From Xylocopilactobacillus apicola (GTDB lineage: Bacteria; Bacillota; Bacilli; Lactobacillales; Lactobacillaceae): 64,000 nucleotides of DNA. The notes beneath the pieces are model-generated. The model did not search any database, was not told where the DNA came from, and saw nothing but the letters and a program-made list of their open reading frames with translations. Below, piece by piece: positions 1 to 64,000 of the stretch (positions are counted from its first letter, which is position 1; each line of letters opens with the position of its first letter). Location: assembly GCF_033095985.1 (NCBI RefSeq), contig NZ_AP026802.1, forward strand, positions 1,178,001 through 1,242,000, in the 5' to 3' direction. The position numbers and the translations under genes are program-made.

Positions 1-29
1 TTGTCTTATTTTCAAAAATATAGTATGCT
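1..29 (+). promoter_or_regulatory. Candidate sigma-A promoter of the marR gene
   Basis: TTGTCT at 1-6 and TATGCT at 24-29 are separated by 17 bases, a good match to a vegetative promoter. The start codon of the MarR gene lies 26 bases further on, with AAGGAG seven bases before it. Confidence 0.55.
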
Positions 30-55
30 ACACTTTAAAAATAAGGAGATTTAAA

Positions 56-496
56 ATGGACAATTTTGGGCCTCTCATTAAGAAAGCCAACACTTTAATT
101 GAGAAAGAACTAAATAATCAAATGCGAAAAATTTTTACAGAAACAAATTTAACTGGACCTCAAGTGGCCCTATTGGTTTTTCTATTTGAAGCCAATGGCA
201 AAATGATTTCGCAAAAAGAACTGGAAACAACTTTTGCGATCAGCCACCCAACAATTAGGGGAATTATTAAGCGCTTGGTTCAGCAAGACTTGATTAATAC
301 CGCTGTCCCTCAAAATGATAAGCGACAGGTTGTCTTGTCATTAACCGATCGAGGCGTCTCATTAATGAATGAAAATATTGAGCAAATACAACTGACGATG
401 GAACAAGTTAATCATAAAATCATTAGTAATATTTCTAAAGGGTCACAAGAAGAATTATCAGTTAATCTTAAACAAATTATTCAAAATTTTAGTTAA
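56..496 (+). CDS. MarR-family transcriptional regulator
   Basis: The 146-residue protein has the usual MarR length and a winged-helix core at about residues 40-100: helices around GPQVALLVFLFEANGKMISQ, a recognition helix near SHPTIRGIIKRLV, and a wing with the typical DKRQVVLSLTDRG. It should act as a cytoplasmic dimeric DNA-binding protein. AAGGAG precedes the ATG by seven bases. The next gene, 29 bases downstream, is a DHA2 exporter, so the likely role is ligand-relieved repression of its own transcript and that exporter. This is inference from context; no operator was identified. The ligand is unknown. Confidence 0.88.
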   Translation: MDNFGPLIKKANTLIEKELNNQMRKIFTETNLTGPQVALLVFLFEANGKMISQKELETTFAISHPTIRGIIKRLVQQDLINTAVPQNDKRQVVLSLTDRGVSLMNENIEQIQLTMEQVNHKIISNISKGSQEELSVNLKQIIQNFS

Positions 497-525
497 TTAT
501 GTAGCTTGCAACAGGGGGATTATTT

Positions 526-1911
526 ATGAAAATGAAAAAGAGTAAACGCAATCTAATCATGGCAATTGTTTTAGGAGGAGCGTTTATTGCTCTTTTAGCT
601 GAAACATTTTTAAACAATGCCTTGGTTACTATAATGGACGCATTTCAGGTCAGCCAAGCAACTGCGCAATGGCTTTCAACAGGCTACCTTTTAATCGTCG
701 GGGTAATGATTCCCCTATCCGCCTGGATTTTTAACCGATTCCAAACTCGCAAAAGTTATTTGACCATGCTAGTTATTTTTGTTATTGGGTCAATTATCTG
801 TATTTTTGCCAACAACTTTTATGTTTTATTAGCTGGCCGGATGATTGAAGCCATTTCTGCCGGTGCAATGATGCCTTTTATTCAAAACGTTATCTTGCAA
901 TTATTTAAACCCGAAGAGAGAGGATTAGCGCTCGGAATTACTGGACTCGTGGTCGCTTTTGGACCCGCGGTTGGCCCAACAATTTCAGGATTTATCTTAA
1001 AATACTTTGAATGGCAAATGCTATTTATCGTCTTAGCGGTTACCAGTAGTTTAGTACTTATTTGTGCTTTGATAAAATTTCCAAACCTTAATGAACCAAA
1101 AGAAATTAAACTTGATTGGATTTCATTGATTGAATCAGTCCTTGGTTTTGGCATCATGCTCTTCATCTTCTCCGAAGTGGGTAACGACGGCAAGATAACT
1201 CTTATTGATGGAGTATTATTTATTGCTTCAATTTTGATTTTAGTGCTTTTCGGCAAACGTCAACTGCAATTAGAAGAACCACTTTTAAATATTCGAGTCT
1301 TTTTGAATTCGCAATTCAACTGGACGACCCTTCTAAGTACCTTGAGCAATGTCGCAATGGTCGGAATAGAACTTGTTTTACCACTTTACCTTCAAACAAC
1401 TCGTAATGAATCAGCACTGTTGGCCGGAATTATTATGATGCCAGGTGCAATTATCATGGGAGTTTTTAATCCGATCTCAGGCTCCCTTTATGATAAATTA
1501 GGAATTAAAAAGATTTCACTTTTAGGGTTCAGCATTTTACTAATTGGAACGATCCCGATGATCTTCTTCAACTCTCAAACGTCGACAATCTTAATCACGA
1601 TCAGTTACGCTGTGAGAATGATCGGAATTGCGTTAACGATGATGATCACCTTTACTGCAGGGATCAACTCTCTTGAGCCGGAGGATACTACTTATGGCAA
1701 CGCAGCAGCATCGACCGTGCGGCAAATTGGCGGATCTCTTGGGACCGCGATTTCAATGACCGTTGTTGCTGTTGGAACCAAAATCGCTACAAGTCAGGGA
1801 ACAAGCGCCAAAATAGCTAGTGAAGTTGGATATCACTGGGCATTTGATGTAATGATCTTCGTCGCCGTTGTGGGCATCCTTGCTTCATTTAAGTTAAAAT
1901 CAGAGAGATGA
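526..1911 (+). CDS. MFS multidrug exporter, DHA2 (EmrB/QacA) type
   Basis: The 461-residue polytopic protein has a DHA2-like first helix (FIALLAETFLNNALVTIMDAF), the AQWLSTGYLLIVGVMIPLSA segment typical of EmrB/LmrB proteins, and a motif-C-like GLVVAFGPAVGPTISG near residue 145. It should expel drugs or other amphipathic compounds by proton antiport. The substrate cannot be read from sequence. The start is supported by a GGGGGA Shine-Dalgarno six bases upstream. It follows the MarR gene closely and is probably cotranscribed with it. A second DHA2 exporter lies 1.3 kb downstream on the same strand. Confidence 0.88.
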   Translation: MKMKKSKRNLIMAIVLGGAFIALLAETFLNNALVTIMDAFQVSQATAQWLSTGYLLIVGVMIPLSAWIFNRFQTRKSYLTMLVIFVIGSIICIFANNFYVLLAGRMIEAISAGAMMPFIQNVILQLFKPEERGLALGITGLVVAFGPAVGPTISGFILKYFEWQMLFIVLAVTSSLVLICALIKFPNLNEPKEIKLDWISLIESVLGFGIMLFIFSEVGNDGKITLIDGVLFIASILILVLFGKRQLQLEEPLLNIRVFLNSQFNWTTLLSTLSNVAMVGIELVLPLYLQTTRNESALLAGIIMMPGAIIMGVFNPISGSLYDKLGIKKISLLGFSILLIGTIPMIFFNSQTSTILITISYAVRMIGIALTMMITFTAGINSLEPEDTTYGNAAASTVRQIGGSLGTAISMTVVAVGTKIATSQGTSAKIASEVGYHWAFDVMIFVAVVGILASFKLKSER

Positions 1912-1997
1912 GTTTCATTTCTTTAAATCTTGCTGTAATTTTCTTGCAAAAAAGGATATGATTTATTTATCAAAAATTTCTGATGGGTTAAGGTTGA

Positions 1998-2684
1998 ATG
2001 AAAAAAACAAAAGATACTTCGCTTAAAATATTTTTTTATTTATTAGTTTCGATTACTATTAATGCGCTTGGAAATGGTCTAACAGTTAGCTTAAACTTGG
2101 GAAGTGCACTTTGGACTGCTTCAGCTGTAAATTTAGAGCATCTGATTCACGTTGATCTTAAACTAATTCTTATTTATTATGGGATTGCTGTTATTATTTT
2201 TAACGCAATCATTTTAAGAAAAATTGAATGGAGAAGAATTGTTAACAATTTTCTTTTCATGATCCCCTTCAGTTTTCTAGTTGGTTACGCAACTAACTTA
2301 TTTAACCATCTTAATTTAGACCGTCTCAACATTGTGATCCGAATTTTCTTAGATTGCTTCGGAATCGTTATGATTTCCACCGGAGTCTCAATCTATCAAA
2401 GAATTAATATCTTATTACACCCAAATGATGATTTAATGCAAATTATTCGCTTTAAATTCTTTAAAGGTAATTCTGCCATCGCAATGTGGGTTTCGTTAAT
2501 TCCACCAATTATTATTTCTTTAATCTGTTTTCTGCTCACCAAACGTCTTTACGCCGTAAACGTCGGGACCGTTTTCGCCTTAGCTTTTCAAGGAATTTTA
2601 ATTGGTCAAGCTGATCGTTTTGTCTTCCCTAGTCTCAAACATCGAGGCCTTTCAAAGATTAAGCAACCTAACACAACGAGGTAA
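1998..2684 (+). CDS. YczE/YitT-like integral membrane protein
   Basis: The 228-residue protein has about five or six hydrophobic segments and the family pattern of an N-terminal helix followed by GNGLTVSLNLGSALWTASAV. This resembles the GxGxxPW/DA loop of YczE proteins. A second conserved block, STGVSIYQRINILLHPNDDL, lies near residue 135. Function is not established for the family. The start ATG has only a modest ribosome site (TTAAGG). It stands 86 bases after the exporter and only three bases before the deaminase gene, so it probably shares a transcript with the latter. A decayed relative of this family lies at 10.7-10.9 kb. Confidence 0.72.
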   Translation: MKKTKDTSLKIFFYLLVSITINALGNGLTVSLNLGSALWTASAVNLEHLIHVDLKLILIYYGIAVIIFNAIILRKIEWRRIVNNFLFMIPFSFLVGYATNLFNHLNLDRLNIVIRIFLDCFGIVMISTGVSIYQRINILLHPNDDLMQIIRFKFFKGNSAIAMWVSLIPPIIISLICFLLTKRLYAVNVGTVFALAFQGILIGQADRFVFPSLKHRGLSKIKQPNTTR

Positions 2685-2687
2685 AAA

Positions 2688-3158
2688 ATGTACAATTCAA
2701 AATTTATGGAAATTGCTGCTAAAGAAGCTGAATCTAATCTTATCAGCCAAGAAGGTGGACCATTCGGTTGCGTCATTGTTAAAGACGATCAAATGATAGC
2801 TAAAGGTCATAATGAAGTTTTAAAATCCAATGATCCAAGCGCCCACGGAGAAATTGTTACTATTAGAAAAGCGGGAGCGAAACTTGAAACTTATGACCTT
2901 TCAGGCTGCGTTTTATACACTAATGCCTATCCATGTCCAATGTGTCTATCAGCTATTATTTGGGCTAATATCAAAATCGTCTACTACGGAAATACTGCTA
3001 TTGACGCTGATAAAATCGGATTTCGTGATGAATTCATTTACAAATTTATCGAAAATGGCTTGAACGACCCTGGGGTTTTAGAACTTGAACAGCACGATCA
3101 CGAAAAAACAATTAAATCTTTTGAAAAATATCAGGATAATGATCAAGTTATCTATTGA
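2688..3158 (+). CDS. Guanine-deaminase-like nucleoside/nucleobase deaminase
   Basis: This 156-residue cytidine-deaminase-fold enzyme has the zinc and catalytic motifs AHGE near residue 52 (the usual position of HAE) and PCPMC near residue 84. The C-terminal segment GFRDEFIYKF resembles bacterial guanine deaminase (GuaD), which converts guanine to xanthine. The active-site motif reads HGE rather than HAE; the His and Glu are kept. A ribosome site GAGG lies just before the ATG. It is three bases after the YczE-like gene and 15 bases before the second exporter. Deamination of another base remains possible. Confidence 0.8.
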   Translation: MYNSKFMEIAAKEAESNLISQEGGPFGCVIVKDDQMIAKGHNEVLKSNDPSAHGEIVTIRKAGAKLETYDLSGCVLYTNAYPCPMCLSAIIWANIKIVYYGNTAIDADKIGFRDEFIYKFIENGLNDPGVLELEQHDHEKTIKSFEKYQDNDQVIY

Positions 3159-3173
3159 TAAAGGAGAATATTT

Positions 3174-4622
3174 TTGAAACAAAACAAACAATCACACCGT
3201 GGCATTGTTATGGCCGCGGTTTTTATTGCAACATTTATGACAAGTGTCGAAGTGACAATTGTAACCACGGCACTTCCAGAAATTATTAGTGCTCTTAACG
3301 GTCTTGCGGCACAAAGTTGGATTATGAGTGCTTATTTACTGACCACAGCTATTACAACTCCTATTTACGGTAAATTAGCCGATTCTTGGGGGCGACGAAA
3401 AATTTTTCAATGGGGAGTAATTGTCTTTACTATCGGTTCTTTATTTAGCGGTCTTGCTCGTACGATGCCAATTTTAATTATTGCCCGAGCAGTTCAAGGT
3501 ATTGGCGCAGGCGCGGTCATGCCTCTTACCTTTACGATCATTGCAGATTATTATGATTTCAAAGAAAGGGCAAAAGTTTTAGCTTTAAATAATAGTGCCT
3601 GGGCGCTTTCTTCCCTAGTCGGACCAATGATTGGCGGTTTTCTAGTTGATACTTTATCTTGGCACTGGGTCTTCTTTGTTAATGTCCCACTTGGAATTCT
3701 CGTAGCGATTTTAATCCAATTTGGATATCGAGAACCAAAAAGTGAATCTAGTAATTTTAAAATTGATCACAAGGGAATTTCACTTTTAACTATTGCCTTA
3801 ATCACTCTTCTGATGGGAGTTCAACTTCTAGCTAAACAGATTATTATTGCAATTGTCCTCTTAATTATTTCTGTTGTTTCAATTTACCTTTTTATCCGCG
3901 CCGAAAAAATGGTTAGTGATCCCCTAATATCACCCAAATTGTTTAAAAATCAAACTTTTTTTGCTCAAATTGCGACTGCAACAATTCTCAGTGGAGTTTT
4001 GATGGGTTATGAGGTATATTTCCCAATTTGGCTCCAATCGCTTTACCGTTTGAGTGCAACGACAGCTGGCATGGTCGTTACTTCAAGTTCTGTCTTATGG
4101 CTGATTTCCTCATTCTTTGTTGGACCTTTATTAAATCGTTTTATTCCAAAAAAAATCAGTCTGACCGTCGTTAGCGTGCTAATTATTTCTTATTCAATCC
4201 TAAGCTTCGCTGGCTTAAACTTTCCAGTCTGGGCTTTTTATGTAATCGCAATGGTTAATGGTGCTGGAATGGGGATTGTGATTAGCATGAATCTTGTCTT
4301 AGCTCAAAATTCAGCGCCTACCGAAATGGTCGGATCAGCATCTTCAATCGTCACATTGGGTCGATCGCTTGGTCAGACTGTAATGACGGGGGTCTATGGA
4401 ACTATTTTAAATTTGATGATAAATGCTACTCGGGGCACGATTCCGTTCAGTAAGATCAATAACATGATTAGTTCAAGCGGCAAAACAAATCATCCAACAG
4501 TCGAAATGGCACAAGTCGTTTTAAATGGATTACATGGGATTTTTATCTCAGCTGCTATTCTACTGGTTATATGTTGGTTTATTAATCTGCGTGATCCTTT
4601 AAACAAAATTGTCGATAAATAA
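3174..4622 (+). CDS. MFS multidrug exporter, DHA2 (EmrB/QacA) type
   Basis: The 482-residue transporter probably has 14 membrane segments. It carries the DHA2 motif-D-like TFMTSVEVTIVTTALPEI, motif A (GKLADSWGRRKIFQWG) near residue 67, and motif C (ALSSLVGPMIGGFLVD) near residue 147. It starts with TTG, six bases after AAGGAG. It is distinct from the 461-residue exporter at 526 and keeps a fuller motif A. Its stop codon is directly followed by a bidirectional terminator. The role is probably efflux of drugs or metabolites; the substrate is unknown. Confidence 0.9.
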   Translation: MKQNKQSHRGIVMAAVFIATFMTSVEVTIVTTALPEIISALNGLAAQSWIMSAYLLTTAITTPIYGKLADSWGRRKIFQWGVIVFTIGSLFSGLARTMPILIIARAVQGIGAGAVMPLTFTIIADYYDFKERAKVLALNNSAWALSSLVGPMIGGFLVDTLSWHWVFFVNVPLGILVAILIQFGYREPKSESSNFKIDHKGISLLTIALITLLMGVQLLAKQIIIAIVLLIISVVSIYLFIRAEKMVSDPLISPKLFKNQTFFAQIATATILSGVLMGYEVYFPIWLQSLYRLSATTAGMVVTSSSVLWLISSFFVGPLLNRFIPKKISLTVVSVLIISYSILSFAGLNFPVWAFYVIAMVNGAGMGIVISMNLVLAQNSAPTEMVGSASSIVTLGRSLGQTVMTGVYGTILNLMINATRGTIPFSKINNMISSSGKTNHPTVEMAQVVLNGLHGIFISAAILLVICWFINLRDPLNKIVDK

Positions 4623-4623
4623 A

Positions 4624-4653
4624 AAAACTAGAGTGTAAATTGTCTCTAGTTTT
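4624..4653. terminator. Bidirectional intrinsic terminator
   Basis: AAAACTAGAG (4624-4633) and CTCTAGTTTT (4644-4653) form a perfect 10-bp stem with a 10-base loop. It is flanked by A and T runs and lies between converging genes, so it can stop transcription from both sides. Confidence 0.9.
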
Positions 4654-4661
4654 TTTATTTC

Positions 4662-5621
4662 TTAATGAGATTTAACAAAAGTTATTCCATCAGCAGCTGG
4701 AGCTCTTGATTTACCGACGAAAGCAACCAAGACGATAATTGTGATCAAGTATGGTGCTAAAGTAAACCAAAAATTAGGAATTTTGGAAATAACCGGAATA
4801 TATTTACCGATGATGGCAAGAGATTGCGCAAATCCGAAGAAAATTGCCGCTCCCATAGCTCCAATTGGATTCCACTTACCAAAAATCATTGCTGCTAAAG
4901 ACATAAATCCTTGACCTGCAATTGTTGAGCCGGAGAAATTAGAGGTAATACTCTCAGCCATAATTGCACCGCCAACTCCACCAAGAAATCCAGAGATTAA
5001 GACTCCATAATAACGATAGCGATAAACTGAGATTCCAACTGAATCCGCAGCTTCTGGATGTTCCCCGACTGAGCGAAGCCGCAGACCAAAACGGGTGTAT
5101 TTTAAAATCCACCAGGACAAAACTGCAACTAATATTCCGAGATAGGCTGCAATTGAAGTATTCGTAAAGAAAATTTGTCCAATAATAGGAATTTTTGCCA
5201 AAAATGGTATTGATGCTGTTGCGAGTTGCGGATCAATGAAATTAGTTTGACCTTTGCCATCAAAAATTAATTTAGTTAAATAAATTGCAAGAGCTGGGGC
5301 CATTAAATTCAAAACTGTGCCGGAAATTATATGATCAGTTTGCCAATTAATCGTAGCAACTGCATGAATTAAGGAGAATATTAGCCCAACTAATCCACCA
5401 ACTAATAAACCGAGCCAAGGAGTAAGCTGCCCGAAGTCTTTGGCCATAAAAAGATTAAATACGATGCTTGAGAAAGCTCCCATCACCATAATCCCTTCTA
5501 AACCAACGTTAACAATTCCTGAGCGCTCAGAGAAAGTTCCCCCGATTGCAGTAAAAATTAATGGTGCAGAATAAACCAGCGTTGCTGAAACAACTGTTAC
5601 TATAATGGTCATTGGATTCAT
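4662..5621 (-). CDS. nupC: Nucleoside ABC transporter permease (NupC/YufQ-like)
   Basis: The 319-residue BPD_transp_2-family permease has about nine hydrophobic segments. The N-terminal block APLIFTAIGGTFSERSGIVN and the loop GLRLRSVGEHPEAADSVGIS near residue 178 are hallmarks of BmpA-associated permeases. The loop carries the EAA-like contact with the ATPase. It should form a heterodimer with the product of the preceding gene. Its start overlaps the upstream gene's stop by one base. It is the last gene of the bmpA-nupABC-type operon and ends at the bidirectional terminator. Symbols follow the lactococcal system; the exact substrate is inferred. Confidence 0.85.
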   Translation of the reverse strand: MNPMTIIVTVVSATLVYSAPLIFTAIGGTFSERSGIVNVGLEGIMVMGAFSSIVFNLFMAKDFGQLTPWLGLLVGGLVGLIFSLIHAVATINWQTDHIISGTVLNLMAPALAIYLTKLIFDGKGQTNFIDPQLATASIPFLAKIPIIGQIFFTNTSIAAYLGILVAVLSWWILKYTRFGLRLRSVGEHPEAADSVGISVYRYRYYGVLISGFLGGVGGAIMAESITSNFSGSTIAGQGFMSLAAMIFGKWNPIGAMGAAIFFGFAQSLAIIGKYIPVISKIPNFWFTLAPYLITIIVLVAFVGKSRAPAADGITFVKSH

Positions 5622-6697
5622 TATGCATCACCTACCTTGTTTTTACGAGTTAGCTTCATTTTTGCACCCCAATATCGAATGATGTAGTTAGCGCCTACAA
5701 AGAAAATAACTGAAGCGATTACAATATTAACAATTTCTGAAGGAGTTGTAGAATTAATAGAAATATTCAAACCTCCGATTTTTAGTATTCCAAATAGCAA
5801 GGCAGAAAAGATGATGCCGATCGGGTTACCTGTCGCCAAAAGTGAAACTGACATTCCGTCAAAACCAATATCAGGAAGAACGGTATTAACAAATATATTT
5901 TGGAAATTTCCAAGTCCTTCCATCGCTCCACCAAGTCCAGCTAATGCTCCTGAAATCAACATTGCAGAAATAATAGTCTTTTTTGAAGACATCCCTGCAT
6001 AACGTGATGCATCTTCATTCATTCCGACTGCTCTAATCTCAAAACCAAGAGTTGTTTTTTTCATCAAAAACCAAACTAGTAGCACCATTAATATAGATAT
6101 TATTATTCCCCAGTGAAAAGTCGAATTTTGAGTTAATTGTTCTAAAAAAGGTGTCCTAAGTCGTGCTTGTGCTGGTATTAGCGGGGTCGAATCTGCGTCA
6201 CTTTTAACCATTGAGCCTTTAACAATCGCGTTAGTACCGTAAAGAGATATATAATTTAACATAATAGTGGTAATAACTTCACTTGCACCAAAATATGCTC
6301 TTAAAAATCCTGCGATGCCTGACCAAAAAGCTCCAGCCAACGCTCCAATAATGATGGACCCTGGCAGTAAAATAATCCCGGGCAAATGAGAAAATGTAAG
6401 TGCAAACCAAACTGAAGCTAACCAACCAGCTAAAGCCTGTCCCGCCAGACCAACATTAAAGAAGCCAGCTGAATTTGCGACTGAAAATCCTAAAGCAGTT
6501 AACATTAGGGGCGTTGCAGCCCTTAAAACTTCCCCAATCGCATTCGGGCTTCCAAGAGCTCCGACAAATAAGTTGATATAATTTTGAATGGGATTAAAAT
6601 GCGAGAGCATCATAATAACAGCTCCGACTAACAATCCTAAGAAAACTGAAACCAGCGGAATCATAATTCCTCCGATTCGTATCTTTTTAATTCGCAT
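5621..6697 (-). CDS. nupB: Nucleoside ABC transporter permease (NupB/YufP-like)
   Basis: This 358-residue membrane protein has an N-terminal helix (IGGIMIPLVSVFLGLLVGAV) and the subfamily signature GFSVANSAGFFNVGLAGQAL near residue 68. The cytoplasmic loop LGFEIRAVGMNEDASRYAGM near residue 218 would contact the ATPase. It is the longer of two paired permeases, as in the BmpA-NupABC and YufNOPQ systems. It overlaps the ATPase gene by 11 bases and the next permease gene by one, indicating translational coupling. Confidence 0.86.
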   Translation of the reverse strand: MRIKKIRIGGIMIPLVSVFLGLLVGAVIMMLSHFNPIQNYINLFVGALGSPNAIGEVLRAATPLMLTALGFSVANSAGFFNVGLAGQALAGWLASVWFALTFSHLPGIILLPGSIIIGALAGAFWSGIAGFLRAYFGASEVITTIMLNYISLYGTNAIVKGSMVKSDADSTPLIPAQARLRTPFLEQLTQNSTFHWGIIISILMVLLVWFLMKKTTLGFEIRAVGMNEDASRYAGMSSKKTIISAMLISGALAGLGGAMEGLGNFQNIFVNTVLPDIGFDGMSVSLLATGNPIGIIFSALLFGILKIGGLNISINSTTPSEIVNIVIASVIFFVGANYIIRYWGAKMKLTRKNKVGDA

Positions 6698-8252
6698 GAA
6701 TCAACTCCTCCTTATCAGCCACTTGCTCACCGGCCATTAACAACCCGATTTCACTTTCAGTCAAATCTTCAGTTTTCGCTTGACCAACAATCGTTCCATC
6801 ATGAATAACCGCAATTCGATCAGATAGTTGCTGCAATTCGTCTAACTCATAGGAAATCAACAAAATTGCATGTCCTTCAGCTCGGGCCGCAAGGATTTGA
6901 GAATGAATAAACTCAATTGCTCCTACATCAAGTCCGCGCGTAGGATTAAAAGCTATTAAAAGGTCGGGATCTCGACTCAATTCGCGGGCAATAATTAATT
7001 TTTGCTGATTACCACCTGATAAATCTCTGGCTGTCTCATAAATACTGCTGTGACGAACATCATATTTATTAAGAAGATTTTTTGTCAATTTAATCATTTC
7101 ATTTTTGTTAATAAAAGTTCCCTTGGAATAAGGTGACTGATCGTAGACCATTAGATTAGAATTTTCAACTAAGTTCATTGGTAAAATCAAGCCAAAACGC
7201 TGACGATCTTCAGGAATATGCCCGACTCCAGCACGGATGACTTTACGCGGTTCGGCATGAGTTAAATTCTTACCGTTAATTTCAACCGTCCCCCCCGCAC
7301 TGGGTATAAGTCCGGTAATCGCCTTAATTAATTCGGTTTGACCGTTGCCATCAATTCCCGCGAGTCCGACAATTTCTCCCTTTCGAATAGATAGATTGAA
7401 ATCGTGAATTTTAGTTACTTTCTGATCATTAACAACCTTAAAATTATTGATCTTTAGTACCTCAGCACCCAATGAAACGTCTTTACGCTCTCTATGAAAG
7501 CTCACTTCATGACCAACCATTAATTCGGCTAATTTCTCAGGAGAAGTTGAAGACATTTCGACTGTTTCAATAACTTTCCCCCGGCGAATTATTGTCGTAC
7601 GATCTGCCACCGCTTTTAACTCTTTTAATTTATGAGAAATTAAAATGATTGCTTTTCCTTCACTAGCTAAACGTTTTAAAATTTCTAAAAGTTCGTCTAT
7701 CTCTTGGGGTGTTAAGACGGCGGTTGGTTCATCGAAAATCAAAATATCTGCATTTCGATACAACACTTTAATAATTTCAACTCTTTGCTGCATACCAACA
7801 GAAATATCTTCAATTTTTGCTTCAGGTGTTAATTGCAAACCATAACGTTGAGAAAGTTCAACAATTTTTTGTCTAGCAGCTTTGCGGTCAAGGATTCCCA
7901 TTTTATTAGTTTTCTCAACGCCCAACATTATATTTTCCAGAACCGTAAAATTTTGAACCAACATAAAATGTTGGTGAACCATCCCAATTCCTAAAGCTGT
8001 TGCATCTTTTGCTGAACGGAGATGAACTTCCTGACCATCAACAAAAATTTCGCCGCTAGTCGGCTGTAAAATGCCCGAAAGCATATTCATTAATGTTGTT
8101 TTGCCAGCCCCGTTTTCTCCTAAAAGGCCGTGAACCTCACCACGGTTTACTTGCATTGAAATATGATCATTAGCTGTAAAAGTTCCAAATTGCTTCGTGA
8201 GATCTTTCATTTCAATTGCCACATTAGAATTCACTTCATTTTGCTCCATCAT
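6687..8252 (-). CDS. nupA: Nucleoside ABC transporter ATP-binding protein (tandem ABC domains)
   Basis: The 521-residue protein carries two fused nucleotide-binding domains, as in RbsA/YufO. The first has Walker A GENGAGKTTL at about residues 45-54, a signature ISVGMQQRVEI near 150 and Walker B DILIFDEPTAVL. The second has the degenerate Walker A GIDGNGQTEL near 300, signature LSGGNQQKL and the substituted Walker B DLLIAFNPTRGL. In such proteins one site is commonly degenerate. GGAGAAG precedes the ATG. It energises the two permeases downstream. Confidence 0.9.
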   Translation of the reverse strand: MMEQNEVNSNVAIEMKDLTKQFGTFTANDHISMQVNRGEVHGLLGENGAGKTTLMNMLSGILQPTSGEIFVDGQEVHLRSAKDATALGIGMVHQHFMLVQNFTVLENIMLGVEKTNKMGILDRKAARQKIVELSQRYGLQLTPEAKIEDISVGMQQRVEIIKVLYRNADILIFDEPTAVLTPQEIDELLEILKRLASEGKAIILISHKLKELKAVADRTTIIRRGKVIETVEMSSTSPEKLAELMVGHEVSFHRERKDVSLGAEVLKINNFKVVNDQKVTKIHDFNLSIRKGEIVGLAGIDGNGQTELIKAITGLIPSAGGTVEINGKNLTHAEPRKVIRAGVGHIPEDRQRFGLILPMNLVENSNLMVYDQSPYSKGTFINKNEMIKLTKNLLNKYDVRHSSIYETARDLSGGNQQKLIIARELSRDPDLLIAFNPTRGLDVGAIEFIHSQILAARAEGHAILLISYELDELQQLSDRIAVIHDGTIVGQAKTEDLTESEIGLLMAGEQVADKEELIHAN

Positions 8253-8312
8253 ATTTCTTCTCCAGTGTACAAATATAAGGACAGAAGTTCGGTTCCTGCC
8301 CTTATTTGTTGG

Positions 8313-9362
8313 CTATTTTAGTTGCGAAGATTTTTCTACAACTTTGATTTTACCATCAATAACTTGCTGTTTATAATCTTGAACGGATTTCCAAGCGCCT
8401 TCAGATAAATTACCTTTTGTTAGATCAACACCCTTGTCTTTTAAGCCATAAACACTGGTCTTGCCACCTGGAAATTTATTATCTTGAACAGAGGTTGCCA
8501 TTTTTTCAACAACGTTTCCCACGCCCTTAAGAGTAGAGGCAAGAGTTAAATTTCCACCAGAGTATTTTCCTTCTTCAGTTTGATCACGATCAACACCAAG
8601 AACCCAAACTTTTTTCTTACCAATTTCATTCTTAGCAGCCGTAAATACACCTGCCCCTGTTCCACCGGCAGCCTGATAAATTATATCTTCATTATTATTA
8701 AACATCGCTTTGGCAATTGCTTGACCCACATCTGGTTTATTAAAAGATTCTGCGTATTTAACGTCAACTTTAATCGATTTGTCGACTGCCGCAACTCCTT
8801 GGCGATAACCCGCTTCAAATCGATCAATTACTTGGCCATGTTGTCCCCCAATAAAACCAACTTTTTTGGTCTTAGTTGTCTTCGCAGCAGCAACTCCTGC
8901 CAAAAATGCAGCTTCATTATCTTTAAAAGTTACAGACGCAACATTCTTTCCTGAAATCACATCATCAATGATTACAAAATTTGTTTTTGGATTCGCTTTA
9001 GCTGCATTACTCATTGAATTCACTAATTTATAGCCAGTCCCAATGATTGTCTTATATTTAGCTTGAACTAATTTATTAATGTTTGGTGTAAATTCAGCAT
9101 CAGAATTTGATTGAGCATAATCATAACCACCAACACCCTTTTTTAATCCATTTTTCTTACCCCATTTTTGAAGGCCTTCCCAACCGCTTTGATTAAAAGA
9201 CTTATCGTCAACACCACCAACATCAGTAACTAAAGCTGCTGAAATATTAGCTTTGCCGGAAGTATTTTTTGAACTGTTGTTGCTTTTACTTCCACAAGCA
9301 ACCAGCGCCAGACTAACAACTGCAATAGATGCAAACACACCCAATTTACGACCAATTTTCAA
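8313..9362 (-). CDS. bmpA: BMP-family nucleoside-binding lipoprotein
   Basis: The 349-residue extracellular substrate-binding lipoprotein has a signal peptide ending in the lipobox LVAC, with Cys23 the lipidation site, followed by a Ser/Asn-rich spacer. BMP family blocks are clear: DVGGVDDKSFNQSGWEGL near residue 50, FVIIDD, and GFIGGQHGQVIDRFEAGY near residue 168. It should capture nucleosides and pass them to NupB/NupC. Translation starts at TTG with GGAGG eight bases upstream. The gene is first in a four-gene operon; 60 bases separate it from the ATPase. A structured leader precedes it. Confidence 0.88.
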   Translation of the reverse strand: MKIGRKLGVFASIAVVSLALVACGSKSNNSSKNTSGKANISAALVTDVGGVDDKSFNQSGWEGLQKWGKKNGLKKGVGGYDYAQSNSDAEFTPNINKLVQAKYKTIIGTGYKLVNSMSNAAKANPKTNFVIIDDVISGKNVASVTFKDNEAAFLAGVAAAKTTKTKKVGFIGGQHGQVIDRFEAGYRQGVAAVDKSIKVDVKYAESFNKPDVGQAIAKAMFNNNEDIIYQAAGGTGAGVFTAAKNEIGKKKVWVLGVDRDQTEEGKYSGGNLTLASTLKGVGNVVEKMATSVQDNKFPGGKTSVYGLKDKGVDLTKGNLSEGAWKSVQDYKQQVIDGKIKVVEKSSQLK

Positions 9363-9840
9363 AAGTTTTTCCTCCTTCAGGAAGGTTCTTAGAACCTATA
9401 ACTAAACAAAAATTCTAATTGTACTACGCTTGAGAAACACTCCTTAATAAAGACTAATCACTTTTCACCCCTCTTACCTTCCCAAATTTTATATTTTGGG
9501 TAAAAAAAATTGGTAATAAGTCATTCCCCACTGAAAACAGTTTGAGTAATTAACATTATCCCAATTTTTGTTTGACATTCAAAAATAAAATTTGTTCGAA
9601 AGTATCTACCTAGAAAAGGAAGAAAATCAAAGTTTCGACTAACCGGAACTCTAATTTTATCAACACTAAGGCCCTTGGCATTACCTAGACTCAGTTCTTT
9701 GATGGTTGAACTTGTCACTACCAAGCAACGACCGATTGTCAAGATCTTCCCTCCTTAGGTTTTTGTTCTATATCTCTATAATACCAATTTTTGGGCGTTT
9801 GAAAATATTTTTTTCGAAAAAAATAGAAAAAAATCTCAGA
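9363..9840 (-). promoter_or_regulatory. Long leader and promoter region of the bmpA operon
   Basis: This 478-base stretch holds no convincing gene. On the minus strand a candidate -10 (TATTAT at about 9777-9782) and AAGGAGGG (about 9749-9756) precede a TTG that opens a 73-codon frame (9521-9742) of unrecognised sequence. Its first codons (MTIGR) echo those of bmpA (MKIGR). Nearer bmpA, GGTTCTAAGAACC is a perfect 13-base palindrome at about 9387-9399. CCTTCCTGAAGG beside it can pair over part of the Shine-Dalgarno. I recognise no known riboswitch here. Confidence 0.4.
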
Positions 9841-10677
9841 TTATGAAAAAATCTCTAAATTTCTTAGTCCTGAACGTAATCTTAAAGCATCCCACGGCAT
9901 ATGTTCAGCGAGTGTCAAACCAACGATCTCACAAGATTTCTGGATCTCTTCTAAAAATTCAAGCACTTGATTAAGCATTAATGTACCTACAGCAGCGTCA
10001 AAATCTTTGAGATCTAAACCTGGTTTGGCAGGAAGAATCGAATAAAAGTCATCTGGCGCCAATACGTCTAGATCCCAGTGAATTGCTAATCGCTTGATTC
10101 CCTGATGTTTAATCCAATTACTCGCTGTTGTTAAATTTTCTGGTGTCGAAATAGTTAAATTTAACTGGTGAACTAATTTATCTTTAGGTCGCAAATCTTG
10201 AACTTGTAAACCTGCTAATAAAACTTGACTAGGCTTAAATGGGTGTACAACCGATTGATTAAAATCTTTTGCTCCTCGATGCATTAGATTAGCCAGAACC
10301 ATTTCATGTACATGATGGGAGTTACTTTCATTCGATACATCAGGATGTGCATCAAGCCAAATAATTCCTAAATCAAGTGGATACTTACCATGTAAGTAAT
10401 CAAAAGGAGCCTCGGAAACAGCGCAGTCACCACCTAGCGTAATCACTTTGGCTAAATTTTTCTCGACCAAAAGATCATAAGTGGCTTTCATTTGTCTCAA
10501 TAGCGTCTCTTGCCCGTCAATAGAAGTTAAACTTTCAGCTCCTTCTTCCATTGGGGCAAAAATCGTTTCGGCGGAACTCGGTGGAACTATTTGAGCTAAC
10601 AAGGATGCTCCAAAAGAATAATCTGGATTCATCCCGCCTTGCCATTGCTGATTAATTAAACAAACAGTTTGATTCAT
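9841..10677 (-). CDS. Arginase/agmatinase-family (ureohydrolase fold) enzyme
   Basis: The 278-residue protein has the ureohydrolase metal motifs DAHPD at residues 109-113 and DLD at 202-204. The first motif reads GGDC (82-85) rather than the arginase GGDH, so one manganese ligand His is Cys. The later Asp of DxDxxD is also Ala (DLDVLAP). GGDC occurs in a widespread, poorly characterised branch of the family, so arginase activity should not be assumed. AGGAGG precedes the ATG. It has no arginine-metabolism neighbours; its upstream neighbours are decayed gene remnants. Confidence 0.75.
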   Translation of the reverse strand: MNQTVCLINQQWQGGMNPDYSFGASLLAQIVPPSSAETIFAPMEEGAESLTSIDGQETLLRQMKATYDLLVEKNLAKVITLGGDCAVSEAPFDYLHGKYPLDLGIIWLDAHPDVSNESNSHHVHEMVLANLMHRGAKDFNQSVVHPFKPSQVLLAGLQVQDLRPKDKLVHQLNLTISTPENLTTASNWIKHQGIKRLAIHWDLDVLAPDDFYSILPAKPGLDLKDFDAAVGTLMLNQVLEFLEEIQKSCEIVGLTLAEHMPWDALRLRSGLRNLEIFS

Positions 10678-10679
10678 TT

Positions 10680-10873
10680 ACACGTCCTCCTACAAATAGA
10701 TTTATTCCTCTAGAAATGTCATGATTTCTAAACCAGCCAACCAATTGACCAAGTCCAAGATAAAAACCATCAAAAGGATCAATGCCCCAACCAGTTTTGC
10801 GACAAATCGCTGTTCTTAAAGCTAAAATTGCTACACCAATTACGATCAGGATCGACTTTTTAAATTTCTTCAT
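10680..10873 (-). pseudogene. N-terminal remnant of a YczE/YitT-like membrane protein gene
   Basis: The frame opens with a hydrophobic helix followed by KTGWGIDPFDGFYLGLGQLV. This is the GxGxDPF(D/T) loop of YczE/YitT-like proteins, which normally exceed 200 residues. After about residue 50 the family likeness stops, and the frame ends inside the arginase gene start. The ATG at 10871 lacks a good ribosome site. I read it as a truncated, non-functional copy. Confidence 0.6.
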
Positions 10874-10904
10874 TATTTAAAAATTACCTGACCATTAATA
10901 GATA

Positions 10905-11100
10905 TTAAATCACGATAACAGTAAAGTTTTTACGGTAACGGGAAAGCATACCGCTTCCGTCTTTGTTACGATCCACATAAATTAATCCAAACCTTTTCTT
11001 CATCTCAGCAATTCCATTACTTACAATATAAATTGGCGGCCATAAAGTGTATCCCAAGCTTGATGATAATTAATCCGATAATGATCAATAACAGTTTTTG
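10905..11100 (-). pseudogene. C-terminal remnant of a GH1 6-phospho-beta-glucosidase gene
   Basis: Reading the minus strand from about 11058, one frame gives LGYTLWPPIYIVSNGIAEMK followed by KRFGLIYVDRNKDGSGMLSR and a stop at 10905-10907. This matches the conserved C-terminal part of phospho-beta-glucosidases (GYTxWGxIDxVS...EMKKRYGFIYVDRD). Upstream the likeness moves to another frame (KTVIDHYRINYHQAWDTL), showing a frameshift. The catalytic domain is gone. The adjacent RpiR regulator may once have controlled it. Confidence 0.75.
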
Positions 11101-11161
11101 CCCATCGAAATCAACACTACTTGATTAGGTTTAGAATACCACTAATAAGGCATGAAAAAAT

Positions 11162-11235
11162 TTAACAAGCAAAAAAGGACCAGAAGTTTCAAAAAAACAG
11201 CAAATTTGCTGCTCAAAATGAAACGTTTAGTCCTA
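11162..11235 (-). terminator. Intrinsic terminator after the rpiR gene
   Basis: On the minus strand CAGCAAATTTGCTG is followed by seven T. An outer arm (AGGACTAAACGTTTC with GAAACTTCTGGTCC) pairs around it and is itself followed by TTTTTT. Two nested hairpins directly follow the rpiR stop codon. Confidence 0.75.
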
Positions 11236-11242
11236 TTAAATT

Positions 11243-12073
11243 CTATCGACGTTCAATTAAATCAGCAGAAGATTTAACCACTGACGAATAATTAATCACC
11301 GTCAAACCAGAGAAAAGAAGATCTAGAACGTAATTTATGGCGGCCATTTCACTCACCACTTCCAAGCTATTAAGATTGCTGGTGCTTGGGACTTTAAAAT
11401 ATACGTCAACTAACTGTGATAAGGAATCGTCACTATTCCCTCCAATCCCAATCAGATAAAAGTCTTGACCCTTCAAATAATTAGCAAATTCTATGATAGC
11501 TGAGTTGCCTCCTGTAAAAGAAAGCAAGATAGCAGCTCGGTTTCGTTGATTTTTAGTAACAGCAATAAAATGTTCGTTAATATTAGTCTGTTCCGAACTG
11601 TTGTAGCCGAGGGTACGAAATTTAAAAGCGGCAGCGACACCACAACTTTCCGCAATTCCGTTTCCGTAAATATCAATTAGACTCATTGTCGCCAACTTTT
11701 GTAATGTACTTTCAAGAATTGTTGGTTCAATTTGTAAGCGAGTTATTGTCAAGGCTTCATTATAGATCGACATTATACTCGTTGATAAATTCTTAATCTC
11801 TGTATCTTGATTTACTGGTCTTTTTTTGGATACTTCTAGAACTCGCTGTTGTTCAACAGTTTCGATGATAAACCTTTTCTTGAAATCCGTAAAACCGGAA
11901 AAACCAATTTTTTTGCAAAATCTCAAAACCGTTGACTTGCTTGTATAAGTTAATTTCCCAAGTTTTAAAGCTGTCAAATCATTAATTTGATCAGGGTTAT
12001 CAAGCAAAAAGCGCGCCAACTCAGATTCAGCATTTGAAAAATCACTAATTTTTTCTAAATCATCTAAAAGCAA
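11243..12073 (-). CDS. RpiR/MurR-family regulator (HTH plus SIS domain)
   Basis: The 276-residue protein has an N-terminal helix-turn-helix (about 1-75; the recognition region TYTSKSTVLRFCKKIGFSGF is highly typical) and a C-terminal SIS sugar-phosphate-binding domain (about 110-260; DIYGNGIAESCGVAAAF and AILLSFTGGNSAIIEF). Such proteins sense phosphosugars. The presumptive target beside it, a phospho-beta-glucosidase gene, is only a remnant, so the present target is unclear. Possibly it regulates the MFS gene 16 bases upstream in the same direction. Confidence 0.85.
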   Translation of the reverse strand: MLLDDLEKISDFSNAESELARFLLDNPDQINDLTALKLGKLTYTSKSTVLRFCKKIGFSGFTDFKKRFIIETVEQQRVLEVSKKRPVNQDTEIKNLSTSIMSIYNEALTITRLQIEPTILESTLQKLATMSLIDIYGNGIAESCGVAAAFKFRTLGYNSSEQTNINEHFIAVTKNQRNRAAILLSFTGGNSAIIEFANYLKGQDFYLIGIGGNSDDSLSQLVDVYFKVPSTSNLNSLEVVSEMAAINYVLDLLFSGLTVINYSSVVKSSADLIERR

Positions 12074-12089
12074 TTTTCACCTCTTGAAA

Positions 12090-13280
12090 TTACCTTTTTC
12101 GATTGACTTTCGCTAAGACCACAACCAAAATCAGCGTTATCAAAAAGAAAATTGCTCCTGCAATTCCTGTTGCTGGCAATTTCCAATTACTAACAACAAC
12201 TCCACCCATCGCTGATCCTACAGCAATTCCAAGGCTCGCGAAAATGGAATTTAAAGATGAGGCAAACACAACTGCTTCGGGATATTCTTTTTCTGCAACC
12301 TCAAGTAAATAAATTTGAATTGGCGAATTAATTAAAGAAGCAAGTAAAGACATCGCCAAAAGAGCTATTAAACCAGTAACTTTGTTGTTTAACGTCCAAG
12401 GGAACGAACACATAATAATAATTTCCAGCGCAAAGAACCACGGCAAGATATGCATCCAGTCCCGCTGAGCCAAAGGTCCGCCCAGTTGATTGCTAGCTAA
12501 TGATGCTAGACCGTCACAAAGGAAAATTATAGTCACCCAAGCGGAAGCAAAATGCAGCCAGTTAGAGAGGATCGGGCGAAAATAAGTATAAACAACGTAG
12601 AACCCCGCCCAGTTGAATAAAGGAATTAAACTTGCTAACAAAATCCTCTGATCCTTCAAAAGGCTCATCTCACCACGTAAAAATCCTTTCTTGACTGTTT
12701 TGTGCATTTTCTCATTGGGATCGGAGTAATCATGTGGTAAAAATAGAATCAGTAATAATAGAGTAATTGCTGTTGTGATCGCAATTACCCAAAAAGACGT
12801 CCGCCAATCACTAATAGAAGTAATCCATGTTCCTAAAGGGACGCCCAAAACCGAGGCAATACTAAAGCCAGAAAAAACCCATGCAATGAGCTTGCCTTTC
12901 TTTGCCATCGGTGTAATGATGTTTGTAATTGTTAAATCAACTGAAATCAACGTCCCACAAACTACGGCAGTTATGATCCTTGCAAGCAGCAAAACAAAAT
13001 AGGAAGTTGAGATGGCAGCTAAAATATTCCCAAAAATCAAAATAATCATGAGACTAACTAAATAGCGATAAAGATTATTACGGCGAATTAGCGTCGTGAT
13101 AACCGGGGTTCCTAAAGCGTAAAACGCCGAAAAAACTGTTACCAGCAGTCCAGCGACAGATATTGAAACCTTTAATTCTGTTCCAATATCGACTAAAATC
13201 CCAACAATAATAAATTCACTCCAACCCAAAACAAAGGAAAGCAAAACTAATAAAACACTTTGAATTTTAAACGATTTCAA
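12090..13280 (-). CDS. MFS transporter, DHA1 (AraJ/YdhP-like) exporter
   Basis: The 396-residue protein has about 12 membrane helices. The N-terminus (LLSFVLGWSEFIIVGILVDI) and the segment VSISVAGLLVTVFSAFYALG match AraJ/YdhP-type drug or sugar exporters, as does motif C-like GFSIASVLGVPLGTWITSIS near residue 145. It should be a proton-coupled exporter; the substrate is unknown. It lies 16 bases upstream of rpiR and 23 bases downstream of the patatin gene on the same strand, suggesting one transcript. Confidence 0.83.
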   Translation of the reverse strand: MKSFKIQSVLLVLLSFVLGWSEFIIVGILVDIGTELKVSISVAGLLVTVFSAFYALGTPVITTLIRRNNLYRYLVSLMIILIFGNILAAISTSYFVLLLARIITAVVCGTLISVDLTITNIITPMAKKGKLIAWVFSGFSIASVLGVPLGTWITSISDWRTSFWVIAITTAITLLLLILFLPHDYSDPNEKMHKTVKKGFLRGEMSLLKDQRILLASLIPLFNWAGFYVVYTYFRPILSNWLHFASAWVTIIFLCDGLASLASNQLGGPLAQRDWMHILPWFFALEIIIMCSFPWTLNNKVTGLIALLAMSLLASLINSPIQIYLLEVAEKEYPEAVVFASSLNSIFASLGIAVGSAMGGVVVSNWKLPATGIAGAIFFLITLILVVVLAKVNRKR

Positions 13281-13303
13281 ATTTTATCCCCCCAAACTCA
13301 ATT

Positions 13304-14164
13304 TTACCGATTCAAGTATTCAAGTAAATTATCTAAAATCTTTAAGCCGTCGGCACGACCTTGATGATATAAAGCCGTTAATTTCTTCTTGTCTCGCTCC
13401 AGTCGATCGATCGTAATTGGTTCGTCTGGTGCAACAACAAAAGCACGACCATTTTGCTCTAGTTCATCTAACCAATCCAGCTGGTGATTGTAAATCAACG
13501 AATGATTGACCATTGTTTGAATGAACTCGGGATACTGAGAATAAAGCTGATTAGAAGCTTTTTCTTGCAACAACGTGATATCTTTAGCACGGTAAGCTCG
13601 ATCACGAGTCCTAACAACCACAATTTTATCAAACCCACGATTTGCCGCATAAGAGAACGGAACAGGATCAGCCGTTCCACCGTCCATACAAGGTCCTTTA
13701 ACCGTTGGCGCCGGTTGAGCAACAAAAGGCATTGAAGCTGATGCTTTCAAGTCATCATATAAGTCCTGCCCCAGCGGCTTTTCAAAGTAAACAGCCTGTC
13801 CCGTCTCGATCGAAGTTGCAACGACGGCAAAATCCATAGGAGACGCTTCATATGCATCTTCGTCAAAATTAATCCAGCCATCACCATGATCAGCAAATAA
13901 AAAGTCAAGATTAATAATCCCGTCGTAACGAAATACGTTTAAAGGCGAGATATATTCCCTGGCATCGCGATAGTTAACGTTTACTTGATTAGTTCGACCG
14001 AACTGGCGTGAAATAAAGTTAGCCCCACATAGCGCACCTGCCGAGACACCAACTACTAATTTAAATGCGATATTTTCTGCTAAAAAAGTATCCAGAACAC
14101 CTGCTGTATACTGACCACGAAGTGCTCCTCCTTCTAATACTAACGCTGCTTGATACATTTGCAC
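13304..14164 (-). CDS. Patatin-like phospholipase (YjjU-like)
   Basis: The 286-residue protein carries all patatin signatures: oxyanion loop GGALRGQY from residue 12, nucleophile elbow GVSAG (39-43, Ser41), and the catalytic Asp in MDGG (Asp161). It probably hydrolyses acyl esters of lipids. No signal peptide is present, so it acts inside the cell or at the inner membrane face. GAGGT lies six bases before the ATG. A TATAAT on the minus strand at 14191-14196 is a plausible -10. It heads a run patatin-MFS-rpiR. Confidence 0.88.
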   Translation of the reverse strand: MQMYQAALVLEGGALRGQYTAGVLDTFLAENIAFKLVVGVSAGALCGANFISRQFGRTNQVNVNYRDAREYISPLNVFRYDGIINLDFLFADHGDGWINFDEDAYEASPMDFAVVATSIETGQAVYFEKPLGQDLYDDLKASASMPFVAQPAPTVKGPCMDGGTADPVPFSYAANRGFDKIVVVRTRDRAYRAKDITLLQEKASNQLYSQYPEFIQTMVNHSLIYNHQLDWLDELEQNGRAFVVAPDEPITIDRLERDKKKLTALYHQGRADGLKILDNLLEYLNR

Positions 14165-14212
14165 CTCTAATTAAAAAAAGTTATTCCCCCATTATATATG
14201 AAATTTAACGAA

Positions 14213-14265
14213 ACAAAAAAGCAACTTAACTGACATTAATCAAAAGTTAAATTGCATTTTTCCCC
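14213..14265 (-). terminator. Intrinsic terminator after the blaR1-like gene
   Basis: GCAACTTAACT and AAGTTAAATTGC form a long stem with one mismatch. On the minus strand it is followed by a run of six T (14214-14219). It separates the blaIR-like pair from the patatin gene. Confidence 0.7.
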
Positions 14266-14292
14266 TGCGATAACTATTTAATATCTAACCTT

Positions 14293-15417
14293 TTATCTTT
14301 CTCTAACAGATAACTGTTTTAAATTTTCGTCAGTTGTGCGCGGAAAATTAACTAATGGACATATGTTTTTATCGTCTATAATCAAATAATATTTATTATC
14401 TTTTTTTAATACATACGTCTCAGGATCTTTTGGATTAATTTCGAAAGTACCTTCCGCACACTTAGGATTAGGATACGAAGGTTCAATAATAAACAAATTC
14501 ATAAATATCACAATAGACAACAACAACAAATTCATGAAATTAGAAGAATTTCTATTTTTGTAGCTTTTAATCAAAAAACTAACTCTTTGATCAAAGGAAG
14601 ACTTCTCTACCGAAGCAAAATAAGTGTAATGAAATTTATAATTTATAGCTCTTTCTTTTTTAAGAAGACTTGTAATCTTTGTTAAACAGTCGATGTAAGA
14701 TTCACATTCTTCAAGATTTTTATTCTTAACAACTCCAAAATCGGCATTTAAGTCGTGAAGTTTATAAATTCTTTTTTGAAACCAATAAATTGGCAAAAAC
14801 CACCAATAAATACAAACTAAGAGACCAACTATAAATTGTCGCAACCCGTCTCTCCTTCGGATATGAGCCAATTCATGTTCAATAACAAATTTATATTCTT
14901 CTTCCGTTAAATTTAAATCAGTTAAGAAAATTTTTTGCTTAAAAAAGCCATAATTAAAAGGCGAATCGTTTGTGGGTAAATAATAAAGTTTAACGTTTGC
15001 GGGAATCATTCCTTTAACTTTGGGCGATAAGTATTTTTCTGGTAGAGGATTTAACCGACGTAACCTGCGGAAAATATCCAAATTATTAAACAAAAAAATA
15101 CTTAGAAATATCACGCTTCCAATAAGCCAAATGATCTCTAAATAAAATCCCACATTAAATTTTCCTGGACTATTTTTGGGATAAGATCTGCCAATCGAAT
15201 AAAAGAAAGCATATACATTTTCTGATTCAATAGTTTTTGTAAACTTGAATTCAAAGGGAAAACATAACTTTGCTACCATAAGAAAACTCAAAACATCGAG
15301 AAAGAAAAGTGTATATTTTCGGTAAAATCTATTCTTGTTCATGAAAAGTCTAAATATCCAATCAAAAATGCCGAAAACGATTAACGACATAATGATTGAT
15401 GAAATAGTAAGTTGCAA
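14293..15417 (-). CDS. M56-family (BlaR1/MecR1-like) membrane metalloprotease without a penicillin sensor domain
   Basis: The 374-residue protein has about four membrane helices. A zinc protease motif HELAH (181-185) lies in a cytoplasmic loop after the YLPTNDSPFNYGFFKQKIFL segment typical of M56 peptidases. True BlaR1 proteins are near 600 residues and carry an extracellular penicillin-binding domain. Here a last helix near residue 300 is followed by only about 70 residues, so the signal is probably not a beta-lactam bound covalently. It should relay a signal by cleaving the BlaI-like repressor encoded six bases upstream. Confidence 0.82.
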   Translation of the reverse strand: MQLTISSIIMSLIVFGIFDWIFRLFMNKNRFYRKYTLFFLDVLSFLMVAKLCFPFEFKFTKTIESENVYAFFYSIGRSYPKNSPGKFNVGFYLEIIWLIGSVIFLSIFLFNNLDIFRRLRRLNPLPEKYLSPKVKGMIPANVKLYYLPTNDSPFNYGFFKQKIFLTDLNLTEEEYKFVIEHELAHIRRRDGLRQFIVGLLVCIYWWFLPIYWFQKRIYKLHDLNADFGVVKNKNLEECESYIDCLTKITSLLKKERAINYKFHYTYFASVEKSSFDQRVSFLIKSYKNRNSSNFMNLLLLSIVIFMNLFIIEPSYPNPKCAEGTFEINPKDPETYVLKKDNKYYLIIDDKNICPLVNFPRTTDENLKQLSVRER

Positions 15418-15423
15418 ATTAAT

Positions 15424-15798
15424 TTACTCCTTATATTCTCTAAGTTCCTTCTTCTTTTTTTCAGCAATTCCAATAATATCATCGATTGTTAAGCAGTCAT
15501 CTATTTCGGAAATCAAATTAACAACCATTTTCTTTCGATTAATTTTAGAAACTAAACTCGTGTAATAATCTTCTTCCAAAATCAATGCTTTGTACTGCTT
15601 AGCAAGAGTTGGTCCAGAATGAGTAACGCCAGTTGTACAAACAAATCCCTTGTCCTCAAGTTTCTTAAGAACAACTTGAACCGTATTTTGACTTAAATCA
15701 GAATTAATTCGAACAATTTCACGAGCCGTTAGTTCCAAATTCTCCTGAGACCATAACGTATGCATCACGTCTTCTTCACGTCGTGTTAATTTATTCAC
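15424..15798 (-). CDS. BlaI/MecI-family transcriptional repressor
   Basis: The 124-residue winged-helix protein carries the BlaI signature LTRREEDVMHTLWSQENLEL at residues 4-23 and LSQNTVQVVLKKLEDKGFV near residue 35. It should bind as a dimer and be inactivated by the partner protease. It starts with GTG after a strong AGGGGGTGA site. TTAGCTAA at 15857-15864 is a small palindrome upstream, but it does not match the classical TACAnnTGTA operator. Targets are unknown. Confidence 0.87.
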   Translation of the reverse strand: MNKLTRREEDVMHTLWSQENLELTAREIVRINSDLSQNTVQVVLKKLEDKGFVCTTGVTHSGPTLAKQYKALILEEDYYTSLVSKINRKKMVVNLISEIDDCLTIDDIIGIAEKKKKELREYKE

Positions 15799-16242
15799 AA
15801 AATCACCCCCTTATAAATTAGCTTGATTACTTCCTATTTATCTAACTAACGTTTTTTTAGCTAATTAAATGGAGAAGGATTTTTAACAAAGGAAATTTCC
15901 CTTCCTTATTTAAAATACTAATTATATCTAGCTCTAATGTATAAAAAAATTGGTACGTAACTTGTCGTATCAGATATTCATTTTAATCGATCGTTAAATA
16001 TATTTCAATTGCATTTCGTTTGTTAATTAAGCTGTTTTATTAGGCTTTCTAAATTCTTCGATGCGTGCGACACCTAGATTTTTTGGAATTGAAAAAAATA
16101 CAGTGTTTAATTGATCTTTATGTATTCTAAATTTTAGAAAATGGACTGATAAATCATAAATTGTTTTTTTCACTTTTGGGATAAATACACATTTAATTTT
16201 ATTTTTCGGGAGCACATTTCCTGATTAATTATATATTTTCTA
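15799..16242. other. AT-rich intergenic region between blaI-like and first SLAP gene
   Basis: This 444-base stretch separates divergent genes. It must contain the blaI promoter near 15800-15870. A 62-codon frame on the minus strand (16027-16215) starts with GTG, lacks a convincing ribosome site and has no recognisable likeness. I see no RNA gene or repeat. Confidence 0.4.
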
Positions 16243-16270
16243 TTTACAATATTTTAATACATGATAAAAT
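16243..16270 (+). promoter_or_regulatory. Promoter of the first SLAP-like gene
   Basis: TTTACA (16243-16248) and TAAAAT (16265-16270) are spaced by 16 bases. The 40 bases from here to the ATG, including TGAAAGCGAATA, are nearly the same upstream of the paralogue at 18076, so promoter and leader were duplicated with the gene. Confidence 0.6.
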
Positions 16271-16303
16271 GAAAGCGAATAATATTTATTGGAGGAAATT
16301 ATT

Positions 16304-17095
16304 ATGAAATTCAAATTCACAAAAATTATCGGGGCAGCAGTGGTTCTTCTATCCCCGCTTGCTGCTACTGGTACAGTTTTAGCAGATACAAACTCTGCGG
16401 CTACTTATGGAGGAGAAGCAATGACTCCTTTGAGTGGAAGTTTATTAATTAGGCATAACAACACAGGTGTTTTTGACAACCCGTATGATGCAATGCCTCC
16501 CAAAACGACATTACCTAAGGGAAGTAACTGGAAAGTATTCGGGTATTTAAACGGTTGTTATAACGTTGGAAAAAACCAATGGGTTAGACAAGATGACGTA
16601 ATCTATCCTTCTGAGTCAACGGCTTCCAATACTATAGGATATGTTAATTATGTCCCATTTTATGGAGTAAGAGTAACGACTTATCCAAGTTTAATGGAAA
16701 ACACTGTTATATTGAGGCACGGAACCGCCCTTAATATCACTCAAAAAAGTGTAATCGATGGCAAAACCTGGTATCAATTCAATAAAACAAATTATTTGAA
16801 CTATGGTTGGTGGACAGGTTCTACTAACGGCTCTGAAATGTGGATTCCAAGTGATTACGTCTCTTTTAATCCAATCTATACTCCATTAAAAGAAAATTAT
16901 CTGCAAGTCCAATACATTAAAGGATATAGTATTCGGGTCTTTCAATCACCTGATGGCAGCAAGCCAACCAATCAATATTTGAAAGACGGTACTTATTGGA
17001 AAGTATTTGGATATCAAAATGATTATTATCAAGTAGGAAATAATCAATGGGTTCAAGCTCCGTATGTCGCTTTATATGACAACAATCATAATTAA
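16304..17095 (+). CDS. Secreted SLAP/SH3-like repeat surface protein
   Basis: The 263-residue protein has a signal peptide with predicted cleavage after VLA (residue 27). Three repeats of about 60-70 residues follow (about 45-105, 108-188, 195-255). Each begins with a short strand and a Y(x)GxxV motif and ends with (Y)xVGxNQWV. This resembles the SLAP cell-wall-binding repeat of lactobacilli. There is no LPxTG or membrane anchor, so wall attachment by the repeats is likely. A TTG 15 bases upstream overlaps the Shine-Dalgarno GGAGG, so the ATG at 16304 is the start. It is a close mosaic paralogue of the gene at 18076. Confidence 0.72.
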   Translation: MKFKFTKIIGAAVVLLSPLAATGTVLADTNSAATYGGEAMTPLSGSLLIRHNNTGVFDNPYDAMPPKTTLPKGSNWKVFGYLNGCYNVGKNQWVRQDDVIYPSESTASNTIGYVNYVPFYGVRVTTYPSLMENTVILRHGTALNITQKSVIDGKTWYQFNKTNYLNYGWWTGSTNGSEMWIPSDYVSFNPIYTPLKENYLQVQYIKGYSIRVFQSPDGSKPTNQYLKDGTYWKVFGYQNDYYQVGNNQWVQAPYVALYDNNHN

Positions 17096-17120
17096 AAAAC
17101 ATCAATTATTGAAGATAACA

Positions 17121-17150
17121 AAATAGGTCCCCAATTGGAGACCTATTTTT
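17121..17150. terminator. Bidirectional intrinsic terminator
   Basis: AAATAGGTC (17121-17129) pairs with GACCTATTT (17140-17148) between converging SLAP genes. A and T runs on either side allow function in both directions. Confidence 0.88.
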
Positions 17151-17161
17151 ATTTACGATGA

Positions 17162-17836
17162 TTAAAAGGCATATCCTCCACCGTATGTATAATACGAAGG
17201 AATATATTTGTCCGCACCAACTTTGTAATGTAGCGAACCATTGATCCTCTTCACTTCACTATAGTAAAATCGCCACATACTATCAGTAAAAAATGTTTCT
17301 TTACTGTTTAAAGATCGATCTCCGTTGTGATCAACAGCATTAACGCCATATCCAGGAACATAGTTTATCTGAATACCATTAACTTGATCAGTATAGGCTT
17401 GATAAACAAACCAACCACTGTACTCCGATCCAATATAGTAAGCTGGCTTTCCATTTATCAAATAAACTCTGGTTGCCCGTACTCTTGTACCATTTTTCAA
17501 CTTTTGATTTGACCCTGGTATAATATCACCATTTCGGTTGACTGCGTTCACCCCGTAGCCTGGTGTAGTATAAATAGTGATAATATTTCGATCAACTGTT
17601 CTGGCTAATGAATTAAAAGTGGACATATTTTCTGCAATCGGTGCAGGTGCTACTGCACTTTCTTGTGGAAGTCCTTCTGGGGTTTCCATAGGCATTACTG
17701 GTTCTGTTAAGCCATCTTGCGGCATAACATTGCCAACTGCTTCCGGTGTTTCTGCAATTGATGCAGGTTCAACAACACCCATGTTATCGTTATTCATCAA
17801 ATTATCCATTTGATTTTTTTCTTGTTCCGTATCCAT
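17162..17836 (-). CDS. SLAP-like repeat protein without signal peptide
   Basis: The 224-residue protein has an acidic, Pro/Met/Glu-rich N-terminal half (1-82) with no hydrophobic signal segment. Two repeats follow (about 83-150 and 152-218), each opening with the same YxxPGYGVNAVxxNGD motif. The repeats resemble those of its secreted neighbours. AAAGGAG precedes the ATG, and the upstream bases contain no in-frame start that would add a signal peptide. It is unclear how it would reach the surface; it may be intracellular, leaderless or exported with a partner. It lies between two paralogues on the opposite strand. Confidence 0.65.
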   Translation of the reverse strand: MDTEQEKNQMDNLMNNDNMGVVEPASIAETPEAVGNVMPQDGLTEPVMPMETPEGLPQESAVAPAPIAENMSTFNSLARTVDRNIITIYTTPGYGVNAVNRNGDIIPGSNQKLKNGTRVRATRVYLINGKPAYYIGSEYSGWFVYQAYTDQVNGIQINYVPGYGVNAVDHNGDRSLNSKETFFTDSMWRFYYSEVKRINGSLHYKVGADKYIPSYYTYGGGYAF

Positions 17837-18015
17837 CTTATAGCTCCTTTTCTAAAATAATGTTGAAAATGACAAAATGTATTTTCTATCAATTAGGTGT
17901 TTTTCATTTACCTTTCATGACACTTAGAATCTTCTCACACATCTTTAGATAATCTTTTTCACCCTTATATCACTATTTATCTCCAAAAAATCAAACCGAA
18001 TATTTTTAATATTAT

Positions 18016-18044
18016 TTCTATTTTTATTCTTTAAATGATATAAT
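18016..18044 (+). promoter_or_regulatory. Promoter of the second SLAP-like gene
   Basis: A perfect TATAAT (18039-18044) lies 31 bases before the ATG. The -35 (TTCTAT, 18016-18021) is poor. The following TGAAAGCGAATA and GGAGGAAATTATT are shared with the paralogue at 16304. Confidence 0.55.
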
Positions 18045-18075
18045 GAAAGCGAATACTTTTTCGGAGGAAATTATT

Positions 18076-18873
18076 ATGAAATTCAAATTCACAAAAATTA
18101 TCGGAGCAGCAGTGGTTCTTCTATCCCCGCTTGCTGCTACTGGTACGGTTTTAGCAGATACAAACTCTGCAACTACTTATGAAGGAGAAGCAATGACTCC
18201 TTTGAGTGGAAACTTGTTAGTTAACTATAAAAAGGGATATGGAATCCGTGTATACAGCAAGCCTGGCATTGATTTCTCAACTGACAGATTCTTACCTAGT
18301 GGCAGCACTTGGAAGGTCTTTGGTAGTCAAAATGGTTATTATAATGTCGGTAAAGATCAATGGGTTGAACAATCGTACTCCGTTTTTCCAGTTGAAAATT
18401 TAGATACAATTGGCTATATAAATTATGGTCCTTATTACACAGTAAAAACTTATAACGCTCCTGGCATTGAAGATGATCATTTCGAATCGCATGGCACTGC
18501 TATTCATATTACCCATAAAGCTGTGGTCGGAGGAGAAACGTGGTATAAATTTAATAAAGTAAAGAATTTAGACTATTGGTGGAATGATGTTTCTAGTTAT
18601 CATGGTAATGATGGAGTATGGATCAAGAGCGAGTACGTTTCTTTTAATCCCGTCTACACTCCAGTAGGGGGTTCCTACTTACAAATCCAATACATTAAAG
18701 GATACGGTGTTCGGGTCTTCCAAACTCCAGATGGCAGCAAGCCAACCAATCAATATTTGAAAGACGGTACTTATTGGAAAGTATTTGGATATCAAAATGG
18801 TTATTATCATGTTGGAAATAATCAATGGGTCCAAACACCTTATGCTGCTTTATATGACTACAATCACAACTAA
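18076..18873 (+). CDS. Secreted SLAP/SH3-like repeat surface protein (paralogue)
   Basis: This 265-residue protein has the same design as the gene at 16304: signal peptide cut after VLA, then three repeats with GYGIRVY or GYGVRVF openings and VGxxQWV endings. The first 50 residues and the last 70 are almost identical to the paralogue, while the middle has diverged. This suggests duplication followed by gene conversion at the ends. The ATG at 18076 follows GGAGG by seven bases; a longer in-frame start at 18043 overlaps the promoter and is unlikely. No sortase motif is present. Confidence 0.72.
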   Translation: MKFKFTKIIGAAVVLLSPLAATGTVLADTNSATTYEGEAMTPLSGNLLVNYKKGYGIRVYSKPGIDFSTDRFLPSGSTWKVFGSQNGYYNVGKDQWVEQSYSVFPVENLDTIGYINYGPYYTVKTYNAPGIEDDHFESHGTAIHITHKAVVGGETWYKFNKVKNLDYWWNDVSSYHGNDGVWIKSEYVSFNPVYTPVGGSYLQIQYIKGYGVRVFQTPDGSKPTNQYLKDGTYWKVFGYQNGYYHVGNNQWVQTPYAALYDYNHN

Positions 18874-18886
18874 AGGACTAAAATCT

Positions 18887-18922
18887 AAGCATCAATTTTG
18901 AAGAAAGTTGAATGCTTTTTTT
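18887..18922 (+). terminator. Intrinsic terminator after the second SLAP gene
   Basis: AAGCAT (18887-18892) pairs with ATGCTT (18912-18917), with CAA/TTG extending the stem past a bulge. Seven T follow. Confidence 0.75.
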
Positions 18923-18958
18923 ATTTCTCAAAAAATGAAAATTTTCAAGATTTTCCCT

Positions 18959-18986
18959 TTGAAAATAGGCTCTAAAATAGTATTCT
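18959..18986 (+). promoter_or_regulatory. Promoter of the nucleobase permease gene
   Basis: TTGAAA (18959-18964) and TATTCT (18981-18986) are 16 bases apart. Transcription would begin near 18993, only a few bases before an ATG at 18997. This supports the TTG at 19018 as the translation start. Confidence 0.55.
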
Positions 18987-19017
18987 AGAAGTATAAATGA
19001 AAATTAGGGAGGGAATT

Positions 19018-20301
19018 TTGGAAAATAATCAATCAGTATTTAAAACAGCAATTTTAGGCTTGCAGCATTTGTTAGCGATGTATTCAGGTGATATCTTGGT
19101 GCCAATCCTAATTGGTGGCGCCCTTGGGTTTAATACGCAACAAATGACTTATCTGATTTCTGCAGATATTTTTATGTGCGGAATTGCAACTTTACTTCAA
19201 ATCAAGCGGACTCCGCTTACCGGGATTGGACTGCCGGTAGTTCTTGGTTGTGCTGTGGAATACGTTGCTCCTTTACAACAAATTGGCAAAACTTTGGGTC
19301 CTGGCTACATGTACGGGGGAATTATTTCAGCTGGGATTTTTATTTTTTTAATTTCAGGCATTTTCGCTAAATTACGGAGATTTTTCCCACCATTAGTAAC
19401 GGGATCTCTAATCACGTTAGTCGGATTCACGTTAATCCCCGTTGCTTTTCAAAATATTGGCGGTGGAGATAGCAGCGCTAAGAATTTCGGTGCACCTATT
19501 AATTTGCTTTTAGGACTGATTACCGCCGTAGTTATTATCTGCATCAATATTTGGGGACGAGGATTTGTCCAACAAATTTCAGTTTTAATTGGGATTGTGA
19601 TTGGCAGCTTAATTGCGATTTGTCTCGGAGAAGTTGGATTTGGCGCCGTGAGTTCTGCTCATTGGTTTCAAATCCCTCAGCTGTTCTACTTTTCAACTCC
19701 CAAATTTGAGTGGTCTTCTATTGCCACAATGATCTTAGCTGCCCTAACTTGTATGATTGAATCCACTGGTGTTTATTTTGCTTTAAGCGAGGTCGTTGGT
19801 CAGGAACTTACTGAGCGAGATTTAGCTGACGGATATCGTTCAGAAGGGCTTGCAGCGATTCTGGGAGGATTGTTTAACACTTTTCCCTACTCAACATTCT
19901 CACAAAACGTTGGAATCGTTCAATTGTCAGGAATCAAAACCCTTAAACCGGTCTATTATTCTTCATTCTTTCTAATTATTCTCGGAATGATTCCTAAAGT
20001 CGGAGCAATTGCTAATCTGATTCCGACGTCTGTTCTTGGCGGTGCAATGTTGGTAATGTTTGGAATGGTCGGATCCCAAGGAATCAAAATTCTTTCGCAG
20101 GTGGAAATGAACACCAAAAACCTGCTTGTAATTGCTATTTCTGTCGGTCTTGGTCTTGGAGTTACTACTCAGCCGCAACTATTTCATTTCTTGCCTGCTA
20201 CGATGCAGACAATCTTAAGTAACGGAATGGTGATCGGAAGTTTAACTGCTGTTATAATGAATTTATTGTTAAATGGCACTAAAAAAGAAGGCGAAATTTA
20301 A
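19018..20301 (+). CDS. NCS2-family nucleobase (xanthine/uracil type) permease
   Basis: The protein of about 427 residues has roughly 14 membrane segments and NCS2 hallmarks: GLQHLLAMYSGDILVPILIG at the start, and the signature MIESTGVYFALSEVVGQELT near residue 250. FFPPLVTGSLITLVGFTLIP resembles the xanthine permease PbuX, so a purine base is the likeliest substrate, carried with protons or sodium. I start it at TTG 19018, five bases after AGGGAGGG. The ATG at 18997 would lie upstream of that site. It overlaps the next gene as TAATG. Confidence 0.85.
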   Translation: MENNQSVFKTAILGLQHLLAMYSGDILVPILIGGALGFNTQQMTYLISADIFMCGIATLLQIKRTPLTGIGLPVVLGCAVEYVAPLQQIGKTLGPGYMYGGIISAGIFIFLISGIFAKLRRFFPPLVTGSLITLVGFTLIPVAFQNIGGGDSSAKNFGAPINLLLGLITAVVIICINIWGRGFVQQISVLIGIVIGSLIAICLGEVGFGAVSSAHWFQIPQLFYFSTPKFEWSSIATMILAALTCMIESTGVYFALSEVVGQELTERDLADGYRSEGLAAILGGLFNTFPYSTFSQNVGIVQLSGIKTLKPVYYSSFFLIILGMIPKVGAIANLIPTSVLGGAMLVMFGMVGSQGIKILSQVEMNTKNLLVIAISVGLGLGVTTQPQLFHFLPATMQTILSNGMVIGSLTAVIMNLLLNGTKKEGEI

Positions 20302-20675
20302 TGGGATTTAAAAAACAGGACCTCGATGACTTTTTGAAGAAAAATGATTTATTAGATGATGACACGCATTCAATTTGTGTAACCACTCGCCGTGGAATTT
20401 TTTCTTCCGTAAATGATTATTACTTTATTTCATTTAACCGGCAGGGGCTTGCTATCATTCCTTTGACCGCAATGGGAAAATTTGTTGGAAATATTTTCTT
20501 CTCTGAAAACGATCAAATAGAAGAAGCATTTTTAAAGAAAGCTATTTGGGGTTACAAGTTCATTATTAAGCCCAAAGGAGATAAAAAGGGATCCAAATTC
20601 ACCGTCCGATCAATCATGGTTGGTTATCACGAACAAAAAGCTGAGTTAGCCGAATTCATCAAGAAATACGGTTAA
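20301..20675 (+). CDS. Conserved-looking small protein of unknown function
   Basis: The 124-residue soluble protein is mixed alpha/beta and has a basic segment (KPKGDKKGSK) near residue 92. It ends in an amphipathic helix. I do not recognise the family; the strand pattern of residues 25-75 could fit a PH-like domain, but that is a guess. Its start overlaps the permease stop (TAATG), so it is translationally coupled and probably functions with that permease or is regulated alongside it. The left arm of the terminator lies inside its last codons. Confidence 0.65.
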   Translation: MGFKKQDLDDFLKKNDLLDDDTHSICVTTRRGIFSSVNDYYFISFNRQGLAIIPLTAMGKFVGNIFFSENDQIEEAFLKKAIWGYKFIIKPKGDKKGSKFTVRSIMVGYHEQKAELAEFIKKYG

Positions 20676-20688
20676 TCTCAGCTTTTTT
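20636..20688 (+). terminator. Intrinsic terminator with its left arm inside the coding region
   Basis: AAAAGCTGAG (20636-20645) pairs with CTCAGCTTTT (20677-20686), a 10-bp stem around a 31-base loop that contains the stop codon. T residues follow. Ribosomes near the stop would compete with stem formation. Confidence 0.7.
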
Positions 20689-20698
20689 ATTATCGTTC

Positions 20699-20815
20699 TT
20701 ACCATTCCTCATTTCCCTTTGCTTCACCTAGGTCAATCAAATTGGTGTGAAAAGGTTCTTCGTGATAATCTTCGAAGAGTTCTTCGATAGTTAAATCTTG
20801 TTCAATGGGATCCAT
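20699..20815 (-). pseudogene. Tail of a MazE/PemI-like antitoxin (remnant)
   Basis: The minus strand encodes 38 residues, MDPIEQDLTIEELFEDYHEE followed by PFHTNLIDLGEAKGNEEW. This resembles the C-terminal toxin-binding tail of MazE/PemI-type antitoxins (DLTLEELL...IDWGEPxGxE.W). The N-terminal AbrB-like DNA-binding half is missing, and no toxin gene follows. GAAGG lies nine bases before the ATG, so expression is possible. I regard it as a remnant. Confidence 0.5.
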
Positions 20816-20867
20816 TTATTCTACCTTCTTCATCTCTATTTTGGTGTTCATGTTCGACCTAGCAACA

Positions 20868-20975
20868 ACTCACTTTGCCAGCTAAAACTTGGTAAGGAAT
20901 CGCTATTGTCTAGCGCAGCCCTGAAATCTCGCGATTTAAATCAACGTTTTTAAGAATTGCAACTTGAGCTGAATC
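20868..20975 (-). pseudogene. Broken 3' fragment of an unknown gene (copy B)
   Basis: The minus strand reads DSAQVAILKNVDLNREISGLR then a stop, followed in another frame by IPYQVLAGK. Both stretches match the fragment at 21537-21892 (DQVEILKNLDLNSDVSELR and QVLVGK). The two copies flank the gene at 20984. The parent gene is not recognised. Confidence 0.55.
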
Positions 20976-20983
20976 GGGATATG

Positions 20984-21550
20984 TTATTTTAAATCGCGTT
21001 CCACTTTTTGTTTAAAAACGTCATAAGTCAAATTTTTAGTCCGAAGCATCTCAAAAAAACTCTTATGTTCATCAAGTGCCTTACGAGGATAGTCACCCCT
21101 GACATTTCTCTTTTCTACTTTCAGCAATTTTCCCATCAAGCCACGGTCATCAATTTCATATTCTTCTTCGTAGGATTGATGAAACACATCGCCTTGTTCG
21201 GCTGGTCCATCAATATAGAAAAAATTAACGGTGTGTTTTGTAAAATTAAAATCAAAACCACATGAAAAACCATCATCGCCACCAGGTCCTCCAAAAACAA
21301 TCTCATGAGGAACCATTTTATTACCTTTTCTTCTTCCGTAAGCATGAACTCGATAATCATTGATAAATCCTCTTTCATAATATATGACGCAGTCTTTTCC
21401 ACTACCGGCAACTCTTTCAATTTTCAATCTTCGATCAACGTCATAATTCTTAGCCTTCATTAGGAACTGTTGGCTTAAAAACATCGCAGAGATCACTAAC
21501 AATAAAGGAAAAAATTCTAATTTGATGTTAAACCTTTTAAAAATATTCAA
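20984..21550 (-). CDS. Membrane-anchored protein of unknown function
   Basis: The 188-residue protein has one hydrophobic N-terminal helix (about 12-28, LEFFPLLLVISAMFLSQQFL), then an exposed mixed domain rich in aromatic and charged residues with FGGPGGDDGFSCGF near residue 88. I recognise no family. It starts with TTG after GGAGGAATTAG. The start overlaps the tail of the broken fragment upstream. With fragments of one gene on both sides, it may have arrived with, or been trapped by, a local duplication. Confidence 0.6.
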   Translation of the reverse strand: MNIFKRFNIKLEFFPLLLVISAMFLSQQFLMKAKNYDVDRRLKIERVAGSGKDCVIYYERGFINDYRVHAYGRRKGNKMVPHEIVFGGPGGDDGFSCGFDFNFTKHTVNFFYIDGPAEQGDVFHQSYEEEYEIDDRGLMGKLLKVEKRNVRGDYPRKALDEHKSFFEMLRTKNLTYDVFKQKVERDLK

Positions 21551-21892
21551 CTAATTCCTCCAATTCAGGCTTATCAACCATCTTCGACAAAGCTAAAGCC
21601 AACTTTTTAGTTTTTGCCGACTAAAACTTGGCAGAGAATCCGTAATTGTATGCTCAAAGGCACCAAAAAGGAAAAAATGATTATCCAGTAAATCCATCAC
21701 TTCACCTAATTTGTTCAGTCGAAGTTCTGAAACATCGCTATTTAGATCAAGGTTTTTGAGGATTTCAACTTGATCTGAAAAATCAGCAAAGTCTTGCTGA
21801 AGCGGTTTTAAAATATCCTCCGGTAATGAATGACGTTCTTCCCACTTACCAAAATGTAATTTCAGATCCGTAAGATCAAATTTTTCCTGTTC
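21537..21892 (-). pseudogene. Broken copy of an unknown gene (copy A)
   Basis: On the minus strand one frame reads about 100 residues (FDLTDLKLHFGKWEERHSLP through DQVEILKNLDLNSDVSELR) to a stop at 21593. The likeness with copy B then continues in a second frame (QVLVGK), and a third frame gives KKLALALSKMVDKPELEELV and a stop at 21537. No start codon follows the terminator just upstream. At least two frameshifts make this a decayed gene; its family is unknown. Confidence 0.55.
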
Positions 21893-21918
21893 AAAAAAAG
21901 GATCCCAAAGAAGATCCT
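21893..21918 (-). terminator. Intrinsic terminator of the EIIC operon
   Basis: On the minus strand AGGATC and GATCCT pair across an eight-base loop and are followed by seven T, directly after the EIIC stop codon. Confidence 0.8.
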
Positions 21919-21926
21919 ATCAAGAT

Positions 21927-23240
21927 TTAAACTTCACTAAAGTCAATATCTAAATCATCAGCATGCGCTTTTGCTTCTTCTGCTAAATACTGACGATCTA
22001 ACATTTTGATAAATGGATAGTAAATGAAAATTCCTAAAATAATTTCAAAAATCTGCAGCACTGGACCTTTCCAACTTCCGGTAGTAAGCCAACCAGAAAT
22101 AATCGGCGGTGTCGTCCAAGTTAGTTGAATCCCATTAGTAAAGGGAAGCAAGTGCCAAGAAAATGCCAACCCAGAGATTAACGTATTAATCGTTGGAGTC
22201 AAGATAAAGGGAATTGCAATAATCGGATTCAAAACAACCGGCAAACCAAAGATAAGTGGTTCATTGATCCCAAAAATTCCTGGCATGATAGCAAGTTTTG
22301 CCAATTCCCGGATCCGTTTCGATTTACAAACAACAAACATCACGATAAGAAGCGATAAAGTGCTCCCTCCTCCGCCGTAAGTAGTGAACATGTCAATAAA
22401 AGGCTGAGTATAAATATGAGGCAGTGGTTGATGATGATTCCAAGCACTTAGATTGTCCTGGGTCAAAACGAAGAAAATTGGAGACCATACCGAGTTTGTG
22501 ATCGTTGGACCATTAATCCCAATACACCAAAGTAAACTAGCAAGGAAATTATAAAGTAAAACTGAGGGCAGACTGTTCCCTACATGTTTTAAAGGGGCCT
22601 GCAAGATCGTATAAATAAAATTATAAGCCGTTTGAAAACTAGTAACGCTAAATATTATCCGAACCAAGAAGAATACGATAATGACTAAAGCACTTGGTAA
22701 CAGTGCATCAAATGATTGAGTGACCGCTGGTGGAACCCCATCAGGCATTTTGATTGTCCAATGCCGTTTAACCGCAAAGCGATAAATTTCAACACTAAAA
22801 ATTGCAATTAAAATCCCAAGGAAAACACCGTTAGCGCCCACAAATTCTGTTTTAACAGCTGAAACTGTCGTTTTGCCGACGTTAAATGAGGTCGGGGTTA
22901 AGATCAAAAATGCGACCAAAGCAACCGCAGCAATATGAATCGGCTCTAAATCCCGATTTTTTGCATAACAATAGGCAATCCCCAAACAAGATAAGAGTCC
23001 AGTAAAACTAAATACCGAATTGTATACTGCACTGAACCACATGTCCCAATTTTTACCAAAAATTCCTTCCCAGAAAGGGTTCCAACCTTTTACTGGAAAA
23101 TTTCCCAACAAAAGGAAAAATGAAGTGACCATAATTAAAGGCATCACAATCATAAAACCATCTCTTAAGGAACGCAAAACAACATTATTCCCGAGCTTAA
23201 CCGCCATCGGCATTAGAACTTTTTCAATTTTCTTTTGCAT
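21927..23240 (-). CDS. PTS EIIC component, cellobiose/diacetylchitobiose (CelB) type, without partner EIIA/EIIB
   Basis: The 437-residue integral membrane protein has about ten helices and EIIC-Lac-family motifs: GFMIVMPLIMVTSFFLLLGN near residue 28, and MPGIFGINEPLIFGLPVVLN near residue 320 with the conserved NEP. EIIC normally needs EIIB and EIIA for phosphotransfer; neither is encoded nearby, so it must borrow them or transport without phosphorylation. It is last in a cluster M20 peptidase-glycosylasparaginase-GrdB-like-EIIC, 15 bases after the GrdB-like gene. The context suggests a glycosylated amino acid or similar compound as substrate (inference). Confidence 0.82.
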   Translation of the reverse strand: MQKKIEKVLMPMAVKLGNNVVLRSLRDGFMIVMPLIMVTSFFLLLGNFPVKGWNPFWEGIFGKNWDMWFSAVYNSVFSFTGLLSCLGIAYCYAKNRDLEPIHIAAVALVAFLILTPTSFNVGKTTVSAVKTEFVGANGVFLGILIAIFSVEIYRFAVKRHWTIKMPDGVPPAVTQSFDALLPSALVIIVFFLVRIIFSVTSFQTAYNFIYTILQAPLKHVGNSLPSVLLYNFLASLLWCIGINGPTITNSVWSPIFFVLTQDNLSAWNHHQPLPHIYTQPFIDMFTTYGGGGSTLSLLIVMFVVCKSKRIRELAKLAIMPGIFGINEPLIFGLPVVLNPIIAIPFILTPTINTLISGLAFSWHLLPFTNGIQLTWTTPPIISGWLTTGSWKGPVLQIFEIILGIFIYYPFIKMLDRQYLAEEAKAHADDLDIDFSEV

Positions 23241-23255
23241 ATACTAAAAATCCCC

Positions 23256-23780
23256 TTAATAACAATACTTAGCCTTAAAATCAGCTACATCATGATTTTG
23301 AACAACCGTGTCGCACCCCAAAGCAACGTGCTCGATCGAATCTGATAATCCCGTTCCACCCTTAGGAGGCATCTTCACAATAACTAAGTTATCATGGTAC
23401 TTTTCAATCAGTTCTTCATTCTTCTCTTTAGCGCAAGCAACAAGCGCTGGAATTTTTGTTTGTGATTGAATATAATCAGCTATTTCACAAGCCATTTGAG
23501 AAAAATCTGGATAATCATAAGCTGGTCCCAAAATTACTACATCAGCTTCCATCTTTTCTGCCATCTTAGCAAACTTTCTTTGAACTAAATCACGATTTGC
23601 CTGATAATAATCGGTTCCACAATAAAAAGTACCAATGATTTCTCCTTGATAATTTTTGAGGGCTTTTTCAACATTATCGGCACTCCCCATTGGCATTTTC
23701 TTGCCGCCTAGAGGAGTATCTGCGTGCTCTTTGCCGCCCAAACCTGCTTGAATTTGGTCTAAAATAATAATAACTTTCAA
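23256..23780 (-). CDS. GrdB N-terminal-domain homologue (glycine/sarcosine/betaine reductase family) lacking the redox domain
   Basis: The 174-residue protein resembles the first 170 residues of GrdB: KVIIILDQIQAGLGGKEHAD at the start (GrdB: NxFxxxIGGEEKA), then GTFYCGTDYY near residue 50 and VILGPAYDYPDFSQMACEIA near residue 80. GrdB is about 435 residues and carries a selenocysteine site in its second half, which is absent here. The protein therefore cannot perform the reductase reaction as known. TTG start after AAGGAGAG. Located between EIIC and the glycosylasparaginase gene; the role is unknown. Confidence 0.7.
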   Translation of the reverse strand: MKVIIILDQIQAGLGGKEHADTPLGGKKMPMGSADNVEKALKNYQGEIIGTFYCGTDYYQANRDLVQRKFAKMAEKMEADVVILGPAYDYPDFSQMACEIADYIQSQTKIPALVACAKEKNEELIEKYHDNLVIVKMPPKGGTGLSDSIEHVALGCDTVVQNHDVADFKAKYCY

Positions 23781-23791
23781 CTTTCTCTCCT

Positions 23792-24742
23792 TTAAATTGG
23801 TTCTTTGATCCGTTTTTCGTAAGCATCAAGCCATTCTTTTGTAATCGGCTCAATTCTAGTAGTCTGATTAGCATCTGGATAGGCAATCATAATTTTTGGT
23901 GCCTGTTGATCGGTCGCCACGCAGAAAGTAAATTCAACATTAGTAGCGATCCCCCATTCGCCTTGATTATTTAAGGCAACGAGTGAAAATTCACCAGCTT
24001 TACCGTAACGTTTTTTTAATTTTTCGATAAACGGATAAACTGCTTCATCGCATGCAGCTTGAGGACTTTGCCCATCAGCCATCCGGCGTACAATTTCATA
24101 AGACATGCAGCCTTTCATAATATCCTCACCTAAGCCTGTCGCAGCAGCGCCGCCGATCTCACTGTCAACATAAAAACCTGAGCCTGAGAGAGGAGAATCG
24201 CCAACGCGTCCGGATTTCTTCATAAAAAGACCGGAGGTAGAAGTTGCTGCTGCCATTGATCCCTTATTTGATAAGGTTATCGCCCCAACTGTGTCATGAC
24301 CGTTATACGGATTCAAATTATTTTCTTGGGTTTCACGCAGGCGTTTCTGCCAACGTGCCTTCGCTCGATCTGTCAGCATATTTGTCATTTCAAAGCCATG
24401 CAATGAAGCATATTTAGTCGCCCCCGCCCCAACTCGAAAACTATTATAGTGCTCACTGCTTAAAGATCGGGCGACTGAGACTGCGTGCATTACGTTTTGG
24501 ATTCCCGCAACCGAACCTTGAGCTAACGTATCGCCGTCCATAAACGCTGCATCCATTTCGACAACACCTTCTTCATTCGGCAAGCCTCCATATCCCACCG
24601 ATTTATAGTAAGGATACGCCTCAACCTCATTGATTAATTTCTCCACGGCATCTCCCGCAGAACCATCTGCTGCTAAAATTTCACTAGCTTTCTGCATTCC
24701 TTCGTATGCCATCCGCCAAGTCGCAATTGTTGCCCAAGTCAT
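23792..24742 (-). CDS. N4-(beta-N-acetylglucosaminyl)-L-asparaginase / isoaspartyl peptidase family
   Basis: The 316-residue Ntn hydrolase has the autocleavage site GHD|TVGAITL, making Thr151 the nucleophile after processing, and the family blocks GSAGDAVEKLINEVE (about 27) and RVGDSPLSGSGFYVDSEIGG. Such enzymes split GlcNAc-Asn from degraded glycoproteins, or asparagine/isoaspartyl bonds. The SPLxGSGxYxDxxxGxxxxTGxGE pattern favours glycosylasparaginase. Without a signal peptide it is cytoplasmic, so its substrate must be imported. The ATG directly follows the stop of the M20 gene, with GGAGG inside that gene's end. Confidence 0.85.
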   Translation of the reverse strand: MTWATIATWRMAYEGMQKASEILAADGSAGDAVEKLINEVEAYPYYKSVGYGGLPNEEGVVEMDAAFMDGDTLAQGSVAGIQNVMHAVSVARSLSSEHYNSFRVGAGATKYASLHGFEMTNMLTDRAKARWQKRLRETQENNLNPYNGHDTVGAITLSNKGSMAAATSTSGLFMKKSGRVGDSPLSGSGFYVDSEIGGAAATGLGEDIMKGCMSYEIVRRMADGQSPQAACDEAVYPFIEKLKKRYGKAGEFSLVALNNQGEWGIATNVEFTFCVATDQQAPKIMIAYPDANQTTRIEPITKEWLDAYEKRIKEPI

Positions 24743-26044
24743 CTATTCTCCTCCTTCGATCGCTAATTTAAAAATCGCATTTAAATAAATTGTTAAATTA
24801 AGCATTAAATCATCAATCTTCATCCATTCATCTTCCTTGTGTGCAATTCCTTTTTGCCCCGGAAACGAGGGTCCAAACGCCACAATATTAGGCATCGAAC
24901 GGGCATAAGTGGCACCAGTGGTCGTCACTGGCGTTCCATCAAGCTTTGTCAAATCTTCATAGACCTGAGATAAAATTTGAATTTCTGGACTATTTGGATC
25001 ATGCATAACCGAAGGCATACTCCGAATTATCTTGATTTGACTCCCCGAAAATACTGCCTTCTTTAGTTGTTCGGTCACTTGTGATTCCGTATAAGTCACT
25101 GGATAACGCATCGCTATTTTTAAAGTCCAACCAGCGTCACTTTTTTGTAGAAAATACGGAGTCACAATCAAGCGACCACTTGCAGGATCACTAAATTCAA
25201 GCCCCAAACCTTCACCATAATGTTTATCTCTAAGTGCTTGATCTAACCACGTAAAATAATCTTTTAGCTCTCCATGAACTAAATCCTGCGCTAAGATTTG
25301 TTGTGTTAAAACAGTGATCGCATTAACTCCTAACTCAGGTGCATTCGTTGGTGATCTCTTGCCTTTAGCAACATAACTCTCTTGATTGATCATTATTTTC
25401 AGTTCATCAGGAACGTGATCAGGTGCTTGATCGCCAGTTATCTCACTGACTTGATCTTCATTAATTGGCGTGAAAATTTCGTAATTAACAATTCCTCGTT
25501 CTCCGTAGACAACCGGGAATTTACAATCAGGAGTGAAACCAAACTGCGGAGCCTTTTCTTTTGCAAGATAAAGTGGAATATCATTACTTCCGCTTTCTTC
25601 ATCAGATCCGAAAATGATCCGAATTGTTTTTTTAGGCAGATAACCCTGATCTTTCAAAATTTTTAAGGCATAAAGGCATGCAATACTGGGACCTTTATTA
25701 TCTAAAATTCCTCGTGCGTAAAGATAATCTCCCCTTTGTCTTAAGGTAAAAGGATCACTTGTCCAGTTATCTCCTGCTCCCACGACATCCAAGTGCCCGA
25801 CAATTCCGAAATAATTGTCATTATCATCACCCCACTGAACGTAAGCCATTGCATCATTAACAACCTCATATTTAAAATCATATTGTCTTGCTAATTGAAC
25901 AACTTCTGATAATACTTGACGAGGACCAAGTCCAAACGGCGCATGAGATTTTGCCTCAGATCGAACACTAGGAATTGCAATTATTTTCGCTAAATCCGCC
26001 AGAAACTTCGGCTGTTCCTCCATAATCAACTTTGATGTAATCAA
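24743..26044 (-). CDS. M20-family dipeptidase (PepV/Sapep-like)
   Basis: The 433-residue metallopeptidase has the two-zinc motifs GHLDVV (about 83), LDNKGP (Asp about 116) and SDEESG (Glu pair about 150), plus VVYGERG near residue 182 as in PepV. Such enzymes cleave dipeptides, often with an N-terminal beta-Ala or D-residue. A TTG is the annotated start with only a weak ribosome site; an ATG seven codons later is an alternative. A TATAAT on the minus strand (26079-26084) is a plausible -10, making this the first gene of the four-gene cluster ending with EIIC. Confidence 0.87.
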   Translation of the reverse strand: MITSKLIMEEQPKFLADLAKIIAIPSVRSEAKSHAPFGLGPRQVLSEVVQLARQYDFKYEVVNDAMAYVQWGDDNDNYFGIVGHLDVVGAGDNWTSDPFTLRQRGDYLYARGILDNKGPSIACLYALKILKDQGYLPKKTIRIIFGSDEESGSNDIPLYLAKEKAPQFGFTPDCKFPVVYGERGIVNYEIFTPINEDQVSEITGDQAPDHVPDELKIMINQESYVAKGKRSPTNAPELGVNAITVLTQQILAQDLVHGELKDYFTWLDQALRDKHYGEGLGLEFSDPASGRLIVTPYFLQKSDAGWTLKIAMRYPVTYTESQVTEQLKKAVFSGSQIKIIRSMPSVMHDPNSPEIQILSQVYEDLTKLDGTPVTTTGATYARSMPNIVAFGPSFPGQKGIAHKEDEWMKIDDLMLNLTIYLNAIFKLAIEGGE

Positions 26045-26087
26045 TTTAATTTCTTCTTTCTAATAAAAGATCAACTAAATTATACAA

Positions 26088-26118
26088 CAAAAAAAGGCAA
26101 GTACTGCTTTTTGCCTTT
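26088..26118 (-). terminator. Intrinsic terminator after the DUF975 gene
   Basis: AAAGGCAA and TTGCCTTT form an eight-bp stem; on the minus strand seven T follow. It separates this gene from the M20 operon. Confidence 0.85.
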
Positions 26119-26125
26119 ATCGTTT

Positions 26126-26866
26126 TTACCATTCATTATCTAATTGGACTGAGGACTTAGAAGCCAAGTCGTTATAAAAAGCAGCATAAGTACCGTTCTT
26201 GTATGGTGTCAACCAAAATGAACCAATCCCGAGAGTCATCATATTGAGAAGATCCCAACCAAGAAAACTAAGCTGAAGGACAAACAAGCGCCACTTATGA
26301 CCAACCATTAAGGAACGGCTCTTCGTGATACAATCAAAATAGCTCACGTCGCCATTGGCATTTATCTCAGTTATATCTTTAAAAATAAAGAGTGCTTGCG
26401 AATAAGCCAAAGCTTTTACGATCCCTGGAATAATAAACAATAACATCCACAAAGATGTAAAAATTTGAGTTAAGATTTGAATCACCAGCACGCCTAGAAA
26501 ATATTTTTTACTAAAGACCGAAAAAGCACTTTTTAGAAATTCACGTGGTGCTTCTTTTGTTCTAAGCCAATCGACTGTTTTATACAAAATCCCAGTATTA
26601 ATTAATGCTGTCAAAAATCCCCATAAGATGCCTCCTGAATAAGTTCCAAACCCGCCGTTAGAAACTATGTCTGAATTGGTTTTATTATAGTTCCATAAAC
26701 CGGCAAATAAAAAAATAAAGATAAAACCAAACACAGCAATAAAAGCTACTGCGGCAATATTTAAAAAAATTGGAACTAAATTCAACTTAACTGCAGTCGA
26801 CCATTTACCGTGGTATAAATCTTTTACTTCTCGTTTCAATTCTCCACGAGTTTTATAAGTTTCCAT
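26126..26866 (-). CDS. DUF975-family membrane protein
   Basis: The 246-residue protein has about five hydrophobic segments. It has the DUF975 pattern: a basic N-terminus (RGELKREVKDLYHGKW) followed by helices, then WLLLFIIPGIVKALAYSQA-like sequence (seen as MLLFIIPGIVKALAYSQALF) and a late WxxxxxGxxxLTPY block. Function of the family is unknown. I set the start at ATG 26866, six bases after GGAGG; longer frames would run into glpK on the other strand. It is divergent from glpK. Confidence 0.82.
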   Translation of the reverse strand: METYKTRGELKREVKDLYHGKWSTAVKLNLVPIFLNIAAVAFIAVFGFIFIFLFAGLWNYNKTNSDIVSNGGFGTYSGGILWGFLTALINTGILYKTVDWLRTKEAPREFLKSAFSVFSKKYFLGVLVIQILTQIFTSLWMLLFIIPGIVKALAYSQALFIFKDITEINANGDVSYFDCITKSRSLMVGHKWRLFVLQLSFLGWDLLNMMTLGIGSFWLTPYKNGTYAAFYNDLASKSSVQLDNEW

Positions 26867-26929
26867 TAAATCCTCCAAATTATACTCAAAAATCTTATAA
26901 ATTATAACATAGATATAAGGAGAAAAAAA

Positions 26930-28432
26930 TTGATTGACAAATATATTATGGCAATTGACGAAGGCACGACCAGCACTCGCACCATTATCTTTAACCGAAC
27001 TTGTTCCAGAATTAGTGAAGCTCAAAGAGAATTTACCCAATATTTTCCGCATCCGGGTTGGGTTGAGCATGATGCTAATGAAATTTGGAATGCTGTGTCG
27101 TCAACGATCGCCGATTGTTTTATTCAAAACAATATTAAACCAGAACAAATTGCCGGGATTGGGATTACTAATCAGCGTGAAACTACTATTATTTGGGATG
27201 CGTCCACTGGCTTACCGATTTACAACGCGATTGTTTGGCAATCACGTCAAACTGAAGAAATTGTACAAAAATTAAAGCAAAAAGAAATCGCCGAAGATAT
27301 TCCTCAAAAAACTGGTCTTTTAATCGACTCTTATTTCTCCGCTACTAAAATTCGCTGGATTTTAGATCACGTCAAAGGAGCTCAACAACGAGCTGAAAAA
27401 GGCGAATTGCTATTTGGAACGATTAATACTTGGTTAATTTGGAAAATGACTGGCGGCAAGGTCCACGTCACCGACTACACTAACGCCAGTCGGACGATGC
27501 TATTTAATATTCATGATCTAACTTGGGATAAAGATATCCTGCAAGTTCTAAAGATTCCTAAAAAGATGCTACCAGAAGTTAAATCAAATTCCGAGATCTA
27601 TGGCTATACTGCAAGTTATAATTTCTTCGGCAGCAACGTTCCGATTTCTGGCATGGCAGGAGACCAGCAAGCCTCGTCGTTCGGTCAAATGTCTTTTGAG
27701 CCTGGAACGGTCAAAAACACTTATGGCACTGGCTCTTTTGTCATGATGAACACTGGTAAAGAAATTAAATTATCGCAAAATAATCTACTAACTACTATTG
27801 CCTATGGGATTAATGACGAAGTTTATTACGCTCTTGAAGGAAGCATTTATGTCGCTGGTTCGGCAATTCAGTGGCTACGTGACCAAATGCAGTTGCTTAG
27901 TTCTTCTGAAGATTCTTATCAAGCAGCAATTGAATCAACTAATGAAGATGAAGTTTATGTAGTCCCCGCATTTACTGGACTTGGTGCTCCTTATTGGGAC
28001 GCCGACGCCAGAGGAGCAATTTTCGGAATCACGCGGGGTACAAGTCGCAATGACTTCATCAAAGCCACTTTACAATCGATTGCTTACCAGACCAGAGATG
28101 TGATCGACACCATGCACTCAGATACTGACGTCAAAATCAATTTACTGAATGTTGATGGTGGCGCAGCAAAGAATGACTATTTGATGCAATTTCAAGCTGA
28201 TATTCTTAACATTCCCATCAAAAGAGCCCATAATTTGGAAACAACTGCCCTCGGCGCTGCTTTTCTAGCTGGACTCGCCGTTGGCTACTGGCGAGATCTT
28301 AACGAATTAATCGAATATAGTAAAGGCGAAATTTTTTATCCAAAAATGAATCCAGAAAAAAGACAAAAATTATATCTTGGCTGGCAAAAGGCTGTTACTG
28401 CTACCAGAATATTTAAAAATCCCGATTTTTAG
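26930..28432 (+). CDS. glpK: Glycerol kinase with Asn at the PTS-phosphorylation position
   Basis: The 500-residue FGGY kinase phosphorylates glycerol to glycerol 3-phosphate. Signatures: [10 protein letters not shown] near residue 8, [13 protein letters not shown] (78-90), [13 protein letters not shown] (241-253) and the late [20 protein letters not shown]. In many Firmicutes GlpK is activated by HPr at a His in the YHFFG loop (His230/His232 in studied enzymes). Here the loop reads SYNFFG, so that residue is Asn231. TTG start with AAGGAG upstream. No glpF or glpO/D lies beside it. It converges with the GlcD-like gene, three bases away. Confidence 0.92.
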
Positions 28433-28434
28433 CT

Positions 28435-29832
28435 CTAGTTAATTTTTCGTTTTGGATTAAGGATTCCGAGTGGATCAAAAATATTTTTAATTTCATGTTG
28501 AATTTGGTCCACATCGCTGCCTAACTCTTCGACTGTCCATTGATTCTTAGACATTCCTACTGCGTGCTCGCCAGAAATTGTTCCACCTAGGCTCAAAGTT
28601 TTTCTAAAAAGTAATCTGATTGCCTCAATTACTTCTTCCGGTGCATCTGGCTGATTATTCCACAAAAGAGTCGGATGTAAATTCCCATCTCCTGCATGTC
28701 CAGCAGTGTATATGTCAACATTTTGTTTCTTTGCAACTTGTCCAATATAGTCAACCATCTCAGCCAACTTGGATAAAGGAACCGCCATATCCTCCATTAT
28801 ATAATATTTGGATTGAGCAAAAACGGCTACCAACATATCCTGTCGCATTTTGATCAACTTCTTGGCTTTTTCATGATCAGTGGTGATGTCAATTCCCCAA
28901 GCACCACTCTCTTTTAAAATTTTCTCGCTAACTTTTGGTTCCTCCTCAGATGCATCATCAAATCCAAAAATTAACATTGAAGAATCAGCTGATTTGGAAT
29001 AATGGGTTTTCTCATACTGATCAAGAGCTACAACAGTTTTTCCATCAAGCGCTTCTAACATTGAGAAATTAAGACCAGAAAGACGTAATTTATTAACTCC
29101 TTTGGCTAAAGCTGTCATATTTTCAAAGAAGGCGATTCCAGTAACTGATTGACCTTGAGGTAGTGGTCTTAATCTAACAGTAATCTCTGTTACGATTCCT
29201 AAAGTGCCTTCAGAACCAATAAACAGTTGCGTTAAATCATAACCAAAAGCCTGCTTTAACGTTCGACCTCCAAGTTTTAACTCTCTTCCATCTGCAAGCA
29301 TCACTTTTAAACCCAAAACGTTATCTTTAGTCGCACCGTATTTCAAGCAACTCATACCACCAGCGTTGGTCGAAACATTTCCGCCAATCGATGAAATCGG
29401 CTTAGAAGCGGGATCGGGAGCATAAAACATTCCTTTCTTGCGTGCTGCCCGATCTAGATCTTGGTTGATCACACCCGGTTCAACGACTGCTAAAGCGTCG
29501 TCAACGCTCAGCTCCTTTATTCGATTTAATCTTTTGAGTGACAAAATAATCGAACCGTTAATCCCATCGGCACCAATCACTGTGCTGGTGTCTGCTGTTT
29601 GAGGTACTACCGGCAAATGATACTTTCGGGCAGTTTTTAACGTGCCTCTAATATCTTCAATATCTCCAACCTCAACGTAAGCGAAAATTTTCCCCTGAAT
29701 TGAATCTTCAGCCTTTCCATTTGCGCTATGTTTGAGTGCTTCTTCATCATCGACGTGTATATTTGCGTGCGGTGTCTGTTTCTTTAAAAAATCCATCATT
29801 TCTTGATGTGTTTCAGCTGTAAAAATTGCCAT
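28435..29832 (-). CDS. FAD-linked oxidase, GlcD/D-lactate dehydrogenase type
   Basis: The 465-residue protein has an N-terminal PP-loop FAD domain (PQTADTSTVIGADGINGSII near residue 55; GGNVSTNAGGMSCLKYGATK near 150) and a C-terminal oxidase domain with HAGDGNLHP (about 380) and SGEHAVGMSK (about 427). It should oxidise a 2-hydroxy acid such as D-lactate or glycolate. The electron acceptor is not evident; no iron-sulfur partner subunit is nearby. A mutually close but convergent arrangement with glpK gives no functional link. Confidence 0.85.
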   Translation of the reverse strand: MAIFTAETHQEMMDFLKKQTPHANIHVDDEEALKHSANGKAEDSIQGKIFAYVEVGDIEDIRGTLKTARKYHLPVVPQTADTSTVIGADGINGSIILSLKRLNRIKELSVDDALAVVEPGVINQDLDRAARKKGMFYAPDPASKPISSIGGNVSTNAGGMSCLKYGATKDNVLGLKVMLADGRELKLGGRTLKQAFGYDLTQLFIGSEGTLGIVTEITVRLRPLPQGQSVTGIAFFENMTALAKGVNKLRLSGLNFSMLEALDGKTVVALDQYEKTHYSKSADSSMLIFGFDDASEEEPKVSEKILKESGAWGIDITTDHEKAKKLIKMRQDMLVAVFAQSKYYIMEDMAVPLSKLAEMVDYIGQVAKKQNVDIYTAGHAGDGNLHPTLLWNNQPDAPEEVIEAIRLLFRKTLSLGGTISGEHAVGMSKNQWTVEELGSDVDQIQHEIKNIFDPLGILNPKRKIN

Positions 29833-29890
29833 TAAACCCGCTTCCTTTCTCTGGGTTTATTGTAACACTTTTCAATAGATTATTAAATTT

Positions 29891-31006
29891 TCAAGCTGTC
29901 CGTTTTAAGATTAGCGGTGCAATGATGGTTGTGACAATAATAGCACCCACGATCGCCGAATAACTATCAATTGAAAAAAGATGATTTTTTAGACCTAATT
30001 TAGCAATAATTAACGCCATTTCTCCACGAGAAACCATGCCTGCGCCTACCATGAGCGCGCTCGACCAATTAAACCCAGCAATTTTTGCGCCAAGACCTGC
30101 TCCTAATAACTTCGAAAAAATTCCTCCGAGAGTTAAAGCGATAAAGAGACCAAAATTTGCAAATAATTCTTTGATATTCATTTTTAAACCAATGCTTGCA
30201 AAGAAAATCGGAATGAAAATTAGCTCACCACTAAAATTAATTGGTTCAAAAATTGCTTTTTTGTATTTAGTTTGTCCGATTGCGAGTCCTGCGAAAAAAG
30301 AGCCGATAACAGCGCTTAATCCACTTATTTCTGCTAAATAAGACATCCCGAAGCAAATAATTAGCGCCATTAAAGATTTAGCGTTTGGCATCGGAAGTTT
30401 GGCACTAAAATCTATTACTAAAGGAACGATCAACCAGCTGACAGCAAGAATTAAAGTCAGACCCCCCACTTGTTTTAACAAAGTAATTCGAAAAGGCTGA
30501 CCTCCAAAGTTACTAATAAAACTTAACGTGATTACAGCTAACACATCATCGACCACAGCGGCGCCCAAAATTGTCGCTCCTTCTTTACTTTGAAGTTTGT
30601 TGAGCTCTTTTAAAACTTCGACTGAAATAGATACGGAAGTAGCTGCAAAAGTGACTCCTAAAAAAATACTTGCAGGTTTACTAAAACCGAAGACTAAGCC
30701 AGTTACCCCCGCTACAATGATCGGAATCACCAAACCTATTACCGCAACTAAAACGCTAGGTTTTAAGACTTTTTTAAGACTGGATAACTTACTTTCAAGT
30801 CCCGCAAGGAACATCAAAATTACGACCCCGAGTTCAGAACACACTTCAAGAAAATCGTTTGTGCTAACGAGATTTAAAAATGCTGGACCGATAATAAGCC
30901 CCGCAAGTAATTCTCCTAATACTAGTGGCAAATTAAGCTTGGCACTGATCGAACCGCAAATTAAGGCAAACATCAAAATTACCAAAAGCTGAGCAATAAA
31001 ATTCAT
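29891..31006 (-). CDS. CPA2-family cation:proton antiporter (NapA/KefB-like), membrane domain only
   Basis: The 371-residue protein has about 11-12 helices with the CPA2 motifs LPLVLGELLAGLIIGPAFLN near residue 26, the paired acidic site AAVVDDVLAVI near residue 150, and GMVSRGEMALIIAKLGL near residue 323. It should exchange Na+ or K+ for H+. There is no RCK/TrkA-N domain. AAAGG precedes the ATG by six bases. It follows the tRNA-Lys terminator, with a hairpin-forming leader in between that could regulate it. Confidence 0.86.
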   Translation of the reverse strand: MNFIAQLLVILMFALICGSISAKLNLPLVLGELLAGLIIGPAFLNLVSTNDFLEVCSELGVVILMFLAGLESKLSSLKKVLKPSVLVAVIGLVIPIIVAGVTGLVFGFSKPASIFLGVTFAATSVSISVEVLKELNKLQSKEGATILGAAVVDDVLAVITLSFISNFGGQPFRITLLKQVGGLTLILAVSWLIVPLVIDFSAKLPMPNAKSLMALIICFGMSYLAEISGLSAVIGSFFAGLAIGQTKYKKAIFEPINFSGELIFIPIFFASIGLKMNIKELFANFGLFIALTLGGIFSKLLGAGLGAKIAGFNWSSALMVGAGMVSRGEMALIIAKLGLKNHLFSIDSYSAIVGAIIVTTIIAPLILKRTA

Positions 31007-31019
31007 TTCAAACCTTTCT

Positions 31020-31094
31020 TGAATGCGAAAAAGCTTCCAAAAAACTCCTCGTTAACCCAAAACAGAGGAAAATTTCTTGAAAGCTTTTGCTCCA
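31020..31094 (-). promoter_or_regulatory. Hairpin-forming leader of the antiporter gene
   Basis: On the minus strand an AAAGCTTTC arm (about 31077-31088) faces GGAAGCTTTT (about 31026-31036). Inside, TCCTC and GAGGA form a stem followed by GTTTTTT. A TATAAT lies just upstream at 31105-31110. The layout could be an attenuator; the tRNA already has its own terminator upstream. Confidence 0.4.
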
Positions 31095-31109
31095 ACCAAT
31101 GATTATTAT

Positions 31110-31136
31110 AAAAAAAGAACCCCAGTCCTGGGATTC
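31110..31136 (-). terminator. Intrinsic terminator of tRNA-Lys
   Basis: On the minus strand GAATCCCAG and CTGGGGTTC form a nine-bp stem with a two-base loop (one G-T pair), followed by seven T, eight bases after the tRNA. Confidence 0.85.
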
Positions 31137-31143
31137 AATAAGA

Positions 31144-31216
31144 TGGGCGGCCAGGGGCTCGAACCCTGGACCCACGGATTAAGAGTCCGCTGCTCTACCA
31201 ACTGAGCTAGCCGCCC
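31144..31216 (-). tRNA. tRNA-Lys (anticodon CTT)
   Basis: The minus strand folds into a full cloverleaf of 73 bases. The acceptor stem is GGGCGGC/GCCGCCC with an A discriminator, the D-arm is GCTCAGTTGGTAGAGC, the anticodon loop CTCTTAA (anticodon CTT), and the T-arm CCAGGGTTCGAGCCCTGG-like. CCA is not encoded. It has its own promoter and terminator. Confidence 0.97.
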
Positions 31217-31243
31217 ATATCTAAGCCGTCAAACGACTTAAAT

Positions 31244-31272
31244 ATAATAGCACGTTAGACAAATTGATGCAA
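31244..31272 (-). promoter_or_regulatory. Promoter of tRNA-Lys
   Basis: On the minus strand TTGCAT (31267-31272) and TATTAT (31244-31249) are separated by 17 bases. The transcript start would lie about 20 bases before the tRNA. The short leader TAAGTCGT...ACGGCTTA can form a hairpin in front of the mature 5' end. Confidence 0.65.
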
Positions 31273-31280
31273 GACTTTAT

Positions 31281-32633
31281 TTAGAAAAAATCTCCTTCGC
31301 GCTGTTTGATTTCATTTGTCTGCTCTTCAAACCCTGGTTTTCCTAATAAAGCGAACATATTTCGCTTATAATCTTCAACACCTGGTTGATTAAATGGATT
31401 AATTCCATTTAAGTAGCCGCTGATTCCAATTGCAATTTCAAAGAAATAAACTAATTGACCTAAGGTGAATTCATCTTGCTGATCAATATGAATTGTCATA
31501 ACAGGAACTCCACCATCAGTATGGGCAATTACTACCCCACGATAGGCTTGTTCGTTAACGTAATTCATATTTTTTCCTTCAAGATACTTTAAGCCATCCA
31601 AATCTTCTTCTTCAACTGGAATTTCAACGTCATATTTTGGATGATCAACCATTACGACAGTCTCAAATAAGAAGCGTTGACCCTCTTGAATATACTGGCC
31701 GAGAGAATGCAAGTCAGTAGAGAAGTTAGCTGATGAAGGATAAATTCCTTTTTGATCTTTTCCTTCTGATTCACCTGCTAATTGTTTCCACCATTCGCCT
31801 AAATATTGAAGTGATGGTTCATAATTTTCAAGAATTTCAACATTGTAGCCTTTACGCATCAAAATATTACGTAAAGCAGCGTACTGATAAGCTTCATTTT
31901 GACTTAAATCAGGATTGCTATACGCTTCTCTTCCAGCAGCAAAACCTTCCATCAATTTATCAATGTCGCCACCAGCAACCGCGATCGGCAACAAACCAAC
32001 TGCACTCATCACTGAATAACGTCCGCCAATTGCATCGGGTACAACGAATTCTTCGTATCCTTCAGCGTCAGCCTCAGTCTTAAGTGCACCTTTAGCTTTA
32101 TCAGTTGTTGCATAAATTCTTTTTGCTGCTTCTTCTTTGCCGTATTTATCAACGAGCTTCTTTTTCAAAACTCGAAAAGCAATTGAAGGCTCAGTTGTTG
32201 TACCTGATTTTGAAATGACGTTAATTGAAAAACTCTTATCACCAATCAGATCAAGAATTTCCTGCAAATAAGTTCCACTGATCGAATTTCCCGCAAAAAG
32301 TACAATTGGACCTTCATGATCTTTTTGCCAATTACCATAGTTAAGGTTTAGAAAATCACACGCCATCCGGGCACCTAAATAAGAGCCACCAATTCCAATT
32401 GCTACGAAAACTTCGGAATCTTGGCGAATTTTAGCGGCGGCTTTTTTGATGCGATCAAATTCTTCGTGATCATATTCGACTGGCAAATCAACATAACCAA
32501 TAAAATCTTTCCCGGCACCAGTTTTATGTCTTAATTCATCGTCACAGGCAGTTACCATTTTCTGAATTTCAGGCAGTTCATTTTCGTGAACAAATTTCGT
32601 CAAAGGCGAATAGTCAAATTTAATAGTTGTCAT
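31281..32633 (-). CDS. pgi: Glucose-6-phosphate isomerase
   Basis: The 450-residue enzyme has the length usual for lactic acid bacteria. It interconverts glucose 6-phosphate and fructose 6-phosphate. PGI signatures are present: [10 protein letters not shown] near residue 80, [20 protein letters not shown] near 138, [12 protein letters not shown] near 203, and [20 protein letters not shown] at the end with the conserved Lys. No strong terminator separates it from the tRNA-Lys promoter downstream. It is divergent from pgmB. Confidence 0.97.
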
Positions 32634-32691
32634 TGCTTTTTTCTCCGTTTTTTAGTTTACTTTTTTATTTTACCACGTTTATTACCAGGAT

Positions 32692-32720
32692 TTGAAACTC
32701 AATGCGTAAAACCTTAAAAT
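32692..32720 (+). promoter_or_regulatory. Promoter of pgmB
   Basis: TTGAAA (32692-32697) and TAAAAT (32715-32720) are spaced by 17 bases, a near-consensus sigma-A promoter, with the ATG 35 bases downstream. Confidence 0.65.
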
Positions 32721-32754
32721 ATAGAAGTTCAAAAATGAAAGGATTTTACAAATT

Positions 32755-33432
32755 ATGGTTACATTTTCCGAAATATCTGGTTTTGCGTTCGATCTTGACG
32801 GCGTTATTACAGATACCGCAAAGTTCCACGCAATGGCTTGGCAGCAAGTAGCTGAACAAGTAGGCACCAAATGGACTTCTCAACTTGCCGATAATCTCAA
32901 AGGCATCGATCGAATGACTAGTCTTGAAATGATCTTAAAGGCTGGTGGACATGAAACAGAATATTCCGATACTGAAAAAGAACAGTTGGCTGATGAAAAA
33001 AATCACAATTATGTGAATTTAATCAAAACGCTCACGCCAGATGATATTTTACCTGGCATGCTCGATTTTATTCAAAGTCTGCACCAAAATCATTACAAAT
33101 TGGCTCTCGCTTCGGTTTCTCGCAATGCTCCGGTAATTTTAGAACGCTTGGGTTTAACGGATTCTTTTGAAGGAATTGTAGATCCGGCGAGTTTAAAATT
33201 AGGCAAACCAGATCCTGAAATTTATATCCGAGCTGCCGAAGTAATGCACTTAGATCCTGATAAAGTTATCGGAGTAGAAGATGCAGCTGCTGGAGTTACT
33301 TCAATTAATAAGGCTGGCGAAACATCTTTGGGAATCGGCGATGCAAAAATTTTGCACGAAGCAAATCTAATTTTTGCGAATACCAAGGAAGTTACCCTTC
33401 AAGCAATCAAAGAAAAAATGACTGCTAACTAA
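32755..33432 (+). CDS. pgmB: Beta-phosphoglucomutase
   Basis: The 225-residue HAD-superfamily enzyme converts beta-glucose 1-phosphate to glucose 6-phosphate. It has the nucleophile motif FDLDGVITDTAKFHAMAWQQ (about 12-31, typical of PgmB including the cap-domain start), SVSRNAPVILERLG near residue 122, and GVEDAAAGV near residue 178. It normally acts after maltose or trehalose phosphorylase, neither of which is in the window. AAAGGA lies ten bases before the ATG. It ends at a bidirectional terminator. Confidence 0.93.
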   Translation: MVTFSEISGFAFDLDGVITDTAKFHAMAWQQVAEQVGTKWTSQLADNLKGIDRMTSLEMILKAGGHETEYSDTEKEQLADEKNHNYVNLIKTLTPDDILPGMLDFIQSLHQNHYKLALASVSRNAPVILERLGLTDSFEGIVDPASLKLGKPDPEIYIRAAEVMHLDPDKVIGVEDAAAGVTSINKAGETSLGIGDAKILHEANLIFANTKEVTLQAIKEKMTAN

Positions 33433-33459
33433 AAATCCTCCGAACAAGAGGATTTTTTT
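33431..33459. terminator. Bidirectional intrinsic terminator
   Basis: AAAAATCCTC (33431-33440) pairs perfectly with GAGGATTTTT (33448-33457) across seven bases, between converging genes. Confidence 0.9.
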
Positions 33460-34315
33460 AACGATAAATTTTAATCAGAGCTTGCGTGCCTTCATCACCG
33501 AGTTCATCATCAACCATAATTTGATACAAATCACGCGCAGTTTTCGTCGCTGGCATCTCAAGTCCCAATTCTTCAGCCGACTCCAAAGCTATCCGCAAAT
33601 CTTTTAAAAAATGCTTTGCGGAAAATCCTGGCTTAAAATCTCCCTTTAAAATTCTTGGACCGTAATTACTCATACTCCAGTTTTTGGCAGCACCTTGAGA
33701 AATCATCTCAATAATATCAGCTTGATTAAGACCGGATTTCTTAGCATATGAGAGCGATTGAACCATGCCTGTCATGGTCCCGGCAATCATAATTTGATTA
33801 GCCATCTTAGATTTTTGTCCTTGGCCTGAGTGGCCGAAAAGCCTCACCGAATTACCTAAAACTTCAAAAATTGGCAATGCTCGTTGGAAGTCTTCCTTTC
33901 GGCCTCCGACCATGATCGTAAGCGTTTCTTTTTGGGCTCCAACATCACCACCTGAAACTGGTGCATCCAGCGCTGACATTTTAAATTCTTGTGCTTTAGC
34001 AGCAATTTCTATTGCTAATTTAGGGGAACTAGTTGTCATATCAATGGCCAAAAGACCAGGATGCGCGCCTGCAAAAATCCCCGTGGGTCCAAAATAGACT
34101 TCTCTGACATCCTTTGGAAAACCAACAATTGTGATTATCAAATCTGATTTTAAAGCCGCAGTTTTTGGACTATCACACCATTTCGCACCATGGTCAATCA
34201 CTTCTTGCGCATGAGCTTTGGTCCGGTTATAGACATTGACCTCATAACCCGCATTTAAAAGATTAATGACCATTTTCGACCCCATTACGCCTGTTCCAAC
34301 AAAACCTATTTTCAT
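33458..34315 (-). CDS. NAD(P)-dependent 3-hydroxyacid dehydrogenase (HIBADH/GarR family)
   Basis: The 285-residue protein has an N-terminal Rossmann motif GFVGTGVMGSKM (4-15), the substrate loop DAPVSGGDVGAQKETLTIMV near residue 117, and the catalytic Lys in GQGQKSKMANQIMIAG near residue 166. It oxidises or reduces a 3-hydroxy acid; likely substrates are 3-hydroxyisobutyrate, tartronate semialdehyde or succinic semialdehyde. Its ATG overlaps the VanZ stop as ATGA. It is the last gene of the long pot-cda-glmM run. Confidence 0.88.
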   Translation of the reverse strand: MKIGFVGTGVMGSKMVINLLNAGYEVNVYNRTKAHAQEVIDHGAKWCDSPKTAALKSDLIITIVGFPKDVREVYFGPTGIFAGAHPGLLAIDMTTSSPKLAIEIAAKAQEFKMSALDAPVSGGDVGAQKETLTIMVGGRKEDFQRALPIFEVLGNSVRLFGHSGQGQKSKMANQIMIAGTMTGMVQSLSYAKKSGLNQADIIEMISQGAAKNWSMSNYGPRILKGDFKPGFSAKHFLKDLRIALESAEELGLEMPATKTARDLYQIMVDDELGDEGTQALIKIYR

Positions 34316-34941
34316 CTTCGACGTCTTTTTTTCTTTTTTCTTTCAAATAACAAGTGATAAATCATCAATCCAATTACCATCCCAACCGAATTAAAAATCA
34401 AATCATCAACATCAGTTTGACCGGAATGTAAAAGAAACTGTGAGATTTCAATAAACAGTGACAAGCAAAATCCTGCAAAAAATGCCATTACTTTATGATG
34501 AGGCTTCTTCCTGATTGCGCAAAGCAAAAAACCGATCGGCATAAAAAGAACAATATTTCCCAAAAAATTGTAAATCAAAGCAACTTTTGTAATTCCATTG
34601 GTCATTTTAATAGTCTGAACAAAAGGAACCCAATTTACTTCCGATAATGGGCGATGAAAATCTAAAGTTATCTGCCAAGGCCAATAAACTTGTCGGAACA
34701 CTGTAAAAAACAAGATAAAAATCAAGTAAAACATGAATAAATCAAATGTTAATTCACGTTTAATCGTAGTGCCCTTTTTGCGCCAAAAGAAATTAAATAA
34801 AGTCCGCAAAATTAAAAACATAAGGAAATAAACGATAGTTTTATCTAAAGCAATAAAACCCATTTTTACAATTCCAAAGTTAATATAACGATAGCCCCAA
34901 TTCTGGTATAGATATCGATAAAGTGTTCCAAAAATATACAT
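34312..34941 (-). CDS. VanZ-like membrane protein
   Basis: The 209-residue protein has about five hydrophobic segments and the VanZ block NFLGNIVLFMPIGFLLCAIR near residue 123, followed by GQTDVDDLIFNSVGMVIGLM near residue 173. The C-terminus is a string of Lys and Arg. VanZ relatives affect teicoplanin resistance in some bacteria, but the general function is unknown. It lies 11 bases after glmM and overlaps the next gene by four bases. Confidence 0.83.
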   Translation of the reverse strand: MYIFGTLYRYLYQNWGYRYINFGIVKMGFIALDKTIVYFLMFLILRTLFNFFWRKKGTTIKRELTFDLFMFYLIFILFFTVFRQVYWPWQITLDFHRPLSEVNWVPFVQTIKMTNGITKVALIYNFLGNIVLFMPIGFLLCAIRKKPHHKVMAFFAGFCLSLFIEISQFLLHSGQTDVDDLIFNSVGMVIGLMIYHLLFERKKKKRRRR

Positions 34942-34952
34942 TGATCGACAAT

Positions 34953-36296
34953 CTAACTCAGTTCTTCGGCAACAACTGCACTGAGTTCATTAATATATTT
35001 ATTTACTAATTCATCAGTTGGCGCTTCAACCATAATCCGCAAAAGATTTTCCGTCCCACTTGGTCGAATCAAAACTCGCCCATCGGACGCAAGTTCTTCT
35101 TCTATTACTTTAATTTTGTCTTGAAGTTTACTTGATTTTTCCCAAGAATTCTTATCTTTCACCTTGATATTAACTAATTTCTGCGGAAAAGTTCGAACTG
35201 GTGCCGCCAACTCAGATAATGTTTTATTTTCACTAACCATAATATTTAACAGCATTACCATCGTTAAAAGTCCGTCACCTGTGTTGTGATAATTACTTAG
35301 AATAATGTGCCCGGACTGCTCTCCGCCGACCACAAAACCGTTCTTAAACATATTTTCGCTCACATAGCGATCTCCCACAGCCGTAACTTGATGATCAATA
35401 CCAACATGATCCAATGCCTTAAATAAGCCAATATTACTCATGACCGTAGTGACAACAGTGTTGCCAGGAAGTTCATCGTGCGATTTCAAATAGCTAGCAA
35501 TGATATACATAATCTTATCGCCGTCAACAATTTTGCCAAACTCATCTACAGCCAAACAGCGATCCCCGTCACCATCAATTGCAAAACCAACGTCAAAATG
35601 CTGCGTTGGCACAGCTTCCATTAACTTTTCAGGATGTGTTGAACCAACGCCTTTATTAATATTAAGTCCATCTGGATGATCGGCCATCACTTCATAACTC
35701 AAATTAAGCTTACTAAGAAGCGTCGGTGCTACCTGACTTCCAGCACCGTTTGCTGTATCTAAAATGATATTGAGTTTACTCTGATAATCAAGTGCATACC
35801 CTTGTAAAAACTCCACATAGCAATCTAAAGCTCCAGGAAGCGTTAAAACTTTGCCTAAACCTTTTGCACTTGGACGCGGCAGTGTATCTTCTTTTGCATC
35901 AATAAATTTCTCAATCTCTTCTTCCATTTGATCAGATAATTTATTACCATCACTACCAAAAAACTTTATTCCATTGTCTTCCGCAGGGTTATGTGAAGCT
36001 GAAACCATAATTCCAGCAGAAAGGTTAAATTTTTTGATCAAATAGGAAAGTGCTGGCGTAGTGATAACACCAATATTTTCTACATCAACTCCTACTGATA
36101 AGAGACCAGCAACTAAGGCTGAAACTAACATTTCTCCTGATGCTCTAGTATCACGCGCCACTACAACTTTTGCATATTCAGTGCTGCCCTTAGTTAAGAC
36201 AAAGCCTCCACAACGGCCTAACTTAAAAGCCATCTCTGGTTTTAGCGTAATGTTAGCAACTCCTCTAACTCCATCGGTTCCAAAATATTTTGTCAT
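34953..36296 (-). CDS. glmM: Phosphoglucosamine mutase
   Basis: The 447-residue enzyme makes glucosamine 1-phosphate for peptidoglycan precursors. It has KYFGTDGVRGVAN at the N-terminus, the phosphoserine loop GIMVSASHNP near residue 93, the metal loop DGDGDR near residue 238, and the phosphate-binding RPSGTENLLRIMVEA near the end. I start it at ATG 36296, after GAGG; a frame eight codons longer runs into cdaR. GlmM binds and restrains CdaA in several Firmicutes, fitting the cdaA-cdaR-glmM order. Confidence 0.96.
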   Translation of the reverse strand: MTKYFGTDGVRGVANITLKPEMAFKLGRCGGFVLTKGSTEYAKVVVARDTRASGEMLVSALVAGLLSVGVDVENIGVITTPALSYLIKKFNLSAGIMVSASHNPAEDNGIKFFGSDGNKLSDQMEEEIEKFIDAKEDTLPRPSAKGLGKVLTLPGALDCYVEFLQGYALDYQSKLNIILDTANGAGSQVAPTLLSKLNLSYEVMADHPDGLNINKGVGSTHPEKLMEAVPTQHFDVGFAIDGDGDRCLAVDEFGKIVDGDKIMYIIASYLKSHDELPGNTVVTTVMSNIGLFKALDHVGIDHQVTAVGDRYVSENMFKNGFVVGGEQSGHIILSNYHNTGDGLLTMVMLLNIMVSENKTLSELAAPVRTFPQKLVNIKVKDKNSWEKSSKLQDKIKVIEEELASDGRVLIRPSGTENLLRIMVEAPTDELVNKYINELSAVVAEELS

Positions 36297-36303
36297 ATTA
36301 TCC

Positions 36304-37284
36304 TCACTTTTTATTTTCATCTTTTACAACAATACTAACTGGAATTGATTTTTGGCTATATTTATTAATGCCGTCTTTGATTGGCAGTTCAATGATTCTT
36401 TGAACATTTTTTTCAACCCCGCGTACAACTACCGGAATCGCTAAAGTATCAATTCGGTCAATAATTTCTTTTTTGCCATAGATTTTTAATTCACTGACGT
36501 TAGATTTAAACGAATAAGTTTTTCCGCTCACTCCCTCTCCATCCTGCGTAAATTTAATTTTAACAGTTTTATGAGGTAATTCCTTAATTGGAAGGCGGAC
36601 ATGAACGACTTCCGGGTTAACTACTGCATTAACTGTATTTCCATTTTGATCAAGCGGTTGAACAATCACGTCTTGGCTAAATGTCACCTTGGTGTCATTT
36701 GGTAAATTAATTTTAGCGACAATCTGATTAATTTTTTCAATTTCAGTTTTTGCACTAGTAACTTCGGCTGTGTCTTGACTTAACTCTGGCCTTCCTGCTT
36801 CATAACCAGGCGCAATACTATCTTTATTGTAATCGCTTTGAATAGCCATCTTACGATTTTGGCGGACCTGAATATTAATTGTCACCTCCGAAGGAATTAT
36901 TTGATAGTGAATTGATTTATTAATTCCCTGCTCCTTAAGCGTTATTTTATGAACACCTGTCGAGCGATTACCAATGTCTGCAATAATTCGGAAGTTTAAA
37001 GTATTCGCAGTCGCTGTGACCAAAGCAGCTGGTCCTTCAAGCCGAACTTTCACTTTTTGCGGATAACCAGTAATAAAAAATTTATCCGTATTACCATTAA
37101 GTTGCAGCGGAGCATTGATCGTGGTCGTTTTGGTTGCAGCCATTTGCTCTTGACGCGAATTATCTGAATTGGTTGTGCTTTGAGTCTTTTGAGTCTGCAC
37201 ATAGACAAACAAAAATATTGCCATGAAAAGAGCCGAAATTACTGAAATAATCTTTGTTTTAAAATCTAATTTTTCTGGATTCAT
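36304..37284 (-). CDS. cdaR: CdaA regulator CdaR (YbbR)
   Basis: The 326-residue protein has one N-terminal membrane helix (about 10-30) and three YbbR repeats outside the membrane (about 50-130, 135-220, 225-310). Repeats carry paired motifs such as YPQKVKVRLEGPAALV and PEVVHVRLPIKELPHKTVKI. It modulates the diadenylate cyclase CdaA from the cell-surface side. Its start overlaps cdaA by four bases, and glmM starts seven bases after its stop. Confidence 0.92.
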   Translation of the reverse strand: MNPEKLDFKTKIISVISALFMAIFLFVYVQTQKTQSTTNSDNSRQEQMAATKTTTINAPLQLNGNTDKFFITGYPQKVKVRLEGPAALVTATANTLNFRIIADIGNRSTGVHKITLKEQGINKSIHYQIIPSEVTINIQVRQNRKMAIQSDYNKDSIAPGYEAGRPELSQDTAEVTSAKTEIEKINQIVAKINLPNDTKVTFSQDVIVQPLDQNGNTVNAVVNPEVVHVRLPIKELPHKTVKIKFTQDGEGVSGKTYSFKSNVSELKIYGKKEIIDRIDTLAIPVVVRGVEKNVQRIIELPIKDGINKYSQKSIPVSIVVKDENKK

Positions 37285-38126
37285 TCTTGATCACCTTTAT
37301 CAGATTTATTCTGACTTTGCGACAAAAGTTTCTGCCAGAAACTTTTCTTGGGAGCCGTTTTTGCACCCATCTCATCAAATAAAAATTTTCGATACTCATC
37401 GTGAGTCATACCAGTAATCAATTTTCCATCTTTAGTAAATGAAATCGCTCCTGTCTCTTCCGATACCACAATCGTCAGCGCATCCGTTACTTCACTAATA
37501 CCAACAGCTGCCCGATGACGTGTTCCAAACATTTTAGGGATATCTGGATTATCAGATAAAGGTAAAAACGCAGCAGCAGCAGCAACTCGATCATCTTGGA
37601 TAATAACTGCACCGTCGTGAAGCGGCGTATTGGGAATGAAAATATTGATCAAAAGTCCATTTGTAATCAAAGCATCAAGCTGAATTCCCGTTTCAGTGTA
37701 TTCTTCAAGACCTGTCGTTCCCTGTAAAGTGATTAGTGCCCCAATTCTTCTGGTTGCCATATACTGTAACGCTGTATCAATTTCGTCTATACGCTTTTTG
37801 ATCGCCACATCTTTTACATTGGCAGGCGTGAAAACTGATCCGCGCCCAATTTGTTCGAGACCACGCCTGATTTCTGGCTGAAAAATAATAACCAAAACAA
37901 CTACGGCCCAATTAATAACTTGATCGCTGATAAAATTTAAGGTTTTGAAATTAAAATACCAACTAATAACTTTCAATACGACAATAATTGCGATCCCTCG
38001 CAGTAATTGAGTAGCTTTAGTGCCGCGAATCATTAAAATTAACCAATAAAATAAATACCAAACAACAATAATATCAATAATATTGGTAAGAGTAGATAAA
38101 GTAAAAAATTTAGATAAGTCGATTAT
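37281..38126 (-). CDS. cdaA: Diadenylate cyclase CdaA with a probable non-canonical start codon
   Basis: It makes c-di-AMP from two ATP. The DAC domain has TPLHDGAVII (Asp171) and GTRHRAAVG (203-205). The first ATG (38033) would remove the first helix. In-frame codons upstream read IDLSKFFTLSTLTNIIDIIV then VWYLFYWLIL, which is the normal CdaA first helix, but contain no ATG, GTG or TTG. AAGGAGG (38132-38138) lies five bases before an ATA (38124-38126) and eight before an ATC. I take ATA as start, giving 281 residues, the usual length. A base error in the sequence is the main alternative. It follows potD by 14 bases. Confidence 0.85.
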   Translation of the reverse strand: MIDLSKFFTLSTLTNIIDIIVVWYLFYWLILMIRGTKATQLLRGIAIIVVLKVISWYFNFKTLNFISDQVINWAVVVLVIIFQPEIRRGLEQIGRGSVFTPANVKDVAIKKRIDEIDTALQYMATRRIGALITLQGTTGLEEYTETGIQLDALITNGLLINIFIPNTPLHDGAVIIQDDRVAAAAAFLPLSDNPDIPKMFGTRHRAAVGISEVTDALTIVVSEETGAISFTKDGKLITGMTHDEYRKFLFDEMGAKTAPKKSFWQKLLSQSQNKSDKGDQE

Positions 38127-38140
38127 TCTGGCCTCCTTAA

Positions 38141-39220
38141 TTATTGCCGTGACATTTTAAATTCTAAATAAAGATCATTATAATCCTCAACAATCTCTTG
38201 TCCCAAATCTCTGTAAGTATCCAAGTGTTCCATTGTTGTTTCAGCTGGATAAAAGGATTTATTTTCGACAATTGAACGAGGCAAATTTTTTTTCGCTGCC
38301 CGATTAGGGGTAGAATACCCGACGTATTTAGTATTTTGAGCTGCGTTTTCTGGTTCATTCATAAAATTCAAAAACTTATAAATCGCATCAAAATGTTTAG
38401 CAGTACGTGGGATCACGAAATTATCTAACCAAATATTACTCCCCTCATTTGGCACCACATAATGAAGGTGCGGATTTACACTCATCATTTCTCGGGCCTC
38501 TCCAGACCAATCAACTGCAAGGTAACTCTCTTCTTGCTCCATGTACATTTTAATTTCATCAGCAACAATTGCTTTTACATTTGGAGTTAATTTAACCAAG
38601 CGATCTCGCGCCTGTAAAAGCGTTTGATAATCCTTGGTGTTTATTGATTTATCCATTGTGATTAATGAAACCGCAAAAATATCTCGGACACTATCAATTA
38701 AAAGCAAGGAATTTTTAAACTTGGGATCCCATAAATCCTGCCAATGTTGAACCTCTTGTGGTTTAACATATTTATCGTTATAAACAATCCCCAATGTTCC
38801 CCAAAAATAAGGTAAAGAATACTGATTGTGAGGGTCAAAATTGCGATTCATAAATTCTGGATCAATATTATTTTGATTATGAATTCGACTAAGGTCAATC
38901 GGTATTAATAAATTCATATTCTTCATTTTCTCAACCATGTACTCAGAAGGAACCGTCAAATCATAACTAATTCCTCCCTGGCGAATTTTCTCAATCATCG
39001 ACTCATTACTATCGAATGTTTGAATTGTGACTTTATATCCTGTAGTACGTTCAAATTTCTTAACCAATTTCGGGTCAATGTAGTCGCCCCAATTAAAAAG
39101 ATTAAGAACTTTTTCTTCGTGATGATCAGGATTGGCAGAATGAGCAAGTTGATAATTGCCAAAAATTAAGATACCACAAGTAATTACAATTGCAATAAAT
39201 GCACTTAATATCTTTTTCAT
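38141..39220 (-). CDS. potD: Spermidine/putrescine-binding protein
   Basis: The 359-residue periplasmic-type binding protein has an N-terminal hydrophobic segment (about 4-24) that serves as signal or membrane anchor; it lacks a clear lipobox Cys. PotD-like blocks include VLNLFNWGDYIDPKLVKKFE near residue 42, SYDLTVPSEYMVEKM near 92 and YLAVDWSGEAREMM near 220. It captures polyamines for PotABC. Its ATG overlaps the potC stop (ATGA), and cdaA follows after 14 bases. Confidence 0.9.
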   Translation of the reverse strand: MKKILSAFIAIVITCGILIFGNYQLAHSANPDHHEEKVLNLFNWGDYIDPKLVKKFERTTGYKVTIQTFDSNESMIEKIRQGGISYDLTVPSEYMVEKMKNMNLLIPIDLSRIHNQNNIDPEFMNRNFDPHNQYSLPYFWGTLGIVYNDKYVKPQEVQHWQDLWDPKFKNSLLLIDSVRDIFAVSLITMDKSINTKDYQTLLQARDRLVKLTPNVKAIVADEIKMYMEQEESYLAVDWSGEAREMMSVNPHLHYVVPNEGSNIWLDNFVIPRTAKHFDAIYKFLNFMNEPENAAQNTKYVGYSTPNRAAKKNLPRSIVENKSFYPAETTMEHLDTYRDLGQEIVEDYNDLYLEFKMSRQ

Positions 39221-40014
39221 TTTTGCCGCTCCCGCCCTTTTTTACTTTTACGCTGCATTACGAAATAATAAAACAAAATTGAAAGAGTAATAACAATGAA
39301 AATCAAGCCAGTTAATGCGTTAATTTCTAAACTGATGCCTCGCCGAGCTCTTGCATAGATTTCAACAGACAGAGTTTCAAATCCGTTGCCAGTCACAAAA
39401 AAAGTCACAGCAAAATCGTCTAAAGAGTAAGTCAGCGCCATAAAAAATCCTGCAAAAATACCTGAACTGATAAATGGCAAAATTACTTGTGAAAGAACCT
39501 GCGGCGCACTAGCTCCTAAATCATAAGCTGCGTCAATATAAGAGTGTTTCAGTTCTTTTAATTTTGGCAAAACCATCAATACAACAATTGGAATACTGAA
39601 TGCGACGTGGCTAAACAAAACCGACCAGAAACCTAACGACACTTTAAAAGCCGAGAACAGAATCAGAAAAGATGCACCAATAATAACATCTGGTGAAACC
39701 ATTAAAATATTGTTAAATGTCAGAAGTAAGCTTTTTAGCCATTTGCGTGTTAAGCCGTTTAGATATAAAGCTCCCAAAGTCCCAATTACTGTTGCTAATG
39801 TGGCCGAAATTAAGGCAATTAAGATTGTGTTTATCATTATTCCGATTAAGCGATGATCGGCTAAGAGATTGCCATAATGCTCAAGGGAAAAATGGCCGAA
39901 TTGCGCCATATTATCACCACTTGAGAAAGAAAAGTAGATCAAATAAAAGATCGGCAAATACATAATCACGAAAACAACTAATAAGAAAAGCCTATTTTTA
40001 ATTTTTGTTCTCAT
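39217..40014 (-). CDS. potC: Spermidine/putrescine ABC transporter permease PotC
   Basis: The 265-residue permease has about six helices. The EAA loop SYIDAAYDLGASAPQVLSQV lies near residue 162. I start it at ATG 40014, overlapping the potB stop (ATGA) after GAGGGG. A frame 26 codons longer lies inside potB and has unlikely composition. It pairs with PotB to form the membrane channel energised by PotA. Confidence 0.9.
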   Translation of the reverse strand: MRTKIKNRLFLLVVFVIMYLPIFYLIYFSFSSGDNMAQFGHFSLEHYGNLLADHRLIGIMINTILIALISATLATVIGTLGALYLNGLTRKWLKSLLLTFNNILMVSPDVIIGASFLILFSAFKVSLGFWSVLFSHVAFSIPIVVLMVLPKLKELKHSYIDAAYDLGASAPQVLSQVILPFISSGIFAGFFMALTYSLDDFAVTFFVTGNGFETLSVEIYARARRGISLEINALTGLIFIVITLSILFYYFVMQRKSKKGRERQK

Positions 40015-40808
40015 TTTGCCCCTCTTGTAATGACCATAATTAAAATCATCGCCATGATCAAAACCACACCGATTGTCGATCCCATGCCCCAATTCATAGT
40101 ACTCAAAAAGTGTTCTTCAATCGCTGTGCCTAACGTGATAACTCGGTTGCCCCCGATTAAGCGCGTAATCATAAAAAGTGAAAGTGAAGGAATAAAGATC
40201 GCTTGAATTCCCGATTTGATTCCTGGCATAGTTAAAGGAATTATTACCCGCGAAAACGTTTGAATCTTAGAAGCACCTAAATCATAACTGGCATTTATCA
40301 ACGAGTAATTAATCGCAGTAATTGAGTTATAAAGCGGTAAAATCATGAAAGGAAGTTGAACATAAACGGCAACCCAAACAAACGATGCGTCAGTAAAAAG
40401 GAATTGCCCGCGTCCAAGTCCCAATATTGCTAAAAGATCATTAATCGAACCATTGCGACTCAACAATCCGATAAAAGCGTACGTTTTTAGAAGTAAATTA
40501 ACCCACATTGGCAAAATAATCAGCAAGATCAATAAATCTTTCACCCGTGTAAATTTATTGACGACCCAGGCTACCGGGTAGCTAATCAATAAAGATATTA
40601 AAGTAATAATAAACGCAAAAAAAATCGAATTAGCTGCCATGATCAAATAAGTCGGAGTAGTAAAGAAAGTAACATAGTTTTTAAAAGTTAGATGTCCGCT
40701 TACATCTTGAAACGAGTAAATAAAAATTAAACCAATTGGAATCAAAACAAATAAAGCAATCCACAAGTAGTATGGTAACGACAAAAAAAATTTCTTTAAC
40801 TGTTTCAA
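40011..40808 (-). CDS. potB: Spermidine/putrescine ABC transporter permease PotB
   Basis: This 265-residue permease has about six helices, an N-terminal LPYYLWIALFVLIPIGLIFI, and an EAA loop NASYDLGASKIQTFSRVIIP near residue 173. It is the PotB-type partner of PotC. The gene begins three bases after potA ends and its stop overlaps potC. Confidence 0.9.
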   Translation of the reverse strand: MKQLKKFFLSLPYYLWIALFVLIPIGLIFIYSFQDVSGHLTFKNYVTFFTTPTYLIMAANSIFFAFIITLISLLISYPVAWVVNKFTRVKDLLILLIILPMWVNLLLKTYAFIGLLSRNGSINDLLAILGLGRGQFLFTDASFVWVAVYVQLPFMILPLYNSITAINYSLINASYDLGASKIQTFSRVIIPLTMPGIKSGIQAIFIPSLSLFMITRLIGGNRVITLGTAIEEHFLSTMNWGMGSTIGVVLIMAMILIMVITRGAK

Positions 40809-40811
40809 TAA

Positions 40812-41918
40812 TTAATCCTCATAGGTTTCTAGGCGGGCATCGAAATCCTGCTCTTTTTCACCATAACGCATCACATGAATATCTTCTGGGTCAAAATTAA
40901 TTCCTACGACAGCATCATCTTCAACAGAATTTGTTGATTGAATTTGCCATTCATTATCATCTTCGTCATAAGCAATAATTTCGTAAAAATCGCCCCGAAA
41001 AATTTGACTATCAACTCGAACTGTCAACTTACCTTGATCAACTGAAGTAATATCTAAATCTTCCGGTCGCAAGACTATTTCAACTTGCTCATTAGGTCGC
41101 ATTCCAGCATCAGCGCATTCAAAATCTTTACCAACAAAATTAACCAAAAAATCCTTCACCATTATTCCGGGAACAATATTACTTTGTCCAATAAAATCTG
41201 CTACAAAATGATTAATTGGCTCATCATATATATCAACTGGCGTCCCACTTTGTAAAATTTCACCTGCATTAATGACGAAAATAAAATCGCTCATTGCAAG
41301 TGCTTCTTCCTGATCATGGGTAATAAAAAGAAAAGTGATTCCTAAACGCTGCTGTAATTCCCTTAACTCATACTGCATCTCTTTTCTAAGCTTGGCATCA
41401 AGGGCCGACAGCGGTTCATCGAGTAGCAACATCCGAGGATTTAAAACAAGCGAGCGTGCAATTGAAACTCTTTGCTTTTGGCCACCCGACAATTCATTAA
41501 TGTCCCGTTCTTCCAACCCCGTCAACTGAACCATCTTTAAAATTTGCTGTACACGATCTTCGATTTCTGCTTTACTTTTTTGCTGTAATTTCAATCCAAA
41601 TGCAATATTTTCAAAGACATTCAAATGGGGAAAAAGTGCGTAATCTTGAAAAATTGTATTCAATTTTCTCTTATTTGGGGGAATATTATTAATTTTTTCC
41701 CCATTAAAAAGGACTTCACCACTTGTCGGTTGTGAAAATCCTGCAATCACCCTTAGAATTGAAGTTTTGCCTGAACCAGAAGGACCAAGCATCGTATAAA
41801 ACTTCCCTTCTTCAAGTTCAAGTGAAACATTTTTTAAAATTTGATGATCATCAATACTCATATTGATGTTCTCAAGCGAAACAATAGGTTTCTTTGCCAA
41901 GTATTTGTCCCCGCCCAT
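40812..41918 (-). CDS. potA: Spermidine/putrescine ABC transporter ATPase
   Basis: The 368-residue ATPase has Walker [10 protein letters not shown] near residue 45, signature [15 protein letters not shown] near 143, Walker [13 protein letters not shown], the switch His in FITHDQEEA, and a C-terminal TOBE-type domain (about 245-355). The ATG at 41918 has no good ribosome site; a TTG at 41900, preceded by GGGCGGGGAC, gives [12 protein letters not shown], closer to usual PotA starts. It begins the pot-cda-glmM run. A minus-strand TATAAT near 41963 is a plausible -10. Confidence 0.92.
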
Positions 41919-42004
41919 TTATGTTAAAATCGTTACTAAAAGATTTCCGTTAGTTTAAGTATATTATAGGTTTTACGAAAAAAAATAAAAAGTAGGTCTT
42001 AAAA

Positions 42005-42358
42005 ATGTTTAGTAAAAAACTTTTAAAGCGTTATGCCATCTTAGATTTCATCCTTAATGTTATGATCTCCTTTTATATTATGAGTCAAGCATTTAATTTT
42101 CTCCCAGCATTCTTACTTGCTGTGATTTATCTTTGTGTCGGCATTAATGACTGGAGATTTCGCTACCCCACCGATTTGGTTGGTCCTGCTATTGATGGAT
42201 GGCTCATGACAATCGGTGCACTTATTGGATTCATTTACGTATCTGATGTTTACCCAGCTCTCAATATGTGGAGCTGGCTAGCAGCTTTTTCAGCTGGTCT
42301 TAATCTTCCAGCCATGCTTCATCCCCACCGTCCTTTTGACTTTGATGACAAGAGTTAG
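42005..42358 (+). CDS. Small multi-pass membrane protein of unknown function
   Basis: The 117-residue protein has about four hydrophobic segments with the polar linker INDWRFRYPTDLVGPAIDGW between the second and third. I do not recognise a named family. It sits between murB and potA on the opposite strand, in a place where these genes are adjacent in some relatives. Its stop overlaps the end of murB by four bases. ATG with a weak upstream site (AGTAGG). Confidence 0.7.
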   Translation: MFSKKLLKRYAILDFILNVMISFYIMSQAFNFLPAFLLAVIYLCVGINDWRFRYPTDLVGPAIDGWLMTIGALIGFIYVSDVYPALNMWSWLAAFSAGLNLPAMLHPHRPFDFDDKS

Positions 42359-43263
42359 ACCTCGCCGTCTTTAAATCCTAAAAATCTGACCTCTGGTTTT
42401 AAATGGATGCCAAATTTTTCAAATACAGTTTTTTGAATTAAATGAATTAACGCAACATAGTCTCCTGCTGTCGCATGATCAATATTAACGATGAAGCCTG
42501 CGTGTTTTTTTGACACCTGAGCGCCGCCGATTTGCTTACCTTGTAAGCCTGACTCTTGAATCATTGGGCCCACAAAATGTCCTGGCGGACGTCGAAACAC
42601 TGAGCCACATGATGGCAATTCTAGCGGTTGTCGAGCAGCGCGACGTTCATTTAATTCGTCCATGAGTTGAATAATTTTCTCTGGGTCCCCTGGAACTAAA
42701 TTTATAACGGCTTGAACCACGACCAAATTTTCTTCTTGGGCACGGCTTTGGCGATATCCAAAATGAAAATCATTTGCCTCGTATTCAACAATTTTCCCTG
42801 CTGAATTTATAGCTCTAATTCTACTTATTACTGAGCTGATCTCTCCTCCATAAGCTCCCGCATTCATAAAAATTGCCCCACCAAGCGTACCTGGAATGCC
42901 ACAAGCAAATTCAATTCCTGTTAAACCGGATTTTCCAGCAGCTAGAGTCACATCTTTTAATTTAGCACCAGCCGATGCAATTATCTGACTGCCTTTTACC
43001 TCAATCTGTGAAAAATCAGTCATAATAATTACCAATTCAGATAATCCATCATCTGAAACGATCACATTGCTGGCATTTCCTAATAACAAATAAGGAATTT
43101 TGTAAGCAATGGCACGTTGAACCAAGTATTCAAGTTCTGCCTGATTTTTCGGCCTAGCTAAATACTCAGCGTAGCCACCAGTTAAAGTATAAGTAAATTC
43201 CGCCATTAAAACATGGGAACTAATTGGGACCAAGGAGTCCTTTACAAAATCTGTTTTGTTCAA
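42355..43263 (-). CDS. murB: UDP-N-acetylenolpyruvoylglucosamine reductase
   Basis: The 302-residue FAD enzyme reduces UDP-GlcNAc-enolpyruvate to UDP-MurNAc. It has the FAD-binding YLLLGNASNVIVSDDGL near residue 56, GIPGTLGGAIFMNAGAYGGE near 122, and the C-terminal SCGSVFRRPPGHFVGPMIQE with the proton-donor Ser near residue 222. HAGFIVN follows. It stands apart from the pot-glmM run by one reversed small gene. Confidence 0.95.
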   Translation of the reverse strand: MNKTDFVKDSLVPISSHVLMAEFTYTLTGGYAEYLARPKNQAELEYLVQRAIAYKIPYLLLGNASNVIVSDDGLSELVIIMTDFSQIEVKGSQIIASAGAKLKDVTLAAGKSGLTGIEFACGIPGTLGGAIFMNAGAYGGEISSVISRIRAINSAGKIVEYEANDFHFGYRQSRAQEENLVVVQAVINLVPGDPEKIIQLMDELNERRAARQPLELPSCGSVFRRPPGHFVGPMIQESGLQGKQIGGAQVSKKHAGFIVNIDHATAGDYVALIHLIQKTVFEKFGIHLKPEVRFLGFKDGEV

Positions 43264-43398
43264 ATCTCACTAACCTATTTATCTATCTTTTTATTTTCTA
43301 TAGTAATCATAACATCTTAAGCGGACTTTTTGTTGCCGATTAAAATTCTAAACATGATATACTAGCATTTTAAATCTAGTACAAAGTAAAGTGAAAAA

Positions 43399-45336
43399 AT
43401 GAGTATATTACAAGCAAAAAATTTAAAAAAAGAATTCAATAACAATGTTATCTTTGATCATTTGGATCTCAAAATTGAAAAAAATGAGAAAATTGGAATT
43501 GTTGGACCAAATGGCGTTGGAAAATCCACTTTAATAAAAATGTTAGCAGGACTGATGCCGCTTGACGGAGGAGAGATCGTAACTCAGTCAAATGCAAATA
43601 TTGCCTATCTTGCTCAGGACGCCCTTTTAACGAGTCATTCTACCGTTTATGAAGAAATGAAGTCTGCTTTTGCTGCGACCTTAAATCTCAAAAAACGTGC
43701 CGAAAAGTTAGAGATAGAAATTTCTAAACTTGCGCCCGGAGATGAGCAAATAAACACAAAATTGGCTCAATATGATGAATTAATGCAACGGTTCGAAGAA
43801 CAAGAAGGTTACGCGATTGATGCTAAAATTCGCAAGATTTTAACCGGTTTCAACTTTTTTGAAGAACGATTTAATGAACCTGTCCCTAACCTCTCGGGTG
43901 GTGAGAAATCTCGCCTTGCGTTAGCCAAAAATCTTTTAACCCAGCCTGATTTACTGTTTCTGGACGAGCCTACTAATCATTTAGATTTGAATACTTTAAT
44001 TTGGTTAGAAGATTACCTCAAAAGTTATCACAATGCTTTAGTTATCGTCTCTCATGATCAATATTTCCTAGACCGCGTTACCAGTCGGACCCTTGCTTTT
44101 CATCATGGAACTTTCAAGTCTTATTCAGGTAATTATTCATTCTATTTGACAGAATCTAAAAAATTAGATGCAGAAGAAATTAAACATTACGAAGAGCAAC
44201 AAAAAGAGCGCGAGAAACTTGCAACTTTTGTTGAGAAAAATATTACCAGAGCATCAACAACTAAGCGTGCTCAAAGCAGGCGCAAGCAACTTGAAAAGAT
44301 GGAGGTGCTAGAACGACCTGATAGCACCGAAAAAACCATCAAACTTAATTTCTTGGCAAAAAAAAGAAGCGGAAATCTGGTTTTAACCACTAATGAATTG
44401 GCTGTCGGTTACGATCAGGAAGCTTTAGTTAAAAACATTAATTTAGACGTTAAAATCGGCGAAAAAATTGCTGTGATCGGGCCCAACGGTCGCGGCAAAT
44501 CAACGTTCGTTAAAACCCTAGTCGGACAGATCCCCGCAATTAGTGGTGGGTTTCAACTTGGCTCAAATGTTGAGGCAGGCTACTACGATCAAGGATTTAA
44601 GCAGCTTGACCCTAACAAAACTGTAATCGACCAATTCTGGGATGAATTTCCACTCATGGAAAAAGGCGACGTTTTAAGTCGGCTGGCAGCTGTATTGTTT
44701 ACTGGCGATGAGGTAAATCTGAAAGTCGAAACACTCTCTGGCGGACAAAAAGCTCGGCTGGCGCTTTTGATTTTGATGCAACAAGAAAATAACTTTTTGA
44801 TTTTAGATGAACCAACGAACCATTTGGATATTGATTCCAAAGAAGTCCTTGAAAAATCTTTGGCAAAATATGAGGGAACGATTCTTTTTGTTAGTCACGA
44901 TCGATACTTCATTAACGAATTGGCCGACAAAACTATTGATCTTACTCCAAATGGAGCAGTCACTTATTTAGGCGATTGGGACTATTACTACGAGAAAAAT
45001 CAAGGCAAATCAGTCAAGTCCTCAACTGAAAAAAATGAAACAAAAAAAAGCAAGGTTGACCAGACTAGTCAACCACAGCTTAGTTTCGAAGAACAAAAAC
45101 AATTAAGAAAACTAACCAAAGAACAGGCTAATTATGAAGAAATTATTAATAAGAACGAAGCTTTTCTGGCTGAACTTCAAGAGGAAGCTGCAAAACCTGA
45201 AAATGGTTACGATCTTGAAAAGCTTAACGACTTAACTAATCAAATTGAAAAAACCGAAGCACTCCTTGACGAAGCGATGACAGCTTGGAGTGAAAAAGGT
45301 GAAGAAATTGAGCAATTTAAGTCAAGGAAAAGTTGA
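43399..45336 (+). CDS. ABC-F family ATPase (Uup/YfmR/YdiF-like)
   Basis: The 645-residue soluble protein has two ABC domains and no membrane region: Walker A GPNGVGKST near residue 36 and GPNGRGKST near 360, signatures NLSGGEKSRLALAKNLL and LSGGQKARLALLILM, and Walker B LLFLDEPTNHLD and FLILDEPTNHLD. A P-site tRNA-interaction-like linker (about 255-320) joins them, and a Uup-like C-terminal coiled coil (about 565-640) follows. Such proteins act on ribosomes to relieve stalling or give antibiotic resistance; here a housekeeping role seems likely. Its 3' end overlaps tsaD by 20 bases. Confidence 0.9.
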   Translation: MSILQAKNLKKEFNNNVIFDHLDLKIEKNEKIGIVGPNGVGKSTLIKMLAGLMPLDGGEIVTQSNANIAYLAQDALLTSHSTVYEEMKSAFAATLNLKKRAEKLEIEISKLAPGDEQINTKLAQYDELMQRFEEQEGYAIDAKIRKILTGFNFFEERFNEPVPNLSGGEKSRLALAKNLLTQPDLLFLDEPTNHLDLNTLIWLEDYLKSYHNALVIVSHDQYFLDRVTSRTLAFHHGTFKSYSGNYSFYLTESKKLDAEEIKHYEEQQKEREKLATFVEKNITRASTTKRAQSRRKQLEKMEVLERPDSTEKTIKLNFLAKKRSGNLVLTTNELAVGYDQEALVKNINLDVKIGEKIAVIGPNGRGKSTFVKTLVGQIPAISGGFQLGSNVEAGYYDQGFKQLDPNKTVIDQFWDEFPLMEKGDVLSRLAAVLFTGDEVNLKVETLSGGQKARLALLILMQQENNFLILDEPTNHLDIDSKEVLEKSLAKYEGTILFVSHDRYFINELADKTIDLTPNGAVTYLGDWDYYYEKNQGKSVKSSTEKNETKKSKVDQTSQPQLSFEEQKQLRKLTKEQANYEEIINKNEAFLAELQEEAAKPENGYDLEKLNDLTNQIEKTEALLDEAMTAWSEKGEEIEQFKSRKS

Positions 45337-46345
45337 AACTTAAGCCCGGATCACTATCAAGCGTTAAAGGAGAGGTAATTTGGTTTTTGGCAAGTACTGA
45401 ACCAAAAGCTGCAATCATTGCCCCGTTATCACCACAAAGTCTTAATGGTGGAATCGTTAACTGACAATGAGGAAAATCGATTTGAATTAATTCGATTAAC
45501 TTACTTTTTAATAAAGAGTTTGCCGCAACTCCCCCGCCAACAATCAGCTCTCGGACCGAAATTTGGTTCAGAGCTTTTTTAGTTTTAGAAATTAAAACCT
45601 CGACAACAGCTTCCTGGAAACTTGCCGCCAGGTCATTAACTTCAAGAGTTCCATGACGCTTTTCTTTTTCTACTAGATCTCTTACCGCCGTTTTAAGGCC
45701 ACTAAAACTGAAATTAAGATCTGGCCGGTTCATCATTGGGCGTGGTAACTCATAGTTGGCTGTTCCTTTTTTCGCTGCTTCATCAATGGTTTTACCAGCC
45801 GGATAATTAAACCCAATCAAACGACCAATTTTGTCATACGCTTCACCAACTGCATCATCTAAAGTAGTTCCAATAATTTCAAAACTAAGTTCATCTTTCA
45901 TGTAAACAAACTCCGTATGACCGCCAGAAACTAAAAGCGCCAACGCTGGAAACTTAATTTTATGATCAATTGCTGCAGCATAAATATGACCAGCCATGTG
46001 ATTAACGCCATAAAATGGCAAGTTAAGATCTGCTGCCATCACTTTTGCAGCAGTTAATCCGACCATTAAACACCCTGCAAGTCCTGGACCATAAGTGCAT
46101 GCAATCCCATTAAGATCGCTTTTCTTAATTTTAGCCTGTTTGATGGCTTCTTCTATACAATAATTGATATATTCAAGATGATGGCGACTCGCTACTTCTG
46201 GAACCACGCCGCCAAAACGCTGGTGACTTTTAATTTGCGAGGTAATTACATTTGCTAGAAGTTCATGTTCATTTCTGACTATTCCAACACTGGTCTCATC
46301 ACAGCTGGACTCAATTCCTAAAATTATCTGTTGATCTTCAACCAA
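45317..46345 (-). CDS. tsaD: tRNA N6-threonylcarbamoyladenosine transferase TsaD
   Basis: The 342-residue ASKHA-fold enzyme transfers threonylcarbamoyl to A37 of ANN-reading tRNAs. It has GIESSCDETSVGIV near residue 10, the iron-binding HMAGH (116-120), and GGGVAANSLL near residue 275. It works with TsaB, encoded two genes upstream. It converges with the ABC-F gene and overlaps its end. Confidence 0.96.
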   Translation of the reverse strand: MVEDQQIILGIESSCDETSVGIVRNEHELLANVITSQIKSHQRFGGVVPEVASRHHLEYINYCIEEAIKQAKIKKSDLNGIACTYGPGLAGCLMVGLTAAKVMAADLNLPFYGVNHMAGHIYAAAIDHKIKFPALALLVSGGHTEFVYMKDELSFEIIGTTLDDAVGEAYDKIGRLIGFNYPAGKTIDEAAKKGTANYELPRPMMNRPDLNFSFSGLKTAVRDLVEKEKRHGTLEVNDLAASFQEAVVEVLISKTKKALNQISVRELIVGGGVAANSLLKSKLIELIQIDFPHCQLTIPPLRLCGDNGAMIAAFGSVLAKNQITSPLTLDSDPGLSFNFSLT

Positions 46346-46906
46346 TTAGTTTCGCCTCAAATCCAGTTCCATATTCATCGCATCTCCTCCATTGTTAAAG
46401 CTATAATAAAATTTCATAATTCGACCATCCTGAAAACCAACCGCATGGTACAAATGAATGGCTACCTGATTTTCGACACTAACTTCTAATGTCAACTTAG
46501 ATACTGAAAGTTTATTTGTATACTCGACCGCATAATTTAAAAGCCAACGACCAATGCCCTGCTGCTGATATTTGGTCAACACCGCAAAATTGGTGATATG
46601 TGCTTCTTCTCGGTTCCAATTCAACCCAATAAACGCGACAATTTCTTTCGAATTTTCTAAAATTAAATATAATGAACCACGCCTTTGACCAATTTCTCGC
46701 ACAAAAGCGCTGCGATCCCAAGGAGTTTGGCCTGCATAAACCTCACGTTCAATTTTTAGTAGGTCGCTAATATCGTCCATTTCAGCTTTACGTAACGTAA
46801 ATAACTTTGTTTCAATAAATACCTGTATTGGCTTATATTCCACAAAATTCTGCCGTCCATTAAAGGTCCAATCAATAAATTTCTGCCACATAATTTTCGT
46901 TTTCAT
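46346..46906 (-). CDS. rimI: GNAT acetyltransferase, RimI-like (ribosomal protein S18 N-acetyltransferase)
   Basis: The 186-residue protein has a RimI/GNAT core with ITNFAVLTKYQQQGIGRWLL near residue 105 (acetyl-CoA loop QQQGIG) and LEVSVENQVAIHLYHAVGFQ near 142. The N-terminal 40 residues are extra compared with the usual 150-residue RimI. The start is uncertain: ATG 46906 or ATG 46891, both inside the end of tsaB and without a strong ribosome site. The position between tsaB and tsaD is typical of RimI. Confidence 0.85.
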   Translation of the reverse strand: MKTKIMWQKFIDWTFNGRQNFVEYKPIQVFIETKLFTLRKAEMDDISDLLKIEREVYAGQTPWDRSAFVREIGQRRGSLYLILENSKEIVAFIGLNWNREEAHITNFAVLTKYQQQGIGRWLLNYAVEYTNKLSVSKLTLEVSVENQVAIHLYHAVGFQDGRIMKFYYSFNNGGDAMNMELDLRRN

Positions 46907-47579
46907 GATTCGGATTATTTTTTTCCCACACTAAAACGGCCTGTGGGTCTCGTAAATAATTTGGTACTAAATGATCTGGATCTTGAGGTAATTCGTCTTT
47001 ACTTAAAAGTATCGTGGAGTACCCCTTAGGGATCAAATTTTTAGATTCTATTTTACCAAAATTTGCCAACTCATCAGCAAATTCATCAAGTCCCGAGCCA
47101 ACGATTAACAAATCCTGAAACTGCACCAAATCAGCTTTTAAAGTCGAAAAATTAACGTAGGAATCATTCATTAATGTAGAAATTTTTCCATTATTGTTTT
47201 GATAAATGCCCGCATAAAAATTTCCATGCCGGGCAGAAATCATTGAAAGAACTGGCTGATCGGTATGTAAAAGATTAAACGCCAAATTTTTAAGGCTTGA
47301 AACTGCAAAAAGTTGAGCATGATTGAGCGCAGCTAAAACTTTAGCTGCTGTAACCCCAATTTTAAGACCAGTAAAACTTCCAGGTCCGTTAGCTACTGAA
47401 ATTTGCTGAACTTCAGCTAAAGAATGATTTGTTTGGCTTAACAAATCACAAATATGGGGCACCAAAAACTTACTGGCCCTTTTATCAGCACCGGTGGTGT
47501 TTTCAACTAATAAGCGATTATCTTCACACAGAGCAACACTGACTCCAAATTCTGAACAATCAATTCCTAACTTTAACAT
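46872..47579 (-). CDS. tsaB: t6A synthesis partner protein TsaB
   Basis: The 235-residue protein has the conserved VANGPGSFTGLKIGVTAAKV block near residue 64 and an ASKHA-like fold, as in TsaB (YeaZ). It forms the scaffold with TsaD for t6A synthesis. Its ATG abuts the folT stop with one shared base. The rimI and tsaD genes follow. Confidence 0.93.
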   Translation of the reverse strand: MLKLGIDCSEFGVSVALCEDNRLLVENTTGADKRASKFLVPHICDLLSQTNHSLAEVQQISVANGPGSFTGLKIGVTAAKVLAALNHAQLFAVSSLKNLAFNLLHTDQPVLSMISARHGNFYAGIYQNNNGKISTLMNDSYVNFSTLKADLVQFQDLLIVGSGLDEFADELANFGKIESKNLIPKGYSTILLSKDELPQDPDHLVPNYLRDPQAVLVWEKNNPNHENENYVAEIY

Positions 47580-48124
47580 TATCTTAACTTCGATTCTATT
47601 TTTAAACGACTAATTACTTTTAATACCAGATAACTAATTATAATTTGAGGGACCAGCTGAATTGCTTCTTTGCCCAATCTAGCTGAAAACACGAACCAAA
47701 AAGGATTATTGTACAGCAGATGCGACCACAAGGCATTCATCCAAAGATTAACAACTATCGTAACTAAACTAACTGCAATAATTGCCCGTAAAATGCTAAC
47801 TCGCTGCGGGTAAAAAAATAATCCGTAAATTAGGCCTCCAACGACTGCCGAAAGTGTATAGCCGATAAAAAAAGGCGAACCAGTCGGAAAAATAAAGAAG
47901 ACAAGTAAATTCAAGATTCCGTTAACTCCCGCGGTCCAAAGCGGGCCAAAATAATAAGCAATCATAACAGTAACTACAAAAGCTAGAGAAATATGAAGGT
48001 CGCGACTTAAAGTAATAGTGGCAAATCGACCTACGACCAAACGCAATGCCATTAAGACGCCTAACAAAGCAATCGAATAAGTGGTCATTTTGGGACCCTG
48101 AAAAATTTCCTTGATGTTTTTCAA
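47579..48124 (-). CDS. folT: ECF transporter S component, folate type (FolT-like)
   Basis: The 181-residue membrane protein has about six helices. ALLGVLMALRLVVGRFATIT near the start and FPTGSPFFIGYTLSAVVGGL near residue 78 match FolT-type S components, as does VNLWMNALWSHLLY near 124. It should bind folate and use the shared EcfA/A'/T module encoded elsewhere. A different vitamin specificity cannot be excluded. It follows the thioesterase gene by 12 bases. Confidence 0.8.
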   Translation of the reverse strand: MKNIKEIFQGPKMTTYSIALLGVLMALRLVVGRFATITLSRDLHISLAFVVTVMIAYYFGPLWTAGVNGILNLLVFFIFPTGSPFFIGYTLSAVVGGLIYGLFFYPQRVSILRAIIAVSLVTIVVNLWMNALWSHLLYNNPFWFVFSARLGKEAIQLVPQIIISYLVLKVISRLKIESKLR

Positions 48125-48136
48125 ATAAACTCCTTT

Positions 48137-48877
48137 TTATTGCCAAACTGTCATTGCCTGACAAGCAATTTTGTCAAGCCGGGCAACTTGATGATAAAAT
48201 TTGATTTCATCAGTATTTTCATCCTGATAAAAACGAACTTCCGCAAAATCACGTTCTTGAATTTCTTTTTCGTAGCGGATCTGTAATTCTTTAAGCTGAT
48301 GTTGCTCAAGAAAATCAATTTTCAAACTTTCAAGCAACCAGGTAATATAGCTGGTATTAGTAATGTGATTATTTGTATCAAGATCTGCATAGCGAATTTC
48401 AAATTTTTGCGGATCTTTTAACTGATCTTGGTCAACTGAAATTTTTGGAGTTTTAACTACAACATTTTTCTCAGCGCCGAATGATTTCATCATTTCTTCT
48501 GAAAGCAACGTTAATTTACGAGCCTCTAAGTCAAGAGCAACCCAAACTGATTTTAAGGTCACTAACCGTTTGCCATCCAGTGTTTCGATTGCAAAATTAC
48601 GGTATGAAAAGAATTTATTATAATTTTCAATCCATGTGGAAATTACAACCTTCTCTTCGTCTTGTGGAGCTCGCTCAATTATTAAATCATATTGAGTCAC
48701 AACCCAACCTAAGTGACGTTCGGTCATCCACTTTTCACCATAATTTAAAGATTCTAGTTGACGTGTAGATACTAAAATCATGTTATTAATCATCGCCATG
48801 GCAGTCATGCGCCGGAATTTATCACAATCAAAGAAAGGAACTGTATACTCTTGTTTAAAAATTTCCATTAATTTCAC
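48137..48877 (-). CDS. Acyl-ACP thioesterase
   Basis: The 246-residue protein has two hot-dog folds. The N-terminal region (EYTVPFFDCDKFRRMTAMAM...) contains WVVTQYDLIIERAP and the C-terminal half has the catalytic-type DLDTNNHITNTSYITWLLES near residue 166. It releases fatty acids from acyl carrier protein. It is coupled to the rsmI gene, whose stop is directly before its ATG. Confidence 0.9.
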   Translation of the reverse strand: MKLMEIFKQEYTVPFFDCDKFRRMTAMAMINNMILVSTRQLESLNYGEKWMTERHLGWVVTQYDLIIERAPQDEEKVVISTWIENYNKFFSYRNFAIETLDGKRLVTLKSVWVALDLEARKLTLLSEEMMKSFGAEKNVVVKTPKISVDQDQLKDPQKFEIRYADLDTNNHITNTSYITWLLESLKIDFLEQHQLKELQIRYEKEIQERDFAEVRFYQDENTDEIKFYHQVARLDKIACQAMTVWQ

Positions 48878-49714
48878 CTACCGATTTAAATTATGATATA
48901 CATCATAAACGATTTTTCGTTCCAAATTATACTTTTTGGCAAAATTTTTTATTGCTAGATTTGGAGCATCTCCTGCTTCGATCGCCAAAGTAATTTCTTC
49001 TTGCCACTTTTCTTCGCTGGGAGCAACTATTTCAATTATTCGTGGCGTCAAAATCACCACAAACTCGCCTTTGGGTGGAAACTGTTTAAAGTGCTCCAAA
49101 GCCTCAAAAGCGCGACCCTCAAAATATTCTTCATGAATTTTTGTTAGTTCACGGGCAATGCATAGCTCCCAATTTTCATCAATTTGTGAAATTATTTCAA
49201 GAGTTTTCACAATTCGGTATGGTGATTCGTAGAAAAGTGTTGTCATCTGCGGAGTTTTATTTAACACCTCCTTAATTTCTTTGATCGTTCGAGGCAGAAA
49301 ACCCAAAAAAACATAAGGAAGTGCAATCATACCGGAACCAACTAAGGCGGTTAAAGCGGCATTTGCCCCTGGTAAAGCAACCACAGGTATTTCACGTTTT
49401 CGTAGGTATTGGACTAAATCAACGCCAGGATCTGAAATAACTGGCATCCCTGCATCACTCACTAGTCCTAAATTTAACCCCGACTTTAACTTCTCAACAA
49501 CCTCAGGAATCCTGCGATGTGAATTGTGTTCGTGAAAACTTAATTTAGGAACCTGTATTTCATAGTGATCAAGTAAAATCTGGGTATGACGGGTATCCTC
49601 ACAAAGTAATAAATCCACTTGCTTTAGTATTTTCAAAGCTCTAAAAGTCAGATCGTCCAAATTGCCGATTGGCGTTGGGATTAGAAAAAGAGTGCCACTA
49701 TTTTTTTCGTTCAT
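48878..49714 (-). CDS. rsmI: 16S rRNA (cytidine-1402-2'-O)-methyltransferase
   Basis: The 278-residue tetrapyrrole-methylase-fold enzyme has LFLIPTPIGNLDDLTFRALK near residue 10, LCEDTRHTQILLDHY near 37, and GLVSDAGMPVISDPG near residue 83, all RsmI signatures. It methylates C1402 in the ribosomal P site. It overlaps the short yabA gene by 17 bases. Confidence 0.95.
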   Translation of the reverse strand: MNEKNSGTLFLIPTPIGNLDDLTFRALKILKQVDLLLCEDTRHTQILLDHYEIQVPKLSFHEHNSHRRIPEVVEKLKSGLNLGLVSDAGMPVISDPGVDLVQYLRKREIPVVALPGANAALTALVGSGMIALPYVFLGFLPRTIKEIKEVLNKTPQMTTLFYESPYRIVKTLEIISQIDENWELCIARELTKIHEEYFEGRAFEALEHFKQFPPKGEFVVILTPRIIEIVAPSEEKWQEEITLAIEAGDAPNLAIKNFAKKYNLERKIVYDVYHNLNR

Positions 49715-49886
49715 TTTTCAACCTAGCCAAAACTTCCAAGCAAAAAAGACATTCCCCTACCCTTTTGTCCCCGTAGAATCCGCTACAAATATGAAGGCCT
49801 TGCTGGTACATTTCTTTTAAGATCAAAGGACGAGAAACACGACCTTTAATCTTAATTTCTTTTTTTCCTTCTTCTTTATCTTTCAA
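49698..49886 (-). CDS. yabA: Short YabA-like protein: zinc domain without the N-terminal coiled coil
   Basis: The 62-residue protein contains the YabA C-terminal zinc motif (LKEMYQQGLHICSGFYGDKR then GECLFCLEVL; His31, Cys33 and the CLFC pair). Known YabA is about 115-120 residues and needs an N-terminal leucine-zipper-like coiled coil to tetramerise and hold DnaA and DnaN. Here it is missing. The TTG start lies three bases after holB ends, with GAGG seven bases before it, so the short form is not a start-calling error. Frame upstream is occupied by holB. Confidence 0.8.
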   Translation of the reverse strand: MKDKEEGKKEIKIKGRVSRPLILKEMYQQGLHICSGFYGDKRVGECLFCLEVLARLKNERKK

Positions 49887-49888
49887 TT

Positions 49889-50674
49889 TTAGTCCTCACT
49901 AAGAACCTCTATACAAAACTTTTCCATTAATCTTTGGAAATCTAGCTGATAACCAAGGCGAGGCAAATTTTTGTTCAACTTACTTAATTCTACAGCAGAT
50001 ACAGCATCAAGATCAGTTTTTCGATAAGCATTCCACAACGCGTACAAAACAAATTCTTCCCCAAGTTCTTTAATTATCGATTTCATTTCAGTCGTCAACA
50101 ATACATAAGCCATGGGATTCTTTTTTCTCAATAGACGGACAAATTCATCAACTGTCGGATGCGTCAATTCGGCAAAAGAACTTTTTTCTGCCCCAAAATA
50201 TACAACTTCCGTACGTGATTTAATCGTTGGCAAAAGCAAATGAAGATTACGAGTAAGTAAAAAGAAATAGCGATCAGATCCTGGACTTTCCAAGTGTTTT
50301 AAAAGTGCATTTTGCGCATTCTCATTCATTAACTCTGCATGTTGAATTACAAAAAATTTGGCCTTTTGACCTAAATCGCTATAATCAGCACTATTAGTTA
50401 AATCTCGTACCTGATCAATTTTAATCATTTGCTGATGGTCATTAATCTCGCTCACTCCCGCAAATTCATGATTAAGAATCGCCAGACAATTAGGGCAACT
50501 GCGACAAGAACCATTGTTTTGCTTATTGGGGTTCTGGCAATAATAATACAACAAAATTGCCTGCATTGTCTCCTTTAATTCGGTCGAATCCAGCCCATTT
50601 AAAATGTAAGCATGACTTAAAATACCTTGATCAATTCGCTGTTTAAACTCTTGGAAGTGAAATTCATTTGTCAT
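49889..50674 (-). CDS. holB: DNA polymerase III delta' subunit, short form
   Basis: The 261-residue protein carries the delta' features: degenerate P-loop region LNGLDSTELKETM, a zinc motif with CRSCPNC near residue 57, and NENAQNALLKHLESPGSDRY near residue 118. Delta' in related bacteria is about 330 residues, so the C-terminal collar domain is reduced. It forms the clamp loader with DnaX and delta. It overlaps yaaQ by one base and is followed by yabA after three bases. Confidence 0.9.
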   Translation of the reverse strand: MTNEFHFQEFKQRIDQGILSHAYILNGLDSTELKETMQAILLYYYCQNPNKQNNGSCRSCPNCLAILNHEFAGVSEINDHQQMIKIDQVRDLTNSADYSDLGQKAKFFVIQHAELMNENAQNALLKHLESPGSDRYFFLLTRNLHLLLPTIKSRTEVVYFGAEKSSFAELTHPTVDEFVRLLRKKNPMAYVLLTTEMKSIIKELGEEFVLYALWNAYRKTDLDAVSAVELSKLNKNLPRLGYQLDFQRLMEKFCIEVLSED

Positions 50675-51003
50675 TAAAAGTGATACGTCTCTTCAATTGG
50701 AATAACGAACACAGTTGCTCCACCAACCTGAATCTTAACTGGCTCTTGAAACCCATCTTCAATTGTACGCGGACTTGAAAAAGGAGCAGTCATAAATTGC
50801 GAACGGGATTTACAAGCCGTTTTAATAATTTCTAAAACCTCATCTTTACGTTCGTCTTCGATACCGACCATAAAGGTCGTATTCCCAGATTTCAAAAAAC
50901 CTCCATTAGAGGAAATCTTCGTTGCTCGAACATTCGCTTCAACAAAAGCATTACTCAGTTCATTTGCATCCTGATCTTGAATAATCGCAATAACAAGCTT
51001 CAT
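50674..51003 (-). CDS. darA: c-di-AMP receptor protein DarA/PstA (YaaQ)
   Basis: The 109-residue PII-like protein has the family start KLVIAIIQDQDANELSNAFV and the middle block ISSNGGFLKSGNTTFMVGIE near residue 32 (SxGGFLxxGNTT). Members bind c-di-AMP as trimers. The cognate synthase gene cdaA is in the same window. It overlaps both neighbours (tmk by four bases, holB by one). Confidence 0.94.
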   Translation of the reverse strand: MKLVIAIIQDQDANELSNAFVEANVRATKISSNGGFLKSGNTTFMVGIEDERKDEVLEIIKTACKSRSQFMTAPFSSPRTIEDGFQEPVKIQVGGATVFVIPIEETYHF

Positions 51004-51623
51004 TTCATTGCCTCCTCAATTAACGGAAAAACTGCTTTTTTAACTGCTTCATAAACTTCTTCTGGTGATTTATTTGCCTCAATAATAATAAAGCGAGCGG
51101 GATCTTTTGCAATTAAATTTTCAAAAACAGCCGCAATAGTTTTGAAAAAAATACCCTGTTCTTTTTCAAAGCGATCAGCATCTTGCATCCGTTTACTCAT
51201 TCTTTTGCGACTAATTTCAGGGTCAATTCGAAAGTAAACAACTCGATCTGGTAAAACACCTTGAATTGCAGATTGATTCAATTTTGCAATATTTTCTACG
51301 CCAAGATTGCGGCCTCCGCCTTGATATGCCAGAGAAGAATCAACATATCGATCCGTAAGCACGACCTTCCCAGATTTTAGGGACGGTACAATCTTTTCGA
51401 CTACGTTTTGCCTTCTTGCCGCAGCATACAACAACGCTTCGGTCCACGGATCCATCTGCTCATTAATTAAAATATCTCGAATTTCTTCAGAAATTTTAGT
51501 CCCCCCGGGTTCACGTGTAAAAACCAGGTTCTTAGCCCATGGAGTCAATAATAATTCTTGTTTTAAACGGTCAAAAGCTGTACTCTTGCCTGCCCCATCA
51601 ATTCCTTCAAATGATATAAACAT
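51000..51623 (-). CDS. tmk: Thymidylate kinase
   Basis: The 207-residue kinase phosphorylates dTMP. It has P-loop FEGIDGAGKSTAFDRL near residue 5, FTREPGGTKISEEIRDILIN near 36, and VVLTDRYVDSSLAYQGGGR near residue 88. The lid region around residue 140 is Arg-rich (SRKRMSKRM). It lies between yaaL and darA. Confidence 0.96.
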   Translation of the reverse strand: MFISFEGIDGAGKSTAFDRLKQELLLTPWAKNLVFTREPGGTKISEEIRDILINEQMDPWTEALLYAAARRQNVVEKIVPSLKSGKVVLTDRYVDSSLAYQGGGRNLGVENIAKLNQSAIQGVLPDRVVYFRIDPEISRKRMSKRMQDADRFEKEQGIFFKTIAAVFENLIAKDPARFIIIEANKSPEEVYEAVKKAVFPLIEEAMK

Positions 51624-51625
51624 TT

Positions 51626-51895
51626 TTACTTACCATTTGCCCCATATACAATCTCAACATGATTTTCCTTATCATTGATAATTTCTCTAACCTGAACTTT
51701 CTCTTCCCGAAGATGTCGAAGATAAAAGTAATACAAATGTTGATGGATAATTTCTTTTAAATACATTTGCTCCGATTGATCAATTGCCAACTGGTCATAA
51801 TACTCTTGTTGCTGAAAATTTTTGCGCTCGTTTTGCATTAAATCAAACAACTCCTGATTATAAACCTCATGAATATTTCTAATTTTTCGCATCAT
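51626..51895 (-). CDS. yaaL: YaaL-like DUF2508 protein
   Basis: The 89-residue, mostly helical, charged protein has the DUF2508 pattern ([20 protein letters not shown]). Function is unknown, but it is constantly found between recR and tmk in Firmicutes. Its start overlaps the recR stop by four bases. Confidence 0.85.
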
Positions 51896-52491
51896 TTAAT
51901 CTCAGTTCTACCCTCAAATGCCCTCATTAGCGTTAAATCATCAGCGTACTCAATATCACTACCAACGGCCAAACCATGGGCTAAGCGAGTTACTTTGATT
52001 CCTACAGGTTTAATCAAGCGAGATAAATAACTGGCAGTCGCTTCACCCTCGGGAGTGGCATCAGTTCCGATAATTACTTCTTTTACCGTATCATCACGCA
52101 GCCTTTTAATCAAACTTACGATATTAATATCTTCCGGCCCCGTTCCTTCCAGTGGCGATAAAAGACCGTGCAATACATGATAAAGACCGTGATATTCGTG
52201 GCTTCGCTCAAATGAAATAATCTCTTTGGGTTGGGCAACGACCATAATTTGAGTCCGATCGCGTGTTTGGTCTTGACAGATATCACAGACTTCATCTTCT
52301 GTAATATTGCCGCAAATCTTACAATAATGCAGATTTCTCTTAACATCAAGTAAATTACGAGCAAAATTACTCACATCGTCTTCAGGTAAATCAAAAATAT
52401 AAAAAGCTAGGCGGGCTGCGGTCTTCTCACCAATGCCCGGTAATTTCATAAAACTGTCAATTAATTTAGAAATTTGATTTGGATATTGCAT
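51892..52491 (-). CDS. recR: Recombination protein RecR
   Basis: The 199-residue protein has a helix-hairpin-helix ([16 protein letters not shown] near residue 18), the four-Cys zinc finger C-KIC...CDIC near residues 57-72, and a Toprim domain with [17 protein letters not shown] near residue 140. It acts with RecF/RecO in gap repair. It begins two bases after dnaX ends; the small ybaB gene usually found between them is missing. Confidence 0.96.
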
Positions 52492-52493
52492 TT

Positions 52494-54140
52494 TTAATCA
52501 TCAATTATTTTTACGTTTTCTTTTCCCAAAAACTTAATAATTGCCTCCATATTTGGGCTTAATTCTGATTCGTTGTTTAATTCCTCAGTTTTTTGAACTG
52601 GAGGACTTGCTTGACCTTTTCTTAACGTTTGAAGATAACTTTTACGGTACTCAGGCCACTCATCCTCAGAGATACCGTAGGATTTTTTGCCCAACAAATT
52701 CGTAAAATCTTCCCGCAGATTAGCATGTTGGTCTAGTTTTGTAACAAAAGTTGGAAACTTAAAAGCTACGATCACCCCTTCAGTTGAAGCTGCCACTGGT
52801 TTAGTATACTTAATTGCTGCTGCTAATTCTCCTTCAGTCTGCTCAATAAGTTGATCCCACTTGTCTAGCAAATCATTGAGATCAGTTCGAGTGGCTTGCT
52901 TTAAAACTGAATTTAAACGATCATGATCAGTAAAATCTCCCTTTTCGATGACCGTCTTTTCAATAATCGGTTGAAATTCAGCTTTAGAAACTGGTTCGCT
53001 CACTATTTTAGCGGGAGTCTTCGGTTGAGAATGCTGGATCTTTTCAGGAACTGACGTTTGTTTAACTGGTTCTTTCGCTAAATTTGCTAGCTGAATCGTC
53101 ATAATTTCGGTTAAAAGATCACCATAAACGGTTTTTTGCAAAAGTTGATTTTGCTCGTTAAGAATTTTAATCGCTGAAAAAACCCACACTGAAGGAATTT
53201 CTTTAAAATCTTTTAATTCATCAGCTTGATAAGTAGTTCCTACAATTCCATTTTGAAACAACAAAAGTTCTTTCAATAAAACAATTAAATCGTGAATAAA
53301 TTGAGAAAGGTCTTTACCTTCATGAATAATTTCTTCAATTTCATCGACCGATTTCTTAACTTCTCCTTGGTAAGTATCCCGCAAATAGGCCAATAGTAGA
53401 TTTTTTTTAGTTGTACCAGTTAAATTGGTAACAAGATCAAGCGTTACTTCTCCGTTACTTAAAGTTACTGCTTGATCGAGAATGCTCAAAGCATCCCGCA
53501 TCCCGCCATTAGCAAGTTGCGCAATCATTTTTAAAGCATCCTCTTCATAAGTCACATTTTCTTGCTTTAGAATAGAGGATAATTGCTCTGTGATCTCTTC
53601 ATCACTTAAACGATGAAAATCATATTTTTGCAAACGGGAAATTATTGTAGCTGGAATTTTCTGAGGATTAGTTGTTGCCAAAATAAAAACCGCATATGCT
53701 GGTGGCTCCTCAAGTGTTTTTAGTAAGGCATTAAAAGCACCGAGCGACAACATGTGCGCTTCATCAATAACGTATATTTTATAGTCAGCAACCAGAGGCG
53801 CATACTTAATCTGAGAGCGAATATTACGAATTTCGTCCACTCCATTATTAGAAGCCGCATCAATTTCCACATAATCAGCTAATGTCCCATTATTAATCCC
53901 CTGACAAGTTTCACACTCGTTACAGGGCTCACCATCTTGGGCAAAATGACAATTAATTGATTTAGCAAATACTCGAGAGGTCGAAGTCTTGCCGGTTCCA
54001 CGTGGACCAGAAAAAAGATAGGCATGAGTTATATGCCCCGTAGTCACGGCATTTTTCAAAGTCTGTACTAAAACCGGCTGTCCTACAATTCCATTGAAAT
54101 CAACCGGTCGATATTTCCGATATAAAGCTTGATATGACAT
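52494..54140 (-). CDS. dnaX: DNA polymerase III gamma/tau subunit
   Basis: The 548-residue clamp-loader ATPase has Walker [17 protein letters not shown] (about 45-60), a zinc motif ([16 protein letters not shown], 64-79), DEAHML near residue 126, sensor-1 [10 protein letters not shown] and a C-terminal tau-like tail. I saw no slippery A-run suggesting a gamma frameshift, but did not test it thoroughly. It heads the replication cluster and lies just after the SRP RNA. Confidence 0.96.
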
Positions 54141-54162
54141 ATTTATTTCCTTTGGATACTAA

Positions 54163-54241
54163 AAAGGCACATGATACCTCCGCCTTAGTGCTGCTTCCTT
54201 CCGGACCTGACACGGTTCAACGGCATACCATTGCCCAGAAC
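54163..54241 (-). ncRNA. ffs: Signal recognition particle RNA (small bacterial type)
   Basis: The minus strand contains the invariant domain IV core CAGGTCCGGAAGGAAGCAGC, with GGAAGGAAGCAGC facing GTGTCAGGTCC. The flanking arms GGCAATGGTATGCC and GGCGGAGGTATC complete the short hairpin. It binds Ffh for membrane protein targeting. A T run follows at its 3' end. Its place upstream of dnaX is usual. End points are approximate. Confidence 0.93.
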
Positions 54242-54243
54242 TT

Positions 54244-54271
54244 ATTATATCGTAAAATAGAAATATTTCTA
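54244..54271 (-). promoter_or_regulatory. Promoter of the SRP RNA
   Basis: On the minus strand TATAAT (54244-54249) is preceded at 16 bases by TAGAAA (54266-54271). The -10 lies only a few bases before the expected RNA 5' end. Confidence 0.55.
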
Positions 54272-54321
54272 CCCTAGTTTTAAAAAAAATCAGAATTTGA
54301 GTTAAAATACTTATTAAAGGA

Positions 54322-55161
54322 GTGTTTCAAATGGAAAATTTTCAATTAAATGACGGACTTGTTTTACCGGCAATCGGTTTTGGAACCTATAAATTAAACG
54401 GTTCTTTGGGGGTCAATGCGATTACTTCCGCTCTTTATAATGGGTATCGATATTTAGATTGTGCCTTTAATTATGAAAACGAAGGTGCCGTTGGCCAAGC
54501 TATCAAGAACTCTGGAATTTCTAGAGGTAAGATAATCGTTGCTTCTAAACTACCTGGACGTCATCATCGATATCAAGAAGCAATTCAAACCATTCAAGAA
54601 TCACTGTTTCGAATGAACCTTGACTATCTCGATCTTTATCTTATTCATTGGCCTGACCCGATCCAAGATCAATATGTTGAAGCTTGGCAGGCGTTAATTG
54701 ATGCTCAAAAATTTGGATTGGTTCGCTCAATTGGTGTTAGCAATTTCTTACCTACGCATCTCGAGCGACTGGAAAAAGAAACTGGCATTCTTCCTTCCAT
54801 CAATCAAGTAGAGCTGCATCCCTACTTTAACCAAGAAGAACAGCGAAAATATGATCAACGGCACGGAATTTTAACGCAAGATTGGAGTCCTTTGGCTCGC
54901 GGGCGCGCTGTTACAGATGAGAAAGTAATCACAAATTTAGCAGCTAAGTACAACAAAAAGCCACAACAAATTATCTTACGCTGGGAAATTCAATTAAAAA
55001 CGATGCCGATTCCTAAATCTTCAACAAATGAGCATCAAAAAAGTAATTTGGAATTATTTGATTTCCAACTTACTGACTCTGAAGTCGAAGAAATTAATCA
55101 ACTAACACGTAGTAATGGTCGTAACAAAAATCAAGACCCCGCCGTCTACGAAGAATTTTGA
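54322..55161 (+). CDS. Aldo-keto reductase
   Basis: Apart from its initial methionines (MFQMENFQLNDG; ATG 54322 or 54331, the latter eight bases after AAAGGAGTG), the protein has 275-279 residues. It carries the AKR signature GYRYLDCAFNYENEGAVGQA near residue 42 with the catalytic Tyr, ASKLPGRHH near 75 with the Lys, and LIHWPDP near residue 110 with the His. LLP-type C-terminal IPKSSTNEHQKSN binds NADPH phosphate. It reduces carbonyl compounds; the substrate is unknown. Confidence 0.92.
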   Translation: MFQMENFQLNDGLVLPAIGFGTYKLNGSLGVNAITSALYNGYRYLDCAFNYENEGAVGQAIKNSGISRGKIIVASKLPGRHHRYQEAIQTIQESLFRMNLDYLDLYLIHWPDPIQDQYVEAWQALIDAQKFGLVRSIGVSNFLPTHLERLEKETGILPSINQVELHPYFNQEEQRKYDQRHGILTQDWSPLARGRAVTDEKVITNLAAKYNKKPQQIILRWEIQLKTMPIPKSSTNEHQKSNLELFDFQLTDSEVEEINQLTRSNGRNKNQDPAVYEEF

Positions 55162-55168
55162 GGTAAAA

Positions 55169-55831
55169 ATGACAACTATATATTTAGTAAGACACGGACA
55201 AACTTATTTTAATCGCTACAACCGCATGCAAGGTTGGTCAGACTCTCCTTTGACTGAAAATGGCGTCAAAGACGCCAAAAGAGTTGGTGAGGTTTTCAAA
55301 AATATCAAATTTGCTTATGCTGCTTCGAGTGACGCTAACCGGGCGCGAAATACAGCTCAGATCATCTTGGATTATAATTTAGCCAATCCCCCAAAATTAG
55401 TCGAAATCCCAAATTTCCGAGAATGTTTTTATGGCTACTTTGAGGGCATGAACTCACCTGAAACTTGGCTTCTAACCGCTCATCAAGCTGGATATCGGAC
55501 ATTTAACGACCTCGTTACTAATTTTGATCTTGATTATGCTAAAGATTTAATGCACCAGGCTGATCCTTTCCATGAAGCCGAGACTGCTGATCAGTATTGG
55601 CAGCGCCTTGACAAAGCCTTTGAATTTTTAGCAAAACAAGTTTCTTTTACTTCAAGTGATCCCGTGCTCTTAGTCACTCATGGTACTACAATTCGTAGTA
55701 TCGTCGGTCGTTATTCAAGCGAAAAGCAATTCGATTTAACTGATCCACCCCGAAATGGCAGCATCACAACTATTGAAATGAATCAAAATCGCCAGATCAA
55801 AGTTAAAGACTACAATAAATTAAAAATTTAA
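55169..55831 (+). CDS. Histidine phosphatase family protein (phosphoglycerate-mutase-like)
   Basis: The 220-residue protein starts with the catalytic TIYLVRHGQTYFNRYNRMQG, His9 being the phosphorylated residue, and has VLLVTHGTTIRSIVGRY with the second His near residue 170. The ATG at 55169 is preceded by GAGG; a frame 18 codons longer begins inside the aldo-keto reductase gene. It probably dephosphorylates a small metabolite. Confidence 0.9.
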   Translation: MTTIYLVRHGQTYFNRYNRMQGWSDSPLTENGVKDAKRVGEVFKNIKFAYAASSDANRARNTAQIILDYNLANPPKLVEIPNFRECFYGYFEGMNSPETWLLTAHQAGYRTFNDLVTNFDLDYAKDLMHQADPFHEAETADQYWQRLDKAFEFLAKQVSFTSSDPVLLVTHGTTIRSIVGRYSSEKQFDLTDPPRNGSITTIEMNQNRQIKVKDYNKLKI

Positions 55832-55832
55832 T

Positions 55833-55860
55833 AAGCTCTCCTTTGGAAGGGCTTTTTTAT
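55833..55860 (+). terminator. Intrinsic terminator after the histidine phosphatase gene
   Basis: AAGCTCTCC and GGAAGGGCTT form a stem with a wobble and one mismatch, followed by TTTTTT. Confidence 0.7.
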
Positions 55861-55929
55861 TTCTTTCACAAACAAAAGTTTGCTATACTTTTATAAGCAA
55901 AAATACTAGTTTATTTTGAAAAAGGTTCA

Positions 55930-56014
55930 CCTCGCTGATACTAACTAAGGAAAGGAATGGGAAAATTGGCTCAATAAATACTTAAGCGAGGGCTTCCCTT
56001 CCCAACTAAAGTAT
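55930..56014 (+). promoter_or_regulatory. Structured leader of the yitT-like gene with a six-codon upstream reading frame
   Basis: CCTCGCT (55930-55936) is perfectly complementary to AGCGAGG (55985-55991). Within its loop, TGGGAA (55958-55963) is complementary to TTCCCA (55999-56004) beyond the stem, and ATACT (55938-55942) to AGTAT (56010-56014) next to the start codon. These pairings together form an H-type pseudoknot. AAGGA five bases before ATG 55957 opens a frame MGKLAQ then stop. The yitT ATG itself has no good ribosome site. I recognise no known riboswitch class. Confidence 0.5.
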
Positions 56015-56015
56015 A

Positions 56016-56867
56016 ATGAAAAAATTACAAGTTCTCAATAAAAACTTCTTTACCCAACTAATTGTTATTTGCGTGGCGATTGAAATTATTTCAATCAGCA
56101 TCAATTTCTTTTACGCTCCAATTAATATTGCGGCAGGCGGAGCCACCGGAATTTCCATTCTAGCTTCTGCCGCCTTTGGCTGGAATCGATCCATCGTCGT
56201 TTTAATTATCAACACGTTAATGATTATTCTAGCCGCTTGTTTTTTAGGAAGAAAAGTGGTCATGAAAATCGCGATTGGTAGCTTTCTTTTACCATTGTTT
56301 ATGTATCTGACTCCAAGTTTCAAAGTTGTTGAAGATAATGTTTTGGCAATGGTCATAGGCGGTGCAGTGTTTGGTTTTGGAGTCGCACTTTTATACCATG
56401 TTGATGCTTCTTCCGGCGGCACCGCAGTCCCGCCGCTAATTTTAAAGAAATATTTTCACATCAATCCTTCGGTTACTTTACTAGTCATTGATACTGCAGT
56501 TACTGTATTTAATATTTTTGTCGATGGAACGAACGCTTTTTTCCTCGCCACCTTCTCTTTAGTGATTACTTCGATCGTAATGAACTACATTATGCTAGGT
56601 TTTGATCACAAAATAATGCTCAACATTATGAGTGAAGAGCATTTAGAAGATATCAAGCAGGTTATTGATGAAGCAAGTGAACAAGGATACACCATCTTCG
56701 ACGTACGCGGCGGCAAAAACGGCGAAAATAAGGAAATGTTGATGGTAGTTACTAGCAACATTGATTATCCTGACCTGGTGAGTGAAATTCTTACTGTTGA
56801 TAAAAAAGCTTTCATGGTAACTTATAATATTTCGGAAGTTCGTAATGGGGTCTTTAATTCGATTTAA
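56016..56867 (+). CDS. YitT-family membrane protein with C-terminal DUF2179 domain
   Basis: The 283-residue protein has about five helices (1-190) with the family block INIAAGGATGISILASAAFG near residue 34 and VDASSGGTAVPPLILKKYF near residue 128, and a soluble C-terminal DUF2179 domain (about 205-283; GKNGENKEMLMVVTSNIDYP). The function is not established. Its unusual leader is described separately. It converges with hflX, overlapping it by 14 bases. Confidence 0.88.
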   Translation: MKKLQVLNKNFFTQLIVICVAIEIISISINFFYAPINIAAGGATGISILASAAFGWNRSIVVLIINTLMIILAACFLGRKVVMKIAIGSFLLPLFMYLTPSFKVVEDNVLAMVIGGAVFGFGVALLYHVDASSGGTAVPPLILKKYFHINPSVTLLVIDTAVTVFNIFVDGTNAFFLATFSLVITSIVMNYIMLGFDHKIMLNIMSEEHLEDIKQVIDEASEQGYTIFDVRGGKNGENKEMLMVVTSNIDYPDLVSEILTVDKKAFMVTYNISEVRNGVFNSI

Positions 56868-58119
56868 CAAAGAATTTTTGGAATCGACCTTGAGCTGCAA
56901 GACTCAAATTTGCCAAAATTTTGGTACCTTCAGCTAGATATTCGTAAGAAATAACAGGATAATTAGCCATAATTTGCGAAGCCACTTCTCCTTGGTCAAA
57001 AGGAATTAATAGAGTAACTTCCTTAAAGTCCCCAAAAATATTTTTGATAATTAATTGCCCTAATTGTTTGAGAGTTTCAGAATCATTTGCGGAACCAAAA
57101 ATATTGTTATCTTTAATAAGCGGATAAACTTGGTCCGGCAGAAGATCTGCTTTATTGTAAAAAGTGATCATTGGGATTTCCCCTGCCCCAATCTCTGCCA
57201 AAACTTTTTGAGTGGTTGTGATCATTTCCTCACAATTAGGGTCTGCATAGTCGACGACGTTGATCAAAAGATCAGCGTCTTTTGCTTCTTGGAGCGTAGT
57301 TTTGAAAGATTCAATGAGCTGGTGAGGCAAACCGGTAATAAAACCAACTGTATCACTAAGCAAAAACTCGCGCTGATCAGTCAAACGAAGTGATTTGATC
57401 GTCGTATCAAGGGTGGCAAACAACATATTTGCTGAAAACACAGGCTCTTTCGATCTTAAACTCGCGCCAATCGCTGGGGGTAAATTATTAAAAGTCGTCG
57501 ATTTACCAGCATTGGTATACCCAACAAGTGCAACAGACGGCAAACCCGATTGAGCTCTTTGCTCACTTTGGGTCTGATGTATCAGTTCAACCTTCTTGAG
57601 ACGATTTTTTAACTCGCTGATTTGTTTAACAATAGTCCGTCGATTTATTTCAGATTTAGTTTCACCGGCTCCCCGGTTATGTAATCCTCCGCCCCCGCCA
57701 CCTTGTTGGTCAAGCCGTTGAGCTGATGGGTGAATTCGAGGCATTTCATATTGTAATTGAGCAATTTCAACTTGAATTTTTGCTTCTTTAGTCCGTGCGC
57801 GCCGTTTGAAAATTTCAAGAATTAATTCAGTTCGATCAATTACTGAAGTTTGCAATATCTTCTCTAAATTTCTAATTTGGGTTGGCGATAGTTCATCGTT
57901 AACAATCAAGACTTCCGCTTCGGCTTGCGATATTTCATCTTTTATTTCACTTAATTTTCCGTGACCGAAGTAAGTTCCCGCTAATCTGTGATCTAATTTT
58001 TGTGTAATTTGTTTAACAACTTCAAAATCATCAGCAACAGCTAAGCCTTTTAATTCAGCCATTTGAGATAAAAATCTTGGATCTTTGTTATCAACGCCTG
58101 CAATAATTACTTTTTTCAA
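56854..58119 (-). CDS. hflX: GTPase HflX
   Basis: The 421-residue ribosome-associated GTPase has the N-terminal HflX domain (about 1-190, with the glycine-rich QGGGGGGLHNRGAGETKSEI near residue 139), then G1 GYTNAGKSTTFN near 204, G3 DTVGFI near 255, and G4 FYNKADLL. It splits stalled ribosomes after stress. It converges with the YitT gene and follows the binding-protein gene's transcription direction (both minus). Confidence 0.94.
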   Translation of the reverse strand: MKKVIIAGVDNKDPRFLSQMAELKGLAVADDFEVVKQITQKLDHRLAGTYFGHGKLSEIKDEISQAEAEVLIVNDELSPTQIRNLEKILQTSVIDRTELILEIFKRRARTKEAKIQVEIAQLQYEMPRIHPSAQRLDQQGGGGGGLHNRGAGETKSEINRRTIVKQISELKNRLKKVELIHQTQSEQRAQSGLPSVALVGYTNAGKSTTFNNLPPAIGASLRSKEPVFSANMLFATLDTTIKSLRLTDQREFLLSDTVGFITGLPHQLIESFKTTLQEAKDADLLINVVDYADPNCEEMITTTQKVLAEIGAGEIPMITFYNKADLLPDQVYPLIKDNNIFGSANDSETLKQLGQLIIKNIFGDFKEVTLLIPFDQGEVASQIMANYPVISYEYLAEGTKILANLSLAAQGRFQKFFVKSN

Positions 58120-58131
58120 ATACTTCTCCTA

Positions 58132-59379
58132 TTATTTAATTGTGGAGATCTTGTTAACTAATTCATCAAGTTGATTTTGATAATCAGACTCTTGCACTTT
58201 ACCATTATAGGTATCATTTAATAATTGATCCATTTCTGGCCAAAAAGCAGATAACTGTCTTAATTTTGGTAGAACTGCCGCATGTTCTTGATCACTCATC
58301 TTAATAACTGATTTAGCAACAGAATCGTTTAAAATAGTCGGATCTTTTTGAAGTTGTTGATTAGCTGGGGTCAAGCCTTGATCTTTAAAAGTCAAAAGCT
58401 GTGATTCTTTACTCGTTAAAAATTCTGCTAAAGTCATTGCTGCTTGAGGCAATTTTGTCTGTTGATTAACCCCAAAAAGTTTCACATGCAAAAACGATTT
58501 AAAAACAAGCTCTTTATCACTTAGCTTCACCATGGGCAATACTGTAGCAGATAAATTATTATTTAATTGTTTTTGAAAGCTGCTTTTTAATGAGCTATCA
58601 GCAACCCAGGCTTGAATTTTTTCGTTTTCTAAATTGGCTTGAGCAGTTCCAGTTGTTGCATCAACAACTCTTTGATTAGTTTTCTGCTGGGCCACCCATC
58701 GAAGAACTTCAATCCCTTTTTCGTTGTTGAAATTAGTTTCTTTAACATTATCACCTTTTTCACCAAATAATTGGTCTCCATTACTCATAAAAAGAGGAGT
58801 GAGCGTATAACTGCCATTCATAGAAGTAAAACCGAGGCTCACTGCTGCCTTTGAAGTCAATTGATCCCAATGTAAAACATCATTAGGAGATAATTTTGAT
58901 TTATCGTAATAAAGAACTTGGGTATCAATACCGACTGGATAACCGTAAATATTATTCTTAAAGGTTATTGCTTCAACGATGTTATGAGAATTATTATTCT
59001 TAATTTCATCAACTCTTCGATCACGAAGAGGATAGATTAGACCAGAATTTACCATCGAACCAATTTGATCGTTCGAGATCATAAAAACATCTGCTGCCTT
59101 TGAAGGATCTTTACTAACCATCCTTTTCATTTGATCCGAATTACTTGCTTGAATTGTTATTTTAACTTCGGGATATTTATTTTCAAAATCATGCGCAATT
59201 TTAGTGTAAACGGCAACATAATTTGGATCAACCCAAAGCTTAAGTTTCCCCTTTATCACTTGATCAGATTTTTCTTTAGGTGCTTTAGAACTATTATCAC
59301 TACCCGTGCAACCAACTAATATAAGCGATAGCATTAAAGTAATCAGACTAAAGAAAATTTTTTTCCAATTTAAACGCAT
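58132..59379 (-). CDS. Extracellular sugar-binding lipoprotein (MalE-like), without permease genes nearby
   Basis: The 415-residue protein has a lipoprotein signal with LVGC (Cys24), then a type-1 solute-binding domain: KGKLKLWVDPNYVAVYTKIA near residue 43, FENKYPEVKITIQASNSDQM, and AADVFMISNDQIGSMVNSGL near 95, as in maltodextrin-binding proteins. The family normally accompanies two permeases and an ATPase; none is adjacent, so it must serve a transporter elsewhere or be a relic of one. Upstream of hflX by 12 bases. Confidence 0.85.
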   Translation of the reverse strand: MRLNWKKIFFSLITLMLSLILVGCTGSDNSSKAPKEKSDQVIKGKLKLWVDPNYVAVYTKIAHDFENKYPEVKITIQASNSDQMKRMVSKDPSKAADVFMISNDQIGSMVNSGLIYPLRDRRVDEIKNNNSHNIVEAITFKNNIYGYPVGIDTQVLYYDKSKLSPNDVLHWDQLTSKAAVSLGFTSMNGSYTLTPLFMSNGDQLFGEKGDNVKETNFNNEKGIEVLRWVAQQKTNQRVVDATTGTAQANLENEKIQAWVADSSLKSSFQKQLNNNLSATVLPMVKLSDKELVFKSFLHVKLFGVNQQTKLPQAAMTLAEFLTSKESQLLTFKDQGLTPANQQLQKDPTILNDSVAKSVIKMSDQEHAAVLPKLRQLSAFWPEMDQLLNDTYNGKVQESDYQNQLDELVNKISTIK

Positions 59380-59401
59380 ATTTTACTCTCCGAAATTATT
59401 T

Positions 59402-60499
59402 TTACAGCGTAACCAGTTCTTTGGTTGAATGGGTAAACGGCTCAACTCCATTTTCCGTGACATAAACCGAATCTTCAATTCGAACTCCCGCGAAACCGGG
59501 AATATAAATTCCTGGTTCAATTGAAAAGCACATGCCTGGGGTTAAAACCAAATCATTTCCCGCCATTATCGACGGAAATTCATGCACCGAAATACCCAAT
59601 CCATGACCCAATCGATGATTGAAATACTCGCCGTAACCGTGTTCACTTATAATATTTCGTGCCACCTTGTCTAACTGTGAAGCAGTAACTCCTGGCTTAG
59701 CAAAATCCATCGCAGCAAGTTGCGCTTCTAAACAGACTTCGTAAATATCGCGCTGACGGTCATCGATCGAACCTACAGCAAATGTACGGGTCGCGTCACT
59801 AACATAATTATCATGCACGGTCCCCAGATCAAAAAGAACGAGATCATGATCTGCTACTTGATTAGTCGTCGGTTCACCGTGTGGATTAGCTGCCATTTTA
59901 CCAGCCTGAACCAACGTATCAAAACTTACATGGAGCACCCCTTTCTTTCTAAGAGCACTCTCAATTTCATTAACCAGTTCAACTTCAGTAATTCCTGGAC
60001 GACAATACTTTTGCGCAATTTCAAAAGCATAATCTGCTTCTGATCCGGCTGCTATCATTTTAGCAATTTCGTCTTCTGTTTTAATCAAACGTTGACTTTC
60101 AATTGCGCTCGTTAGATCGAGAAATTGAGCAGTTTGCGGTAAAATTCGCTTCAATTGTTCAAAGCGAGAAACTGTGAGTTGAGATTTTTCGATGCCAACT
60201 CGGTTAAATTTGTCATCAAGTCGAGCTAAATGCTCACTAATTTTGGTATAAGGATCTTCTTCGTCTAAGTATCCATAAACCTCACCACTAAAGCCCGCAT
60301 CATGAGCCGATGAGACTTCTAACGCTGGTGTAAATAGGAAATTTCTCCCCGACCGATCAACAAAGAAAGCAAGCGTCCGCTCATGAGGATCCGCCAAAAA
60401 CCCCGTGTAATAAAAAATATTCGTCGGATCACTCAAATAAGCTAAATCAAGTTCATTTTCTTCTAAAAATTTAATTAATTGTTCTAAATGGTTATTCAT
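59402..60499 (-). CDS. pepQ: Xaa-Pro dipeptidase
   Basis: The 365-residue M24 metallopeptidase has a creatinase-type N-domain (1-130) and a pita-bread C-domain with metal ligands in LFDLGTVHDNYVSDATRTFA near residue 225, HRLGHGLGISVHEFP near 290 and SIEPGIYIPGFAGVRIEDSV near 325. It cleaves X-Pro dipeptides. I start it at ATG 60499 after GAGG; a frame ten codons longer has no ribosome site. In several lactobacilli ccpA lies divergently beside pepQ; here it does not. Confidence 0.92.
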   Translation of the reverse strand: MNNHLEQLIKFLEENELDLAYLSDPTNIFYYTGFLADPHERTLAFFVDRSGRNFLFTPALEVSSAHDAGFSGEVYGYLDEEDPYTKISEHLARLDDKFNRVGIEKSQLTVSRFEQLKRILPQTAQFLDLTSAIESQRLIKTEDEIAKMIAAGSEADYAFEIAQKYCRPGITEVELVNEIESALRKKGVLHVSFDTLVQAGKMAANPHGEPTTNQVADHDLVLFDLGTVHDNYVSDATRTFAVGSIDDRQRDIYEVCLEAQLAAMDFAKPGVTASQLDKVARNIISEHGYGEYFNHRLGHGLGISVHEFPSIMAGNDLVLTPGMCFSIEPGIYIPGFAGVRIEDSVYVTENGVEPFTHSTKELVTL

Positions 60500-60785
60500 T
60501 TTTCTATACCTCGTGGCTAATTTTAACACACTATCTGTACAACAGCTTTAAAAATCATGATGAGAGCGTTTAATACCTTTTTTTCCCTCTAAATAAAACA
60601 AAAAGCAATCCGCTCCGTCTCACACGACGAAGAAAATTGCCATTGTTTCGATACAACCATCCACCAAAATGAATATTCAAATGATGGTTGCAATTGAACT
60701 TATAATGCAAAGTTTCTAAATGAAATCACTTAAAATTATTTTTGAATTTTAAAAAAAGAACAATTTGTCCCTCTCTGATTACTTG
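60500..60785 (-). terminator. Non-coding interval with two minus-strand terminators
   Basis: Close to ytxH, GAACAATTTGTCC (60758-60770) is a short hairpin with seven T on the minus strand. Farther on, GCAATCCGCTCCGTC (60605-60619) pairs imperfectly with GACGAAGAAAATTGC (60626-60640), followed by TTTTTG. No open frame or known RNA was seen in the 286 bases. A weak cre-like ATGAGAGCGTTTAAT lies near 60560. Confidence 0.55.
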
Positions 60786-61205
60786 TTATTTAACTTCGTC
60801 AACTGCGCCTTTGACCTTATCAACTGCTTTACTGACCTGATCTTCAACTGTTGTTGCTTGTTGAAATTCAGAAGTATCGACACTAGCACTTGGATGCATT
60901 GTACCATCTTCTGCGAGATCAAATTCTAAATCACTAACGCTATTATCACCATAATCATCATCTTCTTCACCATGGAATCGATCGCTAAATTCATCCCACT
61001 TGTTCATCGCATTATCTTTGAGATCCTCAGCTGCTGAATCAGCATAGTCATAATAATCAGAAATTCGATCTTTGAAACTATCACTGACTTCCTTAAAACG
61101 ATCTTGTAAATCTTCACCAGCCTCAGAAGTTAAAAACTTGGTGGTTAAAAGAACCGTTCCAACACCCATCGCAAATCCTAAGATAAAACTACCTGTTTTT
61201 GACAT
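60786..61205 (-). CDS. YtxH-like protein
   Basis: The 139-residue protein has a glycine-rich N-terminal helix (SFILGFAMGVGTVLLTTKFL, about 6-25) typical of YtxH/GvpP-like proteins, then a long acidic amphipathic region. Function in the family is general stress-related and poorly known. It follows the DUF948 gene by one base, a common pairing in Firmicutes. Confidence 0.85.
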   Translation of the reverse strand: MSKTGSFILGFAMGVGTVLLTTKFLTSEAGEDLQDRFKEVSDSFKDRISDYYDYADSAAEDLKDNAMNKWDEFSDRFHGEEDDDYGDNSVSDLEFDLAEDGTMHPSASVDTSEFQQATTVEDQVSKAVDKVKGAVDEVK

Positions 61206-61206
61206 T

Positions 61207-61626
61207 TTATTTTACTCCTTTTTTCTTTCCCCCGGAGAAAAGCGAACGGGCAACCCGCAGTGCTCTCATTCCAGAACTATTTTTTCCTCTATTGTTAGTT
61301 TTTTTCACAAATTTTTTTGTCGCTGAATTCAGCTCTGATGCAGATTTTCCAAGATCACCAACGGCAATAAAAGCGTCATTGACTTCGTCCATCTTCAAAT
61401 TAACGTCGCCAACCAACGTGTTGGTTTTAGCTAAAATATCTTCCAATTCTTTAGAAATAACCTGTAGCTCATCAGTAGCTACTTTAACTGTATTTTCAAC
61501 TTGTTCAATTGTTTGTGAACCCTTGGTAACTGCCTTGGACAATTTAACCAAAAATACTACTACAAAAATTGCAATTAAAGCAAATGCTGCAGCAATTACA
61601 ATTAATGCGATTCCACTTTCAGACAT
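61207..61626 (-). CDS. DUF948-family membrane-anchored protein
   Basis: The 139-residue protein has an N-terminal membrane helix (about 6-28) followed by a coiled coil with the DUF948 pattern (KAVTKGSQTIEQVENTVKVA) and a basic C-terminus. I start it at ATG 61626, five bases after GGAGG; a longer start nine codons upstream is unlikely. It precedes the YtxH-like gene and is divergent from murI. Confidence 0.85.
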   Translation of the reverse strand: MSESGIALIVIAAAFALIAIFVVVFLVKLSKAVTKGSQTIEQVENTVKVATDELQVISKELEDILAKTNTLVGDVNLKMDEVNDAFIAVGDLGKSASELNSATKKFVKKTNNRGKNSSGMRALRVARSLFSGGKKKGVK

Positions 61627-61743
61627 AACAACCTCCGCACCTAAAAATATCATAAAACTAATGTAAAGGCAATTATTACCGCCGAAAATTGGTGAAGTAT
61701 TTTAATTGATAATGCGATAGAATAATAGTTTAAGGAGGTTGAA

Positions 61744-62550
61744 ATGAATAATCGGCCAATTGGTTACTTTGATTCGGGGATTGGTGGGCTTACTGCTTTA
61801 AAAGAACACTTTGCTCTACTCCCCCAGGAAGATACAATCTACGTCGCCGACGAAGCACATCTTCCCTATGGAACAAAAACACAAACAGAAATTACTGACT
61901 ACAGCCAAAAAATCGTAGATTTTCTGATATCTAAAGATGTCAAAGCGATCGTCTGTGCTTGCAACACCTCAAGTGCTATTGCTTTACCAGTGATTGAGAA
62001 AACTTGTCCAGTCCCAATCTTTGGTGTAATTGAAGCAGGAAGTCAGCAAGCTATTAAATTAACTTCGACCAATCAAATTGTTGTTTTGGCTACTAAAGCC
62101 ACGGTAAAAAGTCGCAAATACGATGAAACAATTCAAAAAATAAATCCTGACTGCACAGTAACTGACTTTGCAGCACAAGAATTAGTTCAAATTGTCGAAG
62201 CTGGAGATTATCAAAATCCAAATGTTCAAGCTGAGATTGATAGACTGTTAGCGCCACTTGAAAATATTGATGCAGACACGATGGTTTTGGGATGTACTCA
62301 TTTTCCCATCATCGAAAAACTGATCAATAACGCTACCAACCAACGCTTTCAAATGGTTAACTCTGGCCAAGAAGCGGTTAAAAATCTGACAGAATTTCTT
62401 AAAACTAACGATTTGGCTTGCGAGGAAAGTTCAACCCCAGCACAGCATATTTTTTACACTACGGGAAATCCCGCAGTTTTGCAAAATGTTGGAAACAAAT
62501 TTTTAGGCGAAAAAATTCAAGCAGTCCAGCATTTAGCCGAGGAATCTTAA
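61744..62550 (+). CDS. murI: Glutamate racemase
   Basis: The 268-residue enzyme makes D-glutamate for peptidoglycan. It has FDSGIGGLTALK near residue 9, and the catalytic cysteines in CACNTSS (Cys73) and LGCTHFP (Cys184). AAGGAGG lies six bases before the ATG. It overlaps rdgB as TAATG. Confidence 0.96.
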   Translation: MNNRPIGYFDSGIGGLTALKEHFALLPQEDTIYVADEAHLPYGTKTQTEITDYSQKIVDFLISKDVKAIVCACNTSSAIALPVIEKTCPVPIFGVIEAGSQQAIKLTSTNQIVVLATKATVKSRKYDETIQKINPDCTVTDFAAQELVQIVEAGDYQNPNVQAEIDRLLAPLENIDADTMVLGCTHFPIIEKLINNATNQRFQMVNSGQEAVKNLTEFLKTNDLACEESSTPAQHIFYTTGNPAVLQNVGNKFLGEKIQAVQHLAEES

Positions 62551-63167
62551 TGGAAAAAATAATTATTGCAACTAAAAATCCTGGCAAAGCTAAAGAATTT
62601 CAAAAACTATTTTCAGATCAATATGAAATTGTGACGTTAAACGACTTAACTGATTTGCCAACAATTATCGAAAATGGCAGCACATTTAAGGAAAATGCCA
62701 CGATTAAAGCTCAAACGATCTACAAAGCTACTAATGAAACGGTTATTGCAGACGATTCAGGTTTAGTCGTGGATGCCTTAAACGGCGAACCAGGGATTTA
62801 CTCGGCAAGATATGCTAAAGACCACGACTCAAAAGCCAATATGGACAAATTGATTAATAAAATCAAAAAAATCCCGCCTCAAAAAAGAACGGCTCACTTC
62901 ATTACCGTCTTGGTTGTCATCAGTAAATACGGTAAAATAGAAGAAACTGGCAGAGTCGACGGTCTTATCATTGAACATCCAAAGGGAAACGATGGTTTTG
63001 GATATGATCCAATTTTCTATTATCCCCCAAAAGATAAGACTTTTGCTGAGATGACAATGTCTGAAAAGAACCAGATTAGTCATCGCGGAAAAGCGATGGA
63101 GCAATTGATTAAAGATTGGCCTGAATACCTTAAAGGAGAAAATAATGAGAATCTTAATTTGCAGTGA
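62550..63167 (+). CDS. rdgB: XTP/dITP diphosphatase
   Basis: The 205-residue HAM1-family enzyme removes ITP and XTP from the nucleotide pool. Signatures: IATKNPGKAKEF near the start, VIADDSGLVVDALNGEPGIY near residue 68, GNDGFGYDPIF near 146 and SHRGKA near 175. The ATG 62550 shares a base with the murI stop and is preceded by GAGGAA; a longer frame inside murI is rejected. Confidence 0.95.
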   Translation: MEKIIIATKNPGKAKEFQKLFSDQYEIVTLNDLTDLPTIIENGSTFKENATIKAQTIYKATNETVIADDSGLVVDALNGEPGIYSARYAKDHDSKANMDKLINKIKKIPPQKRTAHFITVLVVISKYGKIEETGRVDGLIIEHPKGNDGFGYDPIFYYPPKDKTFAEMTMSEKNQISHRGKAMEQLIKDWPEYLKGENNENLNLQ

Positions 63168-63666
63168 TGCTCACGGTGATGAGGCAATTTTGCTTGATAA
63201 ATTAAATAAATATCCTGATTTCGATCATTATTTCTATCTCGGTGACTCCGAGTTAATGGAAAACAATCTAATTTTCGATAAATTTGTTGCGGTTTTAGGT
63301 AATATGGATTACGGTGATTTTCCGGAGACTGTTGATCTTAAAGATCGAGGGATTAATTTTTTCTTAACCCATGGCCATTTATTTGAAGTAAACCGAAACC
63401 TTGAAAATCTCAGAGCAGAAGCTAAAAAGGTCGGAGCTGACGTGATCTGCTTTGGGCATACTCACCTTCTAACGGTCCAAGAGATTGATCAACAATTAAT
63501 CATCAATCCTGGCAGTATTTCTCAGCCGCGTAATTTCATCCAAGAGAAAGGGACTTACGTTATCTTGGAAATAACCGATACTACTTACCAAGTATTTTGT
63601 TACAACCGTGCCGATCAACTTTTAGAATTACCCCAAAATCCGCTTATATTTGAAAGAACCAAATGA
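63145..63666 (+). CDS. YfcE/MJ0936-family phosphodiesterase
   Basis: The 173-residue metallophosphoesterase has the motif set CSDAHGD (residues 5-11), YLGDSE, VLGNMDYGDFP, THGH and FGHTH near residue 105. The family hydrolyses phosphodiesters with two metal ions; the cellular substrate is unknown. Start ATG 63145 lies inside the end of rdgB after AAAGGAG, and its stop overlaps the next gene as ATGA. Confidence 0.92.
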   Translation: MRILICSDAHGDEAILLDKLNKYPDFDHYFYLGDSELMENNLIFDKFVAVLGNMDYGDFPETVDLKDRGINFFLTHGHLFEVNRNLENLRAEAKKVGADVICFGHTHLLTVQEIDQQLIINPGSISQPRNFIQEKGTYVILEITDTTYQVFCYNRADQLLELPQNPLIFERTK

Positions 63667-64000
63667 AAAAAATAGAAAATTACTTAAATTTGCCGCCAGA
63701 AAAAAGAGATTCTGGCCTATTAATGCGAGATATTGTCTTACCTGATATTTTTAACGACGACAAAAATAAAATTCTTTATTACTATGGCAAAGACCTTGCC
63801 AATAACTTTGATTTCCCGCAAATCGAGGAAATTATGGCGATTTTTGAGAAAATTGGATTTGGCCAAATCACACTGGAAAAAGTAAAAAAAGATATTTACT
63901 TATTTCAAGTTCTGGGAAAATCTGTCGATCAGAGATTCCTAGTTTCTCAGAAGCCTGAATTTGCATTAGAAACCGGCTTTTTAGCTCAAGCAATCACTAT
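63663..64000 (+). CDS. yslB: YslB-like DUF2507 protein (cut by window end)
   Basis: At least 112 residues are visible, running off the window. RDSGLLMRDIVLPDIFNDDK near residue 15 and ILYYYGKDLANNFDFPQIEE match DUF2507 (YslB). Position after murI-rdgB-yfcE is typical for Firmicutes. The function of the family is unknown. Confidence 0.85.
   Translation, partial: MKKIENYLNLPPEKRDSGLLMRDIVLPDIFNDDKNKILYYYGKDLANNFDFPQIEEIMAIFEKIGFGQITLEKVKKDIYLFQVLGKSVDQRFLVSQKPEFALETGFLAQAIT

Follow-up and report, generated by a model that had tools for sequence, protein, structure and literature searches.

A probable AUH start codon for the diadenylate cyclase gene cdaA in Xylocopilactobacillus

The cdaA gene of Xylocopilactobacillus, a small genus of lactobacilli from carpenter-bee guts, is very probably translated from an AUH codon, AUC at position 38123 in X. 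apicola and AUA in its sister species, as judged from the start region and its conservation. Positions refer to the window, the whole 64-kb stretch of X. apicola DNA that was analysed. Four sequenced species of the genus were compared, namely the window genome (G000; 2,311,735 bases, one contig) and three sisters (G001, G002, and G003, one of which has 2,271,855 bases). They are four separate assemblies, two of which are metagenome bins.

The cdaA locus and its start region

On the minus strand of the window, the gene order is potABCD, cdaA, a cdaR-like gene, and glmM. The features needed below are as follows.

34953..36296, minus strand: glmM (TIGR01455, 543 bits; start at 36296 taken from sequence)
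36304..37284, minus strand: cdaR/ybbR-like gene, assigned by position and gene order; its start overlaps the cdaA stop (ATGA)
37281..38123, minus strand: cdaA, diadenylate cyclase CdaA, 280 aa counted from ATC
38028..38081, minus strand: first predicted membrane helix of CdaA (IIDIIVVWYLFYWLILMI), with codons mostly upstream of ATG 38033
38031..38033, minus strand: ATG, the first in-frame ATG and rival start, lacking a good Shine–Dalgarno (SD) sequence
38121..38123, minus strand: ATC, the most likely cdaA start, aligned with the ATA of three sisters, 8 nt from the SD
38124..38126, minus strand: ATA, an in-frame alternative start that directly precedes ATC, with the SD 5 nt away
38132..38138, minus strand: SD AAGGAGG, read directly, 5 nt to ATA and 8 nt to ATC
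38141..39220, minus strand: potD, upstream of cdaA; its stop TAA (38143–38141) lies 17 nt 5′ of ATC 38123

The product was identified as CdaA by the TIGR00159 equivalog profile (275 bits against a cut-off of 188.8), and when translated from ATC it also matched PF02457 (DAC) above the cut-off with 145.8 bits. In all four genus genomes cdaA is the sole gene with a DAC domain. By analogy with other Firmicutes, it is presumably essential. No sign that the c-di-AMP phosphodiesterase had been lost was seen in the genus genomes, each of which encodes four DHH proteins including one of ~673 aa, the size of GdpP. The cdaA-cdaR-glmM order is present, glmM being recognised by TIGR01455 and the middle gene by position alone; the latter had no NCBIfam match in the profile search. 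The overlap of the cdaR-like gene with the cdaA stop may couple its translation to that of cdaA, under a shared limit on output. The longest glmM ORF begins at 36320, and the homologous start (MTKYFGTDGVRG) is ATG 36296, preceded by GAGGA. An Rfam search of the 64-kb window found no riboswitch at threshold and none near cdaA; it placed the small SRP RNA and tRNA-Lys(CTT) on the minus strand, at 54154–54247 and 31142–31217.

After the potD TAA, the minus strand reads TTAAGGAGGCCAGA-ATA-ATC-GAC-TTA, with the letters TT-AAGGAGG-CCAGA-ATA-ATC-GAC-TTA-TCT-AAA. Both ATA 38126–38124 and ATC 38123–38121 share the frame of ATG 38033, and no in-frame ATG, GTG, or TTG occurs from the upstream stop of this frame (38159–38157) down to 38033. 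The initial annotation had stated that such a codon is missing from the stretch separating the potD stop from the first CdaA helix, and that AAGGAGG sits five bases before an ATA and eight before an ATC; reading of the sequence bore out the former, and positions 38138–38132 agree with the latter. The duplex of this SD with the anti-SD, which is normal in the 16S rRNA of this genome (GGATCACCTCCTTTCT), has an energy of −11.1 kcal/mol, and an SD this strong (≤ −11 kcal/mol) was found at just 0.27% of randomly sampled ATH codons of the X. apicola genome.

Conservation of the start and the N-terminus

Alignment of the cdaA start in the sister species, proposed as a check by the initial annotation, revealed a canonical start at the conserved N-terminus in none of the four species. 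The sisters carry the potD TAA, the SD (AAGGAGG in G001 and G003, CAGGGGG in G002), and T(T/C)GGGAAA-ATA-GAT-TTA. Because their potD stop is in frame with cdaA, just five codons precede the ATA, none of which is plausible as a start. Among outgroup Lactobacillaceae, a canonical start was found at most seven codons from the ATC column at all 66 loci (ATG at 58, TTG at 4, and GTG at 4), with an SD at all but one, indicating that, among the genomes sampled, the AUH start of cdaA is confined to the genus.

A sequencing or assembly error hiding a true ATG, which the initial annotation had named as a danger to its reading, is contradicted by the absence of an ATG from the cdaA start in all four assemblies, metagenome bins included; although the X. 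apicola genome is probably PacBio-only (PMC10433979), we regard such an error as exceedingly improbable. The same holds for production of CdaA as a fusion by read-through or frameshift from potD. The two genes do lie in one frame across the TAA in the sisters, but their frames differ in X. apicola, so the shared frame is unconserved, and a strong SD stands between them.

The initial annotation left the start as ATA or ATC. The rare AUH start stood up to the comparison, and the choice between the two codons now falls on ATC 38123, which occupies the conserved column: in all three sisters ATC 38123 aligns with ATA, and ATA 38126 with AAA. This alignment therefore favours ATC as the start over ATA. 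Spacing can not choose between them, since all distances of 4–9 from GGAGG to ATG, 5 included, occur at ATG genes of X. apicola. Initiation at ATA 38126 in X. apicola has this permitted spacing and its frame on its side, together with the greater strength of AUA than AUU in Listeria (PMC13068326); given that the codon is not conserved, we consider it unlikely, if by no means negligible. ATC may be replaced or joined by ATA 38126 as the start in X. apicola, which would alter the protein by a single residue.

A start at ATG 38033 would give a short CdaA, the codons upstream being untranslated remnants. As the first canonical start in frame, this ATG would probably be picked by an automatic annotator. 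However, the codons upstream evolve as protein code. For cdaA codons 2–30, pS was 0.46–0.69 and pN 0.04–0.12 between species that are distinct (G002 and G003 hardly differ), resembling the rest of the gene; changes thus fall mostly at silent sites, which indicates that these codons are translated, and the upstream peptide is kept in the sisters. This contradicts the possibility, raised in the initial annotation, that translation begins at ATG 38033 downstream of untranslated codons. The SD at 38138–38132 has no good counterpart ahead of ATG 38033, and the best shared canonical start nearby had an SD energy of just −2.7. Translation from ATG 38033 would also delete helix 1, which was called from hydrophobicity and family knowledge rather than with a predictor. 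The PF19293 (CdaA_N) score was 33.3 bits from ATC, against a cut-off of 23.8, and fell below it to 23.3 bits from ATG 38033, the match then beginning at profile position 27. A start at ATG 38033 is consequently very unlikely in our judgement, and the AUH codon remains the preferred start. Automatic annotation would probably remove the first helix of the sole c-di-AMP synthase, and could likewise mis-start Der and mevalonate kinase, described below.

Other AUH-start genes in the genus

We screened ~650 orthologue pairs (1.04 Mb from G000 and 1.02 Mb from G001, ~45% of each genome) for AUH starts. Loose scoring returned 90 non-canonical or mixed sites, mostly internal codons or noise; under stricter rules about a dozen were left, with clear cases in cdaA, infC, der, and mevalonate kinase. 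In total, at least five genes of the genus have AUH starts, namely cdaA, der, the mevalonate kinase gene, an EbsA-like gene, and infC, so the AUH start is not peculiar to cdaA. The AUH-start genes of this screen have conserved SDs.

The der gene, encoding the EngA GTPase (G000:C1 1116096, minus strand), starts with ATT/ATT/ATC/ATT in the four species and with ATG or GTG at outgroup loci with a readable N-terminus. The mevalonate kinase gene (TIGR00549; G000:C1 812251, minus strand) has ATC/ATA/ATT/ATT following GGAGGATCCGAAA, which is conserved apart from one species with GGGGGATCCGAAA, and canonical starts are available at outgroup loci where readable. The gene of the EbsA-like membrane protein (PF17255; G000:C1 1068962, minus strand) has ATT/ATC/ATT/ATT, a conserved AGGTG SD, and no good canonical start close by. 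infC has ATA in both G000 and G001, and in most Lactobacillaceae loci where the start is readable ATA follows GGAGGTG; it serves as a positive control and fits the AUA start of S. aureus infC (PMC13009471). A TPR-repeat gene shortly downstream of der (G000:C1 1114295, minus strand) has a candidate ATT start in both complete genomes, and in G000 an upstream ATG lacking a good SD is present.

In a half-control with 128 orthologues of G056 and G000, two sites appeared in G056, apparently spurious, and in G000 cdaA and one doubtful site. The frequency, five AUH genes in ~650 pairs, has the order of magnitude known from Listeria and S. aureus or is somewhat higher, and we make no claim that the genus stands out. 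As for an unusual IF3, the protein of the genus differs at five family-conserved positions, none of them evidently connected with the choice of start codon.

The third base of the start varies in cdaA, der, mevalonate kinase, and the EbsA-like gene, and G was never seen. Its absence is suggestive of selection against AUG, and we do not lean on it because there are few independent changes and third-position G makes up only 16% in coding sequence.

Such drift (ATC/ATA in cdaA, ATC/ATA/ATT in mevalonate kinase, and ATT/ATC in der), together with the occurrence of the AUH state in several unrelated genes, would also be expected if the start were real but neutral or slightly harmful, being tolerated because the SD and coupling to potD suffice, with no dosage control. 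However, the AUH state persisted while silent sites diverged strongly, and cdaA, der, mevalonate kinase, and ebsA reverted to AUG in none of the four species, even though a single transition suffices from AUA. We give this neutral explanation substantial weight, clearly short of an even chance. The drift between AUA and AUC in cdaA speaks against fine tuning of how strong the start is, and the changes at the third base fit either a low CdaA dose that is selected or one that is merely tolerated.

Proposed mechanism and comparison with known AUH starts

That the AUH start holds down the dosage of CdaA we regard as roughly an even proposition, by analogy with reporter data on other genes and species (PMC13009471, PMC13068326). 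In such a mechanism, the initiator tRNA would decode AUH with a third-position mismatch and IF3 would discriminate against this start, whereas the strong SD and ribosomes ending potD 15–17 nt upstream would rescue enough initiation. The CdaA level would then reach only part of what an AUG start would yield, in step with the IF3 level as for infC, and der, mevalonate kinase, and the ebsA-like gene would share the design in the genus. RNA structure at the potD-cdaA junction was not above that of shuffles (z 0.19). If the weak start sets CdaA dosage, cdaA would be a simple natural case in which translation initiation fixes the level of a second messenger. The AUH genes would form a small set for testing IF3 control beyond infC.

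A broader idea, which we hold to be improbable but worth stating, is that the output of the whole AUH set (cdaA, der, mevalonate kinase, the ebsA-like gene, and infC) co-varies with IF3 and initiation capacity. If true, c-di-AMP, ribosome assembly, and isoprenoid/envelope supply would be tied to the condition of the ribosome pool.

AUH starts as a kind are already known, for example in infC, pcnB, ccpN, and rnhC (PMC13009471 and PMC13068326), and the literature searched contained no description of cdaA with a non-canonical start. The autoregulated infC, which starts with AUU or AUA and encodes IF3, resembles cdaA in combining an AUH start with an SD, and infC of the X. apicola genome has ATA as well. 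It differs in that it encodes the discriminating factor itself and in that its AUA start is common across the family, whereas the AUH start of cdaA is genus-confined among the genomes sampled.

In S. aureus, AUH genes are infC, ccpN, cvfC1, and citZ, and AUA/AUU starts with an extended SD give ~10% of the AUG output, with ccpN at ≤30% in rich medium (PMC13009471). The starts of ccpN (AUA), cvfC1 (AUU), and citZ (AUA) are like that of cdaA in pairing AUH with an extended SD in a Firmicute, and those of ccpN and cvfC1 are conserved across species, as is the cdaA start in the genus. The genes are different, however, and were characterised there with ribosome profiling and reporters (PMC13009471), the cdaA start by sequence comparison. 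For L. monocytogenes, PMC13068326 lists six of 2265 core genes with fixed non-canonical starts, including infC (ATT) and rnhC (ATC), and ranks start strength as ATG > ATA > ATT. The likeness to cdaA is that AUH starts have become fixed in a tiny minority of core genes; the difference is that cdaA is not named among the six in the cited passages. In E. coli, the AUU of pcnB is likewise an inefficient start limiting synthesis of an enzyme, as summarised in PMC13009471 from Binns and Masters 2002, but there the effect was shown by experiment, in a Gammaproteobacterium, and the case of cdaA is made by sequence. Against this background cdaA is a new case of a known kind, and the more interesting part is the company of AUH-start genes that it keeps within its genus.
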